Positions 1 to 64,000 of a stretch of DNA of 64,000 nt are shown here, one piece after another. A program made the translations under genes and the position numbers. The DNA comes from Candidatus Tanganyikabacteria bacterium. Its GTDB lineage: Bacteria; Cyanobacteriota; Sericytochromatia; S15B-MN24; VGJW01. The first letter of the stretch is position 1, and each line of letters opens with the position of its first letter. Where the stretch lies: positions 1 through 64,000 of the forward strand of contig VGJW01000016.1 in assembly GCA_016867265.1 (NCBI GenBank). Reading direction: 5' to 3'. Under the pieces are notes generated by a model that saw only the letters and a list, made by a program, of their open reading frames with translations, ran no database searches and was not told the origin of the DNA.

Positions 1-429
1 TTGGCTGTGGTCGGGCCAAGGTCATGTTTTTTCTGTGTTTGTTCTTGAAAGGCGGGTGTCTCCGGGGCGAATAAGGGGAGTGTGGGGCAGGCGCGGCGTG
101 TGTGACGCCCGGTGTCCGTAGGGTTCGGAAGGAGAACGACGATGGCAACGCTCGGTTCGATTCATTCGCAGGGTGTGGCGACGACGCTGGCGGTTTCGAG
201 TTCGGTGCAGGACATTCTTGCCGAGATCGAGGCGAAGGCAAAGCAGGTCGGCCAGAGGAACGCCGACGGCAAGGAGTACACCCCCCAGGAGTTCCAGGCC
301 TGGATCCTGTCGAAGCAGACGCAGCTGGACATGCTGTCGAAGCTTCTGAAGGCGGTCGAGGACGGCGTCCGGAAGATGCACCAGTAGCGCAAGCTTGCGC
401 GTCGGGGCCCCTGCCAGCTGGCGGGGGCC
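1..429 (+). repeat. Tandem repeat copy 1 (identical 429-bp block)
   Basis: Bases 1-429 are identical to 503-931, offset 502 bp. The block includes a leader of about 140 bp, the whole 81-codon gene and most of the hairpin after it. The copies first differ at 430 (t) against 932 (c), inside the hairpin. The block starts at the very first base of the window, so it may extend upstream, and the window or contig edge may be a break in a longer array. Confidence 0.97.
142..387 (+). CDS. Small helical protein, T3SS needle-like, copy 1
   Basis: 81-residue protein. The start at 142 is set by the Shine-Dalgarno GGAAGGAGAA at 127-136; an upstream in-frame start at 112 has no such site. The second half, from FQAW (about residue 50) to the C-terminus, aligns by eye without gaps to the C-terminal helix of needle subunits such as MxiH/PrgI, sharing Q, S, K, D and Q at matching positions. 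A proline-bearing turn (YTPQ) precedes that helix, and the length fits the 80-87-residue needle family. No signal peptide or membrane segment. Known: needle subunits are exported by type III secretion and polymerise. Inferred: this protein may do the same. No other injectisome gene is in the window, so a flagellar-export substrate or unrelated small protein is possible. Confidence 0.8.
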   Translation: MATLGSIHSQGVATTLAVSSSVQDILAEIEAKAKQVGQRNADGKEYTPQEFQAWILSKQTQLDMLSKLLKAVEDGVRKMHQ

Positions 430-440
430 TCGGGGTTTTG
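404..440 (+). terminator. Hairpin after needle-like gene copy 1
   Basis: Stem GGCCCCTGCC (406-415), loop AGCT, return stem GGCGGGGGCC (420-429), extendable to 404-431, then GGGGTTTTGG. It follows a second small palindrome, GCGCAAGCTTGCGC, at 387-400 which overlaps the stop codon. Probable Rho-independent terminator, although the U-tract is short. Confidence 0.6.
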
Positions 441-502
441 GGGGGGTGGTCCAGGCTGGTCCAGATTGTAACTTGATGTGAAGTTTGATGATGTCTTGAT
501 GG

Positions 503-931
503 TTGGCTGTGGTCGGGCCAAGGTCATGTTTTTTCTGTGTTTGTTCTTGAAAGGCGGGTGTCTCCGGGGCGAATAAGGGGAGTGTGGGGCAGGCGCGGCG
601 TGTGTGACGCCCGGTGTCCGTAGGGTTCGGAAGGAGAACGACGATGGCAACGCTCGGTTCGATTCATTCGCAGGGTGTGGCGACGACGCTGGCGGTTTCG
701 AGTTCGGTGCAGGACATTCTTGCCGAGATCGAGGCGAAGGCAAAGCAGGTCGGCCAGAGGAACGCCGACGGCAAGGAGTACACCCCCCAGGAGTTCCAGG
801 CCTGGATCCTGTCGAAGCAGACGCAGCTGGACATGCTGTCGAAGCTTCTGAAGGCGGTCGAGGACGGCGTCCGGAAGATGCACCAGTAGCGCAAGCTTGC
901 GCGTCGGGGCCCCTGCCAGCTGGCGGGGGCC
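503..931 (+). repeat. Tandem repeat copy 2 (identical 429-bp block)
   Basis: Second copy of the block at 1-429, with no mismatch seen. The 73 bp between the copies (430-502) is not duplicated within the window. It contains three TTGATG words (at about 473, 486 and 496) that could be promoter-related, though I could not assign a promoter. Identity across non-coding as well as coding sequence points to a recent duplication or gene conversion. Confidence 0.97.
644..889 (+). CDS. Small helical protein, T3SS needle-like, copy 2
   Basis: Encodes exactly the same 81 residues as 142-387, with the same codons and the same Shine-Dalgarno (629-638). Two identical genes, each with its own leader and terminator, suggest a dosage need, as expected for an abundant structural or secreted subunit; this is inference. 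The needle-like features are described at copy 1. It is convergent with the MscS gene, whose stop codon lies 63 bp downstream. Confidence 0.8.
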   Translation: MATLGSIHSQGVATTLAVSSSVQDILAEIEAKAKQVGQRNADGKEYTPQEFQAWILSKQTQLDMLSKLLKAVEDGVRKMHQ

Positions 932-942
932 CCGGGGTTTTT
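906..942. terminator. Hairpin between needle-like copy 2 and MscS gene
   Basis: Same hairpin as at 404-440, but the c at 932 makes the extended stem fully paired and the following T-run is five bases. It lies between convergent genes, so it may act in both directions, although only the plus strand has the T-tract. Confidence 0.6.
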
Positions 943-952
943 GGGGGTCGTC

Positions 953-1741
953 TCAGGGGGCGAGGACCCGGGCCAATGCTGCCTCGAGAACCCTGCTGCG
1001 CAGGCCGGCTGCCTCAGCAGGTGCGGTCCAGAAGGTGACCTCTACCGTGTAGTGAGTCGCATCCACCGTCACCACGCGGACCTCAGGCTTGGCTTCGCCT
1101 GCAGGATCGAGGCCGTCCACGATGGCGTGGAGTTGCTCGCGTACCACGGCGCACGAGCGTGTCTGCGGCACGGGAAAGGTCAGGGATTCGCGGCGGCGGT
1201 CCTTGTTGCCCAGGTTGATGATGGGATTGGCCAGCAATCGGGCGTTGGGCACGAGGATGGTCGTGCCATCCGCTGCCTCGAGCGTGGTGCTTCGGGTCGC
1301 GATGCGGGTGACCACGCCCTCGATGTCACCGCTGCGGATGCGCTGGCCCAGCCGGAAGGGTTGGCCCAGCATCAGCATAAGGCCCGCGAGGTAGTTCTCG
1401 AGGATGTCCTTGAGCGCGAAACCGATGACGACGCCGGACACGCCGAGACCCGTGACCACGTTGCTGAGGCCGAAGCCCCACATCGTTGCCGTCACGGCGA
1501 TTGTCAGGACCAAGCTGCCGGCATGGACGACTTGGCCCAGCGGCAGGGCGGCCTCGGAGCCCGGCAGGGTCTTGTGGACTGTATCGATGGTCAGGCGTCG
1601 CAACCTGCGTGCCAGCCAAATGCCGGCGAGCAGCACCACGACGCCGGCCACCAGGCGGGGGGCTGCCTGCCACGATTGGTTGAACTGCCGGTCGAGCGCA
1701 AGCCACGCGCTGCGGAACCAGATGGGCCATGTAAGGGTCAT
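953..1741 (-). CDS. MscS-family mechanosensitive ion channel
   Basis: 262 residues. Three hydrophobic helices are seen (about 30-48, 72-92 and 95-120). The third carries the family's Gly/Ala-rich pore pattern and runs into the MscS beta domain with the GQPFRLGQRI segment, followed by an alpha/beta C-terminal domain to about 260. The family opens under membrane tension to release solutes on osmotic downshock. The length is close to E. coli MscS (286). The start at 1741 has only a weak upstream GAGGA. The gene stands alone, convergent with the needle-like gene and separated from the carboxypeptidase gene by that gene's terminator. Confidence 0.9.
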   Translation of the reverse strand: MTLTWPIWFRSAWLALDRQFNQSWQAAPRLVAGVVVLLAGIWLARRLRRLTIDTVHKTLPGSEAALPLGQVVHAGSLVLTIAVTATMWGFGLSNVVTGLGVSGVVIGFALKDILENYLAGLMLMLGQPFRLGQRIRSGDIEGVVTRIATRSTTLEAADGTTILVPNARLLANPIINLGNKDRRRESLTFPVPQTRSCAVVREQLHAIVDGLDPAGEAKPEVRVVTVDATHYTVEVTFWTAPAEAAGLRSRVLEAALARVLAP

Positions 1742-1783
1742 GACGACGTAGATGTCCTCGGAGGGTCACCCTGCGGGGCACCC

Positions 1784-1813
1784 AATAAGAAGAGGGGCCC
1801 CGAAGGGCCCCTC
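1784..1813 (-). terminator. Rho-independent terminator of carboxypeptidase gene
   Basis: Read on the minus strand: stem GAGGGGCCC, tetraloop TTCG, return stem GGGCCCCTC, then TTCTTATT. A 9-bp perfect stem with a UUCG loop and a U-rich tail is a textbook terminator, placed about 160 bp after the carboxypeptidase stop codon. I see no gene in the rest of 1814-1975. Confidence 0.9.
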
Positions 1814-1975
1814 CGAACCTGGAGTCGACGAAAAGACGGCGTGCGGCGTGACGTTTGCGGCGAAGAGACGACGAAGTGTGCTGCTTCCAGGTCAATCCCA
1901 CTTGCGCGGGGGTGGTCAAAGACCGACTTCAGGGTAGACCGGCTCTCCGAAGGGGGCAATGAGCTGTAACAAAGC

Positions 1976-3445
1976 TTAATCGCTCCAGGTGGCCGTGGAG
2001 GGACCCCACTGGCCATCGGTGCCCTGAGCCTGCACATAGACCAATTGGCGCGGGCCGCGGCCGGTCGCGACCAAGCTGCCCTCGGCAAGTGCCTGACCCT
2101 TACCGGGAGTGCCCTTGCGACCACGGAACACCTCGATGCGACGTGCTCCGGGGGCGCTGATCCGGCCGGCCTCGACGCGGACCTCAGGTCCGTTTATGGC
2201 GGCAGGACGATCCGCAAGCTGCAGGAGGAGGCGTGCGCCCGGCTCGTTCTCGCGCCAGAAGCGGGTCACCTCGCGATACGGCGGGTCAAAGCCGTCGCCC
2301 CAGCTGCCGATTTCGGTCGTGTAGGACAGGATGCCCCGGGCACCGAAGGCCCAGTCCGTCAGGTCGCCGCTCGTCCGGTAGAGGTCCTTGGACTGCTGTG
2401 GCTTGTAGCCGCTGAGCTTGCCCAGTTGCTGACCCACGGCAATCATCTCCTTGCTCGGGGGCGCCTCATCGGTGTAGCCCCACGGCCACAGGATCAGGTT
2501 GCTGAAGCTGTGGTAGGTCATCAGGAACGTGAACGGCCTAGATGATGCAAGCTTCATGACGGCCTGAGTCTCCGGCTCGCTTCCGGGGCCTGCACCGCGG
2601 AAAGTCGGGTCCTGGGGCCGGGTCGAGGCCCCGCCCTCACCCCAGTGGTGAGCGTAATTGCGGTTCAGGTCGACGCCCGCGCCATTAGGGCCGACGTCAA
2701 AGAAGAGGTTGCCGGCATTGGTGTTCTTGCGCCAGTCGTTGCCCAGCGCGGCCAACGCATGCCCGTCCGGGTTGACCATCGGCACGACCCAGATGTCCAG
2801 ATCCTGCACCGCTGCGGTCATCGCCGGGTCCTTGCCCTCCTGGTCGACAATCATGTGCGCGACGTTCAACGAGATTTCGGGAGTCACGATCTCACGGGCG
2901 TGGTGGTTGCCCAGGTAGACGACGCCCGGCTTGGCCGAGGCGTCGCCCTTGGAGATGTGCAGGCCCCAGATACGCCGGCTGGCCTTGCCCTTGGTGGTCT
3001 CCCAGGTGGGGCCGAGGTCGACGAGCCTGCAGATGTCCGGACGGCTGGCCGACAGCTTCGTCAGGTCCTCCAGCATCGTGTCGTAGGTGTGATAGCCCTT
3101 GTCGAAGCTGTTGTAGATTTGAGGGCCGGTCTCGACCTGGACGGCATCCGGCCGCCGGCGCAACTCCGTCAGTTGGGCGGGTGACACCTGACCGTAGGCA
3201 ATCCGTCGGTCACTGTCCACGCCCCAGACATCCATGCCGGCATCGACGAGCCGTGTCAGGTCCGCCGGGCTCTGATAGCGGTAGGAGACGATGGCTTCAC
3301 GGCTTCCCGAGGAGAAGGCCTTCTCGAGGACCCGGACGCCACGATCGCCCAGCGCGGGGCCCGACGGGCCACCCAAGGCACAGCCCGCCAGCGTCGCCAC
3401 GACACCGATAGTGGCGGCGAGGCGGGGAAGACTCTTCTGACTCAT
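1976..3445 (-). CDS. M14 zinc carboxypeptidase lipoprotein
   Basis: 489 residues from the ATG at 3445. This start is preferred because the Shine-Dalgarno TGGGAG lies 6 nt before it but abuts the ATG at 3451. A signal peptide ends in LAGC, so it is a predicted lipoprotein. M14 hallmarks, numbered from this start: zinc ligands H182 and E185 (HARE), VNPDG, substrate-binding DLNRNY, zinc ligand H312 (TYHS) and catalytic E378 (TTEIG). About 110 residues before the catalytic domain may be a propeptide, and about 80 after it may be a beta domain. It should trim C-terminal residues or wall peptides outside the cell membrane; the substrate is unknown. Transcribed alone from the promoter at 3475-3503. 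Confidence 0.93.
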   Translation of the reverse strand: MSQKSLPRLAATIGVVATLAGCALGGPSGPALGDRGVRVLEKAFSSGSREAIVSYRYQSPADLTRLVDAGMDVWGVDSDRRIAYGQVSPAQLTELRRRPDAVQVETGPQIYNSFDKGYHTYDTMLEDLTKLSASRPDICRLVDLGPTWETTKGKASRRIWGLHISKGDASAKPGVVYLGNHHAREIVTPEISLNVAHMIVDQEGKDPAMTAAVQDLDIWVVPMVNPDGHALAALGNDWRKNTNAGNLFFDVGPNGAGVDLNRNYAHHWGEGGASTRPQDPTFRGAGPGSEPETQAVMKLASSRPFTFLMTYHSFSNLILWPWGYTDEAPPSKEMIAVGQQLGKLSGYKPQQSKDLYRTSGDLTDWAFGARGILSYTTEIGSWGDGFDPPYREVTRFWRENEPGARLLLQLADRPAAINGPEVRVEAGRISAPGARRIEVFRGRKGTPGKGQALAEGSLVATGRGPRQLVYVQAQGTDGQWGPSTATWSD

Positions 3446-3474
3446 GGCCATCTCCCAGGCTCGACTACGCTATC

Positions 3475-3503
3475 AGATTAACCCCAGGATTGGTTTTTGT
3501 AAA
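3475..3503 (-). promoter_or_regulatory. Sigma-70-type promoter for carboxypeptidase gene
   Basis: On the minus strand the -35 element is TTTACA (3503-3498) and the -10 element TAATCT (3480-3475), separated by 17 bp. Transcription would start near 3468, about 23 nt before the ATG at 3445, leaving room for the TGGGAG ribosome-binding site. The 109-bp gap to moxR is AT-rich compared with its surroundings. Confidence 0.75.
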
Positions 3504-3554
3504 TGGCCTGTTAAATCGGCTGCCCGGGAGACCCTGTGCCGGGCTGGGGGTAGA

Positions 3555-4589
3555 ATGGCTGGGTCCCCTGCATTGTCGCGCCGGAGCCCCATCCTCTCCT
3601 TGGACGAACAAGCCCTGCTCGAGGCCAACGAACGCGTTCGTGTGCTGGCCGAACGCTTCGACGAGGTCATCGGCGAGATGCGACGCGTGATCGTGGGGCA
3701 GGGCGCGCTCCTCGACCGACTGCTGATGGGGTTGCTGGCGGACGGCCATATCCTGCTGGAAGGCCTGCCCGGCCTCGCCAAGACCTTGAGCATCAGCTCG
3801 CTCGCACGGGTCGTCCAGGCCGAGTTCCGCCGCATCCAGTTCACGCCGGATCTGCTGCCTGCGGACATCCTTGGTACGTCCATCTTCGATGCCCGCAAGG
3901 GTCGCTTCACCACGAAGCACGGGCCGGTCTTCGCGAATCTGGTCCTGGCGGACGAGGTCAACCGGGCACCCGCCAAGGTCCAGAGCGCGCTCCTCGAGGC
4001 GATGGCCGAGCGCCAGGTCACCATCGGCGGCGAGACCCTGCCCTTGCCTGAGCCTTTCCTCGTCATGGCCACCATGAACCCCTTGGATCAGGAAGGCGTT
4101 TACGCCTTGCCCGAGGCCCAGTTGGACCGATTCATGATGAAGGTGGTTGTCGGCTACCCCAGCCGCAGCGAGGAGATGGAGATTCTCGAGCGCGCAGCCG
4201 TGGCGCGTGGCCCTGATCTCGAGCGGCTCGCCAGCCTCGACCTGATCCGTGAGGCGCGCGAGGTCGTCGGCTCATTGACGGTATCCGACCGTATCCGTCG
4301 CTACATCGTGGACCTGGTCCACGCAACCCGTAGCCCGCGCGAGGCCGGCCTCGACGAGCTCGAGCCCCTCATCGCCCACGGGGCCTCGCCACGGGCCAGT
4401 ATCTTTCTGCTGCGTGCGGCGCGAGCCCATGCCTTCCTGCGGCGCCGGGCTTATGTCCTGCCGGATGATGTCAAGGCCGTGGCGCCGGATGTGCTTCGGC
4501 ATCGGTTGGTGCTGGGCTACGAAGCCGAAGCTGAGGAGATCGGGGTCGATGCTGTCATTCGCCGATTGCTGACTCTGAAGGTGCCATGA
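3555..4589 (+). CDS. MoxR-family AAA+ ATPase
   Basis: 344 residues from the ATG at 3555, preceded by GGGGGT. Walker A is EGLPGLAKT (about 69-77) and Walker B LADEVNRAP (about 131-139), followed by sensor motifs and a helical lid with DRIRRYIVDLV. The MoxR family are chaperone-like ATPases that work with VWA or DUF58 proteins to mature or insert cofactors or complexes. The next gene, overlapping by 4 bp (ATGA), is a DUF58 protein, the standard pairing. It is the first gene of a run that continues into an LptD-like gene and fliHI. A longer reading frame back to 3444 is unlikely because it would cover the divergent promoter. Confidence 0.92.
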   Translation: MAGSPALSRRSPILSLDEQALLEANERVRVLAERFDEVIGEMRRVIVGQGALLDRLLMGLLADGHILLEGLPGLAKTLSISSLARVVQAEFRRIQFTPDLLPADILGTSIFDARKGRFTTKHGPVFANLVLADEVNRAPAKVQSALLEAMAERQVTIGGETLPLPEPFLVMATMNPLDQEGVYALPEAQLDRFMMKVVVGYPSRSEEMEILERAAVARGPDLERLASLDLIREAREVVGSLTVSDRIRRYIVDLVHATRSPREAGLDELEPLIAHGASPRASIFLLRAARAHAFLRRRAYVLPDDVKAVAPDVLRHRLVLGYEAEAEEIGVDAVIRRLLTLKVP

Positions 4590-5494
4590 AGCCACGCCTC
4601 GAGGAAGGCCTGGCCCTCGCGCGCCGGATCCGGAAGCTGACCGTCCGGACCTCCCGGCTCGTGCGGTCCCGATTTGGCGGTGCCTGGAACAGCGTTTTCA
4701 AGGGCCAGGGCATGACCTTTGACGAGGTGCGCGAGTATCAGGAGGGGGACGATCCCCGCCAGATTGACTGGAATGTCACGGCGCGAATGGACCGCTTGTA
4801 CGTGAAGCGTTTCGTTGAGGAACGCGAGCGCGCCGTCATCCTGCTGGTCGATGTGTCGGCCAGTCTCGATTTCGGCTCCACGCCAGCCGGCACCAAGCGC
4901 GATCTCGCGGCACGCTTCGCGATGGCCATCGCGCTATCCGCGGCGGCCAGTCATGACCGGGTCGGCTTGCTGCTCTTCGCCGCGGGCATCGAGGGGTGGG
5001 TGCCGCCGCGCCGCGGGCGCGAGCACGCCATGCGCCTGGTCCGTACCCTGCTGGGTTGCAAGCCCGCCACGACGGGCACCGACCTGGCCGCTGCCATGCG
5101 CAGCCTCGGCCACGTGCTGAGGCAACGCGCGACTATCTTTCTCGTGTCCGACTTCCTGAACCTCGATCTCGAGGCCGTTCGCCACTTGGGCTCGCGGCAC
5201 GATCTGGTGGCCGTGACCTTGTCGGATCCGGCCGAAAACCGACTGCCGGTTTCGGGACCTGTCCGGGTGCGTGATCCCGAGACCGGTGACGCCCATATCC
5301 TGGACCCTCGGGACCCCGAGGTTCGCCGACGCCACGAGACCGCGGCCGAGTCACGCCGCGCGCGCCTCGAGCAAGCCGTTGCCCGCCTGAGGATCGACAC
5401 GATCGCCCTGAGCACCGACGAACCCGTGGTTCGTCCGCTCATGCGCTTCTTCAGCAGCAGGGCCGGACGCCGGGTCCGCCGGAGGGGGGCATGA
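4586..5494 (+). CDS. DUF58 / VWA-like protein, MoxR partner
   Basis: 302 residues. The DUF58 signature GDDPRQIDWNVTAR lies at about 54-67, and a VWA-like metal-site fold starts with LLVDVSASLDFGS (about 86-98). No membrane helix, unlike longer DUF58 proteins. Overlaps moxR by ATGA and is itself overlapped by the next start at 5491. Known families of this type couple with MoxR ATPases in cell-envelope or stress functions. What complex it serves here is not visible in the sequence. Confidence 0.9.
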   Translation: MKPRLEEGLALARRIRKLTVRTSRLVRSRFGGAWNSVFKGQGMTFDEVREYQEGDDPRQIDWNVTARMDRLYVKRFVEERERAVILLVDVSASLDFGSTPAGTKRDLAARFAMAIALSAAASHDRVGLLLFAAGIEGWVPPRRGREHAMRLVRTLLGCKPATTGTDLAAAMRSLGHVLRQRATIFLVSDFLNLDLEAVRHLGSRHDLVAVTLSDPAENRLPVSGPVRVRDPETGDAHILDPRDPEVRRRHETAAESRRARLEQAVARLRIDTIALSTDEPVVRPLMRFFSSRAGRRVRRRGA

Positions 5495-7203
5495 TCCCGG
5501 AGCCCCTGCCACCGCCGCCCTGCGGGTGCCTGGTGGCCAGCAGCCTCCTGCCTTCCCTTGCGACCTCGTCCTTCAAACCGGCTGCGCCGGCCCTGCAGCC
5601 CCTTGGCGCCATTCGTGCCGGCTTTCCCGACCTGCTGGAAGATCCCCTGGGGCCGTCCCTGCCCGCTGTGGGTCGGGATGCGACTGCGTCCCCGTCGTGG
5701 ACCGTGGCGTCCGGATCGGCCGAGGTGGTCTTCGAGGGGGGCAAGGTCCTGCGACTGACAGCGGCCGAGGTGATGGCCGACGAGGTTGCCGGCCGGATTA
5801 CGGCGAAGGGATCGGTCCGGGCCTTGGCCGGGCCCTATATTCTCGAGGCCGACACGCTCGAAGTCGCGACGGAGACGGGCGTCGGGCAGGCCAGTGGTAG
5901 CGTCCGGTTCATGGTCCGCGGCTACGTGCTCGTCGCCGGCAGCGTCGCATTCGATGTGCCGCGCGAGCATGTCCGCATCCTGGAGTGGCGTGGGCGCTTG
6001 CAGGACAGGCTGGCGCTCGAGGGCCGCGAACTCGTTCTGACGCCCGACAGGGTCGATGGCATCGGCACGCGGTTCACGCCGTGCCTCGCCGAGCAGCCCA
6101 GCTACTTTGCCTCGGCCGAGCACTTGTCATGGTTTCCGCGCGCCATGGAGCAGAATGTCTCCCTCGAGGGTCTCGGGCTCTGGTTGTCCGGCCTGCAGGT
6201 CTTTTATTGGCCGGGGTTGAAGGCCAGTTGGGAAGAGAAGCCGCCCGAAACCCGCAAGGCCACCGACGGGGCCGTGGATACGCAGGTCGGCTTCAATGCC
6301 TTCGAAGGCGCCTTCGCGTCTGGCCGCGCCGACTTCAGGCCCTCCGAGCGCTATGCCTTTTCCGTCCTGCCCCGCCTGACACAGGGGCGGGGTCTCTACA
6401 TCGGTACCTTGCAGCGTTACGACTGGGTCGGTGGCCACCTGACCGGGGATGTCAGCTATCAGACGGCCTTCGCCGGCGGTACGTCGGGTCTGCGCGGGAA
6501 CGGGACGACCTTCATGGGCCTTGGCAGCCTCGGGGCGCTGGCGATGGGCATGGGCTTCCGATCCGACCTCGCGGGTCAGGCAGTCGACCGCCTTCCCGAG
6601 GTGACTTGGCAGATTCCCGACCAACCCATCGGTCCGTTCGCCGTGGGGGCCTCCGCCCGCTGGGGCATCTTCCGTGAGCGGTTGTCTGTCCTCGATCAGG
6701 AGATCGTTCGGGCCGAGGCGCGCACCAGCCAGTTCCAGGGCGTGCTGCGGGCTCCACGCCATTCGTGGGCAGACGGCTGGGCCATCCAGCCTGCACTGGT
6801 CTTCCAGGCCACGCGCTACGACACCTACGCGCCGGGACCGTCCGTCATTCGCGACGTTCGCCTGGGGGCCCTGACCCTCCAGACCGAACAACGTTGGTCT
6901 CCGGCGTGGCGGACCGGCTTTTCGCTCGATCTCCGTGATGCCACGGGCCAGTCGCCCTTCTTCTTCGACCAGGTGAACGGCAATAGCCAGATTGTCGTCA
7001 GCACGCGCTATGACCTCGCGCCAACGTGGTATCTGGGCGGATTCGCCACCGGTACCCGTCTCCCGAGCGTGCCTGACCGGGCGCTGATCCTGACGGATGC
7101 CGGCATAAGTCTCAACTTCGAGGGCCCCTGCCTCGCCTGGACCTTGGGCCTGCGGCCCCTGACTCTGGGGGTCGATCTCAACTACCGCTGGGCACTGCAG
7201 TGA
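5491..7203 (+). CDS. LptD/OstA-like outer-membrane beta-barrel protein
   Basis: 570 residues, starting within the stop codon of the DUF58 gene (ATGA). About residues 65-160 form an OstA/LptA-like repeat-strand region (LTAAEVMADEVAGRI...AKGSVRAL). The rest is aromatic-rich beta sequence with the LptD-type turn RLPEV at about 370, typical of an outer-membrane barrel. Known: LptD inserts lipopolysaccharide in the outer leaflet. It is shorter than E. coli LptD (784), and its N-terminus is proline-rich with only a weak signal-like stretch (SSLLPSLA), so the export signal is unclear. It supports a diderm envelope. It lies 45 bp before fliH in the same direction. Confidence 0.75.
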   Translation: MIPEPLPPPPCGCLVASSLLPSLATSSFKPAAPALQPLGAIRAGFPDLLEDPLGPSLPAVGRDATASPSWTVASGSAEVVFEGGKVLRLTAAEVMADEVAGRITAKGSVRALAGPYILEADTLEVATETGVGQASGSVRFMVRGYVLVAGSVAFDVPREHVRILEWRGRLQDRLALEGRELVLTPDRVDGIGTRFTPCLAEQPSYFASAEHLSWFPRAMEQNVSLEGLGLWLSGLQVFYWPGLKASWEEKPPETRKATDGAVDTQVGFNAFEGAFASGRADFRPSERYAFSVLPRLTQGRGLYIGTLQRYDWVGGHLTGDVSYQTAFAGGTSGLRGNGTTFMGLGSLGALAMGMGFRSDLAGQAVDRLPEVTWQIPDQPIGPFAVGASARWGIFRERLSVLDQEIVRAEARTSQFQGVLRAPRHSWADGWAIQPALVFQATRYDTYAPGPSVIRDVRLGALTLQTEQRWSPAWRTGFSLDLRDATGQSPFFFDQVNGNSQIVVSTRYDLAPTWYLGGFATGTRLPSVPDRALILTDAGISLNFEGPCLAWTLGLRPLTLGVDLNYRWALQ

Positions 7204-7248
7204 ACCTGCCCGCGGGAGACGGCCCGTGTCGCGGGGTATGAATACAGC

Positions 7249-8610
7249 ATGGCCCTGATCAAGGGGAACAAGGTCAATCCCCGGGGAACGGTGGTTCTTC
7301 AGGGAGATCAGCTCCTGCCGGAGGAGGCCGGTGAGGAGGCTTCCGCGTCGGCTGTGGCGTCGCCGGTCGTGACACCGTCCCTGCCCCCCGTGCCGCCTCG
7401 CGAGCCTGAGGGGGTGTGGCCGCAGGGCCGCCTGTCCGAAGCGCCGCAGGCAGAAGCGGCGGTCGTGGCTGGGGAGGTCTTCGAATCGGGCTTGCCGACC
7501 CCTTCCGATGCCGATTGGGCTGATGGGGACGCCGTGGCGTCCGGACAAGCGACTGTCGCGGATGTCACGTCCCGCATCGAGGCGTGGGATGCCGGTCGGG
7601 ATGCCCTGAGGGACGCGCGGATTGCCCTTTCCGGGCAAGAGGAAGCCGATGCACACTCGGAAATCGATCCGGCGGGGTTGTTTCGCGAGCGCCATGCGGA
7701 ATTGTCCACGCATCTCGAAGGCGTTGTTGCCGCCCAGGCACTCGAGAGCGCTCTCGAAGCAGCGACGCCGGGGCTCGAGTCTCTCGTCGAGGCCGAGGTG
7801 CGTGCTGCCCACGCCAGGGCCCGGGACCTCACCCGGTGGCGTTCCATGGCCGAGGCCGAAGAACAGATCGCCGCGTTGCTCGAGAATTTCGAATGGTCCG
7901 AGGAGCACGCCAAGGCCTTGCTGGGAGAGCGTGAGCAGGTCCTGGCTGCCGCCCGGCTCGAGGCCGAACGCATCCTGATGCACGCGCGGGCGGAGGCCGA
8001 GTCACTCATCGTCGAGGCTCGGACGCACGCGATGCAGGACATGGCCACGCTTGAGTCCCAGCGTCAGGCGCTCTTTGACGAGAATCGCCAGCGTGCTTAT
8101 GCCGAAGGCTACACCGAAGGGCGGGCGCAGGCTGACGAGGAAGGCGCCCGGTTGCTGGAAGACGCGACCGACAGCCTGAACCGGGTTCGATTGGCCCTGC
8201 CACATGCCGTCCGGGAGAGCCAGGACCAGCTCGTTCAGATCGCGCTCGAGGTCGCCGAGCGCCTGGTCCACGCCGAGGTCGCCACGCGTCCCGAGATCGT
8301 GCTCGACACGCTCGATGCGGCGTTGGCCCGAGTGACGGACATGGAATCCGTCACCATCCGGGTTCATCCCGAGGACTTGCCCATGGTCCAGGACACGGAG
8401 GAGCAGATTCGCGACCTGTTGGCGCAGGTCAAGAAGCTTGAGTTCCAGAGCTCGGTCAAGATCGCCCGTGGTGGCGTGTTCATCGAGACGGGATCGGGCA
8501 CGGTCGACGCCACGATCAAGACCCAGATCTCGGTACTTTCGGAGGTCTTTCGTAATACGCAGGCCGAGCTGTCGGAAATTTCGGAGCCCGGTCCTGAGGC
8601 TGCCTCGTGA
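7249..8610 (+). CDS. fliH: Flagellar export ATPase regulator FliH
   Basis: 453 residues. The C-terminal third has the FliH/V-ATPase-E pattern: a coiled coil with AYAEGYTEGRAQADEEG (about 284-300), then ALEVAERLVHAEV and the ending GGVFIETGSGTVDATIKTQ (about 405-423). The first 200 residues are acidic, alanine/proline-rich and not seen in the usual 220-260-residue FliH. FliH dimers hold the FliI ATPase inactive and dock it at the export gate. The stop overlaps the fliI GTG start (GTGA), so the two are translationally coupled. The start at 7249 has only a weak GCGGGGT upstream. Confidence 0.88.
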   Translation: MALIKGNKVNPRGTVVLQGDQLLPEEAGEEASASAVASPVVTPSLPPVPPREPEGVWPQGRLSEAPQAEAAVVAGEVFESGLPTPSDADWADGDAVASGQATVADVTSRIEAWDAGRDALRDARIALSGQEEADAHSEIDPAGLFRERHAELSTHLEGVVAAQALESALEAATPGLESLVEAEVRAAHARARDLTRWRSMAEAEEQIAALLENFEWSEEHAKALLGEREQVLAAARLEAERILMHARAEAESLIVEARTHAMQDMATLESQRQALFDENRQRAYAEGYTEGRAQADEEGARLLEDATDSLNRVRLALPHAVRESQDQLVQIALEVAERLVHAEVATRPEIVLDTLDAALARVTDMESVTIRVHPEDLPMVQDTEEQIRDLLAQVKKLEFQSSVKIARGGVFIETGSGTVDATIKTQISVLSEVFRNTQAELSEISEPGPEAAS

Positions 8611-9944
8611 CCTTGCCTCTCGAGCCATTCGCGCTTGCACTACGGGATACCGAGCCCATCCGTGCCCGTGGCCAGGTCACGCAACTGGTGGGCTTGGTCA
8701 TCGAGGCCCTTCTGCAAGGCGTGCGCATGGGCGAGCTCTGCCTGATCTATGCACAGCACCGCAAGACCGTATTCCCGTGCGAGGTCGTCGGTTTCAAGCC
8801 CAGACGCGTCATGTTGATGCCCCTTTCGGAGGTCGAAGGCATCGGTGCCGGTTGCGAGGTGGTTGCGACCGGTCGGATGGTCAGTGTCAAGGTGGGCCCC
8901 AAGCTGCTGGGCCGGGTGCTCGATGGCCTGGGCAACCCCATCGATGGCAAGGGGCCCCTCATCTACGAGACGACCTATGCCCAGATGAACCAGCCACCGA
9001 ATTCGATGAGGCGCAAGCTGATTGACACGGTCCTGCCGACGGGCGTCCGGGTCATGGATGGCTTCCTGACGATGGGCGAGGGGCAACGTATTGGCATCTT
9101 CGCGGGGTCGGGCGTGGGTAAGAGCACCCTGCTGGGCCAGATAGCCCGTCAGACCGAGGCCGATCTGTCGGTGTTGTGCTTGGTGGGTGAACGCGGCCGC
9201 GAGGTCCGCGAGTTCCTCGAGTACTCGCTGGGCGAGGACGGCCTCGCGCGCTCGGTGGTCGTGGTGGCGACCTCGGACACTTCCAGCCTGATGCGCTTCA
9301 AGGCACCCTTGGTCGCGACGTCCATCGCCGAATACTTCCGGGACCAGGGCAACAAGGTCTTCATGATGATGGACTCGATGACGCGTTTCGCGATGGCGAT
9401 GCGCGAGATCGGGTTGGCGATTGGCGAGCCTCCGGCCCAGAAGGGCTACACGCCGTCCGTCTTCGCCTTGATTCCCAAGTTGCTCGAGCGGGCGGGGACC
9501 AGTGACAAGGGCTCGATTACCGCCATCTACACGGTTCTGGTCGATGGGGGCGACATGGATGAACCCATCGCCGACTGCGTCCGGGGTGTTCTGGACGGCC
9601 ATATCGTGATGCTGCGCAACATCGCGGCCCAGGGCATCTTCCCGGCCGTGGACGTCCTGCAGAGCGTCTCGCGACTGCTCGACGTGCTGGCGACCAAGGA
9701 GCACAAGGCCGCGCGGCAGGCGGTCTTCCAGATGATCGCCGACTTCAAGGAGGTGCAGGATCTCCTCAACGTCGGTGCCTATGTCCGCGGTTCCAACCCT
9801 GCTTACGACCGCGCCATCTCGATGTGGGACCAGATCAAGGGATTCCTGAAGCAGGATGTCCGCGACAACACGCCCTTCGAAGAGACGGTGCGCCAGATCC
9901 GGATGCTGGGTTCCAACACGTCCGCAGCGTCGATGTTCAACTAG
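8607..9944 (+). CDS. fliI: Flagellum-specific ATP synthase FliI
   Basis: 445 residues from a GTG start overlapping the fliH stop. P-loop AGSGVGKST at about 166-174, LVGERGREVREF (about 192-203), Walker B region KVFMMMDSMTRFAMA, and the family segment GSITAIYTVLVDGGDMDEPIAD. Length is typical (about 440). It is the hexameric ATPase energising flagellar type III export. The closely related injectisome ATPase SctN cannot be excluded by eye, but FliH beside it and the flagellar operon 14 kb away favour FliI. No clear terminator follows. Confidence 0.93.
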   Translation: MTLPLEPFALALRDTEPIRARGQVTQLVGLVIEALLQGVRMGELCLIYAQHRKTVFPCEVVGFKPRRVMLMPLSEVEGIGAGCEVVATGRMVSVKVGPKLLGRVLDGLGNPIDGKGPLIYETTYAQMNQPPNSMRRKLIDTVLPTGVRVMDGFLTMGEGQRIGIFAGSGVGKSTLLGQIARQTEADLSVLCLVGERGREVREFLEYSLGEDGLARSVVVVATSDTSSLMRFKAPLVATSIAEYFRDQGNKVFMMMDSMTRFAMAMREIGLAIGEPPAQKGYTPSVFALIPKLLERAGTSDKGSITAIYTVLVDGGDMDEPIADCVRGVLDGHIVMLRNIAAQGIFPAVDVLQSVSRLLDVLATKEHKAARQAVFQMIADFKEVQDLLNVGAYVRGSNPAYDRAISMWDQIKGFLKQDVRDNTPFEETVRQIRMLGSNTSAASMFN

Positions 9945-10015
9945 CCGGACCGGCCTTGAGCCAGACTGCAGCTTGGTTTGGTCGATTTTGCACCACTTTC
10001 GCCTTGGCGATGAAT

Positions 10016-10157
10016 TGTTAAGGCTGTGTTTGGACTGTTAAGGGTCCGGCAATTCTCCGTCAACTTGCCGTCAGGGGGCTTTTCAGGGAGTGTTTGTCGC
10101 CCTATGCTTGCAGCGTAAAGGTTGAGTTAACTCTGCCTATCGAGAAAGGTTAAAGCA
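10016..10157 (+). promoter_or_regulatory. Clostripain-gene leader with short repeats
   Basis: The 213-bp gap 9945-10157 holds two TGTTAAGG words (10016-10023 and 10036-10043, 20 bp apart), a 10-bp palindrome GAGTTAACTC (10124-10133), and two AAAGGTT words (10117-10123 and 10145-10151). The words recur about two helical turns apart, as for a repressor or activator, but no regulator is identified. The second AAAGG (10145-10149) is the ribosome-binding site. No confident promoter is seen. Confidence 0.35.
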
Positions 10158-11510
10158 ATGATGCGTTTTGCGAAGGCGACGACTGCGGCGGCGCTGGCGA
10201 CCACCTTGGTCGGTTGCGGCACGAACATGGGCCTGGGGGGCGCCAATAGCGGCGTCTTCGGCGCCAAGTCCAAGGCCCAGGCCGAGTGGACGCTCATGCT
10301 GCACCTCGGCGCCTCCAACAACCTCGAGCCTTTCGCCGGCATCAACCTCAACGAGATCGAGGCCGCCATCGACGACAAGAACGTCAACTTCATCGTCCTG
10401 TTCGACGGCCAGAAGAAGGGCGACTCGAAGATCTACCGGATGGTCCGCGACGCCAACGGCAACAACAAGACCCTGGTGTCGACCGTCATCGACGACAAGG
10501 GTGCCATCATTCCGAGCGACACCAAGGAGGTCGACTCCGGCGACGTCAAGACGGCTTCCAAGTTCACGCAGTGGGCCATCCAGAACTTCCCCGCCAAGAA
10601 GTATGGCTACCTGATGTGGGATCACGGCTCGGGCATCTTCACCCCGCAAGGCCAGCGCGTGAACCTCGGCCCCAGCGTCGATCGCTCCTCCGTCAAGCGG
10701 GCCCTTTCCGGCAACGGCATGTCTGCAAATGGCATCTGCTGGGATGACGAGACCGGCAACCACATGTCGACCGCCCAGTTCGGCGACGTGGTCGCCGCCG
10801 GTGCCCAAGCCGCCGGCAAGCCCCTCGACATGGTCGGCTTCGACGCTTGCCTGATGGCCCACGTCGAGCTGGTCTACCAGATGAAGGGCAACGGCCTGAA
10901 CATGGTTGCTTCCGAAGAGCTCGAGCCCGGCCTCGGCTGGGACTACATGGGCTGGATGAAGCGCCTGGCCGCCAATCCGGCCGCGGATGGCGCCCTCGCC
11001 TCCAAGTACCTCGTCCAAGCGTACGGCGAGTCCTACAAGCCGGGCGGCAACCACGCCCAGGATGGCCGCGAGCAGGAGATCACCCTGTCGGCCGTCAACT
11101 ACGCCGCGCTGAAGAACAACCTGGTCCCCGCGCTCAACAATCTCGCCAGCGAGATGGTCGCCGCGATGGGCACCGAGAAGTCGGCCTTCCAGGCTGCCCG
11201 CAAGGCCACTCAGGAGTTCTACAACAGCGACTGCGGTGATGTCGGCAGCTTCCTGGGTCACCTGAGCGCCAACACCCGGAATGCTCGCGTCAAGCAGGCT
11301 GTCACCAGCACGCAGCAGGCCCTGTCGACTGCGGTCATTGCCGAAGTCCACAACGGCAAGTGGGCCACCGAAGGCACCGCGGGTGCCACTGGCCTGGTGA
11401 TCTTCTTCCCCAAGACCAAGTACCAGTGGAAGGAAGCCTACAACAACGTGAACCAGATCGCCTTCGCGGCCGAGGGTTGGCGTAACTTCCTGGTCGACTT
11501 CATCAAGTAG
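10158..11510 (+). CDS. Clostripain-family (C11) cysteine peptidase lipoprotein
   Basis: 450 residues. The signal peptide ends in LVGC, so the mature lipid-anchored Cys is C20. The caspase-like clan CD pair is seen: H156 in MWDHGSG and nucleophile C231 in GFDACLMAHVE. The ending LVIFFPKTKYQW...AAEGWRNFLVDF is typical of bacterial C11 peptidases. Clostripain itself cuts after Arg; specificity here is unknown. Shine-Dalgarno AAAGG sits 8 nt before the ATG. It stands alone, closed by a strong terminator. Codons are strongly biased to C/G endings compared with the flanking genes, suggesting high expression. Confidence 0.92.
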   Translation: MMRFAKATTAAALATTLVGCGTNMGLGGANSGVFGAKSKAQAEWTLMLHLGASNNLEPFAGINLNEIEAAIDDKNVNFIVLFDGQKKGDSKIYRMVRDANGNNKTLVSTVIDDKGAIIPSDTKEVDSGDVKTASKFTQWAIQNFPAKKYGYLMWDHGSGIFTPQGQRVNLGPSVDRSSVKRALSGNGMSANGICWDDETGNHMSTAQFGDVVAAGAQAAGKPLDMVGFDACLMAHVELVYQMKGNGLNMVASEELEPGLGWDYMGWMKRLAANPAADGALASKYLVQAYGESYKPGGNHAQDGREQEITLSAVNYAALKNNLVPALNNLASEMVAAMGTEKSAFQAARKATQEFYNSDCGDVGSFLGHLSANTRNARVKQAVTSTQQALSTAVIAEVHNGKWATEGTAGATGLVIFFPKTKYQWKEAYNNVNQIAFAAEGWRNFLVDFIK

Positions 11511-11527
11511 TCGCCGGGTTCACCAGG

Positions 11528-11563
11528 GCGGGGCGGTGCGCAAGCACTGCCCCGCTTGGCTTT
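11528..11563 (+). terminator. Rho-independent terminator of clostripain gene
   Basis: Stem GCGGGGCGGTGC (11528-11539), GNRA loop GCAA, return stem GCACTGCCCCGC (11544-11555): 12 pairs with one G-T wobble, then TTGGCTTT. It lies 17 bp after the stop codon. Confidence 0.85.
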
Positions 11564-11626
11564 GGGTGTCGTGGCACTTGCCGGACGCCGTTTCCCCGCG
11601 CGCGGCAAGCGTAACGCCTTGAGCCG

Positions 11627-12859
11627 TCAGGGCTCCATCGGGTCGAGCACCTTGCGGACCTGTGCCGCGATGATGCTCTGCTGGACTTCCGCAGGAGTCT
11701 TGGGCCGGGCCGGCGAGGCTTCAGCCAGTCTCGGATGCTCGTAGGCGGCGTTTCGCTTCTCGCGCTCGGCGACCATCTGCGCCAGCTTGTCGACGACTTC
11801 GGGATTGGCGCGCACGACGGTGCGGAACGCGGGCTTGTCCACCTCGAGCAACTCGGCGCCGCCGCCCGGAGCGATGACGGCCGTCGCCCCGCGGGGCTCT
11901 CCCTTGAGCAGCGGAATCTCGCCGAAGGCATCGCCGGGCCCGAGGCGCGCGACGGGCTCCGAAGTCTCGGGCGATCCCAGGTAGATGTCGATGTGGCCCT
12001 TGGTCACGACATACATTGCATCGCCAGGCTCACCAATTCGGAAGAGGACCTCGCCGGCCTCTGCCCGCCGTGAGTGCGTGTGGGCGGCAAGCAGACCCAG
12101 GCTGTCGTCATCCATCGGTTCCAGCAGGGGAACGTGATGCAGGACGTCGTCGACCTTCTGGACCTGACGCAGATCGTAGAGGCGATCGCGGGTGGCCTTC
12201 TGGATCTTGTCCGGGGTCTCGCGGTCCGCGAGCACGACGCCGAACCAGCGCTCCGCCTGCTCGAACCGCCCGAGGCGCAAGCCCAGTTCGCCAATCATGA
12301 ACGGGATGGCCGACTCGTCATCCTCTTCTTCTCCGCCCTGTCCCGGCTTGGCGCCCCCTTGGCTGAAGGCCAACTCGAGCAGTTCGCTGGCCCGGGCAAG
12401 ATGGGCCAATTCACGTCCGAGATTGCCGGTCATCCGGCAAATCCAGCCGGCACGAAGCGCCATCGATGCCAGGACCTTCGGCGATGCCTTGCGCGCCTCG
12501 TAGGTCACGCCCGCCAGCTTGAAGGCGACCAACGCCGCGAAGGGCGACCGATCCGGCTGCCTGAAGTCGACGGTCCGGGCGAGGCCCGATTCCTTGAGCG
12601 CCTTGGCCACGGCATCGTGATGACGATCCTCGAGGCTGGCAAAGTCCTTCTTGAGCGCGGCATAGCCACAGCCCGAGCAGACCCAGATCTGGTAGTAGAG
12701 GGGATTGACGCCCGAGTAGTGGGGGCAGTTGTCCGAATCCCGGCGCACGAGCGAGTAGGTGCCACTTCGCGGGGTGTGCAGCTTGAACACCTGCAGGCAG
12801 ACGGGACAAGAAACGTCACGCTGCGTGAGGGTTGCGAGGGAACGCGTGGGGGTTCGCAT
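11627..12859 (-). CDS. DUF2225 zinc protein with C-terminal cNMP-binding domain
   Basis: 410 residues. The N-terminus has CPVC (about 18-21) and CSGCGYA (about 61-67), the paired zinc cysteines of DUF2225. A helical, TPR-like middle follows (to about 230). The last part is a cyclic-nucleotide-binding fold, with GEVLFRIGEPGDAMYVV (about 266-282) and the phosphate-binding-cassette-like GDAFGEIPLLKGEPRGATA. Known: cNMP domains sense cAMP/cGMP or bind other ligands. There is no DNA-binding domain or enzyme, so the output is unknown. Shine-Dalgarno GAGGGA is 8 nt before the ATG. It follows the 878-residue lipoprotein gene on the same strand, 26 bp away. Confidence 0.85.
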   Translation of the reverse strand: MRTPTRSLATLTQRDVSCPVCLQVFKLHTPRSGTYSLVRRDSDNCPHYSGVNPLYYQIWVCSGCGYAALKKDFASLEDRHHDAVAKALKESGLARTVDFRQPDRSPFAALVAFKLAGVTYEARKASPKVLASMALRAGWICRMTGNLGRELAHLARASELLELAFSQGGAKPGQGGEEEDDESAIPFMIGELGLRLGRFEQAERWFGVVLADRETPDKIQKATRDRLYDLRQVQKVDDVLHHVPLLEPMDDDSLGLLAAHTHSRRAEAGEVLFRIGEPGDAMYVVTKGHIDIYLGSPETSEPVARLGPGDAFGEIPLLKGEPRGATAVIAPGGGAELLEVDKPAFRTVVRANPEVVDKLAQMVAEREKRNAAYEHPRLAEASPARPKTPAEVQQSIIAAQVRKVLDPMEP

Positions 12860-12885
12860 GATTCTAGTCCCTCACCTACCCGCAA

Positions 12886-15522
12886 TCAGGATCTCTTGCC
12901 CTTGGCCGGCCCCTTGCCCGGAGTCTCGCCCTTGATGTGCACGACCTGGACCGGAACCTGCTGCTGCGCGGCTTCCCAGTGACGGGTGCCCTGGAAGGCA
13001 ATGTCGTACTTGTTGCTCGCGTTCCAGAGCAGCCAGCCGCTGGCCTTGCCGTCGCGACCTCCCTGCAACTGGCGATAGACATAGTCGGCGTTGTAATTCG
13101 AGACCATGTAGCCGAAGGCCTGCAGCCAAGGGCGGATGACGGTGCCCTCGCCAATGCGGTTGCGGACGCGGACGACGCCTTGGCTGATGAAGTAGTAAGG
13201 CTGGTCCGCAGGGCGCGCGAAACCGTCGAAGGGCGGATAGAAGTGCGACGGATAGACCATCGGGCAGATGACGTCGACTTCCTTGGCCATGTCCGCGATC
13301 TTCTGGCCGGTCACGGCCATGTCCACGTCCTTGCCCCAGGCCATGACGCCATAGACGTCGATGCCCACCCGGGCGTTGAGCGGCGCCAGTGCGGCGCGGG
13401 CCTTGCGCAGGAAGGCCGTGATGATGGCGTGCTTGGGCGTCACCTTCTCATCGAATCCGTACTTGCAGTCCCGGGTGTTGCCCTGCGCCGGGAAACGAAT
13501 GTAGTCGAACTGGATCTCGTCGACCCCGGATTGCGCGAGTTCGACCGCGAGGCGGATGTTCATGTCCTGGACCTCGGGGTTGCTGGGGTCGACCCAGCGC
13601 AGGTGCCCATGTTCGAGCCAAGGCTTGCCCGTCGCCTTGCTGCGAATTGCGAGGTCGGGCCGCCGCTTCGCAAGCACGGGGTCATTGAAAAGGACCTGCC
13701 TCGCAATGACGTAGATACCCATGCCGTGCAGGCGATCGACCAGCTTGGGCAGGTCCGTCACGGTATGGTCCCACTGGGTCATGGCCCGAACCTTGGAGTC
13801 CTTGGCCAGAATGGACACGGGACCGTCCTTGATGTCAAAGACGACGGCGTTGCCGCCGGACTTTTTCAGGGCTGAGGCCAGCGTGAATATTCGATCCATG
13901 CCTGCACTCGTCGAGGTGCAGTAGATGCCCTTGATGGGTATGTCGACGCGCCAACCCAACGGCTTGGGGTCGGGGCGACGTGCGAGGACATCCGGGATGA
14001 CCAAGGTCTCGCCGGGCTTGACCCAGGCGCGCTTCAGGCCATTGGCGGCCGCGATGCGCTGCCGCAGTTCACGCGACGTGTAGGCCTTCGTGAAGGGCAG
14101 GTAGGCCATCGAGAGCCCTTCGTAGCTCTGCCCGGTCTGGACCTTGTGGCTGATCTTGCCGGCTTGCCATGTGCCGCCGGGCGGCAAGGCCTTGCCGAAG
14201 CCGGGATGGACGTTCGATGCGATCGAGGTCGATGCCGCCTCGGGGACGAGCGTTTCGGTCGTCCCCGCCGGAACAGCCGTGGCATCGGTCGTCGAGGGTG
14301 TAGGGGCCGCAACCCGGGCGAGTTGCTCTACCTCGGGTGACGGACTCGCCACCAGCTGGGCTGCAGGAGCATTCGTGGCGGTTTCGGCGAGGGCGGCAAC
14401 GGCCTTTGCGCCGAGCTTGCGTGCCTTCGCCTTGCCCAGCCGTGCGGGATCGAGGCGATCCGCCGCAGCGGCCGGGAAGCTGACCAGGGCAGGATCGCCG
14501 TCCGCAACATAGGGCGTAAAGGCTTCAGTCTGCCTGCCGGTATCCTGGCCCTTGCGCTTGAACCAGTGGGCAAACTCGCTGTCGAGGGCCTGGATACGTG
14601 CGATGCGCGCGGGGTTGAAGCCCTTGGCAAACGGGGACGTGGCGGGATTGGCACCGACGAGCAGCAAGGCCCCGTGGTGGATATCCTGTCCCGGCCCACC
14701 CATGGCTGCGGCTTGCTGATCGGGGCGCTTCGGGATGCCGCCCATCGGCAAGGCCACGGTCGTGGTCCGGAAGTCCGGGCCCACCACCTTGCGGACCGCT
14801 GCCTGGAGGCGGACCAGCTCCGAGCGGATCTGTCCGGGTGTGGCCTTGCTCATGAGCAGGTGGGTCCACGTGTGGTTGCCCAATTCAAAGCCGTTGGCAG
14901 CGAGGAACTTGAGCTTGGCGGCTGCCGTCCGGTCGTCCTCGAAGAACGAGGGCAGCAGGTAGAAGCTGGCCCGGTGGCCGAAGCCGGGATAACGCTTCGC
15001 GACGTCGCGCATGATGCCGACGCCGCAATCGGCCGTCGGGATGGCAAGCCCCTTGGCGTCCACGCCAGAAGCCACGAACTGGTCGGCCCGGGCGTCGTCA
15101 AAGGTCAGTACCACTGGCTTCTTGCCTGCCGGCACATGCGGGAACCCGTCCAGCATGTCCTGGGTCGTCGCCGTCACATAGCCGTTGGTCGCGAGGAACT
15201 CGAGGTCGCCCCGGAAACGATCCGCCCGACGCACCCAGCGGCTCTCTTCCTTGCCGATGCCGTGGTACTCGAGCACGGGGACCAAGCCAAGTTCGTTCGC
15301 CTTGGCGACATCAGCCGCCGAGGCGACTTGGATGGCGGCGGGCGCAGGCGCCACCGTGCCTGTCGGTGGCGCTGCCTCGCCGCTGGCCGGCAGGGTCGCC
15401 ACGTCATCGGCCGGGGGCTGCGCACCGATGCGATGGGGTGTCTTGGCCGATTGGCATCCGAGGGAAAGCGCCAGCACTGCCGCAGGCATGAGTGGCAGCC
15501 AGAAACGTCGCAGTTGCGTCAA
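12886..15522 (-). CDS. NodB deacetylase - LysM - DUF4015 glycosidase-like lipoprotein
   Basis: 878 residues from a TTG at 15522. That start has GGAGGA 8 nt upstream and places a good signal peptide with lipobox LSLGC (C23). An ATG at 15546 overlaps the predicted -10 element and has no site. Domain order: polysaccharide deacetylase (about 80-300) with metal motifs TFDD (about 140) and HTWTH (about 217-221); a linker with many Ala/Pro/Thr; a LysM-like repeat (about 455-515); then a DUF4015 putative glycosidase (about 540-855) with DEIQFDYIRFP. Together these suggest a surface enzyme that binds peptidoglycan or a related glycan, deacetylates it and perhaps cuts it. The fusion is unusual; the two enzymes are normally separate proteins. 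Confidence 0.88.
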   Translation of the reverse strand: MTQLRRFWLPLMPAAVLALSLGCQSAKTPHRIGAQPPADDVATLPASGEAAPPTGTVAPAPAAIQVASAADVAKANELGLVPVLEYHGIGKEESRWVRRADRFRGDLEFLATNGYVTATTQDMLDGFPHVPAGKKPVVLTFDDARADQFVASGVDAKGLAIPTADCGVGIMRDVAKRYPGFGHRASFYLLPSFFEDDRTAAAKLKFLAANGFELGNHTWTHLLMSKATPGQIRSELVRLQAAVRKVVGPDFRTTTVALPMGGIPKRPDQQAAAMGGPGQDIHHGALLLVGANPATSPFAKGFNPARIARIQALDSEFAHWFKRKGQDTGRQTEAFTPYVADGDPALVSFPAAAADRLDPARLGKAKARKLGAKAVAALAETATNAPAAQLVASPSPEVEQLARVAAPTPSTTDATAVPAGTTETLVPEAASTSIASNVHPGFGKALPPGGTWQAGKISHKVQTGQSYEGLSMAYLPFTKAYTSRELRQRIAAANGLKRAWVKPGETLVIPDVLARRPDPKPLGWRVDIPIKGIYCTSTSAGMDRIFTLASALKKSGGNAVVFDIKDGPVSILAKDSKVRAMTQWDHTVTDLPKLVDRLHGMGIYVIARQVLFNDPVLAKRRPDLAIRSKATGKPWLEHGHLRWVDPSNPEVQDMNIRLAVELAQSGVDEIQFDYIRFPAQGNTRDCKYGFDEKVTPKHAIITAFLRKARAALAPLNARVGIDVYGVMAWGKDVDMAVTGQKIADMAKEVDVICPMVYPSHFYPPFDGFARPADQPYYFISQGVVRVRNRIGEGTVIRPWLQAFGYMVSNYNADYVYRQLQGGRDGKASGWLLWNASNKYDIAFQGTRHWEAAQQQVPVQVVHIKGETPGKGPAKGKRS

Positions 15523-15544
15523 CGAGGGGGTCCTCCGGGCGCCC

Positions 15545-15553
15545 ATCCTACCA
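15545..15553 (-). promoter_or_regulatory. Extended -10 promoter of the deacetylase fusion gene
   Basis: TGG-TAGGAT on the minus strand (15553-15545). Transcription would begin near 15538, giving a short leader that contains GGAGGA (15536-15531) and the TTG start at 15522. This placement rules out the ATG at 15546, which overlaps the hexamer. Confidence 0.55.
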
Positions 15554-15573
15554 CGGGCACCTCCGGCATCCCA

Positions 15574-16911
15574 TCACCAGAAACGGATGACGCCCTTATC
15601 CTCCTGGATGCCGCGGATCGCCTGGTCGTTTTTGGACACCATGATTGCGTCGTGGATACGTACCGTTACGCCCGTACGCACGAGATTGCCGACTTCGACC
15701 TTGGGCTGGGGCAGGTTCTCGAGGTGGGCCCGGACCTGCATGATGCGCTTGGCGGTGTTGGCCATCTCCAGCTTGATGACCTCGGCTGTCTGATCGAGCT
15801 TCTCCTTCATGGCGGCCTGCTCGGGAGACAGGCGCTTGAGCCGGATCATGACGACCTGGAGCGACTGCAGGCTCTCGTCTATTCGCTCGAGATTGGCCTT
15901 GAAGGTCTTGACCTGCTCCGTGAGCTCGGTCAGCTGGCTGACCCATTTGTCCCGGGGTGTCAGCAGGACGGTCGTAGGGGTCCCCATCTTGCTGCCGATG
16001 GTCTTGACGTTGAGCAGGACATCGATGCGGCACTCCCCCCCCACGAGGGAGCCCGAGATTCGGCATTCGCCGCCGACCTCGACATCGCTGAAGAGCAGGT
16101 CCTCCTGAACCGTCAGGCTGCCCTTGACCCGAGCCTGTGAGCTCTCCATGAAGCTGATCAGCATGTCGCCGCCGGATTCCATCACGGCATTCTGGCGTAC
16201 GCCGCCCGCCACGATGATGTCCCGTCCCGCCATGACGGTTGCTCCGTCCACGGCGCCCTTGATCAGGATGTTGCCCGTTGCCTTGACGACGAATTTGTTC
16301 TTGACGTCGCCACGGACCTCGACGTCGCCCTCGAAGTCGATGTTGCCGACGCTGAAGTCCACGTCCCCGTCCACGACGAAGTTCGTGATGACGTGGATGG
16401 CTCCGCGCTCGAGCCGGGGCTCGCCCTTGCCCGTCGCGACGATCATGAGCTCGTCATCGGTCAGCATCGTGTTCTTGCCGGACTTGAGGCGGGCCTCTCG
16501 CGGCACTCGAGGCGACAGGTCCTCGCCCGTGACGGCCTTCCCCATCTTGCCGAGGACGGGCGGGATCTTGCGGGCCAGCACCGTGCCTGCGGGCACGTTG
16601 GCGACCACATCCATATTGAAGTAGTCGACCCGGCCGTCATCGAGCACCTTGGGCTTGAGTTCGGGGCGGCCGACCCGGAAGAAGTACTCGATGCGGGCAT
16701 CCGAGCCGTTCACGGGACCGAAGCCGCGCGCCACCTCGTAGGAGCCGGCCGGGGCCACCTTGCCCAGCCGTGCAAGCACGTCGTCGAGCAGGCCGTAGCG
16801 CACCGTCGCGTCCCCGAGGGCCTGCCGGAGCTGCTGTTCCGTCGGTTGGACGCCCTGGGGGATCTGGATGTAAGCCGCCAGCTTGTCCTTGGAGATGCGC
16901 ACCTGGATCAT
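15574..16911 (-). CDS. DUF342 / FapA-like polymer-forming protein
   Basis: 445 residues from the ATG at 16911, which has GGTAGG 9 nt upstream. An overlapping TTG at 16920 abuts that site and is less likely. The FapA pattern is clear: an N-terminal domain with VPAGTVLARKIPP, a right-handed beta-helix middle (about 165-300, repeated V.V.GDV / GNILIKG / GRDIIVAGG), then a coiled coil (about 305-395) and a short beta tail. DUF342 proteins include FapA, linked to flagellar assembly or polar function in some bacteria. This one begins 3 bp after the stop of the 245-residue protein gene and is probably co-transcribed with it. Confidence 0.85.
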   Translation of the reverse strand: MIQVRISKDKLAAYIQIPQGVQPTEQQLRQALGDATVRYGLLDDVLARLGKVAPAGSYEVARGFGPVNGSDARIEYFFRVGRPELKPKVLDDGRVDYFNMDVVANVPAGTVLARKIPPVLGKMGKAVTGEDLSPRVPREARLKSGKNTMLTDDELMIVATGKGEPRLERGAIHVITNFVVDGDVDFSVGNIDFEGDVEVRGDVKNKFVVKATGNILIKGAVDGATVMAGRDIIVAGGVRQNAVMESGGDMLISFMESSQARVKGSLTVQEDLLFSDVEVGGECRISGSLVGGECRIDVLLNVKTIGSKMGTPTTVLLTPRDKWVSQLTELTEQVKTFKANLERIDESLQSLQVVMIRLKRLSPEQAAMKEKLDQTAEVIKLEMANTAKRIMQVRAHLENLPQPKVEVGNLVRTGVTVRIHDAIMVSKNDQAIRGIQEDKGVIRFW

Positions 16912-16916
16912 CGGGT

Positions 16917-17654
16917 TCAACCTACCAACCGGCGATAGAGTTTCGCCACCGCATTGACGGCATCATCGCGATCCGGCCCGTCGAGGCCCTCGATCATCCG
17001 GGACAACTCCGCAATCACGTGGTCCCAGGGGGCTTCTTCCCGCGTGACCCGGGTCGAACCCCACGGACTGTGCGGCATGGCGTCGTGGGCGACGAGGTCA
17101 GCTGGTTCCGCCACGGCGACGCCCTCGGCAAAGTGGTCCGGTCCTTCCCAAGGTGCGCCGCTGCCGTCGTAGGTCTCGGACAGGCTTCGGACCCGGGGCT
17201 CCCGACCGAGGCGCGCGTCGACCATCTTCGACAGCTCCCGCACGGGAATCTCGGTAAGGGGGCGCTCTCCATCCGATGTCGGGAAGTAGCCTCGCGCGAG
17301 GATCTCGCGTTGCATCTCCGGATCGTCCAGACGCGCCACCTGCACGAGCTTGGATATCTCGGTCTCGCCGGGAGGCAGCAAGTCGGGCGACATGCCCACG
17401 CGGTCGAACATCCTGCCGACCTTGGCCAGTTGAAAGATGAACGATCGGCTGAACTGCAGCCGTTTGCTGCCGACCCATGCTTCGAAGGAATCGTGGCCGA
17501 GCGCCTCGAAGACCTTGTCCTCCCGTATCCGGTGGACCAGGCTGGCGAGGCGCGTGAGCGGTTGCTGGACCACGGCGACGAGCTCGTCGACCTCGCGGTC
17601 GAGGCGTTCGGCCTCGTCGCGGCTGGCCAAGGTTCCGGTGCTCGTGTCCTCCAT
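16917..17654 (-). CDS. Conserved-looking hypothetical protein, helical
   Basis: 245 residues, family not recognised. It is largely helical and charged, with no signal peptide or membrane segment. A segment at about 40-85 (EDKVFEALGHDSFEAWVGSK, then FSRSFIFQLAKVG) recalls DUF3102- or ParB-like helix-turn-helix regions that begin 'effort/wait in a fixed sequence', but the match is weak. The C-terminal 40 residues form a second helical pair. The neighbour downstream is the FapA-like gene (3 bp away). A -10 hexamer TAGGAT ends 7 nt before the ATG; the same bases could instead act as a distant AGGA ribosome site. Confidence 0.6.
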   Translation of the reverse strand: MEDTSTGTLASRDEAERLDREVDELVAVVQQPLTRLASLVHRIREDKVFEALGHDSFEAWVGSKRLQFSRSFIFQLAKVGRMFDRVGMSPDLLPPGETEISKLVQVARLDDPEMQREILARGYFPTSDGERPLTEIPVRELSKMVDARLGREPRVRSLSETYDGSGAPWEGPDHFAEGVAVAEPADLVAHDAMPHSPWGSTRVTREEAPWDHVIAELSRMIEGLDGPDRDDAVNAVAKLYRRLVG

Positions 17655-17661
17655 GATCGTG

Positions 17662-17667
17662 ATCCTA
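17662..17667 (-). promoter_or_regulatory. Candidate leaderless -10 (TAGGAT, N7, ATG)
   Basis: TAGGAT on the minus strand ends exactly 7 nt before the ATG at 17654. Expected transcription start is at or next to the start codon. It is ambiguous because AGGA could serve as a Shine-Dalgarno at 9-10 nt spacing. Confidence 0.4.
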
Positions 17668-17683
17668 CTTCATCGGGGCAGGG

Positions 17684-19075
17684 TCAGGAGCGTTTGCCGA
17701 GGTAACGGGCGACAAGCTCGGCAGGGACGCCGTTGGCTCGGGCCATGGCGCGGAAGATCTCCACGGACGGAGTCGGGCGACGGACCAGGGCCGGATCGGT
17801 TTTGTCCAGGCGGTACAGGCCGAACGTCGGTGCCCACGTGCCGACTTCCCAATTGTCCGACAGGGTCCAGTAGCAGTAGCCGATTACCTTGGCCCCATCC
17901 CGGGCGGCCCGGGCCAAGGCGTGGACGTGGTTGACCAGGTAGGCATCCCGGGTCCATCCGTCGGGGCGGGGTTGGCCCCGGTGCGTGGCCATGCCGTTTT
18001 CGGCGACCAGCAGCGGCAGGCCATAGCGGCGATGCAGCAGCATGGCCGCGTCATACATGCCCTCGGGGTGGACCGGCCATCGCCACTGCGTCGCGACCTT
18101 GCCCAACTCATCGACGGCGGCCGCGTAGTAGTAGTCGAACGCCATGTAATCCATCGTGCGCCGTGGTTGGGATTCGGGCGTGTCCCGCCAGGCCAACAGG
18201 GCATCGCCGAACTTCTCGGTCGGATCGTCCACCGGCACCATCAGGGTCGTGGCCTTGCCGCTGCGCCGCAAGAACATGAAGAGGTTGGTCGAGACCCGCG
18301 CCGACGGATCCTCGGCGTGCAGGGCGTCATAGGCTTGCACGTGGGCCTCGGCCATGTGGTTGAGTGCCCGCGCGAAGGCCACGGGATTGACCTGTCCCGG
18401 TGGCACGATGCCCAGCAGGTAGCCATTCAGGGCCTCGATGTTGGCCTCGTTGATGGTGATCCACAGGATGTCCCGGCCCTTGAGTGCCTTGGCGACCACC
18501 GCCGCATACCGACCGAAAGCGGGGACCAGCCCGGGACGTTCCCACCCCTTGCCGCCATTGCCGTCCGGCATGAGCGAGAGGGGCGGGTCATAGAAGGCGG
18601 CCCGTCCCTTGCGGGCGCCGTAGGGGAGTGTCGTCGTATCGGCCCAGGCCGGATAGGAAAAGTGGTAGAGCGTCAAGATGGGCTGGAGGCCCTTGCTCCG
18701 GCAGTGGTCGACCACCTTGGCGTAGCGGGCGAGGGCCGCCTGGTTGAATACGCCCGGCCGGGGTTCGATCCGGGACCACTCGAGGCTCATCCGAAAGGCA
18801 TTGGCTCCCGAAGCCGCAGCCAGGTCGACGTCCTCCTCATAACGATCCCACGATGCCGTGGCCTTGCCGGCCGGCTCCTTGGCACGTCCGGCGCGCTCGA
18901 AGACTCGCCAGGAGGAGTCTTCGAGGCCTTCTTCATTCTGGATGGCCGCCATGGCGACGCCCCAGAGGAAGCCCTTGTCGAAGCCGAGTTCGGCCGGTTG
19001 GGAGCCTGCAGGTCCTGCGGCCAGCAGGCCAAGTGCCATCAGGCAGGGCAGAATGCGTCGAAGGATCGGTGGCAT
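17684..19075 (-). CDS. GH1-family glycosidase paralogue, exported
   Basis: 463 residues from the ATG at 19075, which shares its A with the stop of the upstream GH1 gene (TGATG). An N-terminal signal peptide (about 1-25, ending GPAGSQPA) has no lipobox. The GH1 (beta/alpha)8 barrel shows the acid/base in ITINEAN (E210) and the nucleophile in VAENGMAT (E358). The usual TxNEP is NEA here, an atypical change beside the acid/base. The glycone-site QxEG reads QNEEG. Known: GH1 enzymes hydrolyse beta-glucosides or beta-galactosides. It is likely a diverged duplicate of the next gene upstream; activity is plausible but substrate preference may differ. Confidence 0.88.
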   Translation of the reverse strand: MPPILRRILPCLMALGLLAAGPAGSQPAELGFDKGFLWGVAMAAIQNEEGLEDSSWRVFERAGRAKEPAGKATASWDRYEEDVDLAAASGANAFRMSLEWSRIEPRPGVFNQAALARYAKVVDHCRSKGLQPILTLYHFSYPAWADTTTLPYGARKGRAAFYDPPLSLMPDGNGGKGWERPGLVPAFGRYAAVVAKALKGRDILWITINEANIEALNGYLLGIVPPGQVNPVAFARALNHMAEAHVQAYDALHAEDPSARVSTNLFMFLRRSGKATTLMVPVDDPTEKFGDALLAWRDTPESQPRRTMDYMAFDYYYAAAVDELGKVATQWRWPVHPEGMYDAAMLLHRRYGLPLLVAENGMATHRGQPRPDGWTRDAYLVNHVHALARAARDGAKVIGYCYWTLSDNWEVGTWAPTFGLYRLDKTDPALVRRPTPSVEIFRAMARANGVPAELVARYLGKRS

Positions 19076-20499
19076 CAGGGGCGTGCGGTGGGCCGCGGAT
19101 ACTGCTCGAGCAGGGAGGGGGGCACGTCGTTGCCCGTGGCGATGGCGCGATAGGCCTCCACCGCTGGCGTGGACTTGCGCCTCAGCAGCGGATCGCGAGG
19201 ATCCACCTCGTAGAGGCCGAACCTTGGACGATAGCTGCCCCATTCGTAGTTGTCGAGGAGCGACCAATGGATGTAGCCGAGGCATGGCACGCCCTCGGCA
19301 ATGGCGCGGCGTACCTGGTCCGCGTGCTGGACCAGAAAGGCTTCGCGGCTCCAGCCGTCCGCCCGTGGCTTGCCATCGTCCGTCGCCATGCCGTTCTCGG
19401 CGATCAGCAGGGGCAGGCCGGTCCGGCTGGCGTGGACCTTCATCGCCGTGAACAGGCCTTCGGGACGCAGGGCCCATTCCCATTGGCGCGCCATGCGCTG
19501 CACCTCGGTCCATCGCCAGGCGTAGTAGTAGTCGAAGGCCATGAAATCGAGTTTGCGGGTGCCCTGGCCCAGCGTGCTTCTGCCCAACATCAGATTCAGG
19601 CCCTGCCAGTCCATCAAGCGGTCCAGCATCTCCCGGGCGGGATCCCCCGGGAAGACGGCGGCCGGGTCCGAGACGTGCGCCAGGTCGAAGAAGTTCGTCG
19701 AGACGATGGCATCGGGGTCTTCCTGATGGATGGCGTCATACGCAAGGACGTGGCCGAGCGTCATGTGCCGGGTGACGGCGGAAGCTGCGCCCGGATTGAC
19801 CTTGCCCGGCGGGAACACGCCCGTCAGGTAGCCCAGGATGACCTGGGTGTTCGGCTCGTTCAGGGTGATCCAGTAGCGGACGTCAGGGCCGAACTCTCGC
19901 GCGGCGAAACGGGCGAATTGCTCGAAGGCTGCCGCCGTGTGCAGGTCCTCCCAGCCGGGATAGCCGCCGGTTGTCTGCTTGTAGGTATCGAGCCAGGCCG
20001 GATAGGCGAAGTGGTGCAGGGTCACGATGGGTTCCAGACCGCGGGCCCGTGCGGCGCGGATCATGGTCCGGTAGCGCGCGACGGCCGTCCCGTCCACCAC
20101 GCCGGGACGCGGTTCGATCCGCGCCCACTCGATCGAGAAGCGGAAGGCGTTCAGGCCCATGCCGCGCGCAAGGTCGAAGTCCTCGGCGTAGCGGTTCCAC
20201 GAGTCCGTGGCACGGCCCGGCAGGGCTGTCGTACGCCCGGCCTCGGCCCATGCCGCCCAGTTCGAGACCTTGTCGTGCCCCTCGACCTGATGTCCGGCCG
20301 TGGCGACACCCCAGAGGAAGCCCTGCGGGAAGCGGCTGCGCACGGTGCTGGGCTGCTCCTGCCGCGGGTCACCGGGCAGCGCGGGCAGGTTGCCGGGCGG
20401 CAGACCACCAGGTCGCTGGGTGCAAGCCTGAATGCCCATGACCAGCAGGACCCGGGCGGCGAGGGCCGCCAGGCGTCGCTTGGGTTCCCGGGCGCGCAT
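19075..20499 (-). CDS. GH1-family glycosidase lipoprotein
   Basis: 474 residues from the ATG at 20499, with AAGGA about 10 nt upstream. The lipobox is GIQAC (C26), so it is predicted to be membrane-anchored outside the cytoplasm. GH1 features are all present: HQVEG (about 70-74), LHHFAYPAW, acid/base in TLNEPN (E215) and nucleophile in IAENG (E368). It overlaps the downstream GH1 gene by one base, so both are made from one mRNA. Most GH1 enzymes are cytoplasmic, so two exported copies are noteworthy and suggest extracellular or periplasmic oligosaccharide use. Neither carries a recognisable carbohydrate-binding module. Confidence 0.92.
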   Translation of the reverse strand: MRAREPKRRLAALAARVLLVMGIQACTQRPGGLPPGNLPALPGDPRQEQPSTVRSRFPQGFLWGVATAGHQVEGHDKVSNWAAWAEAGRTTALPGRATDSWNRYAEDFDLARGMGLNAFRFSIEWARIEPRPGVVDGTAVARYRTMIRAARARGLEPIVTLHHFAYPAWLDTYKQTTGGYPGWEDLHTAAAFEQFARFAAREFGPDVRYWITLNEPNTQVILGYLTGVFPPGKVNPGAASAVTRHMTLGHVLAYDAIHQEDPDAIVSTNFFDLAHVSDPAAVFPGDPAREMLDRLMDWQGLNLMLGRSTLGQGTRKLDFMAFDYYYAWRWTEVQRMARQWEWALRPEGLFTAMKVHASRTGLPLLIAENGMATDDGKPRADGWSREAFLVQHADQVRRAIAEGVPCLGYIHWSLLDNYEWGSYRPRFGLYEVDPRDPLLRRKSTPAVEAYRAIATGNDVPPSLLEQYPRPTARP

Positions 20500-20546
20500 G
20501 GGGAGTCTGTCCTTGGTTGTCGTCCGGACGATCGCCCGGCTTGCTT

Positions 20547-21473
20547 TCAGGGCTGGTTGACCCGCAGGCGCACCGTCCGGGCGGCCGTGGCGCACCAGAG
20601 GCTTTCCCCGCCATCCCCGCACAGGGCCGTGATGGGTTCGACCCCGTCGAGAAGGACCTTGGTGCCGCCTCCTCGCCAACCGATGATCGCAAGGCCGCGC
20701 GCCGCGACGAGCGTGCCGTCCCCCAACCACGCCAAGCCCGAGATGCCGGTCTCGGGCCAGCGGGCGATGCGGTCGCCGGGGCCGGATACCACGACGCCGT
20801 GCCGGCCATCGGCCACCGCGAGCCGGGCATCCGGAGCGACGGCGAGGGCGCCCGGTTCCGGCAGCGGCAGGCGCAGGGGGGTGGGTTGGTCGGGCCAGGC
20901 ACCCTTGAGCCCGGACCCCAGAACCGTATCGATCCGGCCTTCTGCGTCGATGCGGCGTACGCGACGGAAGCCGGGGTCCGCCAGCCACGTGTCTCCCCCG
21001 AGGGTCGCCAGGGCCGCCGGACGGGAAAGCTGCGCCCCGACGGCCCTGGCCCGGTCGCCAATGGGCTGGAAGTCCGTCCCTGACCCTGCGAATACCGTGG
21101 TGATGGCCGGCTGCCCGGGGGAGACCCGCCAGACCCGGTGGTGGCCGGGATCGGAGATGAGCAGGCTGCCGTCCGGCGCCACGGCGAGCCCGGGAGGGGC
21201 TCCGAGTCGTGCCGGCAGCGTCAGGGGACGGATGCTCGCGCTTGCGACTCCGTCGGGCCGTTCCGCCAGCCAGGCGTGCCCGGCCCCGTCGACGCCCGCG
21301 AGAAAGGCGGTTCCGATGGCCAGTTGGCTGGCACCGGCCTCCATCGTATCGACCACGGTGAAGGTCGGCCACGCAGGCTCTCGGGAGAGGCATCCGGCGA
21401 CGAGCGCCAGCACGGGGGCCGTTGCGGCCACGCGCCGCAAGGCGGTGGCAAGGGCGTGACGGGCGGGGGGCAT
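20547..21473 (-). CDS. NHL/SMP-30-like beta-propeller lipoprotein
   Basis: 308 residues from the ATG at 21473. The signal peptide ends LVAGC (C28). The rest is repeated beta-propeller blades such as PGLAVAPDGSLLISDPGHHRVWRV, spaced about 50 residues apart, as in NHL or SMP-30 proteins. No catalytic residues can be assigned. The family serves as surface binding platforms or lactonases. It is preceded by TGC-TAGGAT with 7 nt to the ATG and no separate ribosome site, so it is likely leaderless. An in-frame ATG at 21503 lies upstream of that promoter element. It is divergent from the actin-like gene and 47 bp upstream of the GH1 pair, on the same strand. Confidence 0.8.
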   Translation of the reverse strand: MPPARHALATALRRVAATAPVLALVAGCLSREPAWPTFTVVDTMEAGASQLAIGTAFLAGVDGAGHAWLAERPDGVASASIRPLTLPARLGAPPGLAVAPDGSLLISDPGHHRVWRVSPGQPAITTVFAGSGTDFQPIGDRARAVGAQLSRPAALATLGGDTWLADPGFRRVRRIDAEGRIDTVLGSGLKGAWPDQPTPLRLPLPEPGALAVAPDARLAVADGRHGVVVSGPGDRIARWPETGISGLAWLGDGTLVAARGLAIIGWRGGGTKVLLDGVEPITALCGDGGESLWCATAARTVRLRVNQP

Positions 21474-21480
21474 AGGTCTG

Positions 21481-21489
21481 ATCCTAGCA
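21481..21489 (-). promoter_or_regulatory. Extended -10, leaderless (TGC-TAGGAT, N7, ATG)
   Basis: Minus strand: TGC (21489-21487) then TAGGAT (21486-21481), with seven bases before the ATG at 21473. It matches the spacing and the TGC prefix seen at hslO, recN and the SPOR gene. Confidence 0.6.
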
Positions 21490-21529
21490 GGGTCCGCCTG
21501 CATGGTGGCCTAGCATGGCCCGGACGGGC

Positions 21530-21535
21530 TATATT
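21530..21535 (+). promoter_or_regulatory. -10 element of the actin-like gene (TATATT)
   Basis: TATATT is 47 bp before the chosen ATG. A start near 21542 would give a leader of about 35 nt containing GGGGAGGT (21557-21564). No good -35 is seen. The transcript would leave only about 5 nt before the alternative ATG at 21547, which disfavours that start. Confidence 0.45.
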
Positions 21536-21576
21536 GGACAGGACACATGGTCCTTTCGGGGAGGTCTAACGGTCGC

Positions 21577-22611
21577 ATGGAGCCCGTCACGCTTGGCGTC
21601 GACCTCGGTCGCAGCGAGATCCGCCTGTTCGACGGCGAGGCGCCGATCCACTACCCGGCGCTTGCAGGCGGTCCCGTGCGTTCGATCGCGCGCGGTTCTT
21701 CGCGTCATGTCGAGGACCATCCCCAGGACACCATGACGGTCCGGGCCGGGCGCCTGACCCATACCTTGGGTCGCCTGGCCCTCGAACAGCCGATGGTTTT
21801 CCCGGCATCGGGCGTCGACCTTTTCGAGGATGAGCTGGCGTTCGTGCACCTCCTTGGGGCCTTGGGCCTCGCGGCAAGGCACCATCGGGCCCAGGGCACG
21901 TTCCGTGTCCGCCTTGGCCTCGCGGTGCCGCAAATCCACGCCCGTCGCGAAGCGGAGCTCGAGGCATCGCTTGACGCCTGGCGCGGGGTGCATCGCTACG
22001 AGTTCTGCGGCCAGCCCGTGGCGGTGGCCATCGACCAGATTGATGTCCTGCCCCGGACCTTGGCCGCCGTCTACGCCGCCACCATGGACAGTGTCATCGA
22101 TCCCGGTCCCGACACGACCCTCGGTGTGATCGATGCAGGCCACGTCGCGACGGACTGGATGGTTGCGCGCCTACCGCGCGAACTGCCGCGCTTCGGGGGC
22201 TTTACTCAGGCCGTGGCGGGCATTCGTCTGGTGGAGGCCGTCGAGGAGGTCCTGCGTGATGCAGGTGTTGTGCGCATCGACCCGATGGCGGCCCTCGAGG
22301 CCTCCCTCGATGGCGTCTACGTCGACGGTCGGGTGCGGGTCGAGATGCCCGAGGGCCTTTTGGACGAGATCCTCGAGCTGATGGCCCAGCAGCTGGCTTT
22401 GACCCTGCGTCAGGCCTGGCGCGACCTGTCCGTCGACCAGGTGCTCCTGACGGGCGGCTTGGGTGCCCGGCTTGCGCCTTGGCTCGAGGGACACAAGGCC
22501 CTTCCCGGGTTGGTCGTGGCGGCGGAGCCGCGACACAGCGTCGTGCAGGGTGCTTATCACTTCGAGTTTCGGCAGCCTGGTCCGGAATCGGCTGCTCCGG
22601 TCGAGGCCTGA
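21577..22611 (+). CDS. ParM/StbA-type actin-like ATPase
   Basis: 344 residues from the ATG at 21577 (MEPVTLGVDLG), downstream of GGGGAGGT. The actin-fold nucleotide motifs are phosphate-1 LGVDLGRSEIRLF (about 6-18), phosphate-2 LGVIDAGHVATDWMV (about 182-196) and the adenosine motif LLTGGLGARL (about 290-299). Spacing and the VIDxGxxxTD pattern fit the ParM / archaeal Ta0583 branch rather than MreB, FtsA or Hsp70. It is followed 6 bp later by a long coiled-coil protein, then a transglycosylase and flagellar genes. Inferred: a filament or switch ATPase acting with the coiled-coil protein. A plasmid-segregation role is unlikely given the chromosomal setting. Confidence 0.78.
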   Translation: MEPVTLGVDLGRSEIRLFDGEAPIHYPALAGGPVRSIARGSSRHVEDHPQDTMTVRAGRLTHTLGRLALEQPMVFPASGVDLFEDELAFVHLLGALGLAARHHRAQGTFRVRLGLAVPQIHARREAELEASLDAWRGVHRYEFCGQPVAVAIDQIDVLPRTLAAVYAATMDSVIDPGPDTTLGVIDAGHVATDWMVARLPRELPRFGGFTQAVAGIRLVEAVEEVLRDAGVVRIDPMAALEASLDGVYVDGRVRVEMPEGLLDEILELMAQQLALTLRQAWRDLSVDQVLLTGGLGARLAPWLEGHKALPGLVVAAEPRHSVVQGAYHFEFRQPGPESAAPVEA

Positions 22612-22617
22612 TCCCGC

Positions 22618-23769
22618 GTGTTCCGGGACCTGCAGCGGCAGCTGGGGGAGCTCCTGGGGCGGACACCCGACCCGCTGGGGGCCATCACGCCCGAGCAACT
22701 CAAGGTCGTCCTCAAGAACATCGAGACGCGCTACCACGATCTGCGTGAGGAGAACGGCCGGTTGCGCCGGCAGGCCGAGGAATCGCGGGCACTTGCCGAA
22801 CGCCTCGAGGCGGAGCGCGATGTTGCCCAGAGAGAGGCCGAGCGCGGACCGGAGGCGATGTTGTCGCGGATGGCCGAGATGCAGCGTGAACTCGTGGCCG
22901 CCCGGGATGGTCAGGAGCAGTTGGCGCACGAGGTGGCGCGCATGCGCGAGGCCGTGGGCGAGGCCGAGAGCGTGCGGGATCAGGCCCTTGCCGACGCCCG
23001 TGGCATGCAGGATCGCGTCCTTGCCCTCGAGGCGGAGCGTGACCGGCTGCTGGTGGCCGGGGAGCGTGCCGAGGAGGCGCGATCGGGTGCCGAGGAGGCG
23101 CGTGGCTTGATGGGGCAGGACCTGGATGCGGCCCGCGAGGAAAATGTTCGCCTGGGCCTGCGCCTCGAGGCGCTCGGGGCGGATCTGGCCGCCCGGGAAG
23201 AGGCCCTTGCTACCGAGCGCGAAGGTCGGGATGCGGCGCTTCGCCTGTTGGCTGCCGATCCCGAGAAGGAAGCCCTCAAGGAGCAGGTTCGTGAGCTCGA
23301 GGCTCGCGTGGCGGAGCTCGAGGCGCAGCTGGTGTCCCGGGAGGCCGAGCTGGCGGCCGAGGCCGTCCCTGTCGTCGATGAGGCCGTGCTGGCCGCGCAG
23401 CAGGCCGAAAGCCGGTTGCTCGAGGAGCGGCTGGCGCAGGCCGAGGGCCAGCGGGACGAACTGGGACGTATCGTCGAGGCCCTGCGCGGGGAGCAGGATC
23501 GGCTGACTGCCGAGATGCGTCGCTTGGGCGAGGGGCAGGGGGACATCCAGGCGCGGATGTCCGACTTGTCGCTCAGGACGCGTCGCGAGCCTGCATCCCA
23601 GCCTGAGCTCGGCGACATGGGCGAGTTGCGTCGACAAATGGAGAATTTGGGGCACAAGCTGGACAGGATGGTACAGCAACGTGGTCCCGAGCGGGGTCGG
23701 CAGCGGGTCGCGAGGCCGGAGGCCGGCGCAGATCCCGCGCGCAAGCTGGATTGGTTGATGGGGCGCTGA
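22618..23769 (+). CDS. Long coiled-coil protein next to actin-like ATPase
   Basis: 383 residues from a GTG 6 bp after the actin-like gene. From about residue 40 to 340 it is almost continuous heptad sequence rich in Glu, Arg, Ala and Leu (for example [20 protein letters not shown]). A short basic region ([14 protein letters not shown]...RGRQRVARP) and the ending DWLMGR follow. No signal peptide or membrane helix. Its N-terminal 40 residues ([20 protein letters not shown]) may be a small docking domain. Tight spacing implies a complex with the ATPase, comparable in outline to actin-like cytoskeletal modules with a rod-shaped partner. Function unknown. Confidence 0.8.
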
Positions 23770-23771
23770 TC

Positions 23772-24317
23772 GTGCGTCCCGAAGGCCTCGACCTTGTCCT
23801 CGGGCGCATTCGCGACCTCGAGGATCGGCTTGGCTTGGCGCGGCGGCCGTCGGCAAGCCCAGAAGCGCCTGCCAAGGTCGCCTTTTCCTCGTCCGGCGCA
23901 GCCCCGGCGCAGCCCCAGGTCGGTGCCGCAGCCTTTCGTGATGCCATCTCGGCGGCGGCTCGCCATCAGGGCCTCGATCCCCGCTTGCTCGAGGCCGTCG
24001 TCGAGGCGGAGTCCGGCGGCAATCCCGCGGCCGTCTCGTCCAAAGGGGCCATGGGTCTGATGCAGCTGATGCCCGGTACGGCGCGGGCGCTTGGCGTGTC
24101 ACGCCCCCTTGACCCCGTCCAGAATCTGGAGGGCGGTGCCCGCTACCTTGCGGAGCAGGTCCGTACTTTCGGGTCTGTCGAGCATGCACTCGCCGCATAC
24201 AACGCCGGTCCCCGGGCGGTGCGTCGCCACGGGGGCGTGCCGCCCTATCCCGAGACGACGAATTATGTGACGAAGATCATGGAGCGCATGCGCGCCCGGG
24301 AGCCCGATTCCCGCTAA
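23772..24317 (+). CDS. SLT-type lytic transglycosylase without signal peptide
   Basis: 181 residues from a GTG at 23772, 2 bp after the previous stop, with GGGG upstream. A TTG at 23751 inside the previous gene is the other option. Residues from about 75 form an SLT catalytic domain: catalytic Glu in [22 protein letters not shown], then [14 protein letters not shown] and AYNAGP. It cleaves peptidoglycan glycan chains. There is no Sec signal, so export may be through the flagellar apparatus, as for FlgJ in enterics. The flgJ gene 1.6 kb downstream lacks a hydrolase domain, so this enzyme may supply that activity. Its stop codon overlaps the flgF sigma-28 promoter. Confidence 0.85.
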
Positions 24318-24342
24318 AGTCCGCCGGGTGACCTGCCGAACA
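24315..24342 (+). promoter_or_regulatory. Sigma-28 (FliA/SigD) promoter before flgF
   Basis: TAAAGTCC (24315-24322) and GCCGAACA (24335-24342), with 16 bp between TAAA and GCC. The consensus is TAAA-N15(14-16)-GCCGATAA. The TAA of TAAA is the transglycosylase stop codon. A start near 24350 leaves the AGGGAGGT ribosome site in a leader of about 29 nt. Confidence 0.7.
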
Positions 24343-24378
24343 TAAAAACGTCAGCACGACTTATGTCAGGGAGGTCCG

Positions 24379-25143
24379 ATGATCCGGGGCATCTACACGG
24401 CCGCATCCGCGATGCTGGTCCAGATGGGTCTTCAGGACGTCGTCGGTAACAACCTGGCCAATGCGAACACCACGGCCTACAAGCGGGACGAAGTGTCCTT
24501 CAAGGCTCGGATCGACAAGACGATGTACCGCGTGGGCATGGGGCCCGGTGGTCCTGTCGACGGCAGGACGCTCATCGGCAAGCTCTCGACGGGCTCGCAG
24601 GTCGCCGAGATTCGCCCCAATATGGCCCAAGGCGAGATTCGCCCCACCGACAACCCGCTGGACCTGGCGCTGCGTGGCAAGGGTTTCTTCCTTGTCGAGG
24701 ACATGGATGGCCAACAGTATCTGACGCGCGTCGGCAGCTTCATGGTGGATCGGGATCGTCGTCTGGTGGACGGCACCGGCGCGCTGGTCGTGGGTGAGGC
24801 AGGTCCCATCACCATGCCTGCGCAGGCCACCGTCCTGATCAGTCAGGAGGGTGTGGTCACCGCGAGCAACAAGGTCGTGGGCCGTCTCGCCCTGCGTGAG
24901 GTGGCCCGGCCCGCCGAACAGCTCGAGAAGACCGGCGTAGGTCGGTTTCGTCTGAAGGCGGGCGAGATGATTGCCAGCAAGTCCGAGGTGCACCAGGGCT
25001 ACCTCGAGGCTTCCGATGTCTCGCCGACGCACGAGATGGTCAAGATGGTGACGGCGATGCGTACTTACGAGAGCTCGTCAAAGGCGATGCAGACGCACGA
25101 CGAGCTCCTTGGCAAGGCTGTCAACGAGTTGGGCAGGGTCTAG
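24379..25143 (+). CDS. flgF: Flagellar proximal rod protein FlgF
   Basis: 254 residues. N-terminal rod motif IYTAASAMLVQMGLQDVVGNNLANANTTAYKRDE (given as residues 5-38) and C-terminal motif YLEASDVSPTHEMVKMVTAMRTYESSSKAMQTHDE mark the rod/hook family. The internal DNPLDLALRGKGFFLVED is shared with FlgF and FlgG. It is called FlgF by its position directly before a clear flgG and its slightly shorter length. Strong Shine-Dalgarno AGGGAGGT. First gene after a sigma-28 promoter. It forms part of the rod through the periplasm and is exported by the flagellar type III system. Confidence 0.9.
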   Translation: MIRGIYTAASAMLVQMGLQDVVGNNLANANTTAYKRDEVSFKARIDKTMYRVGMGPGGPVDGRTLIGKLSTGSQVAEIRPNMAQGEIRPTDNPLDLALRGKGFFLVEDMDGQQYLTRVGSFMVDRDRRLVDGTGALVVGEAGPITMPAQATVLISQEGVVTASNKVVGRLALREVARPAEQLEKTGVGRFRLKAGEMIASKSEVHQGYLEASDVSPTHEMVKMVTAMRTYESSSKAMQTHDELLGKAVNELGRV

Positions 25144-25172
25144 GGACCCGAAGGTCAAGGAGAACCACCACC

Positions 25173-25955
25173 ATGATGGGAGCACTCTACAGCGCGGCCT
25201 CCGGGATGAAGGCCCAGCAGCTGAACATCGACGTCATCTCCAACAACCTGGCGAACGTCAATACCGGTGGCTTCAAGAAGTCGCGGGCCGAGTTCCAGGA
25301 CCTGCTCTACCGGACCATCGCCGAGGCCGGCGTCCCCGTCAGCGGAGGTTCCAACACCCCGGTCGGCACCCAGGTGGGTACGGGTACCCGTTCCATCGCC
25401 ATCTCCAAGATCTTCAGCCAGGGCGACTTCAACCAGACGGACAATCCGCTGGACCTCACGATCGAGAACGACGGCTTCTTCATCGTGCAGATGCCGGACG
25501 GCACGCAGTCCTACACCCGTGATGGCGCCCTCAAGATCGACCGCACCGGCCAGATCGTGACGGCCGAGGGCTATCCCCTCGTCCCCAACATCACCATTCC
25601 CCCCGGCGTAGTTCGCCCCAATGTCAGTCCCGAGGGCATCATCACCGCGACCGTCGCCGGCGTGAACACGACGCTGGGTCAACTGCAGCTGGTGCGCTTC
25701 CTGAACCCCTCGGGCCTGAGCGCCGTGGGCCACAACCTGTTCAAGATCACGAACGCCTCCGGCGACCCGATCCAGGGCTTGCCCGGCATCGACGGGATGG
25801 GCAGCGTGATGCAGGGCTACCTCGAGGGCTCCAATGTCCGTGTCGTCGATGAGATGGTCAACCTGATCGTCGCCCAGCGCGCTTACGAGGCCAACTCCAA
25901 GTCGATCCAGACCTCGGACGACATGCTGAGCCAGGCCAATACGCTGAAGCGGTAA
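25173..25955 (+). CDS. flgG: Flagellar distal rod protein FlgG
   Basis: 260 residues, the usual length for FlgG. N-terminus MGALYSAASGMKAQQLNIDV...NNLANVNTGGFKKSRAEFQD, and C-terminus GYLEGSNVRVVDEMVNLIVAQRAYEANSKSIQTSD, are very close to the family consensus. The core has QTDNPLDLTIENDGFFIVQ. It forms the distal rod between rod and hook. AAGGAG lies upstream of the ATG, and the gene is 29 bp after flgF in the same run. Confidence 0.96.
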   Translation: MMGALYSAASGMKAQQLNIDVISNNLANVNTGGFKKSRAEFQDLLYRTIAEAGVPVSGGSNTPVGTQVGTGTRSIAISKIFSQGDFNQTDNPLDLTIENDGFFIVQMPDGTQSYTRDGALKIDRTGQIVTAEGYPLVPNITIPPGVVRPNVSPEGIITATVAGVNTTLGQLQLVRFLNPSGLSAVGHNLFKITNASGDPIQGLPGIDGMGSVMQGYLEGSNVRVVDEMVNLIVAQRAYEANSKSIQTSDDMLSQANTLKR

Positions 25956-25968
25956 GGGCTGAGTCGCG

Positions 25969-26316
25969 ATGAACCTGTCGATCGGGCCCGGTACCGGCCG
26001 CACCTCCCCCGTCCCCGTCCTGGGGCCGGGGGCAGGTGCCGCCCCGGCGGGCAATCGCGCAGGCGCGAAGGACGAGCGCGGTCGGCTCGTGACGGCCGCC
26101 AAGGAGTTCGAGGCCATCCTCGTCCAGCACATGCTCGAGACGATGCGCAAGGCCAAGTTGGCGGAAGACCCGCTCGCCAAGGGCAACGCAGCCTCCATCA
26201 TCCACTCGATGCAGGATGAGGCGATGGCGCGCTCGATCGCCAGTGGCAAGGGCCTGGGACTGGCGGACGCCATCGTCCGCGACCTGGACCTGCGGATGGC
26301 CAAGGCGCATCACTAA
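25969..26316 (+). CDS. flgJ: FlgJ rod-binding domain protein (no hydrolase domain)
   Basis: 115 residues. The Rod-binding domain (about 40-110) is clear: AAKEFEAILVQHMLETMRKAKL, then SIIHSMQDEAMARSIASGKGLGLADAIVRDL. Enteric FlgJ is about 310 residues with a C-terminal peptidoglycan hydrolase; that part is absent here, as in many other phyla. The separate transglycosylase gene at 23772 may provide it. It probably caps or guides rod assembly. 13 bp after flgG. The TAA stop is the start of the flgM sigma-28 promoter. Confidence 0.88.
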   Translation: MNLSIGPGTGRTSPVPVLGPGAGAAPAGNRAGAKDERGRLVTAAKEFEAILVQHMLETMRKAKLAEDPLAKGNAASIIHSMQDEAMARSIASGKGLGLADAIVRDLDLRMAKAHH

Positions 26317-26341
26317 AGTTCTCCGGGGTTCCTGTCGATGA
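26314..26341 (+). promoter_or_regulatory. Sigma-28 (FliA/SigD) promoter before flgM
   Basis: TAAAGTTC (26314-26321) and GTCGATGA (26334-26341) with 16 bp between TAAA and GTC, the same spacing as the flgF promoter. The -35 matches the consensus TAAAGTTT at 7 of 8 bases and the -10 GCCGATAA at 6 of 8. A start near 26348 makes the ATG at 26352 nearly leaderless and supports the ATG at 26382. Confidence 0.75.
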
Positions 26342-26381
26342 TAGGCGTGGGATGGAGTTCCATCCTGAAGAGGAACGGAAG

Positions 26382-26693
26382 ATGAGGATCGACCCACGGC
26401 TGCTTTCGCAGCATAACGATGTGGCGGCGACCCAGCGCAAGCGGGAAGCCGACGCCCTGAAGCCTTCGGCACCGGTCTCCGGTCCGGCGGCTCAGGTCTC
26501 GCTGTCCGGTCCCGGTGAGGCGCTCCAGCGCTTCGGTGCGGTTCTCGGCAAGTCCGAGGTCAACCGGGCAGAATTGGTGGCGCGTCTCAAGGCGGAGGTC
26601 GACGCTGGCGCCTACCAGCCGAGCGGGGAATCCATCGCCAAGGCGATCCTCGATCGTGACGCCGACGCCGTCGACGTCGACGCCCTCCGCTAG
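26382..26693 (+). CDS. flgM: Anti-sigma-28 factor FlgM
   Basis: 103 residues from the ATG at 26382, which has GAGGAA 7 nt upstream. An in-frame ATG at 26352 lies within a few bases of the predicted transcript start. The C-terminal half carries the FlgM sigma-binding pattern NRAELVARLKAEVDAGAYQP then ESIAKAILD (about 62-95). FlgM holds sigma-28 inactive until exported through the finished hook-basal body. It sits behind a sigma-28 promoter, giving the classic feedback. flgN follows 10 bp later. Confidence 0.88.
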   Translation: MRIDPRLLSQHNDVAATQRKREADALKPSAPVSGPAAQVSLSGPGEALQRFGAVLGKSEVNRAELVARLKAEVDAGAYQPSGESIAKAILDRDADAVDVDALR

Positions 26694-26703
26694 GGGTCGG
26701 CAC

Positions 26704-27210
26704 ATGGAAGCCCTCGAGGTCTTTGTTTCCTGCCTGGAGCGGGAAGTCAAGGCCTACGAGGGCTTCTTGGCGCGCCTGCCCCTGAAGCTTGCCCTGATGC
26801 GCAAGAACCAGGTTGGCTCGCTCGCGGCGTTGGTCGCCCGCGAGGAGGAAGATCGTCGCGCCTTACAGGCCATCGAGGGTGAGCGCCGTTTGGCCGCGCG
26901 GCCCCTTCTGGTGCGGATGGGCCTACCGGAGAGCGCGTCCTTGCGTGAGGTGGCCGGCGTGCTGGGCGGCGAGGACGGCAGTCGCATCCTCGATTTGCGC
27001 GGTCGGTTGGCCGATGTGCTCGGACGGCTGCGCGCCGGTCAGGAGACGGCCGCCCTGCTGGCACAGGCGAACCTCGACTACGTCGGATTCTCGCTGGGCC
27101 TTTTCAGTCGCGCCCTCAACCCCGAGGTGCAACTGGCCGACATGACTTATGGGGGATTGCCCGGCGGCGTCGGGCGCGCAGCCTCCAGCCTGCTGGACCG
27201 TACGGCCTGA
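26704..27210 (+). CDS. flgN: Flagellar hook-associated chaperone FlgN
   Basis: 168 residues, all helical, no signal peptide. The FlgN-family outline is seen: a long N-terminal helix ending in LVAREEEDRRALQAIEGER, a second helix, then the ending YGG with a Gly/Ala tail. Assignment rests on weak sequence similarity plus the fixed gene order flgM-flgN-flgK-flgL. It would escort FlgK and FlgL to the export gate. AGGGGT precedes the ATG at 26704. A longer frame upstream to 26515 overlaps flgM and is not real. Confidence 0.8.
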   Translation: MEALEVFVSCLEREVKAYEGFLARLPLKLALMRKNQVGSLAALVAREEEDRRALQAIEGERRLAARPLLVRMGLPESASLREVAGVLGGEDGSRILDLRGRLADVLGRLRAGQETAALLAQANLDYVGFSLGLFSRALNPEVQLADMTYGGLPGGVGRAASSLLDRTA

Positions 27211-27241
27211 GCAGGCGGGGGCCCCTGATGGGGAGGTCCGG

Positions 27242-28804
27242 ATGTCCGCAGGCGATCTGACGCGGCTCGGCATCAACGCGGCGACCAGGGGGCTGTTCGC
27301 GGCCCAGGCCGCCTTGACGACCGCCGGCCACGACATCACGAACGCCAACACCGAGGGCTTCAGTCGTCAGCGGGTCGAGCAGAGCTCGCTGCACCAGCAG
27401 TTCCCGCTGGCGACAAACTCGGATCGCGTCTTTTCGTCCATCGGCAACGGGGTCGAGGTTTCGCGCGTCACCCGCTTGCGTGAGGGTTTTCTCGACGATC
27501 GGTTCAGGGCCATCAACCTATCGTACTCGGAACAGGCGGCCGTCAACAATGCCGTCCGCGAGATTGAAGGCGTCTTCAACGAACCGTCGGATTCAGGCCT
27601 GAACGCGACCTTGGCGAGTTTCTTCGACGCTTGGCATGAGCTTTCGACGCACCCCACGGAGTCGTCGGCCCGCGCGGCTGTCCGCGAAGCCGGCAAGACC
27701 TTGGCACGGGCGCTTAACGAGACGGCAGCCGGCCTGTCGGCCGTGCGTCGGCATCTGGACTCCCAGGTGGCGGCCGCCACGGACGAAATCAATGCCCACG
27801 TCCGCGAGATCGCGGCAATGAATGCGCAGATCGTGGCCTCCCAGGGGTCGGGCATTTCACCCAATGACCTGCTGGATGCCCGGGATCTGGCGTTGGACCG
27901 CCTTTCCGGCCTGGTGCAGACCAACCTGTCGACGCATTCGGACGGGTCCATCTGGGTCTATTGCTACGGCAAAGGCCTCGTGACAGGGGTCCATGCCAAC
28001 GAGCTCAAGACCTTGCCCGGTACGGACATGGGCTTGTCCAACATCGCCTACAAGGGAGAGTTGCTGAGTCCCGAGGTCTTGGGGGGGCGCCTGAAGGGCC
28101 TGCTCGAGGTCCGCGACCAGATCATCGGGCGGTCCATGGTGCCTGACGGCTTCTATCTCCCCAATACGCCCAATGGCCTCGCCTACCAGTTGGATCAGGT
28201 CGCGTCCCAGTTGGCCGAGGCCGTCAACGAGGTGCATCGGGCCGGGACCAACCTCGCCGGGACCAGCGGTCTCGATTTCTTCATGGTGGATGCCGCCCGC
28301 GTCACCGAGGGTGCGAGCCTGAGCCGCGCATCCATCACGGCCCATTCGATTGCCGTCAACGACGTGTTGGTCGAGGCCGGACTGCCCGGGCTCGACCTGA
28401 TTGCCGCCGGAGGACCGGCGACGACGGACCCCGTGACGGGTCTGCCGGTCCTGCCCAAGCCGGCTGACAACCGCTCGGCGCTGTTGATTGCCCAGTTGCG
28501 CGACAGGCCCCTGATCCGGGCGACTTTTCCCTACGCCGGCGGTTCCCAGGAGTTCTCGGTCCAGGACTACTACCGAAACATCCTGACGACGCTGGGTGTC
28601 TCGGGCCAGGCTGCGAGTCGTCAGGAAGCCAACCAGAAGGCCCTGCGCGAGAATGTCGAGGCTCAGCGCCAGGCCGTGAGCGGCGTCAACCTCGACGAGG
28701 AGTTCGCCAACATGATCAAGCACCAGCACGCCTATGCGGCGTCGGCCAGGCTGATCACGGTCTTCGACGACATGATGAAGACCGTCGTCGAGCTGGTGCG
28801 GTAG
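27242..28804 (+). CDS. flgK: Hook-filament junction protein FlgK (HAP1)
   Basis: 520 residues from the ATG at 27242, preceded by GGGGAGGT. The N-terminus LGINAATRGLFAAQAALTTA...ITNANTEGFSRQRVEQ and the C-terminus SGVNLDEEFANMIKHQHAYAASARLITVFDDMMKTVVELV are diagnostic of FlgK. The variable middle is of average length. It joins hook to filament and is exported with FlgN. A frame that starts at 27149 overlaps flgN and lacks a ribosome site. Confidence 0.95.
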   Translation: MSAGDLTRLGINAATRGLFAAQAALTTAGHDITNANTEGFSRQRVEQSSLHQQFPLATNSDRVFSSIGNGVEVSRVTRLREGFLDDRFRAINLSYSEQAAVNNAVREIEGVFNEPSDSGLNATLASFFDAWHELSTHPTESSARAAVREAGKTLARALNETAAGLSAVRRHLDSQVAAATDEINAHVREIAAMNAQIVASQGSGISPNDLLDARDLALDRLSGLVQTNLSTHSDGSIWVYCYGKGLVTGVHANELKTLPGTDMGLSNIAYKGELLSPEVLGGRLKGLLEVRDQIIGRSMVPDGFYLPNTPNGLAYQLDQVASQLAEAVNEVHRAGTNLAGTSGLDFFMVDAARVTEGASLSRASITAHSIAVNDVLVEAGLPGLDLIAAGGPATTDPVTGLPVLPKPADNRSALLIAQLRDRPLIRATFPYAGGSQEFSVQDYYRNILTTLGVSGQAASRQEANQKALRENVEAQRQAVSGVNLDEEFANMIKHQHAYAASARLITVFDDMMKTVVELVR

Positions 28805-28813
28805 GAGAGAACC

Positions 28814-29722
28814 ATGCGCGTATCCCAGCGGGCCATCAATGATGTCACGGTCTCCAATCTGGGGGTCAGCCTGCAGAAGATGCTGCAGTTGCAGGAAAAG
28901 ATCTCGACGGGGCGGGCCATCAGCCGCCCCTCGGACCAGCCGATCGACTTCAACCGCTCGATGGGTATCCGGGCGGTCCTCGAGGGCAATGCCCAGCAGC
29001 AGCGCAACATCGAGTTCGCCAAGTCGTGGCTGAGTTCGACGGACTCGGCTATCCAGCAGGCCACTTCCATCCTGCATCGGGCTCGTGAACTCGCGGTGCG
29101 GGGTGCCAACGACTCGATGGACCCCCTGGCACGCCAGCAGATGGCTGCCGAGGTGCGCCAGCTGCGGGAGCAGATGCGGGTCGTGGGCAATACGGACTTG
29201 GGGGGACGTTACCTCTTCGCCGGTTCGGACCAGCTGGAGACGCCTTATCCGACCGGGGGTGCCGACCTCAACAATGTCGAGAAGCTCTCGTTCGAGGTCG
29301 GCATGAAGGTCACCATGACCTACAACGTCCCGGGTGAGCAGGCCTTCGGGAATACGGGGGTGGATACCGGGGGGAACCCGGTGGAGCCCACCAACGCTTT
29401 CCGACTGCTGGACTCCCTGAACACGGCCTTGATGGCGAACGATGGTCCGGGCATTGCGGCGACGCTCGGCGTCTTCGACACGCGTCTCGAGAAGTTTCTC
29501 GCGGCCCAGGCCGAAGTGGGCGCCAAGGTCAATCGACTGGACCTGCTGACGGACAGGTTGGAAGATCAAAGGGTCAACCTGCAAGGTCTCAAGAGCGAGG
29601 CGGAGGACGCCGACATCGCGACGCTCATCACGGACCTCAACCAGCAGGATGCGGTCTATCGCGCCTCGCTTGCGGCGACCCAGCGCGTGATCCAGCCGAC
29701 TTTGCTCGATTACCTGAGGTGA
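28814..29722 (+). CDS. flgL: Hook-filament junction protein FlgL (HAP3)
   Basis: 302 residues. Flagellin-like N-terminus MRVSQRAINDVTVSNLGVSL...LQEKISTGRAISRPSDQP and C-terminus LNQQDAVYRASLAATQRVIQPTLLDYL place it as FlgL (about 300 residues). It forms the second junction ring under the filament. It lies 9 bp after flgK, and its stop codon shares a base with the fliW start (TGATG). Confidence 0.94.
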   Translation: MRVSQRAINDVTVSNLGVSLQKMLQLQEKISTGRAISRPSDQPIDFNRSMGIRAVLEGNAQQQRNIEFAKSWLSSTDSAIQQATSILHRARELAVRGANDSMDPLARQQMAAEVRQLREQMRVVGNTDLGGRYLFAGSDQLETPYPTGGADLNNVEKLSFEVGMKVTMTYNVPGEQAFGNTGVDTGGNPVEPTNAFRLLDSLNTALMANDGPGIAATLGVFDTRLEKFLAAQAEVGAKVNRLDLLTDRLEDQRVNLQGLKSEAEDADIATLITDLNQQDAVYRASLAATQRVIQPTLLDYLR

Positions 29723-30192
29723 TGGCATTGGAGATTATTTCCCAACAGCTGGGCGCACTGGCCTATGGCGAGAAGGACTTGCTGGCCTTTCCCGACGGCA
29801 TCTTGGGTTTCGCGCAATGGCAGGATTACCTGCTGGTCGACCAGGATGACGTGGCGCCCTTGCGCTGGCTGCAGCCCGTTGGCGAACCGGCCGTGACCTT
29901 CACGGTGCTGGACCCTTACCTCTTCGTGCCGGATTACCGGATCTGCCTCGGGGACGAGGATCGGGCCGCTCTGGACCTCGTGGAGGGTGACGAGCCCGCG
30001 GTCCTGGTGCTGGTGACCATTCCCGAGGATCCTAGCCAGATGACGGCCAACCTGCTGGGGCCTCTGGTCATCAACCCCCGGACGAGCAAGGGCCGTCAGC
30101 TGGTCATGCACGACAGCGGCTATCCGATCCGGCATCCGCTCATCGCGGATGCCCCCCAGGCGGAGGCAACGCCTTCGTCTGCCGCGGTGTAG
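29722..30192 (+). CDS. fliW: Flagellar assembly factor FliW, CsrA antagonist
   Basis: 156 residues from the ATG at 29722, which overlaps the flgL stop by one base. FliW signatures are [32 protein letters not shown] (given as about residues 20-51), YLFVPDYRI, then [22 protein letters not shown]. FliW binds CsrA when flagellin is low and frees it otherwise, or binds flagellin directly. It is followed by csrA 4 bp later, so the two are made together. Confidence 0.95.
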
Positions 30193-30196
30193 GCCC

Positions 30197-30571
30197 ATGC
30201 TGGTTCTTAGCCGCAAGCTCAACCAATCGATCGTGATCGGGGACCATATCGAGGTGGTCGTCCTCGAGATCAAGGGCGATGTCGTCAAGATTGGCGTCAA
30301 GGCCCCGCGTGATGTCTCGGTCTACCGGCAAGAGGTCTTCGTCGATATCCAGGCCGAGAACGCCCGGGCGGCCGGTGGCGACAGGGCGAAGGCTCAGGTT
30401 TCCAATGCTGGCGCCCTGCTCAAGCAGGCGCTCGGCAACAAGCCTTTCGGTGGTTCCCCGGGCGCCGGTTTCGCGCGACCCGCACCGGCCAAGGTCCAGC
30501 CAGAGGATGCGAATCCTAAGTCGTCGAAGGCCAAGAGTGAGTCCGAGGGCGATCTGGGGCGGGGTGGCTGA
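30197..30571 (+). CDS. csrA: Carbon storage/flagellin regulator CsrA, long C-terminal tail
   Basis: 124 residues from the ATG at 30197. The first 60 are canonical Csr[21 protein letters not shown], then [18 protein letters not shown]. Usual CsrA is 60-75 residues; here about 60 extra Ala/Gly/Pro/Lys-rich residues follow (for example [16 protein letters not shown]). CsrA dimers bind GGA in mRNA leaders to block translation, especially of flagellin. Candidate targets in this window are the many GGA-containing ribosome sites. An earlier frame start at 30149 would overlap fliW. Confidence 0.93.
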
Positions 30572-30682
30572 CGCAGGCTGCTGCGGTGCGCGACTGCGTG
30601 ACGCTCGGGCTGGATGTCGGCCCAAGTCTCCGGGGCTTCCGCTACCATGGACCTGTGCGTTGGGGTACGTAGCGGCAGGGAT

Positions 30683-32005
30683 ATGAAGATCAAGCAATTC
30701 CGGGCTCCGACGATGCAGGAGGCCATTGCCCGCATCAAGGTCGAGCTCGGCTCGGATGCGGTCATCCTGCATCAGAAGAATGTCCGGGTCGGTGGCTTCA
30801 TGGGCTTCGGGGCCCGACATGAGGTCGAGGTCCTGGCGGCCGTGGATGAGTCGACGCGGCCGACCCCTGAGCCCGCGCGGCCGGCGCCCGATGCTGGCCG
30901 CCCCCCTGCGGCCTCGCGCGTGCAAGTCGACATGGACAGCGTCCTGCCGTGGGAGGTGAAGGAAGAGCCCGAGATCCTGCCGCCGCCCCAGGTCCGGGAG
31001 CAGATCGTTCCGGCAGCGGCCGAACTGCCCGCTTCACCGACTTCAGCCGCAGCTTCCGCCCCCCTCGAGGCACCCTCCGCGCTCGTGGCCGAGATCAAGG
31101 ACGCGGTCCTGCGGGAAATCGGGGGCCAGATGCGCGAGAGCCTCTCCAGCGCAGTGGGTGAGGTGACGCAGCGTGTCGAGGATGTTGTCTCGCGCCTCGA
31201 GCTGATGGGCCAGGCAAAGTCGGCATGGAGCCCGGGCCAGCAGCGCTTCCACGACAGGCTCGTGAAGCAGGACGTCGAGCCGGCCATGGTTCGCCAGATC
31301 CTCGCGCGCCTGCATGCGCTGGGTGCCACGCATGAACCTGCCCTCTCCGAGCGGTTTCCCGAGGTCTTGGGCGAGATGGTGCGATTCGGGGGCCCTATCC
31401 TGCCGCCGTCTGCCGAGCGGCAGGGGCCGCGCCTCGTGGCCCTCGTGGGCCCGACGGGCGTCGGCAAGACCACGACCATCGCCAAGCTCGCGGCAACCTG
31501 GATCCTGCATCACAAGGCCAGCGTCGGCCTGATCACCTTCGATACGTACCGGGTTGCCGCCGTGGATCAGCTCAAGGTCTACGGGGACATCATCGGCGTC
31601 CCGGTTGAGGTGGTCCTCACGCCGGGCGGCCTGCGGGAGGCCTTGAAACGCCTCGAGTCGCGGGACCTGATCCTGATCGACACGCCGGGCCGCAGCCCCT
31701 CCCACAAGCTGCACCTGAGTGAACTGCGCAGTTTCCTCGAGGTGGCGCCCGATCGCGAGGTGCACCTGGTGCTTTCGGCGCCGACGACACGGGTCAACCT
31801 GATGCAGGCGGTGGAGAGCTTCCGCCATGTCGGGGTGGACCGATTGCTCTTCACGAAGACAGACGAGGCCGTGACGATGGGCGCGGTGGCGTCCGTGGCC
31901 AGCAGCGTCGGCCTGCCGTTGTCCTATGTCACCGTGGGGCAGTCGGTCCCGGACGACTTGGTGGTCGCGGACAGGGACCTGATGCTCAAGGGCTTGGTCG
32001 GTTGA
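30683..32005 (+). CDS. flhF: Flagellar GTPase FlhF
   Basis: 440 residues from the ATG at 30683, with AGGGAT just upstream. N-terminal B domain MKIKQFRAPTMQEAIARIKVELGSDAVIL, a low-complexity middle (about 60-140), then an SRP-type GTPase NG domain with G1 GPTGVGKTTTIAKLAA (about 255-270), TFDTYRVAAVDQLKVYG, G3-like LIDTPGRSP and TKTDEA. FlhF sets flagellar placement and number. Overlaps flhG by one base (TGATG). The 111 bp before it hold a possible -10 (TACCAT at about 30642), which is weak. Confidence 0.94.
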   Translation: MKIKQFRAPTMQEAIARIKVELGSDAVILHQKNVRVGGFMGFGARHEVEVLAAVDESTRPTPEPARPAPDAGRPPAASRVQVDMDSVLPWEVKEEPEILPPPQVREQIVPAAAELPASPTSAAASAPLEAPSALVAEIKDAVLREIGGQMRESLSSAVGEVTQRVEDVVSRLELMGQAKSAWSPGQQRFHDRLVKQDVEPAMVRQILARLHALGATHEPALSERFPEVLGEMVRFGGPILPPSAERQGPRLVALVGPTGVGKTTTIAKLAATWILHHKASVGLITFDTYRVAAVDQLKVYGDIIGVPVEVVLTPGGLREALKRLESRDLILIDTPGRSPSHKLHLSELRSFLEVAPDREVHLVLSAPTTRVNLMQAVESFRHVGVDRLLFTKTDEAVTMGAVASVASSVGLPLSYVTVGQSVPDDLVVADRDLMLKGLVG

Positions 32006-32880
32006 TGGAAGACCAGGCATCCCGACTGCGCGAGTTGCTGCGCGATGGCCAGCCGGCCGCAACCGTGGCCCAGGCCCGCATCATCGTCGTCACCTCCGGC
32101 AAGGGTGGCGTGGGCAAGACCAACGTGGCCGTGAACCTCGCCTTGGCCATGGGCCAGCTTGGCCAGCGGGTCATCCTGTTCGATGCCGACATGGGCATGG
32201 CCAACGTGGACGTCGTGCTCAACATGTCGCCCCCCCACACCCTGACGGACGTCCTCGCCGGCCGGCGCAGCCTGCGTGAGGTGCTGGTGCCGATCGAACC
32301 GGGCGTGCACCTGGTGCCCGGCGGCTCCGGGGTCGCCCAATTGGCGGCACTCGAGTCGGCCCGGCTCGAAGCCACTGTCCAGCGCCTGTCCGAGCTCGAG
32401 CGGCTCTCCGACGTCATGATTGTCGACACCGGTGCCGGCATCTCGCCCAATGTCCTGGGCTTCGTGCTGTCCGCCCCCGAGGTCATCGTGGTGACGACGC
32501 CCGAGCCGACATCAATCGTCGATGCCTACGGCATCATCAAGGCCATCGATCAGCGTAACCAGCACGCGCGTGTCTGGCTGCTCGTCAACATGTGTGCCTC
32601 CGAAAGCGAGGCGCGGTCCGTCTACGATCGCCTGGTGGCGATCATCGCGCGCTTTCTGGGGGTCAAGGTCCGGCTGCTGGGCTGGATCGAGCGGGACAGC
32701 CAGGTCGGGCGGGCCGTGTTGCAGCAGAAGCCCTTCGTCAGGGCTTTCCCGGGAGGCCTTGCAGCACGCCGGATTGTGACCGTGGCCGAGAAGTTGCTGG
32801 GCTTTGGCGGAGCCCATCCCGGGGCGGAGCGCCAAGGATTCTTTGCCCGCTGGGGCCAGTGGTTCGCGCCGCGGAGTTGA
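32005..32880 (+). CDS. flhG: Flagellar number regulator FlhG (MinD-like ATPase)
   Basis: 291 residues from the ATG at 32005. Deviant Walker A TSGKGGVGKTNVAVNLALAM (about 31-50), switch FDADMGMANVDVVLN, and DTGAGISPNVLGFVLSAPEVIVVTTPEPTSIVDAYG (given as about 141-176) are typical of FlhG/FleN/YlxH. It limits flagellar number by acting on FlhF. Final gene of the flagellar run, convergent with the RodZ-like gene 34 bp away. A CCCACCC...GGGGGGG inverted repeat at about 32885-32905 may act as a terminator but has no T-tract. Confidence 0.94.
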   Translation: MEDQASRLRELLRDGQPAATVAQARIIVVTSGKGGVGKTNVAVNLALAMGQLGQRVILFDADMGMANVDVVLNMSPPHTLTDVLAGRRSLREVLVPIEPGVHLVPGGSGVAQLAALESARLEATVQRLSELERLSDVMIVDTGAGISPNVLGFVLSAPEVIVVTTPEPTSIVDAYGIIKAIDQRNQHARVWLLVNMCASESEARSVYDRLVAIIARFLGVKVRLLGWIERDSQVGRAVLQQKPFVRAFPGGLAARRIVTVAEKLLGFGGAHPGAERQGFFARWGQWFAPRS

Positions 32881-32914
32881 GTCAGCCCACCCGATTGGGG
32901 GGGCGGGTACAGCG

Positions 32915-33685
32915 TCAGGCTTCCGGTCGACGGCGCTTCTGGGCCAGGAACTGGCGACCGCCCCGGATAGATCCGAGACTGCTGCGCAGGTCCGCCTCAA
33001 GTTCGGCAAGGACCTGTTGCACGTAGCTCTCGGCCGAGCGACGCAGGTTCATCGCCTCGTTGCGGGCCTCATCGAGGATGCGCTGGGCCTCGAGACGGGC
33101 AGCCGTGACATCGGGGGCCTCAGGCGCGTGATGTCGTCCGCCCTCATGGCCGTGATGGCGGCCGTGTGCCGAGGCTCCACGACCCGTCGGTTCTGTCGTC
33201 CGAACGACTGGCGGGACCGCAGGAGCCTGGTGGTTGCCGGTCTCGACATGGTCCGTCGTCGCCTGGAAGCGACCGGTCGTCCCGTTGCTGGTCGCCGTCG
33301 TCTCACCCTGGGAAACCGTCAGCAGGATATCCGCCTCGTAGCGAGGCTTGGGCGACACGGAGACAGGCTCCACGGTAGGCGTGTCCGCGACGGCGACAGA
33401 CCCGGCGGCGACAAGGGCCGGTTCGGGTGCTACGACCTTGGTAATTCTCGTGGCACGCTCCTCAAGCTGGTAGCGACGGACGAGATCCTTGCCGTCGAGG
33501 CCCAGTAGGCGGGCGACTTGCCGGATGTAGCCCTGCACGAAGACCGGCGCCAGGATGGTGTCGATGCTGTCCGATTCGAGGGCCTCGAGGTAGGGCAGCT
33601 TGATGTAGGTGCGGCTGGCGACCTCATCGAGCGTCAGGCCCATGGTTTCACGGGTCTGGCGGAGGACTTGAGCGACAGTCGTCAT
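32915..33685 (-). CDS. RodZ-type HTH protein with His-rich linker and coiled-coil tail
   Basis: 256 residues from the ATG at 33685; a GTG at 33721 is possible. Residues 5-75 are a RodZ/HTH_25 domain (LRQTRETMGLTLDEVASRTYIKLPYLEALE). A long disordered linker includes a His-rich patch at about 174-188 (HGRHHGHEGGRHH). Residues 195-245 form a helix (RLEAQRILDEARNEAMNLRR) like the DivIVA/ATPase-b tails of division proteins. Unlike RodZ it has no membrane helix. It may link a cytoskeletal or DNA target to another partner; that is inference. The 174-bp divergent gap to recN contains TGCTAGCAT at about 33748-33756 on the minus strand, a possible extended -10. Confidence 0.7.
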   Translation of the reverse strand: MTTVAQVLRQTRETMGLTLDEVASRTYIKLPYLEALESDSIDTILAPVFVQGYIRQVARLLGLDGKDLVRRYQLEERATRITKVVAPEPALVAAGSVAVADTPTVEPVSVSPKPRYEADILLTVSQGETTATSNGTTGRFQATTDHVETGNHQAPAVPPVVRTTEPTGRGASAHGRHHGHEGGRHHAPEAPDVTAARLEAQRILDEARNEAMNLRRSAESYVQQVLAELEADLRSSLGSIRGGRQFLAQKRRRPEA

Positions 33686-33844
33686 GCGGGCGGGCGGGCT
33701 CTGAGGGAAAGGGTAGGGCACCTTGCACGGAAGGCAATATTGTCATGCTAGCACGGCCTCGGGGTGAAAGGGAGCCCCTGCGCCGGGTCCGGCGGCGTAC
33801 CCGATTGTGGCTTCATGGCCTGCCGTGGCAGGGTCCCTGCGGCA

Positions 33845-33853
33845 TGCTAGGCT
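33845..33853 (+). promoter_or_regulatory. Extended -10, leaderless, of recN (TGC-TAGGCT, N6, ATG)
   Basis: TGC (33845-33847) and TAGGCT (33848-33853) followed by six bases and the ATG at 33860. No Shine-Dalgarno is present in those bases. Confidence 0.55.
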
Positions 33854-33859
33854 GACTTC

Positions 33860-35551
33860 ATGCTGCTGCGCCTGCAGGTCCACCAGTACGTCCTGATCGA
33901 GCACCTCGATCTCGAGGGCGCCCCCGGTCTCACGGTCCTGACTGGCGAGACGGGTGCGGGCAAGAGCGTCCTGCTCAGCGCGCTCGCCACCGTCCTCGGG
34001 GGGCGGACCTCATCCGACGTCATCCGGCCCGGAGCAGCCAAGGCACTTGTTGAGGCGACCTTCGCCGCGGAGGGCCCATGGTGGGATGGTTGGCGCGATG
34101 CCGCGGGCATTGCGGCCATCGAACCCGGGCGTGTCGTGCTGTCGCGCGAGATGACGGCGCAAGGCAGTCGGGCGCGCATCGACGGCCAGACCGTCACGCT
34201 TGCCGATTTGCGGGACCTCGGAAGGAACCTCGTGGCCATGTCCGGGCAGCACGACCACGTCCGCCTGATGGACGCATCCGTGCAGCGCGAGACACTCGAT
34301 GCCCACGGCGGTCACGACGACCTTGTTCGGCAGGTGGCGGCCGCACATGCCCGTTGGCAGGCCCTGGTCACCGAGGAGCGCGACCGTCGGGAGGCTGCGG
34401 CACGCCGCGAGACCGAGCGGGACTTCATGGCCTTCCAACTGGCCGAACTCGATGCTGCGTCGCTGGTCGATCCGGACGAGGACGTGACGTTGCGCGAGCG
34501 CCTGCAGATTGTTCGGCAGCAGGCACGCCTGCTCGAGGGCGCCGGGCGTGCGCGACAAGCTTGCTCCGAGGCCTCCGGCGGGCCCGTCAGTGCCGGCGTG
34601 TCTGCCTTGCGACCACTTGCGGCGATCGATCCGCGCCTTGCCGAGGCGCTGGACCTTCTCGAGTCGGCCCAGGCGAGCCTGGACGAGGCGGCCGACGGTC
34701 TTCGCCGCTATGCCGACCGGGACCGAGAGGCCGAGAAATCGCTCGAAGAGATGGAGGCACGCCTGCACCTGTTGTCGGGTCTTGCCCGCCGTCACGGCGG
34801 CACGCTCTCGGCCGCCATCGCCAGGCGTGCGCGCCTCGCAGGGGACCTTGCGCGCGCGGATGAAGATGACGAGGCCTGCTTGCGCCTGTCGGCGGCCGTC
34901 GACGAAGCGGGACGGGCGTGGGACTTGGCGGCGGCGCGCTTGACGGCGGCGCGCCGGCAGTCAGCCGTCAGGCTGGGAGAAGTCCTGTCTGGCAGGTTAC
35001 AAGGTCTGGGCCTGCCCCACGCGCGGGTGACGATCGACCTGGAACCCTCGGGGCAGCGTTCCGCGCACGGTGCCGAGTCGGTGACGTGGCTCTTTTCGGC
35101 ACAGCCCGACGCTCCGCCACGTCCGCTGGCCAAGGTCGCCTCGGGCGGCGAACTGGCGCGATTGCTGCTGTCGGTGCACGGTGCCATGCAAGGTGTCTCG
35201 GCCCTGCCCACGCTGGTCTTCGACGAGATCGACACCGGCATCTCGGGCGAGGCGGCGGCGGCCGTCGGCAGACAGTTGGCCAGGATGTCCGAGGGAGATC
35301 AGGTTCTGGTCGTGACCCATCTGCCTGCCGTGGCGGCAGGGGCGGACCGGCATCTGCATCTGCGCAAGGTCGTTGTCGACGGACGCACGGAATTGTCCGT
35401 GAAGGATCTCGGGGATGAAGATCGCATCCGGGTCCTTGCCGAGATGCTGGCCGGAGACGAACCGGCGGATGGTGCGCTGGGTGCGGCCCGCGAGTTGCGG
35501 CAGCGAGCCCGGGGCCGAGGGGAGGTCGGGACGCATGGCAGCAAGGCATGA
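33860..35551 (+). CDS. recN: DNA repair protein RecN (SMC-like ATPase)
   Basis: 563 residues. Walker A LTGETGAGKSVLLSAL (about 27-42), a coiled-coil middle with the SGQHDHVRLMD motif (about 129-139), the ABC signature KVASGGELARLLLS and Walker B TLVFDEIDTGISGEAA are all present. RecN holds broken DNA ends for recombinational repair. First gene of a run in which the next start (35535) lies inside recN. Preceded by a leaderless-type promoter. Confidence 0.95.
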   Translation: MLLRLQVHQYVLIEHLDLEGAPGLTVLTGETGAGKSVLLSALATVLGGRTSSDVIRPGAAKALVEATFAAEGPWWDGWRDAAGIAAIEPGRVVLSREMTAQGSRARIDGQTVTLADLRDLGRNLVAMSGQHDHVRLMDASVQRETLDAHGGHDDLVRQVAAAHARWQALVTEERDRREAAARRETERDFMAFQLAELDAASLVDPDEDVTLRERLQIVRQQARLLEGAGRARQACSEASGGPVSAGVSALRPLAAIDPRLAEALDLLESAQASLDEAADGLRRYADRDREAEKSLEEMEARLHLLSGLARRHGGTLSAAIARRARLAGDLARADEDDEACLRLSAAVDEAGRAWDLAAARLTAARRQSAVRLGEVLSGRLQGLGLPHARVTIDLEPSGQRSAHGAESVTWLFSAQPDAPPRPLAKVASGGELARLLLSVHGAMQGVSALPTLVFDEIDTGISGEAAAAVGRQLARMSEGDQVLVVTHLPAVAAGADRHLHLRKVVVDGRTELSVKDLGDEDRIRVLAEMLAGDEPADGALGAARELRQRARGRGEVGTHGSKA

Positions 35552-36029
35552 GGCGTCGTTCCGTTTGCGCGTCGGCAAGCGCGAGGTGCGGGTCGAAGGT
35601 CCCGAGGAGCTGGTGCGTGAGGCCATGCGGCACTGGGCCGGCCTCTGGACCGGTGAGGACGTGCGCACGCCGCCTACCGTCGAGGCCGGCCTCGGCGAGG
35701 AGGATCACGTCGCTCCCGTGCTTCGGGTCCAGAAGAACATCGGCATCCGTGACCTGGTGGCCCTGAAGGAGCCCGGCTCCCCGCGGGACAGGCTGCTTAC
35801 GGCAGCGTATTACCTCGAGCGATACGAGAAGCGGGAGCGCTACGGCCTCGATCAGTTGAGGCTGCTCTGGCTCGAAGCCTACCCGTGCGCGCCGATGGAC
35901 CCTGAAGCGTGGGAGGATGCCATTCGGGATGGCTACCTCGAACGTGTCGCGGATGGACAGTTCACGTTGACCTTCTCGGGCGAGAGCTTCGTCCAGAATG
36001 GCCTGGTCGAGGAGTATCGACCGGGATGA
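35535..36029 (+). CDS. Hypothetical protein between recN and msrB
   Basis: 164 residues from the ATG at 35535, 17 bp inside recN, with GGGGAGGT upstream. Not recognised. Residues 1-45 are a short alpha/beta segment (FRLRVGKREVRVEGPEELV). Residues 80-160 resemble a winged-helix or HTH fold (DRLLTAAYYLERYEKRERYGLDQLRLL, then EDAIRDGYLERVADGQFTLT). No signal or membrane segment. Its stop overlaps the msrB start (ATGA), so all three genes are coupled. A DNA-linked role with RecN is possible but not shown. Confidence 0.7.
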   Translation: MAARHEASFRLRVGKREVRVEGPEELVREAMRHWAGLWTGEDVRTPPTVEAGLGEEDHVAPVLRVQKNIGIRDLVALKEPGSPRDRLLTAAYYLERYEKRERYGLDQLRLLWLEAYPCAPMDPEAWEDAIRDGYLERVADGQFTLTFSGESFVQNGLVEEYRPG

Positions 36030-36520
36030 AGACGCTGCCTGCCCTGCCAGCCCTGCTGCTGGCTGTCCTGGCCGAGGCCCCCGGCGTTGCTGCCCCCGTG
36101 CCGACGACGCGTGCCGCGTCCCTGTCGGCCGATGCCTGGCATTGCCTGCGGATGAAGGGCACGGAGAGACCCTTCTCGGGTGCTTTCTGGGACCAGCATG
36201 AACCGGGCGTCTACCGCTGCGGGGATTGCCGGACGGTGCTGTTCGACAGCAAGCACAAGTTCGATTCCGGTACGGGCTGGCCCAGTTTCGACCGGCCGGC
36301 GGCGTCGGCTTCGGTTCGTCTCGTGGCCGACCGCAGCTACGGCATGGTCCGGACCGAGGTCCAGTGTGCACGGTGCGGCGGGCATCTGGGCCATGTCTTC
36401 GACGACGGGCCCGCGACGACCGGGCAGCGCTACTGCATCAACTCGGCGAGCCTCGTCTTCGTGCCCGACTCCCTAAGGCCAGAACCGCCCCGGCCCGGCA
36501 AGGGGAAGGGGAGGTCCTGA
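36026..36520 (+). CDS. msrB: Exported methionine-R-sulfoxide reductase MsrB
   Basis: 164 residues from the ATG at 36026. A signal peptide (about 1-22, MKTLPALPALLLAVLAEAPG...) precedes a complete MsrB domain: zinc cysteines CGDC and CARC, GTGWPSF and the catalytic Cys in RYCINSASL. It reduces Met-R-sulfoxide in proteins, here on the outer face of the cytoplasmic membrane. E. coli MsrB is cytoplasmic, so this is an envelope-repair version. Translationally coupled to the preceding gene. Convergent with the YceI gene 10 bp away. Confidence 0.93.
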   Translation: MKTLPALPALLLAVLAEAPGVAAPVPTTRAASLSADAWHCLRMKGTERPFSGAFWDQHEPGVYRCGDCRTVLFDSKHKFDSGTGWPSFDRPAASASVRLVADRSYGMVRTEVQCARCGGHLGHVFDDGPATTGQRYCINSASLVFVPDSLRPEPPRPGKGKGRS

Positions 36521-36530
36521 GCCGCAGGGC

Positions 36531-37133
36531 CTACTTGGCAGCCTGCTCGATCAGCTCCAGTTCGAGGCTGATGGCAATATCGTCACCGACCAGCACGCCG
36601 CCGGTCTCGACGGCCTTGTTCCACGTCAGGCCGTAGTCCCGACGGTCGAGATGCGTGGTGGCCTCGGTGCCGGTCCGCATGTTGCCCCAGGGATCCTTGG
36701 CAGCCTTTGCGGGCAGGGCGACCTGCAGCGTCACGGGCTTGGTCACGCCGTGCAGCGTCAGGTTGCCGACGACGGACAGGCCGTCCTTGCCGACCTTGGC
36801 GACGCGGGTGCTGCGGAAGGTCATCGCGGGGAACTTCTCGACATCGAAGAAGTCCGCACTCTTGAGGTGACCGTCCCGCTTCGCATTGCCTGTGTCGACG
36901 CTGGCCACATCGATGGTGGCCTCGACCGTCGACTTCTCGGGATGCGCGGCATCATAGACCACCGTGCCCTTGAGCGCGGGGAAAGATCCCCGGACGTTGC
37001 TGACCATCAGGTGCTTGACCTTGAAGTGGGCAGCCGAGTGCATGTCGTCGATGGCGTAGGTGACGGGCGCGGCGACGGCAGGCGCCGCGGCAAGGAGCGT
37101 CAGGACCAAGGCTGAGGATGTGGCGAATCGCAA
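36531..37133 (-). CDS. YceI-family secreted lipocalin-like protein
   Basis: 200 residues from a TTG at 37133, 6 nt after GGGAGAT. That start gives a clean signal peptide (RFATSSALVLTLLAAAPAVAA). A longer frame to 37184 would bury it. The YceI pattern is VTYAIDDMHSAAHFKVKHLMVSNVRGSF, then TFRSTRV, GNLTLHGVTKPVTL and a C-terminal DYGLTWNKAVETGGVLVGDDIAI (given as about residues 165-187). The family binds polyisoprenoids in a lipocalin-like barrel in the periplasm. It stands alone, with no obvious partner nearby. Confidence 0.93.
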   Translation of the reverse strand: MRFATSSALVLTLLAAAPAVAAPVTYAIDDMHSAAHFKVKHLMVSNVRGSFPALKGTVVYDAAHPEKSTVEATIDVASVDTGNAKRDGHLKSADFFDVEKFPAMTFRSTRVAKVGKDGLSVVGNLTLHGVTKPVTLQVALPAKAAKDPWGNMRTGTEATTHLDRRDYGLTWNKAVETGGVLVGDDIAISLELELIEQAAK

Positions 37134-37224
37134 GAATGGATCTCCCGTGTGTGGCAAGGAACAACTGGTGTCATCGTACACCACCAGCGGTACCCCGGGG
37201 GCGTATGTTGGGAGGCGTGTCGCT

Positions 37225-37266
37225 CAAAAGGCTTCGTGCCCCCCGACCGAAGCCGAGGGGCACGAA
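37225..37266 (-). terminator. Rho-independent terminator of the repeat lipoprotein gene
   Basis: Read on the minus strand: TTCGTGCCCC (from 37266) pairs with GGGGCACGAA (to 37233), with extra pairs and a CTTCG loop, then GCCTTTTG. It starts 15 bp after the stop at 37281 and implies one transcript through both halves of the interrupted gene. Confidence 0.88.
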
Positions 37267-37280
37267 TGCACGCTCTGGTG

Positions 37281-38345
37281 TCAGGGCTGGACCGGGCCGT
37301 CGTAGGCGAAGCCCAGGAACGAGAAGGTCGACCCACTGGTGCCGATGAGGATCTCGCGGATCTCTTCGCCGGCAGGAACCGTGACATGCAGGACATAGCC
37401 GGAACCCTCAGGCCGAATTGCCGTCCTGTCGATCGGGAAGACGCCAGTACCGGTCACGATGTCACCCGCAATCACGCCCGTATCCGAATTGAAGAAGATG
37501 GACATCTTGCCCGACGGACGGGCTGGCCGGACACTGAATTGACCGTCCGGGACGAAGTTGCCCTGCTCGTCGCTGGCATACATTTCGCCGCCGCGGATGT
37601 ATAGGTTGCCGACGGATTGCTCGAAGACGTTGACGTCCGAACTGAGGAAGGGGTTGGACCGGGTGTAGAGACCCTCAGCCAAGCCGCTGACCTTCAGTTC
37701 GTACCGGGCCATCGGCGGGGGCGGCGGAGCCTGACGGCTGCCGAACATCATGTTGCCCAAGTCTCCGCTGATCGCACCGTCTCCACGGATGGTGAAGACG
37801 GCCGAGAGCGCTTCAGGCAAGGGTTCGAGACCCGTCGAGCGGAAGGTGCCTTGGAACAGGACGCCCGTATCGCTCGGAGTCGTTCCGTCGCCAACCGGCA
37901 TGAACGTGGCGTCCCGCAGTTCGTAAAGCATGCCGTTGGCATTGCCGAGGTAGATGAGGGGCTGGCCACTGAGGTCGTCCTTGACCGTCAGATTCAGGTA
38001 CTGGGGGAAGGGGTTGGTGCTGCTGGCCTGCACCTCGACATCGAACTGGCCAATCGCGAAGGACGGAAGCGCTGGCGCAGGCGAGGGATTCACCGGCTGG
38101 TTCTGGTCCTCGATGTAACTGCTGGCGAATTCGCCCTTCACATCCGTGACGCTGCCGGCAAGGCGGAAGTATCCGTTGAGGCCACCCGGCGAGAGCGTCA
38201 GCGACGCTTCGAGGTCACCCGCCTGTTCATTGACCCGGACCGACTTGAAGACCCCGTTCAGGCTGAAGGTGTTGGCGTTCAGTGCCTCGATGGTCGGTAC
38301 CGCCATCACGGCTACCTGACCATCCTTGTCCACCAGCTCGACCAT
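37281..38345 (-). CDS. C-terminal part of the interrupted repeat lipoprotein
   Basis: 354 residues if read from the ATG at 38345, but that ATG is mid-domain and has no Shine-Dalgarno or signal peptide. It holds the rest of one beta repeat and about two more, joined by Pro-rich linkers (PSPAPALP and PPPPPM). The end VPAGEEIREILIGTSGSTFSFLGF is a final strand set. It is listed so that the reading frame is on record; independent translation is unlikely unless the amber codon is suppressed or reinitiation occurs. Confidence 0.5.
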   Translation of the reverse strand: MVELVDKDGQVAVMAVPTIEALNANTFSLNGVFKSVRVNEQAGDLEASLTLSPGGLNGYFRLAGSVTDVKGEFASSYIEDQNQPVNPSPAPALPSFAIGQFDVEVQASSTNPFPQYLNLTVKDDLSGQPLIYLGNANGMLYELRDATFMPVGDGTTPSDTGVLFQGTFRSTGLEPLPEALSAVFTIRGDGAISGDLGNMMFGSRQAPPPPPMARYELKVSGLAEGLYTRSNPFLSSDVNVFEQSVGNLYIRGGEMYASDEQGNFVPDGQFSVRPARPSGKMSIFFNSDTGVIAGDIVTGTGVFPIDRTAIRPEGSGYVLHVTVPAGEEIREILIGTSGSTFSFLGFAYDGPVQP

Positions 38346-38378
38346 CAGGTGGCCGTTGGGGTCTGAAGCAAAGGATGC

Positions 38379-41300
38379 CTACAGATCACGACCATAGGGG
38401 TTGCCGTTGAACCACTGCATCGTGTAGCGACCCTGAAGCTCCTTGGGCAGGCCTGCGGCCGGGGGCTCGATGCCACCACCACCGCCGCCGTTGGCGGGAC
38501 GGACTGCCGCGAAAGTCGTGGTGTTGGTGTTTGCCTCCCCGAAGGCACCCTCCACGCTGCCGTCGGCAAGGAAGTTCAGCGTGAGCTTCAAGGTTTCCGG
38601 ACCGATGACGCCCTGGCTGATGGTCAACAAACCTTCGGCCACGAAGCTGCCGTCATCACGCTTGGTGATCTTCAGATCATCGGCATGAGCAACGGACCCG
38701 GAAGCCTGCCCGAAGAGGGATGCCGTGAAGAGCAGGGGCCTGTCCTGATTGCCGGTAGTGACGGTCCCGAGGAACAGGCCATAATCCGCCCTGTAGGGGC
38801 TCAGTCCCATCAGGTTGAGCGCGTACTCGCCCAAGAACGAATCGGGGAGCGCCACGAAGGGCTCCGGAACAGGTTGTTGCTGCTGGTTTGCAGGCGCAAC
38901 GTTGCCGTGGCCCTGGTTCGCTCCGTCCGAGATCTCGATGTTGGTCAGCAGCCAGGGTCGCTGGTTTTGATTGTTCCTGTTGTCCATCAGGGGGAAGCGA
39001 ACTTTGAACGGGGTGTTGCTGTTCCCGTAGTAGTCACCCACCAGCTCTGTGCCTCCGGGATAGCCTTCCAGCCTCAGGTTGACGATCTGGCCAGCCGTTG
39101 AAGCATTGCCCTGGCTGTCATAGGCGGTGACGGAGGCCCTGTAGCCGCCATCGTTGAAAATGGCGAGGTCGAATTTGCCGGAACCAATCGGGTTGAAGGC
39201 TCCGTCGTTCATGAACACGGACCATTGGCCGAAGACCTCGTCGATGGCCAACGGGAAGTTGCCGCCGCCGCCGTTGCCCCCCTCGAAGGGTGCGGCATAG
39301 ACGCGGTACTGCTGGTTGTCGACAGTCAGGTTACCGCTCTGCAGCACCCAACGACCGACTTGGCTGGCCGTGTCGGTGATATAAGCGACATCGAACACGA
39401 AGCCCGCAATCCGGTTGTTTCCAAGGTCAACATTGACTGCGGCCCGAGGCATTTGGGTATTGGCGTCCTGAAACAGTCGGAACTCGAGCACGCGGCCCAC
39501 CGCCCTGGGCGTGGGGTCGTTCTGGCCCTTGGCCATCAAGTCACCCCGCACCATGCCGTTCGCATCGGGTTTGAGGGAGAGACCGACCATCTCGCCGCCG
39601 AAGTCAGGCATGCTCGTGCCGAAGTCCAGCTTCCACTGGCCGGCAAAGGCAAGCGGGGCCGGCAATGGGCCGGGGACAGGACCGCTGCCGCCGTTACCAT
39701 TGTCATCCTCGGCCGGGATCTCCTCGACAACGAATTCACGGTTGCCCAGCAAACCGGAAATCAGGACCAGACGGCCGCCGCCGGGCATCGAGGGATCAGG
39801 CTTGTAGGCCGCGAGGTACCGAAGCGGATAGGTCATGCCGTCGTCCAGCACAAGCTCACCCTTGAGGAAGAACTTTCCCGTCGCAAGCCTTTCGACGAAC
39901 AAGCGCTCTACCTTGCCGATGACAGCCGGGACCGAGTCGGCATCCGTTTCCTGAAGCACGCGTGCCGAGACACCACCGCCCATCAGCGGGATGATCTGGA
40001 CGCCGGTCATCATGTTGCCGAACGGGCTTGAGTTGTTCGGGAACACGAAAACCCAGTCACCGCCAAAGGCCTCGAGAGGTGGCAAGCCGGGCTCGCCGCC
40101 TCCGCCCTGGTTGCCGCCGCCGAAGGCCTCGAGCGCGGCCTCGAGCAGGAGCTCGTTGGCCGCGTTGAAAATCATCACGCCGACCTTGTCCCCCCCGGCA
40201 GGCGGGGCCATCAGTTCGATCCGGATCTCGCCGCCCAAGTTGGTGACGAAGGCCTTGGCTACGAAACGACCATCGGGGCCTGCAGGCATGAGGCCGCCCT
40301 CAGCCAACGTATTCGGGCCGGCTAGCGTCGCCTGGAACAGCTCGACCCTCAGCGCGCCATTGTTCGTCCGTGTCACACGCAGGCCCAGGTCGCCCAAGTC
40401 GGGGTTCGTCACGCCCGAGTAGATCGCAAGGCGCTGATCGCCCGCCATGGTCAGAGCCGTCAGCCATTCGGGGTTCGGGTAGATGGGGTCTGTCGGGCCC
40501 GTGCTGCCGCCGTCGCTTGGCGGGATGCTCACGGTGAAGGGGGTGCCCTCGAGGAGACCAGACCTCAGGATCCAGCGACCGTTGGGGTTCAGTGTGTCCT
40601 TGATGAACGTCGCGACGTAGCGGACCTTGAGCTTCTGGCCGCCATCGAGTTCGAGGACGCCAACGAGATTCGCCATGCCATTGCTATCGCGGTCAACGGT
40701 CAGGCCGGTCACGACGCCAATCTTGGCAGGATTGCCATTCTGGTCCTGCAGAACCTTGGCATCGATGCCGCCATTGACGCCGGGCTGAAGCAGAATTCCG
40801 GTCTTCCGGCCCGCGAACAGGGGTGCGTCGCCAAGCTCGAAAATCCAGGCGCCTGACAACTCCTCGACCCGGGGCAGGACGGTCGGGGTGGTCCCCCCGT
40901 CTCCCGGGGTGACCGTGATGTCGCCGCCGCCCGTCGAGCCACCGCCGGTGCTGCCACCGCCGATGGGGTTGACGATGACACCACCGCCACCCGTCGATCC
41001 CCCGGGCACGGTGTTGCCCGGCTGATCGCCAAACTGCTTGGTCGTGGTGAACGCGAGCTCGAGCTTGGTGTTGCCGTCGGCGGCGACGGCGAACTTGCCC
41101 GTGAGCTCGCCGACCGACTTGTCGGTGCTGCCGGAGTTCTCGTCGAAGATCTTGCCGATGATGGTGGTGTCGTTGACCGTGAAGTCGATCGAGATGTTGG
41201 CTTGCGAGCCCGTGCGCGGCTTGTCCTTCGTCAGGACGAGCTTGGTCAGGGACTTCTGTCCGCCGCCGAAGAGCGTGAACGTGCCGATGCCGCGGAACAC

Positions 41301-41543
41301 GCTGCCATCTTTGGTGAACTGCAGCGTCCCCTTCTCGGGATTGAAGTCCTGCGTGTTCTCCTGGTCAATCAGGTACCAGGTGCCCGCCAGGGCCTTGAAG
41401 TCATTGGCGGCCGGTTGCTGCTCTCCTGCCGACGGCGTGGTGGCAGCCGTCTGGGCCAGATTCCTGAGGGCGGCCGCGTCGCATCCCGCCAGCACCGCCA
41501 GCGACAGGGTGGCCGCAAGGCCCGCCTTGACCGAACGATTCAC
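38379..41543 (-). CDS. Repeat-domain lipoprotein, N-terminal part (ends at amber stop)
   Basis: 1054 residues from a GTG at 41543. The signal peptide ends LAVLAGC (C21), so it is a surface or periplasmic lipoprotein. After it come about eight beta-rich domains of 110-130 residues, each opening with a pattern like L.G.W.F (for example LSGAWIFELGDAPLF) and separated by Gly/Ser/Thr or Pro linkers such as GGGSTGGGSTGGGD. No enzyme motif is seen and no family is recognised. The design suggests an adhesin or a surface-binding scaffold. Transcribed from TGC-TAAAAT at 41598-41606. The truncated product would end in half a domain. Confidence 0.75.
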   Translation of the reverse strand: MNRSVKAGLAATLSLAVLAGCDAAALRNLAQTAATTPSAGEQQPAANDFKALAGTWYLIDQENTQDFNPEKGTLQFTKDGSVFRGIGTFTLFGGGQKSLTKLVLTKDKPRTGSQANISIDFTVNDTTIIGKIFDENSGSTDKSVGELTGKFAVAADGNTKLELAFTTTKQFGDQPGNTVPGGSTGGGGVIVNPIGGGSTGGGSTGGGDITVTPGDGGTTPTVLPRVEELSGAWIFELGDAPLFAGRKTGILLQPGVNGGIDAKVLQDQNGNPAKIGVVTGLTVDRDSNGMANLVGVLELDGGQKLKVRYVATFIKDTLNPNGRWILRSGLLEGTPFTVSIPPSDGGSTGPTDPIYPNPEWLTALTMAGDQRLAIYSGVTNPDLGDLGLRVTRTNNGALRVELFQATLAGPNTLAEGGLMPAGPDGRFVAKAFVTNLGGEIRIELMAPPAGGDKVGVMIFNAANELLLEAALEAFGGGNQGGGGEPGLPPLEAFGGDWVFVFPNNSSPFGNMMTGVQIIPLMGGGVSARVLQETDADSVPAVIGKVERLFVERLATGKFFLKGELVLDDGMTYPLRYLAAYKPDPSMPGGGRLVLISGLLGNREFVVEEIPAEDDNGNGGSGPVPGPLPAPLAFAGQWKLDFGTSMPDFGGEMVGLSLKPDANGMVRGDLMAKGQNDPTPRAVGRVLEFRLFQDANTQMPRAAVNVDLGNNRIAGFVFDVAYITDTASQVGRWVLQSGNLTVDNQQYRVYAAPFEGGNGGGGNFPLAIDEVFGQWSVFMNDGAFNPIGSGKFDLAIFNDGGYRASVTAYDSQGNASTAGQIVNLRLEGYPGGTELVGDYYGNSNTPFKVRFPLMDNRNNQNQRPWLLTNIEISDGANQGHGNVAPANQQQQPVPEPFVALPDSFLGEYALNLMGLSPYRADYGLFLGTVTTGNQDRPLLFTASLFGQASGSVAHADDLKITKRDDGSFVAEGLLTISQGVIGPETLKLTLNFLADGSVEGAFGEANTNTTTFAAVRPANGGGGGGIEPPAAGLPKELQGRYTMQWFNGNPYGRDL

Positions 41544-41597
41544 TTGAATTCTCTTTCTCTCGAACAGACACGAGGGAGTTCACAAAGTGTCACAGCA

Positions 41598-41606
41598 ATT
41601 TTAGCA
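41598..41606 (-). promoter_or_regulatory. Extended -10 promoter of the repeat lipoprotein gene
   Basis: TGC-TAAAAT on the minus strand. A transcript start near 41591 gives a leader of about 48 nt. It has no matching -35 at 17 bp, as expected for an extended -10. The rest of 41544-41707 shows no gene. Confidence 0.5.
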
Positions 41607-41707
41607 AGTATGGCCGTTTCTTGGCTAGGCGGGATGCCGCTTGCCGCCTGTGAGATCGGATACACGGATCAGGGCCCGTGTCCCGCCGCGCAGGCGACCC
41701 GGATCGG

Positions 41708-42733
41708 TCAGGGCTGTTCCAGCAGCACCTGGTGATGGCCCCACTCTTCCCCGTTGGCCATGAGGTGGAGCTCCTGCAGGGCCATCAGGCCGGCGCGCCA
41801 GCGACGGCGCCAGACGGGCGCCTCGTCTCCCTTGAGCTTGCGCAGTTGTTCCATGACCGAGACCTCGCGCGTCGCCATGTTCTCGATCTGGCCTTGAAGA
41901 GTCCGCGCCATATAGGTGCCTGGCATCGCCCACCATGCGTCGAGGCGCCAGGGACCAAGCTGGCCGGCAAAGACGTCGAGCGTCGTCACATGGCACGCCT
42001 TGAGCAGGTCCTCGCCAAGCCACGCGAGCGGTTCCATAGGTAGCACGTGGGGAACGTCCGAGTGGCTCGGCAGCTGGACCAGAAGCGTGCCGCCGGGTTC
42101 TGTCCACGCGAACATCCGGTCCAGCAGGCGCTTGTGGTCGAGCCACCTCGCCGTTCCTTCCACGGCAACCAGGCGCTCGAAGGTGGTTCCGGGATCGAAT
42201 CGGCTGAGCGAGCTGGTTCTGACCTCGAGGTTGAGCAGGCCACGCTGCCGTGCCTGGCGGGTGACGTGGGCCGCAATCGTGGCGTTCGCGCATCGGGTGA
42301 CGACCTTGCTTTGGCGGAATCGCGCCGCCAGGTGGAGGGCCGTCCCCCCCAGCCCGCCCCCCAAGTCAAGGATCGAATCGCCGTCGGCGATCCGTGCACG
42401 CTGGGCGATCAGCTCGAGGGCCGCTTGCTCCGCAGGCTCTTGCCGCAGGTCGTCACTGTCGGCAAACCAGGGACCCGTGAGCGAGGCGGGACCCAGAAGA
42501 TGGCTGTGAAGTGCCGGTGGCGCCGCGCCCTCGGGGTGCAGCAGGCCAGCCTCGGAGGCGACGAGGGGGCCCTTGGCGAGTGCCTCGAGATGTTCGTCCG
42601 TGCGGCGGGCCACTCCCTTGGTCCCGCCTTCGCGCAGTTGTCGGGCCAACGTCAGGGCCCGGCCCCGGAACTGGCCGGCCAGGATGTCGTCAGGCAGGAA
42701 GCCCCTGTCGATCAGGCGCTCGAACACTCCCAC
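41708..42733 (-). CDS. SAM-dependent methyltransferase, cyclopropane-synthase-like
   Basis: 341 residues from a GTG at 42733; a second GTG two codons later is possible. A Rossmann motif I, SILDLGGGLGGTALHLAARF (about 119-138), and motif II-like strand fit a class I methyltransferase. The N-terminal segment (IDRGFLPDDILAGQFRGRAL) and RWLDHKRLLDRMFAWTEPGGTLLVQ resemble the cyclopropane-fatty-acid-synthase / coclaurine N-methyltransferase branch. The substrate cannot be told; lipid or small amine are likely. It is a single gene, divergent from the DJ-1 gene and 102 bp downstream of the repeat lipoprotein promoter region. Confidence 0.78.
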   Translation of the reverse strand: MGVFERLIDRGFLPDDILAGQFRGRALTLARQLREGGTKGVARRTDEHLEALAKGPLVASEAGLLHPEGAAPPALHSHLLGPASLTGPWFADSDDLRQEPAEQAALELIAQRARIADGDSILDLGGGLGGTALHLAARFRQSKVVTRCANATIAAHVTRQARQRGLLNLEVRTSSLSRFDPGTTFERLVAVEGTARWLDHKRLLDRMFAWTEPGGTLLVQLPSHSDVPHVLPMEPLAWLGEDLLKACHVTTLDVFAGQLGPWRLDAWWAMPGTYMARTLQGQIENMATREVSVMEQLRKLKGDEAPVWRRRWRAGLMALQELHLMANGEEWGHHQVLLEQP

Positions 42734-42900
42734 GATCTTCAGGACCTCGGGGGGGGGAGCCGGTTGCTTTGGGGCACGGTCGGTTGCGCGGGGCGGTTGT
42801 GGAGGATTTAAGGAGGATATCAGGACCGATACGCGGTCGCTTGTGTCCGGCGTGGCTTGTCGGCAAGATGCTGTGGTCGGTTTTCCTGATGGAGGTCGAG

Positions 42901-43440
42901 ATGCGTGTGCTGCTGCCCCTGTTCACGGGATTCGAGGAAATCGAGGCCGTGACCGTGCTCGATGTCTTGCGGCGGGCGGGCCTTGACGTGGTGACGGCCG
43001 GTCTTTCCCCTGACCCCGTGGTCGGCGCCCACGGCCTGCCGGTTCACGCCGGGCAATCCCTGGATGCCGTATGCGATGAGGTCTTCGATGCCATCGTCCT
43101 GCCCGGGGGAGGGGGGACCCGACGGCTGGCTGAGAATCACGGCCTTGCCGCTCTGCTCCGGCGGCATGTGGCGGCCGGCCGGTGGACCGCTGCCATCTGC
43201 GCGGCCCCGACGGTGCTCGCCGGCCTGGGCCTGCTCGAGGGGCGCGCCGCGACTTCGTGGCCCGGCGTCCACGAGGCGATGGTCGGGACGGACTATCGGG
43301 AGGATGCCGTCGTCATCGACGGACCGTTCGTTACCAGCCGCGGGCCCGGAACGGCCATGGCCTTTGCCTTGGCACTGGTCGAGCACTGGTGTGGCGGTGA
43401 CAAGGCCGAGGAGCTGAGGCGCTCCATGGTCGTAGCTTAG
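42901..43440 (+). CDS. DJ-1/ThiJ/PfpI-family protein
   Basis: 179 residues from the ATG at 42901, with GGAGGT 4 nt upstream (an ATG at 42889 is part of that site). The DJ-1 fold is clear: LLPLFTGFEEIEAVTVLDVLRRAGLDV at the start, VLPGGGGTRRLAEN, and the nucleophile-elbow Cys in AAICAAPTVLAGLGLLEG. It is closest to the YajL/DJ-1 branch, implicated in oxidative-stress or glyoxal protection. Stands alone. Confidence 0.9.
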   Translation: MRVLLPLFTGFEEIEAVTVLDVLRRAGLDVVTAGLSPDPVVGAHGLPVHAGQSLDAVCDEVFDAIVLPGGGGTRRLAENHGLAALLRRHVAAGRWTAAICAAPTVLAGLGLLEGRAATSWPGVHEAMVGTDYREDAVVIDGPFVTSRGPGTAMAFALALVEHWCGGDKAEELRRSMVVA

Positions 43441-43522
43441 CCAAGGCTCGACCTATTCATGACGGGGTCGGCCGCAAGCCAGCCGACAACCATGGGGTCG
43501 TCGAGGCTTCGGAGGACCCTTA

Positions 43523-43939
43523 ATGCCCCAGATCCGTTTCGCCGGCCGCCCCGTGCAGGACCGTCATGTCGTGAAGCTGGTCGAGGGCCGGACCGAGGCC
43601 GCTTTGGCCCAAGCCCATCGCAACAACGTCGATGATGTCTTCATCAAGGTCGGGCAGGACGGCTGGGTCGCCTCGGGCAGCCACATCGCCACGGATTTCA
43701 GGCCCGGCCAAGAGGCCGAGATCGATGGGCGGCGAGGGCTTGTCGTTCATGTCGAAAAGCAGGGCATCGCCCCGATGGTTGCGGGCGCTGTTGCCGGTGC
43801 AGCGCTGGGTGGCGCCTTGGGTACGGCAGCGCGGGTGCCGGGCCTGGGGGCGTGGCTGGGAGGTTTCCTCGGTGCCGGGTTGAACCGTGCGATGCGGGCC
43901 GAGAATCCCGGGTTCATGCGCATCCACGCGGCCGACTGA
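43523..43939 (+). CDS. Hypothetical protein with C-terminal glycine-zipper helix
   Basis: 138 residues. GGAGG lies 7 nt before the ATG. Not recognised. Residues 1-75 look like a small beta-rich domain. Residues 82-118 are a Gly/Ala-rich hydrophobic stretch (GAVAGAALGGALGTAARV, then LGAWLGGFLGAGL) that could pack as a glycine zipper in a membrane. There is no signal peptide. It is convergent with the glutaredoxin-like gene 18 bp away. Confidence 0.65.
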   Translation: MPQIRFAGRPVQDRHVVKLVEGRTEAALAQAHRNNVDDVFIKVGQDGWVASGSHIATDFRPGQEAEIDGRRGLVVHVEKQGIAPMVAGAVAGAALGGALGTAARVPGLGAWLGGFLGAGLNRAMRAENPGFMRIHAAD

Positions 43940-43957
43940 ACGGCCTCCGGGCCTCAG

Positions 43958-44200
43958 TTACCCCGCCTTGCTGACGTAGTGGGCGTCGAGATGGCGCAGG
44001 ATGTCCTCTTCGTCCGATAGGACGATGTCCCCGTCGACCAGGACCGGGACGGTCGGCTGGCCGGAAACGTCGATGACCTGCTGGCGCTTGCTGCGATCCC
44101 TGGGAATGTTGATGCAGACGTAAGTCAGCAGCAAGTCGCTCATCCGCTGCCGCACCATCTGGCAGTAGGGGCAACTCTCGAACTGGTAGAGGGTCATCAT
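43958..44200 (-). CDS. Glutaredoxin-like protein (CPYC)
   Basis: 80 residues with active-site CPYC at about 10-13, cis-Pro in QPTVPVLVDGD (about 48-58) and a final helix DEEDILRHLDAHY. This is the glutaredoxin / GST-N fold. It would use glutathione or a related thiol for disulfide exchange, or bind an Fe-S cluster. GGAGG lies 9 nt before the ATG; a second ATG follows directly. Confidence 0.9.
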   Translation of the reverse strand: MMTLYQFESCPYCQMVRQRMSDLLLTYVCINIPRDRSKRQQVIDVSGQPTVPVLVDGDIVLSDEEDILRHLDAHYVSKAG

Positions 44201-44329
44201 GGGCAGGGTCCTCCGCGCTTAACCAGACAGCCTTCAAGCTTAAGCATAACTTAGCACCTCTGGACGTCAGCCGCTCTCCGGGACCTGCGATAGAACCGGT
44301 GTTCCCTTCTCCGGGACAGGAGGCACACC

Positions 44330-45094
44330 TTGGCTACCGCACACCTGATGCCGATCGACAGTGGCAGGCTGTCGGCGCGCAAGCTCCGGGCACCTTCTGC
44401 CCAGGGCCACGAGCGCCCCGGCCGCGGCCCCGCCTTTGCCTACGTGCTGCAGCCGCAGGACACGCTCTATGCCATCGCCCGTGCCAGCGGCGTACCGCTC
44501 GCCGAGCTGATGCGGCGCAATCCTTCGATTCAGGGATCGACCCCCAAGGCGGGTGAGCGCCTCTGGATTCCCGATCTTCTTCCCGCCTCGGCGGGCGACC
44601 CCGTGGCCTCTCTTGGTGCCCGAGTGGCGGCAGGTGGCGAGATCCGCATCTCTCCGGACCGGCGGTTCGTAGCGGTCCTTGACGCCACCTTGGCTGATCG
44701 GCCCAATGCGGTTACCGTCTACGAGCGCAAGGCCGCCCGTCGTATTGCCGTCCCCCAGGCCGCGGCCCATTACATCTGGAAGCGCCTGTCCTGGACGCCC
44801 GATGGGTATTTGCTGGCGATCGAGGGATCTCGCCAGACCCGCGATGCCGAAGGCGGCGTCTTGTCCGCGTTCGACCCCGTGACCGCAGACAAGGGTGTGC
44901 TTCTGACGCCACACCTGGCCTTGGCCGATCTGGAGTCGGAGGGTTTCGACCCGGCCTTGGCCGAGGTGGTCGGTTTCAAGCCCGTCAAGCGGCGTATCCA
45001 TTACCGGCTCGCTTTCATCGAGCATGGTGAGCGCCAGCTGCGCCACAGTGACTGGGAAGTCGATCTGGACAGCGGCGTTCGTCGTCGTCTCTGA
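44330..45094 (+). CDS. LysM-domain protein
   Basis: 254 residues from a TTG at 44330; AGGAGG lies 6 nt upstream, which decides the start. A LysM domain occupies about residues 37-81 (YVLQPQDTLYAIARASGVPLAELMRRN, then GERLWIPD). The remaining 170 residues are beta-rich, not recognised (ISPDRRFVAVLDATLADRPN, SWTPDGYLLAI), perhaps propeller-like. There is no signal peptide. LysM binds peptidoglycan or chitin-type glycans, so export by another route, or binding to envelope precursors, must be assumed. Convergent with tldE. Confidence 0.72.
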   Translation: MATAHLMPIDSGRLSARKLRAPSAQGHERPGRGPAFAYVLQPQDTLYAIARASGVPLAELMRRNPSIQGSTPKAGERLWIPDLLPASAGDPVASLGARVAAGGEIRISPDRRFVAVLDATLADRPNAVTVYERKAARRIAVPQAAAHYIWKRLSWTPDGYLLAIEGSRQTRDAEGGVLSAFDPVTADKGVLLTPHLALADLESEGFDPALAEVVGFKPVKRRIHYRLAFIEHGERQLRHSDWEVDLDSGVRRRL

Positions 45095-45113
45095 AGCTGC
45101 CAGGCGTTTCCGT

Positions 45114-45146
45114 CGAGGGCCTCAACCTTCCAGGTCGAGGCCCTCG
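45114..45146. repeat. Inverted repeat between LysM gene and tldE
   Basis: CGAGGGCCTC (45114-45123) and GAGGCCCTCG (45137-45146) pair perfectly with a 13-nt loop, covering the last codons of tldE. It sits between convergent genes and may slow transcription from both sides, but there is no T-tract. Confidence 0.5.
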
Positions 45147-46474
45147 ATCACGAGGGCCGGACAGCGCACGCAGCCCAGGAAACTGCCCTGCAGGAAGGTC
45201 TCCCGACCGATTGCCACGACGCCCATCAGCATGTCGAGGATGCCCTGCGTGAAACGGGCATTGCGGTGGGCCCCCACGATTCGGCCGTCCCGGACTTGCA
45301 GGACACCATCCCGCGTCAAACCCGTGATGCGCGTGGCGCGAGGGTCCAGAACCGACATGTAATGGAATCTGGTGATGAGCAGGCCATCTCCCAGGGCAGA
45401 CAGCATGGCCTCGCGGTCGTGCGTCCCGGCCTGCATGTCGAGGTGCACGGGAAAGGGGCCGTAGGGATTCGGTGGCGGCAGGGCGTGGCCGGTCGACACG
45501 AGCCCGGCTTGGCGAGCCGACCGCGCATCATGGACGCAGGTGCCCGGAAGTCCCTCCCGTAGCAGGTCGACAATCTGCCGCGGGACGCCTTCATGGTCGA
45601 AAGGCATGGCCGGCATGGCCGGGTCCAGACCGTTGTCGCGCAGCGTCACGGCAGGTGACACGACCCGCTCGCGCCCGGACGACGCGAGGAAAGAGGTGCC
45701 CTGCGCGACAGCAGTGGCACCGAAGCTGATATACGCAAGCAGGGTCAGGAGGTCGGCTACCGCATAGGGTTCGAGCATCACCCGGTGCCGACCGGCGGCC
45801 GGCGGCGCGACGGGTTGACCGGCCAAAGCGCGGGTGAGGGCCTCGATGCCGAGGTCATCGGGGCGAATCGTCCGGTGGTCCGGACTCAGGCGCGCGGCGT
45901 ACCCGCTCGCCTCGTCGATGCTGGCCACCGCGGACCATTCGGCGCGCGTACCGAGATGGTGCGCCCAGACGCCACGGGAGTTCCGCACGGCCAGTACACG
46001 ACCCTCTGTGGCGTGGTGGCCGGATGCCTCGCCACCCTCTTCGGCAATGACCGCCATGAGCTTGTTCACGGCGTTCTCCCGGTCATCCGGCGCGACGTGC
46101 AGGGTAGCCGCATGGCAGGTTTCCGGGATGCACGCCACGGCTGCAGGCGTGGCCAGTCCGGGGTATCCGGGGGCCGGCGGTTGTATGGCGGCCATGGCGG
46201 CGGCCCTGTGCGTCACGCGCTCGATGCCGAAGCGTGTCAAGTCCGTGGTGGTGGCGATGCCGACGCTGTTGCCCCGGATGGCCCGGACGCGCAGTTCAAG
46301 GGAGGTCTCGCTCGTGTGTTGGCGGATGACGCCCTGGCTGAACCGGGCGAGGTGATGATCCGTCCCCATGAGGATGATCTCGGCTTCGTCAGCGTGACAG
46401 AGCGCGAGGGCCTCGGCCGTGATGGCTGCCAGCGTTGCCTCGTCCCACGGCAGGCTCGGACCGGATGTGGTCAT
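45122..46474 (-). CDS. tldE: TldE/PmbA-like subunit
   Basis: 450 residues. TldD/PmbA family fold but with no HExxxH metal motif, which marks the non-catalytic TldE partner. Family features include SLELRVRAIRGNSVGIATT, FDHEGVPRQIVDLL, GLVSTGHALPPPNPYGPFP and the end VGVVAIGRETFLQGSFLGCVRCPALVIEGL (given as about residues 415-444). TldD-TldE form a heteromeric zinc protease that trims peptides, such as leader peptides of RiPPs or unfolded peptides. The start overlaps the tldD stop (ATGA). Confidence 0.88.
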   Translation of the reverse strand: MTTSGPSLPWDEATLAAITAEALALCHADEAEIILMGTDHHLARFSQGVIRQHTSETSLELRVRAIRGNSVGIATTTDLTRFGIERVTHRAAAMAAIQPPAPGYPGLATPAAVACIPETCHAATLHVAPDDRENAVNKLMAVIAEEGGEASGHHATEGRVLAVRNSRGVWAHHLGTRAEWSAVASIDEASGYAARLSPDHRTIRPDDLGIEALTRALAGQPVAPPAAGRHRVMLEPYAVADLLTLLAYISFGATAVAQGTSFLASSGRERVVSPAVTLRDNGLDPAMPAMPFDHEGVPRQIVDLLREGLPGTCVHDARSARQAGLVSTGHALPPPNPYGPFPVHLDMQAGTHDREAMLSALGDGLLITRFHYMSVLDPRATRITGLTRDGVLQVRDGRIVGAHRNARFTQGILDMLMGVVAIGRETFLQGSFLGCVRCPALVIEGLDLEG

Positions 46475-47910
46475 GCGCCGACCTTGACGTCACGAAAGCG
46501 GGCTGCGGGTGTCCCGTGGCTGACACGGGCGAACTGCCTCGGTTGTCCCTTGCCGCAATGCGGCACGGACCAGAGGTTCCAGGTCTCCGGCCCACCGAGG
46601 GCATCGAGCGTCCGCCAGAAGTCCTGGGTCCTGCCTTGGTAGCCGGGCCGGGACAGCATGCGACCGAGCCGGCCCTTGCGAATCTCCCAGGCAATCTCGG
46701 TCCCGAAGCGGAAGTCTTCCCGTCGATCATCGATGGACCACGCCTGGTTGGTTGCCATGTAAATGCCTTCGTCGACGTCCGCGATGAGCGCCTCCAGGGA
46801 CGGGTGGTCGCCCGGCTCGAGGTGGATGTTCGGCATCCGGATCAGCGGCAGGCGGTTCCATCCGGCCGCGCGCGCCACGCCGCCGGGCACGTGGCCGGCA
46901 AGCGCGGCCGTTTCCCGGTTGCCCAGCAGGCCCTCGAGGCGCCCGGCGACGAACAGGGGGAAGCGACCCGCCGGCACGCCCTCGTCGTCGAATCCGTAGG
47001 TCCCCAGCCCCCCGGGCGTGGTGGCGTCCGCCCAGACATTTACCAGCGGGTTGCCCAGATCGAGCCGCCCGACATCCTCGGGTCCGATGAAGCTGCCGCC
47101 CGCGAACGAAAGTTCCTGGCCCAGGATGCGGTCATGCTCGGCGGCGTGGGCCAGCGACTCATGCAGCTGGATGGCCATTTGCGACCCATCCAGCACCACG
47201 GTGGTTCGGCCCGGAGAAACCGCCGGCGCCGTGCACAACCGTACGGCCTCCTCGGCGATGCGGGGGGCGTTGCGGACAAGATCGAGGCCCAGCACGTGCT
47301 CGTAGCCTCCCGTCCATCCGTGGTGGCCGCGGGCATCCGGATAGGACCTGGCGGCAGAGCGACCTTCGACCTCGGCCCGGGCCTCGAGGGCGCAGGCGAC
47401 TTCGGTGAGCGTCTGTTCGACGAAGGCTCCTTCCGTGTTGCCGAAGAACTTGTGGTGCCGATCCCAAGCCATCATCGCCTGCCGGACGCGAATGCCGGAG
47501 ACCCTGGCCATGGCATCGTCGGCTTCGCAGAGCAGGGCCAGCTTGTCGCCCAGGGGCACCGTGAAGGGGTCGACGAGAAATGGCGTCTGCCAGTGACCGC
47601 GGCTTCGGACAGGTGGGCCCAGGCTGAGTCCCGGACGGCGCCCATGGCTGGCGGCCCGTGCGATGGCGATGGCACGGGTCGAGGCGGCCTCGACCCGTGA
47701 GCGTCCGAGGTCCGAGGTCGCGGCAAATCCCCACGCGCCATCCACCAGCACCCGGACGCCCAGACCGACGCTTTCCTCCGAGGACAGGCGCGTGACATCA
47801 CCATTGACCACGTTGATCGCCTCGGACTGGGTCCTGACAAATCGACCATCGGCATAGGTGACATGCTTCGCTGCGCACGCATCGAGACACCACTCCAAGA
47901 CCTCGCGCAT
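46471..47910 (-). CDS. tldD: TldD-like zinc metalloprotease subunit
   Basis: 479 residues from the ATG at 47910. The family metal motif reads HESLAH (about 250-255) with a further Glu in AAEHD (258). N-terminal YADGRFVRTQSEAINVVNGDV and C-terminal SVPHCGKGQPRQ are usual. It forms the catalytic half with TldE, encoded next. TAGGAT ends 7 nt before the ATG, so the operon may be leaderless. A longer frame to 48072 would run through the divergent hslO start and is rejected. No RiPP precursor gene is evident nearby. Confidence 0.9.
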   Translation of the reverse strand: MREVLEWCLDACAAKHVTYADGRFVRTQSEAINVVNGDVTRLSSEESVGLGVRVLVDGAWGFAATSDLGRSRVEAASTRAIAIARAASHGRRPGLSLGPPVRSRGHWQTPFLVDPFTVPLGDKLALLCEADDAMARVSGIRVRQAMMAWDRHHKFFGNTEGAFVEQTLTEVACALEARAEVEGRSAARSYPDARGHHGWTGGYEHVLGLDLVRNAPRIAEEAVRLCTAPAVSPGRTTVVLDGSQMAIQLHESLAHAAEHDRILGQELSFAGGSFIGPEDVGRLDLGNPLVNVWADATTPGGLGTYGFDDEGVPAGRFPLFVAGRLEGLLGNRETAALAGHVPGGVARAAGWNRLPLIRMPNIHLEPGDHPSLEALIADVDEGIYMATNQAWSIDDRREDFRFGTEIAWEIRKGRLGRMLSRPGYQGRTQDFWRTLDALGGPETWNLWSVPHCGKGQPRQFARVSHGTPAARFRDVKVGA

Positions 47911-47917
47911 GGTCCCT

Positions 47918-47923
47918 ATCCTA
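47918..47923 (-). promoter_or_regulatory. Leaderless -10 of tldD (TAGGAT, N7, ATG)
   Basis: TAGGAT on the minus strand (47923-47918), seven bases AGGGACC, then the ATG at 47910. Only 29 bp separate it from the divergent hslO -10, so the two promoters must share upstream DNA. Confidence 0.5.
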
Positions 47924-47952
47924 CCCCGGGACAGTGGCCTCGGGCCTGCCTT

Positions 47953-47961
47953 TGCTACAAT
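47953..47961 (+). promoter_or_regulatory. Extended -10, leaderless, of hslO (TGC-TACAAT, N7, ATG)
   Basis: TGC (47953-47955), TACAAT (47956-47961), seven bases GGGCCCC, then the ATG at 47969. There is no Shine-Dalgarno. Clearest member of the leaderless group in this window. Confidence 0.65.
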
Positions 47962-47968
47962 GGGCCCC

Positions 47969-48895
47969 ATGGCCGATCTTGCCTTGCCCGATGCTGCCGA
48001 CGTCCTCGTCAAGGTCACGGCGGCCGACGAGCGGATTCGCGTCCTTGTCGTGCGTTGTACCGGCGTGGTCAACGAGGCCCAGCGCCGTCATCAGACTTCC
48101 CCGCTAGCTTCGGTGGCGCTCGGGCGCGCCCTTGCGGGTGGCTTGCTCCTCTCGGCAGCGCTGATGAAGGACCAGGGGCGCCTGACCATCCGGGTCGTGG
48201 GCAAGGGGCCCCTGGGCGGCATCCTCGTCGATGCGGGGCACGACGGTTCTGTCCGGGGCTACGTGGCCCACCCGGATCTGGATTTGCCGCTCACGGAGGG
48301 GGGCTTGCTCGACGTGGGGCAGGCTGTTGGACGCAACGGCTTCATGTACGTCACGCATGATTCCGGAGAGGCGACGTACACGGGTGTCGTCGAGCTGGTC
48401 TCGGGTGAGTTGGGTGACGACTTCACGCATTATCTGGCCCATTCCGAGCAGATACCGGCGGCAGTCTCCCTGGGGACGCAGATTTCCGGCGAGGGGGAGG
48501 TGGACGTGGCCGGTGGCCTTCTTGTCCAGTTGCTCCCTGGTGCTGGTGACGAGATTGCGTGGCGCCTCGAACAGAACGTCAAGGCCATGCCGCCCTTCAG
48601 CCACCTTGCCCGTGCAGGCGCGGATCCCTACGACATCGCGCTTTCGGCGCTCGGTGGCTTCAACGCCACGCTCGTCTCCCGTCAGGAAGTGCGCTTCCAT
48701 TGCCAGTGCTCCGAGGAGCGGGTCCATCGGGCCTTGGCTTCACTGGGTTCCGCAGAGCTCAGGGCCATGATTGCCGAGGACGGCAAGGCCGAGGTGCGGT
48801 GCCATTTCTGCAACCTCCACTACCAGATCTCGGCCGAACAACTCGGCGCTCTGGCGGCCAGCCTTGTCGGCCCCGGGGACGATGACGTCACCTGA
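47969..48895 (+). CDS. hslO: Redox-regulated chaperone Hsp33
   Basis: 308 residues from the ATG at 47969. The core has VALGRALAGGLLLSAALMKDQGRLTIRV...KGPLGGILVDA, and the C-terminal redox switch is intact: CQC (about 255-257) and CHFC (about 287-290). Hsp33 holds unfolding proteins when its zinc cysteines are oxidised. The last 14 bp overlap the next gene. First gene of a run hslO, CoaX-like, DUF1284. Confidence 0.95.
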   Translation: MADLALPDAADVLVKVTAADERIRVLVVRCTGVVNEAQRRHQTSPLASVALGRALAGGLLLSAALMKDQGRLTIRVVGKGPLGGILVDAGHDGSVRGYVAHPDLDLPLTEGGLLDVGQAVGRNGFMYVTHDSGEATYTGVVELVSGELGDDFTHYLAHSEQIPAAVSLGTQISGEGEVDVAGGLLVQLLPGAGDEIAWRLEQNVKAMPPFSHLARAGADPYDIALSALGGFNATLVSRQEVRFHCQCSEERVHRALASLGSAELRAMIAEDGKAEVRCHFCNLHYQISAEQLGALAASLVGPGDDDVT

Positions 48896-49586
48896 AGCAC
48901 CCCGGGGTGTTTGCTTGGTCGGCAACACCCACGTGCAGGCGTTCAGGCTCGTCGACGAAGTCCTGGCGAGGGTGGCGAGCCTGCCTACGGGTGGCTTGCT
49001 GGATGGGGCGGATGGCAGCGTCCTGGGTGTCGGGCCGGGATACGTGGGCGTGTCCGTCGTCCCCGAGGCCGAGGACCTGCCTGCCTTGGTCGGCGTCCGT
49101 TGGTTGCGGCCGACACAGGCGCCGATGCCGCTTCGTTACGGGGACCCCGCGACGCTCGGGGCGGATCGACTGGCTGCTGCCTGGGGCGCTTGGTGCCTGT
49201 TGGGTGGCCCCGTTCTGGTCGTTGACGCGGGCACGGCCACGACCTTGTCCCGGGTCGGTGCGGGGGGCAGTTTTGATGGGGGAGCCATCACGCTGGGTGT
49301 CGGGGCAACCTTGCAGGCCCTCGCCGATCGCGGCGCCAGGCTGCCGCTGGTTTCGGCTGCGCTGCCAGCCGCAGGGCTCGCCACCGATACGGAAGCCGCC
49401 ATCCGGCTTGGCGTGGTCGGTGGCCACGCGCACACGATCGCGGGTCTGGCGGGCGAAATTGCCCCGGGCGTGCCACGCGTGATCACGGGGGGAAGCGCGG
49501 CGCTGCTCCATCCGCTTTTGCCCGGTTTCCTGCACGTGCCGGACCTGCAGGCACGGGGTGCGTTGGCGTGGGCGTTCGCCCTGTGA
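48882..49586 (+). CDS. CoaX-like (type III pantothenate kinase family) protein
   Basis: 234 residues from the ATG at 48882, inside hslO by 14 bp. CoaX features are LRYGDPATLGADRLAAAWGA (about 94-113), LVVDAGTATTLSRV (about 122-135), GGAITLGVGATLQALADRGARLPLV and VITGGSAALL. Type III PanK makes phosphopantothenate for CoA. The N-terminal phosphate loop, normally DIGNT, reads LVGNT here, so the conserved Asp is missing. It may be inactive, use another residue, or have another ligand. Length is slightly short (usual about 255). Confidence 0.78.
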   Translation: MTSPEAPRGVCLVGNTHVQAFRLVDEVLARVASLPTGGLLDGADGSVLGVGPGYVGVSVVPEAEDLPALVGVRWLRPTQAPMPLRYGDPATLGADRLAAAWGAWCLLGGPVLVVDAGTATTLSRVGAGGSFDGGAITLGVGATLQALADRGARLPLVSAALPAAGLATDTEAAIRLGVVGGHAHTIAGLAGEIAPGVPRVITGGSAALLHPLLPGFLHVPDLQARGALAWAFAL

Positions 49587-50029
49587 GCGAAGGCGAAGGC
49601 ATCGGTGCGCTCAGGGCCCACCACGTCATGTGCGTGACGACATTCGCCGGCAAGGGATACTCCACGGGATTCGTCCGGGAGATGACCCGTGTCTGGAGGG
49701 CCATTCGCGACGGCTCCGTCGCTCAAGTCCTGGTCACCGCCGAGGCCGATCCTGTCTGCCATGCCTGTCCGCACCTGCGGGATGTCGAGAACCCCGAGAG
49801 CTGCCGGTTTCAAGCCTCGGTGGCTTCTCGGGATCGCAGGATGATCGAAGCGATGGGCTGGACGGAAGGGCAGCCCGTCGACCTGGTTCAGGCCCTCGAG
49901 GTGGTCCATGAAAGCCACACGGACCTCATGGCTCGCGTGTGCACCGGTTGCGAGTGGGTGCCCATCTGTTCCCGGCAGCGCTTCACGCTGCGTGAGCCAG
50001 CGTTCGACCCGGGATCGCCCGAGGCCTGA
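49583..50029 (+). CDS. DUF1284 cysteine-rich protein
   Basis: 148 residues from a GTG overlapping the previous stop (GTGA). The N-terminal HHVMCVTTFAGKGYSTGFVREM (given as about residues 14-35) matches the DUF1284 pattern HHLLC...GYS..F. At least six cysteines follow (VCHACPH, SCRF, CTGCEW, ICSR), enough for a metal site or Fe-S cluster. The family is of unknown function. Its stop codon abuts the convergent LysM gene's stop (TGATCA), leaving no intergenic bases. Confidence 0.8.
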   Translation: MSEGEGIGALRAHHVMCVTTFAGKGYSTGFVREMTRVWRAIRDGSVAQVLVTAEADPVCHACPHLRDVENPESCRFQASVASRDRRMIEAMGWTEGQPVDLVQALEVVHESHTDLMARVCTGCEWVPICSRQRFTLREPAFDPGSPEA

Positions 50030-51466
50030 TCAGGCCGGATCGCCGGGCAGTCGGAGCTTCTGACCGGGATAGATCAGCTCCGGGCGCCCGATGGTGTCGC
50101 GATTCAGGCGATAGAGCGTCCGCCAACGCTTGCCTGATCCCAGATGCTTGCGCGCCAGCGTCCATAGGCTGTCCCCGCGACGTACACGGATCCGACCGGT
50201 GCCGGTTGCGTGGCCGCCTCCTGCGTGGGTCTCGAGCGACAGGACCTGCCCGATGCGGAGCCGTCCCGGATTGGCCAGTACGTCGCGATTGGCCGTCCAG
50301 ATCGTTCGCCAGCGCTCACCAGACCCGAGATGCTCCGCAGCAAGGCCCCAGAGTGTGTCGCCGGCCTTCACCGTGACGGTACCCTTCGCCTCGCCGGCAG
50401 ACTGCGTCGGGGCGTCATGATGTGCCGCCTCCTCCGCGTGCGCAGCGGGCGCGTCGTGATGGTCGGGTGCGGCCTTGTTCGCGGCCGGTGCATGGTGATG
50501 CGCGGGTGCGGCCTTGTCCGCGGCTGGCGCGTCGTGATGTGCGGGTGCGGCCTTGTGCGCGGCTGGCGCATCGTGATGGTCGGGTGCGGCCTTGTGCGCA
50601 GCGGGTGCGTCGTGATGGGCAGGGGCGGCCTTGTGGGTCGCGGGACCCTCGTGGTGGTCCGCCGCGGCACCGTGTGGCGCCTGAGCCCCATGGGCGACGG
50701 CCTTCTGCTCGATGACCTCGCCGTGGGCCGGGCGCGGACGCTTGGCGACCTTGCGCGGGGCCGGCGTGGGAGAGGGGAAGTGCACCTTGATGGCCGTCGC
50801 AGGATGGGCGTCGGTCCCGGCAGCGTGGGCATCCGCGTGGGCCGACTTGGCCTCGGGCTTGCCATGCGCATCGTGGTCGGCAGAACCGTGGGCACCCGTC
50901 TTGGCGGCGTGGGCATCATGCGCCGCGTCGGGCACCAGGCCGATGAAGACCGTCGTGCCGGCCTTGGCGCGGTTCAGGCGCTTCTTCGTCAGGCTGCGAT
51001 AGCCCGTGCCTTCCAGCACCACCTCACCATCAGCCAAGTTGCCGACAGGCAGTATCAGGCGGCCGTCGTGCCCCGTGGTTCCCAGCACCTTGCCGCCGGA
51101 GCCCAGCACACGAACCCCGGAAAGCGGTTGGCTGGACGACGCATCGGAGATGCTCAACGTGACCGAGGCTTCGTGGCTGGCAGCATCCGCATGGGCGGCG
51201 TCCTGGTGCGCGGTGTCCTTGTGGCCCCCGCCGGCGTGGTGTTCCTCCGCCCATGCGGAGGCCGGCCAAGCCACCGTCGCGGCCAGCACGGCTACGGCCT
51301 CGGGACGCAGGCGGGTCTTGCGGCGCGGGGCCGACCCGGGCCACAAATCGTGCTCTCTCAGCGCATCGGCAAGGGTCGATGCATCAAGGTGCTGGCGGTC
51401 GACGACCGTATCCAGCAACCGGAAGGCCCAGAAAAGCTCGTCATCTTGGTGATCGGGAGCACGCAT
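50030..51466 (-). CDS. Two-LysM protein with His-rich 13-residue repeats
   Basis: 478 residues from the ATG at 51466; a TTG at 51502 lies upstream of the predicted promoter. Order: about 60 N-terminal residues, a hydrophobic segment (RPEAVAVLAATVAWPASAWA, about 56-75) like an internal signal or membrane anchor, a carboxypeptidase-regulatory-like beta domain (about 100-160), a long Ala/His/Asp region with five 13-residue repeats (AAPxHHDAPAAxK), then two LysM domains (about 365-410 and 420-475). LysM binds peptidoglycan. The repeats hold two or three His each, so metal binding is possible. Leaderless-type promoter. Confidence 0.82.
   Translation of the reverse strand: MRAPDHQDDELFWAFRLLDTVVDRQHLDASTLADALREHDLWPGSAPRRKTRLRPEAVAVLAATVAWPASAWAEEHHAGGGHKDTAHQDAAHADAASHEASVTLSISDASSSQPLSGVRVLGSGGKVLGTTGHDGRLILPVGNLADGEVVLEGTGYRSLTKKRLNRAKAGTTVFIGLVPDAAHDAHAAKTGAHGSADHDAHGKPEAKSAHADAHAAGTDAHPATAIKVHFPSPTPAPRKVAKRPRPAHGEVIEQKAVAHGAQAPHGAAADHHEGPATHKAAPAHHDAPAAHKAAPDHHDAPAAHKAAPAHHDAPAADKAAPAHHHAPAANKAAPDHHDAPAAHAEEAAHHDAPTQSAGEAKGTVTVKAGDTLWGLAAEHLGSGERWRTIWTANRDVLANPGRLRIGQVLSLETHAGGGHATGTGRIRVRRGDSLWTLARKHLGSGKRWRTLYRLNRDTIGRPELIYPGQKLRLPGDPA
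50453..50647 (-). repeat. 39-bp minisatellite, five units, within the LysM gene
   Basis: Five units of 39 bp, each holding GTGATG and GCGGCCTTG at fixed places on the plus strand and coding for AAPxHHDAPAAxK on the minus strand. Units differ at a few bases, so the array is not brand new. It keeps the frame (39 = 13 codons), and copy number could vary between strains. Confidence 0.9.
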
Positions 51467-51473
51467 GGCCGGA

Positions 51474-51479
51474 AGTATA
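51474..51479 (-). promoter_or_regulatory. Leaderless -10 of the two-LysM gene (TATACT, N7, ATG)
   Basis: TATACT on the minus strand, then TCCGGCC and the ATG at 51466. There is no TGN prefix and no Shine-Dalgarno. Confidence 0.5.
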
Positions 51480-51500
51480 ACCCCCGGGGACCGGGCGGGC

Positions 51501-51524
51501 AACCTGCCGGAGAGTCGGCAGGTT
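51501..51524 (-). terminator. Hairpin after ccsA
   Basis: AACCTGCCG (51501-51509) and CGGCAGGTT (51516-51524) form a 9-bp perfect stem with a 6-nt loop, 12 bp after the ccsA stop. No U-tract follows, so it may be an intrinsic terminator of weak form or an mRNA 3'-end stabiliser. Confidence 0.5.
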
Positions 51525-51535
51525 GCCCCCCCCGG

Positions 51536-52483
51536 CTAGAGCAGCTTGCCGTAGGTATGCAGGCCGGTTGCCAGGTAGTTCACACCCAGATAGGTGATGA
51601 GCACCGACACGAAGCCGGCGACGGCGAACCACGCCGCCTTGGCGCCCTGCCAGTCGCGTGACATCCGGGCGTGGAGGTAGGCCGCATAGACGAGCCAGGT
51701 GATCAGGGCCCACGTCTCCTTGGGGTCCCAGCTCCAGTAGGTGCCCCATGCGTGGTTGGCCCAGAGGCCACCGGTGATGATGCCGAAAGCCAGGATGGGA
51801 AATCCGAGCATGATGAGCCTGTAGGTCAGTTCATCCAGCAAGTCCATGAGCGCCGTGTGGTTCTCTGGCTGCCGGGCTGCCATGGCGCCAATCGAGCGGG
51901 GCTGCAGGAACTGGTTGCGGTAGTGGAAGAACAGGTACAGCACGGCCGCCACGAAGGACAACGCGAAGGCGGCGTAGCTGACGAGCATCAGCGTGACGTG
52001 AATCTTGATCCAGTAGCTTTGCAGCGAGGGCACCAGGGGCGAGGCGTCACGGAGCCTGGGCGGCAGCAACGAGGCCAGCGAGATGATGATCGTGACGAGG
52101 CCAGCCGAGACAAGGCCGAAGCCCGGCGCCTTGTAGGTCCGATCGATGACGAGATGGATCGCCAGAATCGCGAAGACCACGAACATCACGGACTCGAAGA
52201 GGTTCGACAATGGCCAGTAATGGGGATCGATCCGAATCATGTAGGCGTAGCGGTCGATGAGCTGCCCCAACGAGGTCAGGGCGGCGAGGCCGAGCAGTCC
52301 CTGCCCGATGCGGCCAGGCATGGCTTTCCCGGTGGCCAGGCGCAGGATGAAAGCCAATGTCGCGAGCCCGGCGAGGACAAGCGTGGCCAGGACGAGGCGG
52401 CCATCGAGGATGACCATCCAATTCTGGGGGTCGACCATGCCGGTTGCCTGGCGGTCGAGCGAGGCGAATTCGTTGCCGTTCAA
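51536..52483 (-). CDS. ccsA: Cytochrome c biogenesis protein CcsA/CcsB (system II)
   Basis: 315 residues from a TTG at 52483, with AAGGAG 8-9 nt upstream and a 4-bp overlap (TTGA) with the resB stop. Eight or so membrane helices are seen. The heme-handling tryptophan-rich motif is WANHAWGTYWSWDPKETWALITWL (given as about residues 239-262), with conserved His in flanking loops. CcsA moves heme across the membrane and, with ResB, attaches it to CXXCH of apocytochromes. Last gene of the ccs pair; a hairpin follows. Confidence 0.92.
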   Translation of the reverse strand: MNGNEFASLDRQATGMVDPQNWMVILDGRLVLATLVLAGLATLAFILRLATGKAMPGRIGQGLLGLAALTSLGQLIDRYAYMIRIDPHYWPLSNLFESVMFVVFAILAIHLVIDRTYKAPGFGLVSAGLVTIIISLASLLPPRLRDASPLVPSLQSYWIKIHVTLMLVSYAAFALSFVAAVLYLFFHYRNQFLQPRSIGAMAARQPENHTALMDLLDELTYRLIMLGFPILAFGIITGGLWANHAWGTYWSWDPKETWALITWLVYAAYLHARMSRDWQGAKAAWFAVAGFVSVLITYLGVNYLATGLHTYGKLL

Positions 52484-54441
52484 GCGGCAGCTCCTTTCTC
52501 GAGCGGGGATGAGTCGAGCAATTGACCACCCAGGCTGCCGAAAAGCTTCCCGAGGTGGCGTCGGAAGGTGAATCGGCCCCGATTGACCTTGGCGCCCACG
52601 CGGCAGCCTTGGTCTTGGGCTGTCACCCAAAGCTGCTCGTGGTTGAAGAGACCCATCATCGTGCCGAGGATGACAATCAGAAAGCCCGCATAGATGACGG
52701 GCAAGCCGGGGTCCGTTTTGGTCTGCAGGCCCGAGAACCAGACCGGGCCGTCCCACCGGACCTGGGTGATGCCGATGTCGGCCCGTTCACCGGGCCGCAT
52801 GACGGCCAGCGCCGTGCTGTCCCGTGCGTCCAGGATCCACAGGGGCGAGCCCGGCGGTTCGGCCGACTGCATGACCACCACGTCGCGTCCCCCGATCTCG
52901 ACGGGGTCCGACGCGGCGCCTTGCACGCGGAAGCCCGTCCGCTCCAGTTCGACCATCCTCAGGACCTGCGCCTGGCCGTCGATGACGAGTTCGGCTGCCA
53001 CGGGGCCGCCGCCGGCGGCATCCTGGACGGTGCCGTCGAAGCGCACCCCCACGCCGCCGAAGGCCTTGCGGGCCCCGGGTGTCAGGGTGCCCAGCGAAGC
53101 GATTGAGTCCAGATCCACCACCTGAATCGGTTGGTCCGGTCCGGGCACGAAGAGGAACACCTTGCGGCTGCCGAACACGATCTGGCGGGTGATATAGCCC
53201 TGCATCTTGAATCGGCTGGCCGATTCGACGGGCACGACGAGTGGCTTGCCACCCACGTTCAGGCGAACTGAGGCGACGCCGGGCCTTGCGAGCACGCGCT
53301 TGACCGCGACGCTGTGGCCGCCCCCGGTCATCGCCTGTCCGGGCCGGGCATCCCCGAGGTAGCCCAGCATCGGGAAGGTCAGGATTTCGAAATGGTCGCC
53401 CTTGCCCGTGTTGTAGGCGAAGACTTCCTGCTTGCCCAGCATGAAGCGCTGGGTAATGAAGCCTTGCAGCTTGGTCGAGGCCGATTGGTTGCCCAGGATG
53501 ATGCGCGACTCGATGCCGCGGGCAACCGTCAGGATCTCGCCGCCGATGCCGTAAAACGACTGGTAGTAGGTGGTCCCCTTGTATTCGAGGGGCTCATTGA
53601 CCTTGATGGTGCGTGTCAACATCGCCTTGCCGTCCTCGATGACGGAGAGGGTCGAGTAGAACTGCTTGACGCTGCCGTCGGGGTAGCGCGTGGTCCAGAA
53701 CTTGTCGAGTCGGACCTTGAAGTCGTCGGGCAACGGCGTCAGGCGGCCGCGGGTGCGCGCGTCCTCGAAGGCCTTGCGCGTCGGCATCGACTCGCCGGGC
53801 AGCAGGGGGAAGCTGTGCTTGTATCCCGTGAGACCGGCGGTGATGCCGCCGATAAGAATCATGAACAGGCCCAGGTGCACGACCATTGCCGCGAATCGGA
53901 AAAGGCGGTTGCGATCGGCGACAAAGCCTTCCTTGGCAGGGAAGACGCGGTAGCCGCGGCGGCGCAGGGTTTGGGCCACCTGGTCGGCCGTGGCATCGGC
54001 GAACCGCACCTGATCCGGCATGTGGTCCCTGGCGGGGATGGGCAGGTCGCGGGGGCGGGCGAGCGCGAAGCGCAGGCGCGGCCAGACTCGAACGTAGGTG
54101 CAGACCGCCAGGTTCAGAAAGAACAAGCCAAGGAGCGTCAGGTACCACGCCGAGTAGTAGACGTTGTAGGCCTGGATCCCGATGAGGAATTCGCGTGTCC
54201 GCAGCGACATCTCTTCGAGGGCCAGGACGTCTTCCGGCCCGCCCTGCGGCACAATCGTCCCCAACGTCGACGCTGCGGCGATGGCGCAGATGAGGACCAC
54301 AGCCAGCTTGATGCTGGCCCAGAAGGAAATGAATCCGTTCCGGAAGGTGACCCATGCTTCGGGGCCACGGACTTCGGCTTCCTGCTCCCGATCGAGCGGG
54401 GCAGAGTCGTCCGTAGCAGGAGTGGAAGGGCCGTCGGCCAT
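52480..54441 (-). CDS. resB: Cytochrome c biogenesis protein ResB/Ccs1 (system II)
   Basis: 653 residues. Four membrane helices: about 40-65 (SIKLAVVLICAIAAASTLGTI), 98-118, 178-200 (FAAMVVHLGLFMILIGGITAG) and near 595-615 (VIYAGFLIVILGTMMGLF). The large periplasmic loop lies between helices 3 and 4, as in Ccs1. It holds the cytochrome-c apoprotein or heme-transfer site with CcsA. Divergent from hemA, which makes the first heme precursor, over a 162-bp gap. Confidence 0.92.
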   Translation of the reverse strand: MADGPSTPATDDSAPLDREQEAEVRGPEAWVTFRNGFISFWASIKLAVVLICAIAAASTLGTIVPQGGPEDVLALEEMSLRTREFLIGIQAYNVYYSAWYLTLLGLFFLNLAVCTYVRVWPRLRFALARPRDLPIPARDHMPDQVRFADATADQVAQTLRRRGYRVFPAKEGFVADRNRLFRFAAMVVHLGLFMILIGGITAGLTGYKHSFPLLPGESMPTRKAFEDARTRGRLTPLPDDFKVRLDKFWTTRYPDGSVKQFYSTLSVIEDGKAMLTRTIKVNEPLEYKGTTYYQSFYGIGGEILTVARGIESRIILGNQSASTKLQGFITQRFMLGKQEVFAYNTGKGDHFEILTFPMLGYLGDARPGQAMTGGGHSVAVKRVLARPGVASVRLNVGGKPLVVPVESASRFKMQGYITRQIVFGSRKVFLFVPGPDQPIQVVDLDSIASLGTLTPGARKAFGGVGVRFDGTVQDAAGGGPVAAELVIDGQAQVLRMVELERTGFRVQGAASDPVEIGGRDVVVMQSAEPPGSPLWILDARDSTALAVMRPGERADIGITQVRWDGPVWFSGLQTKTDPGLPVIYAGFLIVILGTMMGLFNHEQLWVTAQDQGCRVGAKVNRGRFTFRRHLGKLFGSLGGQLLDSSPLEKGAAA

Positions 54442-54559
54442 GGGAATTATTCCGGAAAAGCAGATCGAAAGGGCTCGGACAGGCTATTTCAGGATACCAT
54501 GGGGACTGTCCTGCCCGGCATGCGGCTTCTTGCGGACGACGATGTCGTCCGGTTCGTCC

Positions 54560-54565
54560 TATAAT
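54560..54565 (+). promoter_or_regulatory. -10 element of hemA (TATAAT)
   Basis: A consensus TATAAT 38 bp before the hemA ATG. No good -35 at 17 bp. The leader of about 31 nt has no clear Shine-Dalgarno. On the other strand, resB has no strong promoter in the 162-bp gap. Confidence 0.55.
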
Positions 54566-54603
54566 AGTCATCAGCGGCTGTGTGGCCGTCAGCGAACCTA
54601 TTC

Positions 54604-55890
54604 ATGCCCCTTCTCCTCATCGGCCTGAGCCACGACACGACACCCGTCGCACTGCGCGAGCGGTTGGCGTTCTCCGGCCCGGATGCTGCCACCGCCTTGG
54701 CCACGTGGCACGAGGAAGGCGTGGCTGCAGAGTTGGCGCTGATCTCCACCTGCAACCGGACCGAGGTCTATGCCGTCGGAGATGACGCGGACGCGCTCGA
54801 GGAGACGCTCGTGGCCGCCTTGGCGCGCAGCCGCGAGTTGCCCGAGGCGCAGGTGCGCGGCCTGTGCCGGGTCCGTCGGGGAGACGAGGCCGTTCTGCAT
54901 CTGGTGCGGGTGGCTTCCGGCCTCGAATCCCAGATCTTGGGCGAGGGCCAGATTCTGGGGCAGGTACGCGAGGCCTCGATGGCAGCGCGACGCATGGGGA
55001 CGCTCGGGCCGGTGCTTGACGCCCTGTTCCGGACGGCCATCCAGGCAGGCCGGCGGGTCCGCACCGAAACGGCCATCGCGCAGGGAGCCGTCAGTGTGGG
55101 TGCTGCCGCCGTGGAGTTGGCGCGGGAACACCTTGGCGGTTACCGCGGCAGGACGGTCCTGGTCATCGGTACCGGCAAGATCGGCGAGTTGGCCTTGCGG
55201 CAACTCTCGTCCGAGCAACCGGCGCGCATCCTGATTGCCAACCGGACTCCGGAGTCCGCCCAAGCACTCGCCGAACCATTCGGTGCCGAAGCCGTCCCCT
55301 TCCCGGCGCTTGCAGGGGCCTTGCAGGTTGCCGATGTCGTTCTTTGCTGCACGGGTGCGCCCCACCACGTTCTCTACCGGGCGGATATCGCGCCCATCAT
55401 GGCTGCGCGCGCCGGACGTCCCTTGCTGCTTCTGGATGTCTCCGTGCCTCGAAACCTCGATCCGGAGATGGCGACCTTGCCCGGCGTCGCACTTTTCGAC
55501 ATCGACGCGCTGACCTCCCTGACCGAACGCAACCGGGCGGACCGGGCCACCTGGCTTCCGGCCGCCGAGACCATCGTCCTCGATGCGGCCCAGCGATTCC
55601 ACGCCTCCGTCCAGATCCAGAAGGTCGGCCCTACCATCGCCGCTCTTCGGGACATGTACGAGTCCGTCCGCCACGCGGAACTGACGCGTTTCCTCGAACG
55701 CCATGGCGCCACGCTGGCGCCCGACCAGGTCTCCGCCATTACCGAACTGACGCGCGTGATTGGCACCAAGTTCCTGCACGTCCCCACGGTTGGCCTCAGG
55801 CATCACGCCGAAGCCGGTGCGGACGATCACGCCCGCGTGATCCAGGAGTTGTTCGGCCTTACGGATTCGGTACCGGCCTCGCAGGCCTGA
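54604..55890 (+). CDS. hemA: Glutamyl-tRNA reductase
   Basis: 428 residues from the ATG at 54604 (MPLLLIGLSHDTTP). Catalytic Cys50 lies in LISTCNRTEVYA. The Rossmann NADPH motif VLVIGTGKIGELAL (about 189-202) and the final dimer helices (KFLHVPT...LRHHAEAG) are present. It reduces Glu-tRNA to glutamate-1-semialdehyde, the first committed step of the C5 heme pathway. Its last 32 bp overlap the convergent CPBP gene's C-terminus. A GTG at 54580 is the other in-frame start, and less likely. Confidence 0.96.
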   Translation: MPLLLIGLSHDTTPVALRERLAFSGPDAATALATWHEEGVAAELALISTCNRTEVYAVGDDADALEETLVAALARSRELPEAQVRGLCRVRRGDEAVLHLVRVASGLESQILGEGQILGQVREASMAARRMGTLGPVLDALFRTAIQAGRRVRTETAIAQGAVSVGAAAVELAREHLGGYRGRTVLVIGTGKIGELALRQLSSEQPARILIANRTPESAQALAEPFGAEAVPFPALAGALQVADVVLCCTGAPHHVLYRADIAPIMAARAGRPLLLLDVSVPRNLDPEMATLPGVALFDIDALTSLTERNRADRATWLPAAETIVLDAAQRFHASVQIQKVGPTIAALRDMYESVRHAELTRFLERHGATLAPDQVSAITELTRVIGTKFLHVPTVGLRHHAEAGADDHARVIQELFGLTDSVPASQA

Positions 55891-56647
55891 ACAACCACCA
55901 TCCGGCTGCCACGGCAGCCGCGAGGCCCGTGGGTGCGAGCAAGGCGACGTGGGCAAGCCACCATGGGTCCTCGAGCAGGTTGGCCTGCGTGAGTGCGAGA
56001 CCATTGTTGGCCATGTGGGCCACGACGCCGGGCCACAAGGAACCGGTCCGCCAAGCCACAAGTCCGAGCCACGCACCTAGGACGAGATAGCTGGGAAGGC
56101 CATACATATCTTGGTGAAAGGCGGCAAACATGGCCGTGACGGCGGCGATGCGCGCCCACGGCATGCCGTCACGGGCCTCGTGGATGCGGAAGAGGCCACG
56201 CTGCAGGACGCCGCGAAATGCCATCTCCTCGCACAAGCCGGGCAATATGACGGCACCGACGGCCAGCCAGGCCAGTTTGGGGCCGAAGCCGTCGATGGTC
56301 ATCAGGTCGGCGAGACCTTCGGGCATCGCGAGGCCGGTCAGCAGGCTCCAGGCCATCTGGCCATAGGTCATCAGGATGGCGAGGCCCAGCATCCCCATCG
56401 TGGCCGCAACGACGGCTGAAGGGCGGCATGCGGTCCAGCCGCTGCGGCCAAGTCGGGCGGCCAGATTGCCCGGCCCGGCCAAAAGCAGTGCCGGCAGGCC
56501 GACACCAAGGGCCTCGATGGGCACGAAGAGTGCTTCGGCCGGTCGCTGCGGCCAGGTCATCGTGGCCAACGTCACGGCCAGCACGGGGCCGACCAGCAGC
56601 GTCGGGACCAGCGCGGCAGCCGCGATGCGCCCGGGGGCCTGACTCAC
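55859..56647 (-). CDS. CPBP-family intramembrane metalloprotease
   Basis: 262 residues, about seven membrane helices. The motif EEMAFRGVLQRGL (about 141-153) and the second metal block FAAFHQDMYGLPSYLVLGAWLG plus VVAHMANN are the CPBP (Abi) signatures. Related eukaryotic Rce1 cleaves CaaX proteins; bacterial members often give bacteriocin self-immunity or process membrane proteins. Start overlaps the phnE stop (ATGA), so it belongs to the transporter operon. The tail overlaps hemA convergently by 32 bp. Confidence 0.88.
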   Translation of the reverse strand: MSQAPGRIAAAALVPTLLVGPVLAVTLATMTWPQRPAEALFVPIEALGVGLPALLLAGPGNLAARLGRSGWTACRPSAVVAATMGMLGLAILMTYGQMAWSLLTGLAMPEGLADLMTIDGFGPKLAWLAVGAVILPGLCEEMAFRGVLQRGLFRIHEARDGMPWARIAAVTAMFAAFHQDMYGLPSYLVLGAWLGLVAWRTGSLWPGVVAHMANNGLALTQANLLEDPWWLAHVALLAPTGLAAAVAAGWWLFRPARPVPNP

Positions 56648-57564
56648 TGCACCATCCGGCGAAGTCGCGCGCTGGCAAAGTCCACGATGAGGACGAGCAC
56701 GATGAGGACCAGCACGCTTACGGCCGCCTGCTGATACTGGAAGGTCCGGAAGTCCGCGTTCATCAGCAGGCCGATGCCGCCGGCACCGATCAGGCCGAGT
56801 ACGGTCGCTGCTCGGATGTTGGCCTCGAAGCGGTAGATGACGAAGCTGATGAAGTCGGCCATGACCTGGGGGACCACGGCGAAGGAGTAGACCTGAAAGC
56901 GGTTGGCGCCCGTGGCCTGGATGGCTTCGACGACACCTTGGTCAATGTTCTCAATGGCCTCGCTGAAAAGCTTGACCAGCACGGTCGTGGTGGCGAACGC
57001 CAGTGCGGATACGCCCGTGAACGGCCCGAGGCCGATGGCCGAGATCAGGACGAGGCCGACGGCGAAGTCCGGGATACTTCGCAGGACGTTCACGACGACC
57101 TTGACTCCGAAATACACGGAGGGGTGGGGCGAGGTGTTCCGTGCCGCGAGGAAGCCCAATGGGAAGCTGAACAGCGCCGCGAGGGCCGTGCCCGCGATTG
57201 CCATCTGGATGGTCTGGATGGTGCCCCCGAGGATCGTCTGGGGCCACGTGTTGGACCACCAGGCATCCCGGATGTCCTGCTGGTCTTGCGTCAGGGGGCC
57301 GGGCAACAGGGTCTGCTGCCACGTCAGTTCCTCGGGCAGGTGGTAGTCGGCGGGGTCGAAAAGGCGCCCCCAGTCCGGCGGCCAGCTTTGCTTGGCCATG
57401 TCCGCCATCTTGGGCAGGCCGGCGACCAGTTCCGCCGGGTTGAACTGTGTACCCAGGAAGGCCCACGCCAGGACCGCGAGCACGGACAGCGTCACCACCA
57501 GGCGCTTGCCCGTGGATCGTGGTGGCCGGGGCAGATCCAGATACTGGTCGGTGGCGCCCCTCAT
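56644..57564 (-). CDS. phnE: Phosphonate/phosphite-type ABC transporter permease
   Basis: 306 residues. Six or so membrane helices. The ABC permease EAA loop is EAIQATGANRFQVYSFAVVPQV (given as about residues 205-226), a PhnE/PtxC match. An extra loop at 45-105 before the membrane core (LPEELTWQQTLLPGPL) is unusual in length. It pairs with the ATPase and binding protein encoded just upstream; all starts overlap previous stops (ATGA). Confidence 0.9.
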   Translation of the reverse strand: MRGATDQYLDLPRPPRSTGKRLVVTLSVLAVLAWAFLGTQFNPAELVAGLPKMADMAKQSWPPDWGRLFDPADYHLPEELTWQQTLLPGPLTQDQQDIRDAWWSNTWPQTILGGTIQTIQMAIAGTALAALFSFPLGFLAARNTSPHPSVYFGVKVVVNVLRSIPDFAVGLVLISAIGLGPFTGVSALAFATTTVLVKLFSEAIENIDQGVVEAIQATGANRFQVYSFAVVPQVMADFISFVIYRFEANIRAATVLGLIGAGGIGLLMNADFRTFQYQQAAVSVLVLIVLVLIVDFASARLRRMVQ

Positions 57565-58400
57565 ACCGAGAACCCCCGCAGTTCTTCCGTCTTGGCTTGG
57601 TAGATGCGCCGGATCGAGAGGTCGTCAAGCTTGTCGGGTGGTCCGTCGAAGACGACCTGCCCGCCTGCGAACCCGATGACGCGGTCCGCGTAGCGCTTGG
57701 CCAGCTCCAGCACGTGCAGGCAGACCAGCACAGTGATGTTGTCCTCACGGCAGATGTTGCGCATCAACTCGAGGATCGACAAGGAGAGCTTGGGGTCGAG
57801 CGAGGCAACGGGTTCGTCGCCCAGGATCATCGCGGGACATTGCATCAGGGCACGGGCGATGGCGACCCGTTGCTGCTGGCCGCCCGAGATGGCGTCCGCC
57901 CGCTGATAGGCCAAGGGCAGCAGGCCCACGCGGTCGAGGTTGCGCAGTGCCCGGGCTTGTTCCTGGTCGCTGAACATGCGGAGCGAACTGAGCATGGGAT
58001 GGGCGTAGCCCAGGCTTCCCGAGAGGACGTTGTCGATGACGGACAAGCGCTTCGCGAGGTTGAACTGCTGGAACACCATGCCGACGCGCCTGCGCCAGCG
58101 TTGCAGTTCCGGACCGCTGACACGGACGATGTCGACAACGGCATCGGCGGGACGATCGACCACCATGCCCGGTACCAGGATGCGGCCCGAGGTCGGTTCC
58201 ACGAGGCGGTTCAGACAGCGCAGGAACGTGCTTTTGCCTGCTCCCGACAGGCCCAGGATGGCGACAAACTCCCCCGGCCGGAAGGCCAGATCCACGCCCT
58301 TGAGCACCTCCTGGCCACCCGGATAGGTCTTGTGCAGGCCGGTGACCTGAATGAGGTCCGCGTCCCGGGGCAGCAGGATGCTCGTAGGCTGGCGGCTCAT
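57561..58400 (-). CDS. phnC: Phosphonate/phosphite-type ABC transporter ATPase
   Basis: 279 residues from the ATG at 58400, overlapping the phnD stop (ATGA). Walker [10 protein letters not shown] (about 49-57), Q-loop [13 protein letters not shown] (about 105-117), signature SGGQQQR (about 166-172), Walker [14 protein letters not shown]. The PhnC-like Q-loop follows LQRWRRRVG. Powers uptake with PhnE and PhnD. The usual His of the H-loop reads VCLHVLELA. Confidence 0.92.
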
Positions 58401-59305
58401 GGACGTCGATTCATGCCCGCGAGGGCTTCGCGGACGCTGTCGTAGTCGGAGGGCCTGGCCTCGACGAAGGCGTCGATGTTGTAGATCTCCTTGAAGCGGC
58501 GGCGGCCCTCGGGGGTACGACCCATGTCGAGAAAGGCCGACTTCAGTCGCTTGGCCAAGCCCGGCGTGAGGTCCGGGCGCACGCAGAAGACGTCGTTGGG
58601 AATGGCCTTGGAAACGGCGATGGTCCTGAAGGCCTGGCGTTCCTCGGGTTTCTTCAGGAAGACGGTCCAAGCCCCTTCCTTACCTTGTGGATCGTTGCAG
58701 AACACGGCCCCGGCCTCAGCCTTGCCGTGGAGTACGGCGAGCACCGTGGCGTCGTGTCCGCCGCCCGGTAGCCGCCGCAGGTCGCTGTCCGGGTCGATGC
58801 CGTTGGTGCGCAGCAGCGCCGAGGGGAAGATGGTGCCCGCGACGCTCAGGGGATCGCCGAAGGCGAACGTCCGGCCGCGCAGGTCGTCAAGCTTGCGGAT
58901 TGGACTCTCCTTGCGGACGATGATGGCGGAGTAGAACACTTGGCGGCCGTTCCGGACCGCCTTGAGCATCAGCCTTACCCTCGCCTTCTGCTCTGCGAAG
59001 ACGTACGCGAGCGGCGCCAGGAACGCGGCATCGAGCTTGCGATTGGCCATCGCCTCGACCACGCCCGTGTAGTCGGTGGCCACGAAGGGCACGACGCGCA
59101 CACCAAGACGGCGGGACAAGTCGGCGACCAGCGGCGCCACCTTGCGGAACATTTCGTCGAATTTGTCCGAGGGGACGAAACCGATGCGCAGCACCTCGCG
59201 CGCGGGAGCCGGTGCCGCGAGGGCCAGCGGGGGGGGCGGGGCGAGCGTGGCCAAGCCCAGAAGCAGCGCTGCCGCAAGCATGAGGCGGGACGGTAGGGCG
59301 CGCAA
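58397..59305 (-). CDS. phnD: Phosphonate/phosphite-type ABC substrate-binding protein
   Basis: 302 residues from a TTG at 59305. Shine-Dalgarno TGAGG (9 nt upstream) includes the glyQS stop codon, and this start gives a full signal peptide (RALPSRLMLAAALLLGLATLA). An ATG at 59281 lacks a site. The PhnD/PtxB fold is seen: RIGFVPSDKFDEMFRKVAPL, TDYTGVVEAMANRKLDAAFLAPLAYV (given as about residues 77-102), GRTFAFGDPLSVAGTIFP and a ...NDPQGKEGAW loop. It would deliver phosphonate, phosphite or a related anion. The ligand cannot be told from the sequence. Confidence 0.88.
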   Translation of the reverse strand: MRALPSRLMLAAALLLGLATLAPPPPLALAAPAPAREVLRIGFVPSDKFDEMFRKVAPLVADLSRRLGVRVVPFVATDYTGVVEAMANRKLDAAFLAPLAYVFAEQKARVRLMLKAVRNGRQVFYSAIIVRKESPIRKLDDLRGRTFAFGDPLSVAGTIFPSALLRTNGIDPDSDLRRLPGGGHDATVLAVLHGKAEAGAVFCNDPQGKEGAWTVFLKKPEERQAFRTIAVSKAIPNDVFCVRPDLTPGLAKRLKSAFLDMGRTPEGRRRFKEIYNIDAFVEARPSDYDSVREALAGMNRRP

Positions 59306-59316
59306 GACCGGATGCC

Positions 59317-60708
59317 TCAGGCCTGGCCGCCTACCGCTGCGGGGAAGATCCACGAGGCCCCCAACTGGCGGGTCGGAGGCTCGAGGCGTTCCGCGAGCCA
59401 CGATTCGAGCTGGTCGATGCCGACCCGGACCTGCTGCATCGAGTCGCGTTCCCGAACCGTCACGGCGTGATCGGTGAGGCTCTCGAAGTCGATCGTCACG
59501 CAGAAAGGGGTACCGATCTCGTCCTGACGGCGGTAGCGCTTGCCGATGGAGCCGGTCGTATCCGTCTCGACCGTCCACCGCGTCCGCATGGCGGCTGCGA
59601 TTCGCGATGCCGGCTCAGCAAGCTCGGTCTTCTTGGAGAGGGGCAGGATGGCGACCTTGATGGGCGCGAGGCGGGGATGGAACCGCAGGACGACGCGTGT
59701 TTCCCCCTTCTCGTCGGTCTCCTCGTCATACGCATCCACCAGGAAGGCCAGCGTCGCACGGTCGGCACCCGCAGAGGGTTCCACGACGTGGGGCACCCAG
59801 TGCTCCCGGGTGGCGTCGTCGAAGAAGCTCATGTCCTGACCGCTGTGCTCCGCGTGCTGGCGTAGGTCGTAATCGCCCCGATGCGCGATGCCCTCGAGTT
59901 CCGACCAGCCGAAGGGGAACAGGTATTCGATGTCGACCGTCGCCTTGGCGTAATGGGCCAGCTCGTCGCTGCCCTGTGCCCGACGACGCAGGCGATCGGC
60001 CTTGAGTCCGAGGTTCAGATACCACTGGTAGCGGGCCTCGACCCAAGCATCCCAGTGGGCGTCCGACTGGTCGGGCGGGCAGAAGTATTCGATCTCCATC
60101 TGCTCGAACTCGCGCGTGCGGAAGGTGAAGTTGCCCGGCGTGATCTCGTTGCGGAAGGCCTTGCCGATCTGGGCCACGCCGAAGGGCGGGCGACGGCGTG
60201 TCGTGTTCATGTGGTTCTTCGCGTTGACGAAGATGCCCTGCGCGGTTTCCGGCCTGAGATAAACCGTCGCGGCCGACTCCTCGACCGGGCCCATGAAGGT
60301 CTTGAACATGAGATTGAAGCTGCGGGCTTCCGTAAGGTCGCAGGCGTTGTGCTGGCCGGGGCACTTGCTGGGCTTCTCGGGGCACTGCACGTCCTCGAGC
60401 TTGTCCGCACGGAAGCGGGCCTTGCACGTCCGGCAATCGACCAGCGGATCGGAGAAGGTCGCGACGTGCCCGGAAGCTACCCAGGCCTCGGGGCGCATCA
60501 GAATGGCGGCGTCCTGGCCGACCATGTCGTCCCGCTCCTGGACGACCGAGCGCCACCACGCGGCCTTAACGGCATTCTTGAGCAGGACACCATAGGCCCC
60601 GTAGTCCCAGCAGGAAGCCAGGCCCCCGTAGATCTCGGAAGACTGGAAGATCAGGCCCCGGCGCTTAGCCAGGGAGACCACCTTGTCCATGAGGTCGTTC
60701 GGGCTCAT
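59317..60708 (-). CDS. glyQS: Glycyl-tRNA synthetase, single-chain class II type
   Basis: 463 residues from the ATG at 60708 (GGAG 7 nt upstream); an ATG at 60744 overlaps the predicted -10. Class II motifs: FRNEITPGNFTFRTREFEQMEIEYF (motif 2, given as about residues 187-211), YGGLASCWDYG near the start, and motif 3 in DRATLAFLVDAY. A zinc-binding insert with CRTC and CPGQHNAC is seen. The anticodon-binding domain is C-terminal. This is the alpha2 type (archaea, Gram-positives and others), not the alpha2beta2 type of E. coli. Upstream of the phn genes in one likely operon. Confidence 0.95.
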   Translation of the reverse strand: MSPNDLMDKVVSLAKRRGLIFQSSEIYGGLASCWDYGAYGVLLKNAVKAAWWRSVVQERDDMVGQDAAILMRPEAWVASGHVATFSDPLVDCRTCKARFRADKLEDVQCPEKPSKCPGQHNACDLTEARSFNLMFKTFMGPVEESAATVYLRPETAQGIFVNAKNHMNTTRRRPPFGVAQIGKAFRNEITPGNFTFRTREFEQMEIEYFCPPDQSDAHWDAWVEARYQWYLNLGLKADRLRRRAQGSDELAHYAKATVDIEYLFPFGWSELEGIAHRGDYDLRQHAEHSGQDMSFFDDATREHWVPHVVEPSAGADRATLAFLVDAYDEETDEKGETRVVLRFHPRLAPIKVAILPLSKKTELAEPASRIAAAMRTRWTVETDTTGSIGKRYRRQDEIGTPFCVTIDFESLTDHAVTVRERDSMQQVRVGIDQLESWLAERLEPPTRQLGASWIFPAAVGGQA

Positions 60709-60743
60709 CGGGATGCTCCAGGAGGGCCGGGGGACAACGGCCA

Positions 60744-60749
60744 TGCTAC
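60744..60749 (-). promoter_or_regulatory. -10 element of glyQS (TAGCAT)
   Basis: TAGCAT on the minus strand directly after the SPOR gene stop. A start near 60737 gives a leader of about 29 nt with GGAG for the ATG at 60708. No clear -35. Read-through from the SPOR gene is also possible. Confidence 0.4.
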
Positions 60750-60762
60750 ACCAGCGCCGGGG

Positions 60763-61407
60763 CTAGTGCCGGATGATGACGCCGTAACCCTTGAGGTTGA
60801 CTTCCTCGGCGACGGCGAGTGCCCGTTCCCTGCTGGTGTAGGCCCCGATCTGGGCCCTGTAGAAGCGTCCGTCGGACACGACGACGGCCTGGACCCCGGC
60901 TGCCTGCAGTTCGAGGATCATGTCCTCGGCGGCCTCGCGTTGTTCGTACTGGCCCACCCAGACGCGGTAGACCTCTTCCGGGGCGGGTGTCGGCGTATTG
61001 AGCGTGCCCGTGCTCAGCAGGCCCTCGTCATCGTCCGGCGCGGGTGTCGGCCGCCGCGTCGCGCGTGGGGCAGGCTCGGGTGTCTCGCCAGAGGGCGCTT
61101 CCGATGCCTCGGGATCCGTCGCGAAGAGCGGGTCTGCGGTGGGCGACGGCGAGGGCGTGGGAGGCGTCCAGACCGGGTAGGGCGTCTCTTTCATGATGGG
61201 CGGCGGCGTCAGGCCGGGGGCGATGTCGCGCTTGGCCACGCCGCTGGTGTAGCCGTAGGTGAAGAGGAAGCCCCCCGCAAACGCGCCGCCGGCGCAGATG
61301 ATGAGAAAGACCCAGTACAGCACCAGCGTCAATCGGCCCTCGCCGGGCGGTTTGGCGCCCGGGGGCAGGGAGCGGGTCCGCGTGCGCGTCCTCGGAGGCT
61401 GGTTCAC
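60763..61407 (-). CDS. SPOR-domain membrane protein
   Basis: 214 residues from a GTG at 61407. A basic N-terminus, one membrane helix (about 27-51, LTLVLYWVFLIICAGGAFAGG), a Pro/Thr/Glu linker (65-140) and a SPOR domain (about 143-212, YRVWVGQYEQREAAEDMILELQAAG, then FYRAQIGAYTSRERALAVA). SPOR binds denuded peptidoglycan at division sites, so a cell-division or envelope role is likely. TGC-TACGAT ends 6 nt before the GTG, with no ribosome site, so it is probably leaderless. Confidence 0.88.
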   Translation of the reverse strand: MNQPPRTRTRTRSLPPGAKPPGEGRLTLVLYWVFLIICAGGAFAGGFLFTYGYTSGVAKRDIAPGLTPPPIMKETPYPVWTPPTPSPSPTADPLFATDPEASEAPSGETPEPAPRATRRPTPAPDDDEGLLSTGTLNTPTPAPEEVYRVWVGQYEQREAAEDMILELQAAGVQAVVVSDGRFYRAQIGAYTSRERALAVAEEVNLKGYGVIIRH

Positions 61408-61413
61408 GGGGGG

Positions 61414-61422
61414 ATCGTAGCA
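61414..61422 (-). promoter_or_regulatory. Extended -10, leaderless, of the SPOR gene (TGC-TACGAT, N6, GTG)
   Basis: TGC (61422-61420), TACGAT (61419-61414), six cytosines, then the GTG at 61407. It fits the hslO and recN pattern and supports the GTG as the true start. Confidence 0.55.
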
Positions 61423-61503
61423 CGCGGGGAGGGTGGCGGCCTGCGGGAGAATGCCCTAGACTAGGGCCGTTCGGAAACGAGCTTCCGGAGGTCTTTCCCG
61501 CTC

Positions 61504-61926
61504 ATGCCCCATCATCACGTCGACGTCGAAGAAGAACCTGGAACCTACCGCGCCGTCTGGGGTTGTGCCGCAGCCCTCGTCGCGGGTGTCATCGGCATCA
61601 TCCTTGGCGGCATCGAGATGAAGGTCTATCCCGGCCTTGCCCAGACGACGCTCGGGCTCGGGGCCGTCGTGGTCCTCCTGATGGCTGCCCGCATCTTTGC
61701 CAGCCTCGACAAGTGGGGCAGCATCGGCGTGATCGCCATCGGCGTCTTCACCTGGTACTCGCCGGCGTTCTTCGGGGTCAACCCGAGCGTCGGGGATTAT
61801 GTCGTGATGTTCGACTGCTGGAAGCACGTCGGACTCGGCCTGCTTTACGTCTTCCTGGGTACGTGGGGTGCCTTGGGTGCACCGGGCAAGGTCGAACTGG
61901 AGCCCTGGTTCCACAAGACCCGCTGA
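61504..61926 (+). CDS. Small four-helix membrane protein, hypothetical
   Basis: 140 residues. Four hydrophobic segments: about 15-37 (AVWGCAAALVAGVIGIILGGIEM), 44-63, 70-90 and 103-124 (VGLGLLYVFLGTWGALGAPG). The N-terminus is HHH-rich and acidic, and the end EPWFHKTR is polar. The GGAGGT site lies 12 nt before the ATG. Not recognised as a known family. It precedes the DNA methyltransferase gene by 22 bp. Confidence 0.7.
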   Translation: MPHHHVDVEEEPGTYRAVWGCAAALVAGVIGIILGGIEMKVYPGLAQTTLGLGAVVVLLMAARIFASLDKWGSIGVIAIGVFTWYSPAFFGVNPSVGDYVVMFDCWKHVGLGLLYVFLGTWGALGAPGKVELEPWFHKTR

Positions 61927-61948
61927 ACCAGGCGGTATCCGCCTCGTC

Positions 61949-62923
61949 ATGAAGCTGTCGTGGCGCGGTCAGGGTGAATCGTTGCCCGCGTTGCCTTCGT
62001 GGCGTCCTGAAGTTGTCCCCGACGACCTCGTATGGTCCGGGGACAATCTTGCTTTTCTGGCCTCATTGCCACCGGCCTCGGTACGGATGGCCTACCTGGA
62101 CCCGCCCTACCTGACAGGAGGGATCTTCCGGATCGGTGAAGCCGTGGCCTATCGTGACCCGGACAACGATCCCGATGCGTGGCTCAGGGGCCTCGAGGTC
62201 CGGTGTCGCCTTCTCAAGGAGGCCTTGTTGCCGGCCGGCACCATCTTCCTGCAACTGGACCATCGCATGGCGCATGCCGCCCGTTTTGTCCTTGAGGAGG
62301 TTTTCCCGGGCGGTTTTTTGAACGAAGTCATCTGGGCCTATGGTGCCGGCGCCTTGGCGCAGGCTCGGCGCCAGTTGGCCCGCAAGCACGACGTGTTGCT
62401 GTGGTTTGCCAATGGCCCGGACCATGTCTTTCATCCGCCCCGGAGTGAGGCCCCCAGTTCCTCGATGGAGCAGCGTTGGCGCAGGCATGCCGATGACAGA
62501 GGCCGGGTGACCTTCGGCAGATTGGCCGTCGAGGCCACGACCTACGCCCGGATGGTCCGCCAATGGACACGACGTCATGGCCGTTCGCCAGCGTCTGATG
62601 ACGTGGCTTTCACGCTCGAGGGGCATCTGCTGCGGTCGGTCTGGACCGATATCCCCGAGATCAGGAACAGCGCGCGCTACCGGGAGTCCACCGGGTATCC
62701 GACCCAGAAGCCGCTGGCCTTGCTCGAGCGCCTCGTCGCGATGGCCACGGAACCCGGGGACCTTGTCGTCGATCCGTATGCGGGCTCGGGGACGACCTTG
62801 CTTGCCGCGCACCGCCTGGGGCGTCGGTCGTGGGGGTGTGATGAGGGGGAGGCGGCCCTTGCCGTCATGCGCGAGCGGCTCTCGGGGACGGGGCACGTGT
62901 TCTTGGTGGATCCTTTACCGTAG
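61949..62923 (+). CDS. Beta-class DNA methyltransferase, orphan
   Basis: 324 residues from the ATG at 61949. Catalytic motif IV is DPPYLTGG (51-58), N-terminal to the SAM motif DPYAGSGTTLLAAHRL near 279-294. This order is the beta class, which makes N6-methyladenine or N4-methylcytosine. LDHRMAHAARFVL and STGYPTQKPLALLERL are usual. No restriction enzyme or specificity subunit is next to it, so it is an orphan methyltransferase, perhaps regulatory. The ribosome site is poor; GGCGGTATCCGCC just upstream can fold as a small hairpin. Confidence 0.88.
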   Translation: MKLSWRGQGESLPALPSWRPEVVPDDLVWSGDNLAFLASLPPASVRMAYLDPPYLTGGIFRIGEAVAYRDPDNDPDAWLRGLEVRCRLLKEALLPAGTIFLQLDHRMAHAARFVLEEVFPGGFLNEVIWAYGAGALAQARRQLARKHDVLLWFANGPDHVFHPPRSEAPSSSMEQRWRRHADDRGRVTFGRLAVEATTYARMVRQWTRRHGRSPASDDVAFTLEGHLLRSVWTDIPEIRNSARYRESTGYPTQKPLALLERLVAMATEPGDLVVDPYAGSGTTLLAAHRLGRRSWGCDEGEAALAVMRERLSGTGHVFLVDPLP

Positions 62924-63031
62924 CCTCGTTTGTTTCTTAACCGCCTGAGCGGGCGATCCGGGCGATGAAGAATTTGGAACGGCCCTCTCCCTCGGGAAGT
63001 CTCGACCCTTTCCCCCGCCCAGGAGCGCACC

Positions 63032-63784
63032 ATGCACACTCAAGCCGCCCAATCCGTTGTGGCCAAGCCCCTCAACCTCGGCTTTCGGACGGGTGACGTG
63101 AAGCCTGTCCTGACGGCAGGCTCGGTCGGTTCGGCCGTCCGGGCGCTCCAGCAGCGGTTGAACGCGCTTGGCTCCGCCCTGACGGTGGATGGCGTCTTCG
63201 GCGCTGCGACCGAGGCGGCCGTCCGGGCTTTCCAGAAGGCGGTCGGACTTTTCCAGGATGCCATTGTGGGCCCCGAGACCTGGCTGGCCCTCGCGACCCG
63301 GAGCCCCCGTCTCACCAAGGCCAATCCTGCGCCGGCAGCTGCAGCCGGGGATCTCCTGTCCTTCTCGGCAGCTGCGTCGGGTCCGCGCAAGTCCGGGGTT
63401 GAACCTGCCCTCGAGCAGGGCTTCCGTGGCAATCCCTTCGCGGGCCGTGCGCGCGAGTGCTTCCGCTTTGCATGGCACGTGGCGACCCGGGCCGGTGGGC
63501 GTGATGTCTGGTCGGCGAACGGTACCAAGGAGCATCGCTGGAAGTCCCTCGACCACCTGAGTGCCATGATGCGCCAGGGAAGTCTGCGGCCCGGCATGGT
63601 GGTCTACGCGAACCGCTCGCCCGGGGCGGACCCCATGTCGACAAACCTCGCCTATGGACCCCACTGGTTCATTTACATGGGCAAGGGTGTGTTTGCGGAC
63701 CAGTACGGCAAGACGGACTTGGCCGGCATGAAGGCGACCATCCCCGGTCGGATGCTGGACGAAGTCTTCGATCCCTTCGCCTGA
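63032..63784 (+). CDS. Peptidoglycan-binding, NlpC/P60-like hydrolase
   Basis: 250 residues; AGGAG 6 nt upstream. A PG_binding_1 domain lies at about 28-88 (GSVGSAVRALQQRLNALG, TVDGVFGAATEAAVRAFQ). A C-terminal papain-like fold (about 130-250) shows C143 in ARECFRFAWHV and H211 in GPHWFIYMGKGVFAD, with GMVVYA between, the order used by NlpC/P60 and CHAP peptidases. No Sec signal is visible. Probably cleaves wall peptides. Convergent with the partial gene at the window end, 15 bp away. Confidence 0.78.
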   Translation: MHTQAAQSVVAKPLNLGFRTGDVKPVLTAGSVGSAVRALQQRLNALGSALTVDGVFGAATEAAVRAFQKAVGLFQDAIVGPETWLALATRSPRLTKANPAPAAAAGDLLSFSAAASGPRKSGVEPALEQGFRGNPFAGRARECFRFAWHVATRAGGRDVWSANGTKEHRWKSLDHLSAMMRQGSLRPGMVVYANRSPGADPMSTNLAYGPHWFIYMGKGVFADQYGKTDLAGMKATIPGRMLDEVFDPFA

Positions 63785-63799
63785 CGCCCCCTCGCCTCG

Positions 63800-64000
63800 T
63801 CAGGGTTCGACCCAGAGGACGTCCCACCAGATCGACAAGGCCCCGCGATTATCCCCGAACAGGCCATCTTGCATCCGCAAGGTCAGCGCTTCGCCTGATT
63901 CGACGAGGAGCACCGCGTCCGAGCCGACGAAGGTTGTCGGATTGGTCGCCCAGTCGTCATCCAGCCGCTGCCCGGATTCGACCCGGACCAGGGCCGATTC
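63800..64000 (-). CDS. C-terminal end of a cut-off protein, lectin/galactose-binding-like
   Basis: 66 residues plus stop; the start lies beyond the window. The end reads beta-rich with FVGSDAVLLVESGEALTLRM (given as about 29-48), then DNRGALSIWWDVLW. The pattern of Gly-Asp-Asn loops and a Leu-Thr-Leu strand is similar to the C-terminal half of PA-IL-like (LecA) or related jelly-roll domains. The match is by eye and weak. No stop codon interrupts this frame. Confidence 0.55.
   Translation of the reverse strand, partial: ESALVRVESGQRLDDDWATNPTTFVGSDAVLLVESGEALTLRMQDGLFGDNRGALSIWWDVLWVEP

What the first reader, a model, noticed from the sequence alone, without database searches (positions are those of the whole stretch)
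142..889. Two identical tandem genes for a type III needle-like protein
The sequence shows two exact copies of an 81-codon gene. The last 31 residues align without gaps by eye to the C-terminal helix of needle subunits (MxiH/PrgI), sharing Q, S, K, D and Q at the same positions, with a Pro-containing turn before the helix and the family length. Known needles are single genes inside injectisome clusters. Tandem, self-contained copies with leaders and hairpins, outside such a cluster, would be new. It could be a needle-like export substrate of the flagellar system.
Basis: partly seen in the sequence, partly recalled or inferred. Interest (0 to 1): 0.65.

Follow-up and report, generated by a model that had tools for sequence, protein, structure and literature searches.

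The report
Orphan helical-hairpin gene in tandem copies
A real, strongly conserved small gene, present here as two identical tandem copies, makes a two-helix protein of the same size and shape as an injection-needle subunit, but no test ties it to needles; it is an uncharacterised family found only in one order of bacteria apparently related to cyanobacteria, where the same hairpin is also strung into large repeat proteins.

Summary
Two copies of an 81-codon gene (142-387 and 644-889) sit in a repeat that is exact for 429 bp, from ahead of the gene to the terminator hairpin. The window starts at a contig end inside the repeat, so copy number is at least two and unresolved. The gene is real: orthologues occur in all five genomes of its family and in one of a sister family. 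Selection on the protein is strong: two dispersed copies in that sister genome differ at 14 of 204 bases, all synonymous. But every sequence test for a needle failed (Pfam, NCBIfam, a profile against all PDB chains, PF09392 against the whole genome), and Foldseek gives only generic coiled-coil hairpins. The only family that scores is WXG100, weakly; those genomes lack the EccC/EssC-type ATPase. The genes examined at both FlhA loci are flagellar. A conserved promoter-like element precedes the orthologues and is absent from 22 flagellin genes. The same hairpin is repeated two to six times in large proteins of four genomes. Best reading: a lineage-specific, self-associating helical-hairpin building block, made in quantity, perhaps with the repeat protein as scaffold. 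Function remains inferred.

The parts
1..429 (+). repeat copy 1 (cut by the contig start; identical to 503-931)
46..74 (+). promoter-like stretch TGAAAG-N-GGCGAATAA, the diverged counterpart of the element TTAAR..CYTGCAAG-N16/17-GGGATAA ahead of the orthologues (tentative)
142..387 (+). copy 1 of the 81-aa helical-hairpin gene, stop included
387..433 (+). two hairpins after the stop of copy 1, the second of 14 pairs (402-433), terminator-like
503..931 (+). repeat copy 2 (exact match to 1-429)
548..576 (+). promoter-like stretch of copy 2 (tentative)
644..889 (+). copy 2 of the 81-aa gene, stop included; identical protein
904..935 (+). terminator-like hairpin with T tract after copy 2
7249..8610 (+). 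FliH, flagellar export (neighbourhood, not part of the repeat)
   Evidence: PF02108 E 2e-20
8607..9944 (+). FliI, flagellar export ATPase (neighbourhood)

Best explanation
A lineage-specific small soluble protein that folds as a two-helix hairpin and is made in quantity from a self-contained cassette (own promoter-like element, gene, terminator) whose dose has been raised by duplication more than once. Most likely it is a building block that packs against copies of itself, and against the large protein of the same genomes that carries two to six copies of the same hairpin; the conserved C-terminal helix would be the packing surface and the repeat protein a scaffold, nucleator or length-setter. 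Shown: gene reality, constraint on the protein, cassette duplication, predicted hairpin fold, coexistence with a multi-hairpin protein in four genomes. Inferred: high expression, self-association, scaffold role. Unknown: cellular location, and whether it leaves the cell (no signal sequence was seen by eye, so export, if any, would need a leaderless route such as the flagellar one).
For: Orthologues in all 5 genomes of the family and in G005. Strong constraint: G005 copies dN 0, dS 0.44 with all 14 differences at third positions; G002/G004 dN 0.017, dS 0.28. Cassette duplication in two lineages: 429 bp exact tandem here; about 370 bp dispersed in G005. Conserved upstream element, one strict match per genome in G001-G005. 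Hairpin model with pLDDT 88 and pTM 0.68 without and with an alignment. The C-terminal 18 residues are the most conserved part (0.71-0.79). Same domain repeated in G000:C7 (about 120-aa period), G001:C20 (121), G004:C184 and G005:C61 (89). Codon usage leans to that of flagellins (exceeds 41 of 49, 25 of 27, 16 of 16 and 29 of 33 neighbouring ORFs); near-neutral to acidic pI 5.1-6.7, which argues against a nucleoid protein.
Against: No direct evidence of oligomerisation or of contact with the repeat protein. Two-helix hairpins are a very common shape. The repeat proteins lie on other contigs, not in an operon with the small gene. No repeat protein was found in G002 or G003 (G003 is 64% complete). 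The codon-usage signal is weak and rests on a short gene and a mechanically chosen background.
Confidence: 0.38

Rival explanations
1. A needle- or rod-like subunit (by descent or analogy) exported by the flagellar type III apparatus, building a short filament or acting as an early substrate.
For: Same length and two-helix plan as PrgI; conserved C-terminal helix; G005 member has a loop LKPDDDEF of needle-like look (by eye); the gene lies about 6.4 kb from FliH-FliI in the window, about 7 kb in G002 and 3.6 kb from FliI in G001; flagellin-like codon usage.
Against: No needle hit by any sequence route and none in the Foldseek lists. Both full-length FHIPEP proteins score highest as FlhA, in flagellar gene settings, and occur throughout the class including genomes without this gene. 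Upstream element not shared with flagellins. Multi-hairpin fusions are not a needle feature known to me.
Confidence: 0.14
2. A cytoplasmic adaptor or chaperone: the small hairpin pairs with a hairpin of the large repeat protein, or another coiled-coil partner, to regulate or stabilise it.
For: Coexistence with large proteins made of the same domain; near-neutral to acidic soluble composition, no cysteine in most members; Foldseek resemblance is to generic helical arms.
Against: Adaptors seldom need duplicated identical high-dose cassettes; no shared operon with the repeat protein.
Confidence: 0.25
3. A WXG100 (ESX-type) type VII substrate.
For: The only family match of any note: PF06013 at E 5e-4 and 6e-4, 20 bits against a cut-off of 27.3; a class-wide PF06013 scan rings only on these genes; EsxA:EsxB at rank 24 and 20 in Foldseek.
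Against: Below cut-off; no W-x-G motif in any member; no FtsK/SpoIIIE-type ATPase over the cut-off in five of six genomes, hence no EccC/EssC seen; T7SS is described with EccC/EssC plus EsxA as the common parts (PMC11217815, abstract).
Confidence: 0.04
4. The tandem arrangement is an assembly echo and the genome holds one copy (the gene itself would still be real).
For: The contig begins exactly at the repeat start, and the repeat is 100% identical over 429 bp.
Against: Unique 58 bp between the copies and different 3' flanks; an independent duplication of the same kind of cassette exists in G005.
Confidence: 0.12

Closest known systems
T3SS needle subunit family (PF09392; PrgI, MxiH, YscF)
   Same: About 80 aa, leaderless, two helices with a Pro-bearing loop, C-terminal helix most conserved
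   Different: No sequence match by Pfam, NCBIfam, PDB profile or genome search; longer loop (about 12 residues in the model against 4); no injectisome cluster nearby; duplicated gene; hairpin also repeated in large proteins
WXG100 / ESAT-6 (PF06013)
   Same: Weak profile match (20 bits), helical hairpin, small and leaderless
   Different: No WxG, below cut-off, no EccC/EssC-type ATPase in five of six genomes
Flagellar rod and hook-basal proteins (FliE, FlgB) and YjfB motility protein (PF14070)
   Same: Small helical proteins of flagellated bacteria; single sub-threshold hits (FlgB E 0.08, YjfB E 0.08)
   Different: Hits are at chance level; a true FliE is encoded separately in this genome (C5)

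Membership tests
T3SS needle (SctF, PF09392) | match to the family profile | tested here: not met
   PF09392 against the own genome at E<=10: none; hmmscan of window protein and relatives at E<=10: no needle model
T3SS needle (SctF, PF09392) | sequence relation to solved needles | tested here: not met
   phmmer of two members and two profiles against all PDB chains, E<=10: no needle
T3SS needle (SctF, PF09392) | about 80 aa, two helices joined by a short loop | tested here: met
   AlphaFold2 H4-35 / H48-80, pLDDT 88; the loop is longer than in PrgI
T3SS needle (SctF, PF09392) | specific structural match to needles | tested here: inconclusive
   Foldseek: no hit at E<=0.001; top 50 are generic coiled-coil hairpins without needles; hairpins are poorly discriminated and only 50 rows are shown
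T3SS needle (SctF, PF09392) | encoded with, or alongside, an injectisome (SctC, SctJ, SctV) | tested here: inconclusive
   Both full-length FHIPEP and the FliF score best as flagellar, and the genes around them are flagellar; SctC secretin not searched
T3SS needle (SctF, PF09392) | secreted and polymerises into a hollow helical filament | not testable with these tools
   needs experiment
WXG100 | profile match over the cut-off | tested here: not met
   20.4-20.7 bits against 27.3; no hit over the cut-off in 18 genomes
WXG100 | W-x-G in the turn | tested here: not met
   none of six members
WXG100 | EccC/EssC ATPase in the genome | tested here: not met
   PF01580 scan of six genomes: over cut-off only one hit, in G004

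The most novel reading that the evidence does not exclude
An undescribed leaderless helical-hairpin filament or coat system specific to one order, in which a high-dose monomer assembles on a large protein built from two to six fused copies of the same hairpin, possibly exported through the flagellar apparatus as an independent invention of a needle-like structure.
Probability: 0.1. Interest if true: 0.72.

Novelty: new variant of a known kind. Interest (0 to 1): 0.36.

Why it matters
If the hairpin does polymerise or is exported by flagella, it would be a needle-like structure outside any injectisome, relevant to how injectisomes arose from flagella. As it stands it defines a small, strongly constrained protein family without any library model, together with its multi-hairpin relatives, and gives clear candidates for expression and binding tests.

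Tried and rejected
Pfam, NCBIfam, PHROGs and PDB searches of the small protein, its orthologues and the large repeat proteins gave only chance-level or sub-threshold hits. Rfam on the upstream regions: nothing. Plasmids: no match; phages: four tape-measure hits at E 0.5, chance. Co-regulation with flagellin: tested with a weight matrix of the upstream element; one search read some loci on the wrong strand and was redone correctly (22 genes, best 7.5 bits against 30-34 for this family), so rejected. Second FlhA as a sign of an injectisome: rejected, since it scores as FlhA, sits with FlgF/FlgG, FlgI, FliE and FliF, and is class-wide. An EF-hand reading of the DGKEYTPQEF loop was considered and dropped because the spacing is off by one. 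The weak hits in small-genome members of the phylum (34 residues, E about 0.005, in ORFs of about 615 aa) disappear with the profile and were dropped. Looking for the upstream flank of copy 1 was not possible: contig end.

Full report
What is in the sequence. The window begins at base 1 of contig C16 of a 2.85-Mb genome in 41 contigs. Bases 1-429 and 503-931 are identical, each holding a ribosome-binding site, an 81-codon ORF (142-387, 644-889) and terminator-like hairpins. Because the contig ends inside the repeat, the copy number is at least two.

Is the gene real? Yes. A search of 98 related genomes found orthologues in all four other genomes of the same family, and the profile added two copies in G005 of a sister family. 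None was found in the rest of the class or in 386 genomes sampled across the phylum. The two G005 copies differ at 14 of 204 bases, all third positions (dN 0, dS 0.44); G002 against G004 gives dN 0.017 and dS 0.28. One relative is deposited as a Cyanobacteria MAG; the genome appears to be a flagellated, non-photosynthetic relative of cyanobacteria (inference).

Cassette. Upstream of the orthologues in G001-G005 lies a conserved element, TTAAR..CYTGCAAG, 16-17 bases, GGGATAA. The strict pattern occurs once in each of G001-G005, at this gene only; the second G005 copy carries it with a change, the G001:C3 paralogue does not show it, and the window copy is diverged. The element is not found ahead of 22 flagellin genes. 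Duplication of the whole cassette happened here in tandem and in G005 as dispersed copies (homology over about 370 bp). Codon usage in four genomes leans towards that of flagellins. Together these suggest a protein needed in quantity.

Fold. AlphaFold2 gives a two-helix hairpin (H4-35, H48-80), pLDDT 88, with one sequence or four. PrgI in the needle has helices 7-37 and 42-74 (PMC11351046). So the plan is like a needle subunit, apart from a longer loop. Foldseek against the PDB has no hit at E<=0.001 and lists generic coiled-coil hairpins, with EsxA:EsxB at rank 20-24 and no needle among the top 50.

Family tests. No needle model or needle chain is hit by the window protein, its relatives or their profiles. 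WXG100 is the only family that scores (E 5e-4, below cut-off), and in 18 genomes it rings only on these genes. But there is no WxG, and no EccC/EssC-type ATPase in five of six genomes.

Surroundings. The gene lies about 6.4 kb from fliH-fliI in the window, with an MscS channel, a zinc carboxypeptidase, MoxR and DUF58 genes between. In G002 the order mscS, MoxR, DUF58, FliH, FliI is kept, and in G001 the gene lies 3.6 kb from FliI beyond a clostripain-like and a DUF2225 gene (gene names in those loci by similarity of the printed starts to the window genes). This is conserved neighbourhood and not proof of a role. The genome has two full-length FHIPEP proteins; both score best as FlhA and both sit among flagellar genes, and paired FHIPEP genes are class-wide, so they do not follow the presence of this family.

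Multi-hairpin relatives. The same domain recurs in large proteins: G000:C7, five significant copies, period about 120 aa; G001:C20, six hits in three 121-aa units; G004:C184, two; G005:C61, four units of 89 aa with a further C-terminal domain. No library names them. None was found in G002 or G003.

Interpretation. The likeliest account is a self-associating helical-hairpin building block, with the repeat protein as a possible scaffold. The fold prediction, constraint, cassette duplication and repeat relatives are shown; self-association, abundance and location are inferred. A flagellum-exported needle-like subunit remains possible but has no specific support; a type VII substrate is nearly excluded.

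Noticed in passing
L039:12999-14930 (G000:C5): FliF whose C-terminus carries a FliG middle domain (PF14841 E 4e-13; TIGR00207 E 5e-7): an apparent natural FliF-FliG fusion.
   Followed up: partly
G000:C5:80004-82001 and G000:C15:51611-53575; class-wide: Two full-length FlhA-type proteins per genome, one beside FliR-FlhB and Mot genes, the other ending an FlgF/FlgG-FlgI-FlgB/C-FliE-FliF cluster; the second scores just below the FlhA cut-off.
   Followed up: partly
G007 and G008, many contigs: Numerous extra matches to the C-terminal part of FHIPEP alone inside other ORFs (up to 11 FHIPEP matches in one genome), as if the cytoplasmic domain of FlhA had been reused or duplicated.
   Followed up: no
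G000, G001, G002, G003, G005: No FtsK/SpoIIIE domain over the cut-off in five of six genomes, four of them at least 95% complete, although most control genomes ring; a possible absence or divergence of FtsK.
   Followed up: no
L171:5515-7896 (G005:C61): 794-aa protein with four 89-aa hairpin units and a C-terminal domain that by eye has a Cys...His (papain-like) look; no library match.
   Followed up: partly
L007:7410-8129 (G000:C7): 240-aa ORF 31 bp downstream of the multi-hairpin gene on the same strand, also with a by-eye Cys...His pattern; no library match.
   Followed up: partly
L098:6063-6350 (G005:C28): 96-aa ORF just upstream of one small hairpin gene with two copies of an L.P.DPEFD.K motif, possibly a diverged relative.
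   Followed up: partly

What the first reader, a model, noticed from the sequence alone, without database searches (positions are those of the whole stretch)
38376..38384. Single amber codon inside a 1420-codon lipoprotein gene
The TAG at 38381-38379 (CTG TAG GCA on the minus strand) is the only break in an otherwise open frame that continues for 366 codons to a normal terminator. It cuts a repeat domain in the middle. TAG is used as a normal stop elsewhere here (387, 9944, 11510), so whole-genome recoding is unlikely. Options are nonsense mutation (phase-like loss), suppressed readthrough or base-call error.
Basis: partly seen in the sequence, partly recalled or inferred. Interest (0 to 1): 0.55.

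Follow-up and report, generated by a model that had tools for sequence, protein, structure and literature searches.

The report
Lipoprotein gene cut by one stop
A long surface-type lipoprotein gene of an unnamed bacterium carries a single stop codon three quarters of the way along, most likely an ordinary recent nonsense mutation or a sequencing error rather than a special decoding mechanism.

Summary
In detail: TAG at 38381-38379 (minus strand) is the only break in a 1420-codon frame from GTG 41543 to TGA 37283-37281. The 365 codons behind it keep the codon signature of the part before it, begin inside a repeat with no recognisable new N-terminus, and end just before a strong terminator-like hairpin, so this was probably one gene. 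It encodes a lipoprotein with a lipobox (by eye) and about ten all-beta-type segments of roughly 130 residues.

Recoding is contradicted: release factor 1 is present, none of 41 tRNAs found has anticodon CUA, TAG ends 50 of 207 gene-like frames in a 464-kb sample, and complete FliF, FliW and YceI genes end in TAG. Little points to programmed readthrough, and no switching tract was found. No relative was found in 97 other genomes at E <= 1e-5, so selection and persistence of the stop cannot be tested.

Best reading: a recent nonsense mutation truncating an orphan lipoprotein inside its eighth repeat; base-call or strain-mixture error in a 41-contig draft is the main rival. Ordinary; low interest.

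The parts
38379..41543 (-). Lipoprotein gene up to and including the amber codon: 1054 sense codons, GTG start; signal peptide with lipobox LAGC (Cys = codon 21, read by eye)
38379..38381 (-). The in-frame TAG (codon 1055), context CTG TAG GCA
37281..38378 (-). Continuation of the same frame: 365 codons and TGA; coding statistics like the part before the TAG
38448..41399 (-). Segments d1-d7 (hand-drawn borders) with Gly/Pro/Asn/Gln-rich linkers; d2, d4 and d5 clearly alike (27-36% identity), the others weakly or not significantly
38067..38447 (-). Segment d8, cut by the TAG at its 23rd residue
37284..38066 (-). Segments d9-d10 (similarity to the other segments weak, E 0.04 or worse), wholly behind the TAG
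37226..37266 (-). Terminator-like hairpin (15-bp core stem, UUCG loop) and UUUU tract, 14 nt after the distal TGA
   Evidence: 61-nt stretch: -35.2 kcal/mol, z -4.96, 0 of 200 shuffles as stable; not listed by the consensus scan

Best explanation
One gene for a surface-type lipoprotein built of about ten all-beta-type repeats has suffered a recent nonsense mutation. RF1 ends translation at codon 1055, 22 residues into repeat 8, and the cell makes a lipoprotein with seven whole repeats and a stub. The last 365 codons are no longer translated in frame and have not yet decayed. Shown: the stop, the intact frame behind it, an RF1 gene, no CUA tRNA among 41 found, TAG in use as a terminator. Inferred: that the base is real, that the full frame was ancestral, that the gene is expressed and the truncated protein is made.
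For: Single stop; GC3 and codon scores alike on both sides (0.40 and 0.36 per codon over 100 codons each). The frame after the TAG starts inside a repeat. A strong hairpin lies just behind the distal TGA. RF1 gene at G000:C4, 519 bits, no inner stop. All 41 tRNA matches were read and none is CUA. TAG ends 50 of 207 gene-like frames and such genes as FliF, a transketolase-type subunit and a CoA-transferase subunit, FliW and YceI. Of 26 same-frame stop junctions with coding-like DNA on both sides in 464 kb, by my reading only this one lacks a new gene's N-terminus behind it.
Against: No second strain or read data, so an error cannot be excluded. No relative of the gene was found, so the ancestral state is inferred from the sequence alone. 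The tail shows no decay, which fits a very recent event but fits error or readthrough equally. Codon composition alone does not set this junction apart from ordinary neighbouring genes (10th of 800).
Confidence: 0.6

Rival explanations
1. The TAG is a base-call, consensus or strain-mixture error in a draft assembly; the gene is whole in the organism.
For: Draft in 41 contigs, 98.2% complete; the start of the same contig carries an exact 429-base repeat at offset 502, which may be an assembly-end artefact; no decay after the TAG; only one such break noticed in the sample.
Against: Nothing at the site itself points to an error: the frame is not shifted and the longest single-base run in the about 100 bases shown is four.
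Confidence: 0.27
2. Low-level or regulated readthrough of UAG makes a minor full-length form that is selected for.
For: Frame kept open for 365 codons; the base after the stop is G, which raised readthrough in an E. coli reporter study (PMC11126739, one section read); a rather stable fold just downstream (z -2.18, 9 of 200 shuffles at least as stable); in-frame stops in bacterial genes are reported as widespread and, taken together, under purifying selection, though with fairly high dN/dS (PMC7918605, abstract and part 1 of the Results read).
Against: Mean TAG readthrough in that E. coli study was under 1% of the control in the passages seen, and it found no correlation between folding energy and readthrough; the stop is not at a repeat border; no CUA tRNA found.
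Confidence: 0.09
3. Two separate genes: a 1054-codon lipoprotein and a downstream gene started inside the old frame.
For: A GTG/ATG pair 24-25 codons after the TAG has Shine-Dalgarno pairing of -7.4/-7.1 kcal/mol, stronger than the lipoprotein's own start (-3.0); Shine-Dalgarno pairing is a poor guide here, as 5 of 18 called starts score -3.0 or weaker.
Against: -7.1 is the 5th percentile of 2000 random sites, and the first 14 candidate starts were tried; the product would start inside a repeat without a signal peptide.
Confidence: 0.03
4. Genome-wide or condition-dependent reading of TAG as an amino acid.
For: Two tRNAs usual in bacteria (Ile-GAU, Ala-UGC; recalled) are missing from the list, so the tRNA set is probably not complete.
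Against: RF1 present; no CUA among 41 tRNAs; TAG is the normal end of complete proteins.
Confidence: 0.01

Closest known systems
Bacterial genes with a single in-frame stop (nonsense pseudogenes / short-lived in-frame stops; PMC7918605)
   Same: One stop in an otherwise open coding frame, no decay behind it; that paper reports such stops as widespread and tending to persist for a short evolutionary time.
   Different: Here no orthologue was found, so persistence and dN/dS cannot be tested.
Lipocalin-like / small beta-barrel domains (Pfam GH43_C and Lipocalin_4; PDB rows such as 7n35, avidin, fHbp)
   Same: Repeat d2 is modelled with eight beta strands, pLDDT 83.3; best VIA Z 7.7, rmsd 3.4 over 97 residues, to 7n35; weak Pfam hit of the d1 region to GH43_C, E 0.02.
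   Different: All under the curated cut-offs or in the range that may mean only a common arrangement; no Foldseek hit at E <= 0.001.
Amber codes with a suppressor tRNA or without RF1 (recalled)
   Same: An in-frame TAG inside a coding frame.
   Different: RF1 present, no CUA tRNA found, TAG ends ordinary genes.

Membership tests
Gene interrupted by a nonsense mutation | One stop inside a coding frame that continues with intact coding signal | tested here: met
Gene interrupted by a nonsense mutation | An uninterrupted orthologue or allele exists | tested here: inconclusive
   No homologue at E <= 1e-5 in the 97 other genomes of 98 searched; none confirmed in genome contigs, plasmids or viral contigs, whose records nearest the window may be left out
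Gene interrupted by a nonsense mutation | The base is real (reads) | not testable with these tools
   no read data held
Amber recoding (TAG as sense) | CUA-anticodon tRNA | tested here: not met
   0 of 41 tRNAs; the set lacks Ile-GAU and Ala-UGC, so it is probably slightly incomplete
Amber recoding (TAG as sense) | RF1 lost, or TAG avoided as terminator | tested here: not met
   RF1 519.1 bits, cut-off 423.25; TAG 50 of 207 ends
Programmed readthrough | Stop conserved among orthologues with purifying selection after it | not testable with these tools
   no orthologue found
Phase-variable gene | Hypermutable repeat tract or invertible element at the switch | tested here: not met
   One tandem-repeat row in 37200-41700, at 40383-40401, far from the TAG; 14 imperfect inverted pairs in 37000-42000, none perfect, minimum length 14
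Bacterial lipoprotein | Signal peptide ending in a lipobox cysteine | tested here: met
   MNRSVKAGLAATLSLAVLAGC read by eye; no signal-peptide predictor available
Lipocalin-like repeats | Pfam match over cut-off or clear fold match | tested here: inconclusive
   only repeat d2 was folded with an alignment

The most novel reading that the evidence does not exclude
The amber codon is a stable, selected length switch: most molecules end inside repeat 8 and a small readthrough share carries repeats 8-10, giving two lengths of a surface lipoprotein from one gene.
Probability: 0.06. Interest if true: 0.5.

Novelty: new member of a known kind. Interest (0 to 1): 0.1.

Why it matters
As it stands it matters little: one probable nonsense allele or error in an orphan lipoprotein of an uncharacterised bacterium. 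If several strains kept the stop with the tail under selection, it would be a case for selected readthrough in a bacterium with an ordinary code.

Tried and rejected
Genome-wide recoding: rejected. Suppressor tRNA: none among 41. RNA family in the window: none at gathering score; no tRNA in the window. Two-gene reading: weak. Phase variation: no tract or perfect inverted repeat. Relatives for dN/dS: none by protein in 97 other genomes, by repeat profile in 17 other genomes of the class, in plasmids, viral contigs or genome contigs. Family libraries: Pfam only sub-cut-off hits at E up to 10, NCBIfam and PHROGs none at E <= 1, PDB by sequence one hit of no note (E 0.75). The fold of the 365-aa tail alone was too poor to use (pLDDT 41.9). 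Foldseek and VIA gave only generic beta-barrel rows for repeat d2.

Naming the organism through RecN failed: the 80 loci kept of 578 related ones came from several phyla, at no more than 37% identity. The neighbouring methyltransferase has distant homologues in 5 of 17 other class genomes (24-28% identity); their loci were not read.

The control examined 657 same-frame junctions of at least 100 codons on each side; 26 passed the coding test (16 TAG, 6 TGA, 4 TAA, the query included). That the other 25 are ordinary neighbouring genes is my reading of the sequences printed; only 4 of the 25 were also given to Pfam. Five TAG pairs picked from the looser list went to Pfam: three are clear neighbouring genes, one has a separate HD gene downstream and no match upstream, and one (L037) has no match on either side and failed the six-frame test. 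The looser scan ranked the query junction 10th of 800. Neither scan finds frameshifts.

Papers: two library searches, listings seen; PMC7918605 abstract and part 1 of 2 of its Results; PMC11126739 passages and one section. No other paper was opened.

Full report
Observation. The minus-strand frame starting at GTG 41543 has exactly two stops, TAG at codon 1055 (38381-38379) and TGA at codon 1421 (37283-37281). An in-frame TGA upstream, at 41582, sets the frame's limit. The part after the TAG is open for 365 codons; 2 of 5000 first-order Markov sequences of that length and make-up were stop-free, and the five other frames hold 2 to 18 stops. GC by codon position matches on both sides of the TAG, 0.631/0.471/0.810 before and 0.616/0.458/0.797 after.

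What the gene is. The N-terminus reads MNRSVKAGLAATLSLAVLAGC, a signal peptide with a lipobox (by eye). The body falls into about ten segments of 117-177 residues, linkers included; borders were drawn by hand. Segments d2, d4 and d5 are clearly alike (BLASTP against the ten segments only, filters off: E 1e-20 to 1e-9, 27-36% identity); d3 with d7 and d2 with d6 weakly (E 0.001 and 0.007); all other pairs have E above 0.01, so that d8-d10 belong to the repeat series is inferred from length, order and linkers. AlphaFold2 models d2 as eight beta strands (pLDDT 83.3, alignment of four repeats). Foldseek gave no PDB match at E <= 0.001, and the second aligner gave Z up to 7.7 to assorted small beta-barrels, a range that may mean only a common arrangement. 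Pfam matches are below cut-off (GH43_C, a lipocalin-like domain, E 0.02), and NCBIfam and PHROGs gave none. The TAG follows residue 22 of segment d8, so the shorter product ends in a stub rather than at a domain border.

One gene or two. No recognisable N-terminus follows the TAG. The first two start codons, 12 and 16 codons on, have Shine-Dalgarno pairing of -1.7 and -3.0 kcal/mol; a GTG/ATG pair at 24-25 codons has -7.4/-7.1, near the 5th percentile of random sites and unremarkable among the first 14 candidates. This measure is a poor guide here: the lipoprotein's own start scores -3.0, and 5 of 18 other called starts score -3.0 or weaker. A hairpin with a 15-bp core and a UUCG loop, followed by a U tract, lies 14 nt behind the distal TGA (-35.2 kcal/mol, z -4.96, 0 of 200 shuffles as stable). 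The consensus scan did not list it and listed seven other terminator-like sites in 36400-42900 against 4.5 expected; it also gave a promoter-like site at 41627-41598, upstream of the start, one of 2 sites against 0.7 expected. This fits one transcription unit ending behind the distal TGA, but no transcript was seen.

Is TAG read as an amino acid here? RF1 is present as an uninterrupted gene (519.1 bits against a cut-off of 423.25). The 41 tRNA genes found by Rfam were all read by ARAGORN and none has anticodon CUA; Ile-GAU and Ala-UGC are also missing from the list, so the assembly is probably slightly incomplete. In a sample of 464 kb (the window and 20 stretches of 20 kb), gene-like open frames end in TGA 139, TAG 50 and TAA 18 times, of 207. 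Proteins that stop at TAG and carry Pfam matches running to or near the end of the profile include FliF, a transketolase-type subunit and a CoA-transferase subunit, and a T3SS/flagellar-type ATPase, a clostripain-family protein, FlgM, FliW and YceI. TAG is an ordinary terminator.

Is such a break common here? Of 657 same-frame stop junctions with at least 100 codons on each side, 26 have coding-like DNA on both sides that also beats the five other frames. By my reading of the sequences printed, 25 show the N-terminus of a new gene behind the stop, and only the query continues in mid-domain; 4 of those 25 were also checked with Pfam. Such breaks are thus rare, which fits a single mutation or error better than a genome that suppresses amber codons. 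The scan finds no frameshifts.

Switching. Tandem Repeats Finder gave one row in 37200-41700, at 40383-40401, far from the TAG. Fourteen inverted pairs of 14 or more bases in 37000-42000 are all imperfect (71-93%), as expected of a repeat-bearing gene or chance. Nothing suggests phase variation.

Relatives. Protein search found the gene only in its own genome among 98 (E <= 1e-5), and a profile of four repeats only there among 18 of the class. Scans of genome contigs, plasmids and viral contigs gave none, with the note that records very near the window's genome may be left out. Hence no dN/dS, no allele comparison, and no test of whether the stop persists.

Mechanism. The simplest account is a recent nonsense mutation in a lineage-restricted lipoprotein whose last repeats are dispensable, leaving a shorter lipoprotein; dispensability is inferred. 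The main rival is an error or strain mixture in a draft of 41 contigs; the start of the same contig carries an exact 429-base repeat at offset 502 that may be artefactual. Selected readthrough is possible but has little positive evidence beyond the intact tail, a G after the stop and a modestly stable fold downstream (z -2.18). In an E. coli reporter study G in that place raised readthrough, but folding energy did not correlate with it (PMC11126739), and mean TAG readthrough was below 1% of the control in the passages seen. Another study reports in-frame stops in bacterial genes as widespread and tending to persist for a short time, and, taken together, under purifying selection with fairly high dN/dS (PMC7918605), so the case has many known counterparts.

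Verdict.

Noticed in passing
window 1-429 and 503-931: Exact 429-base direct repeat at offset 502 at the very start of contig C16, carrying two identical 91-aa frames (112-387 and 614-889); perhaps an assembly-end artefact or a fresh tandem duplication.
   Followed up: partly
L049:13403 (G000:C15:43403): A MotA-like protein (named from recall) appears to start at a CTG codon directly after an in-frame TAG, with TGGAG upstream; the first ATG/GTG/TTG is 30 codons further on.
   Followed up: no
window 17684-21393, minus strand: Two adjacent, similar glycoside-hydrolase-1-like genes (named from recall of their motifs), each with an apparent exported N-terminus inside the longer called frame, by eye.
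   Followed up: no
window 35909-36520, plus strand: An MsrB-like protein (named from recall, with CxxC motifs) in a called frame that overlaps the frame before it.
   Followed up: no
window and L031-L050: Among the 26 coding-like same-frame junctions TAG is the stop in 16 (the query included), although it ends only 50 of 207 gene-like frames; perhaps because TGA stops often overlap the next start in another frame.
   Followed up: no
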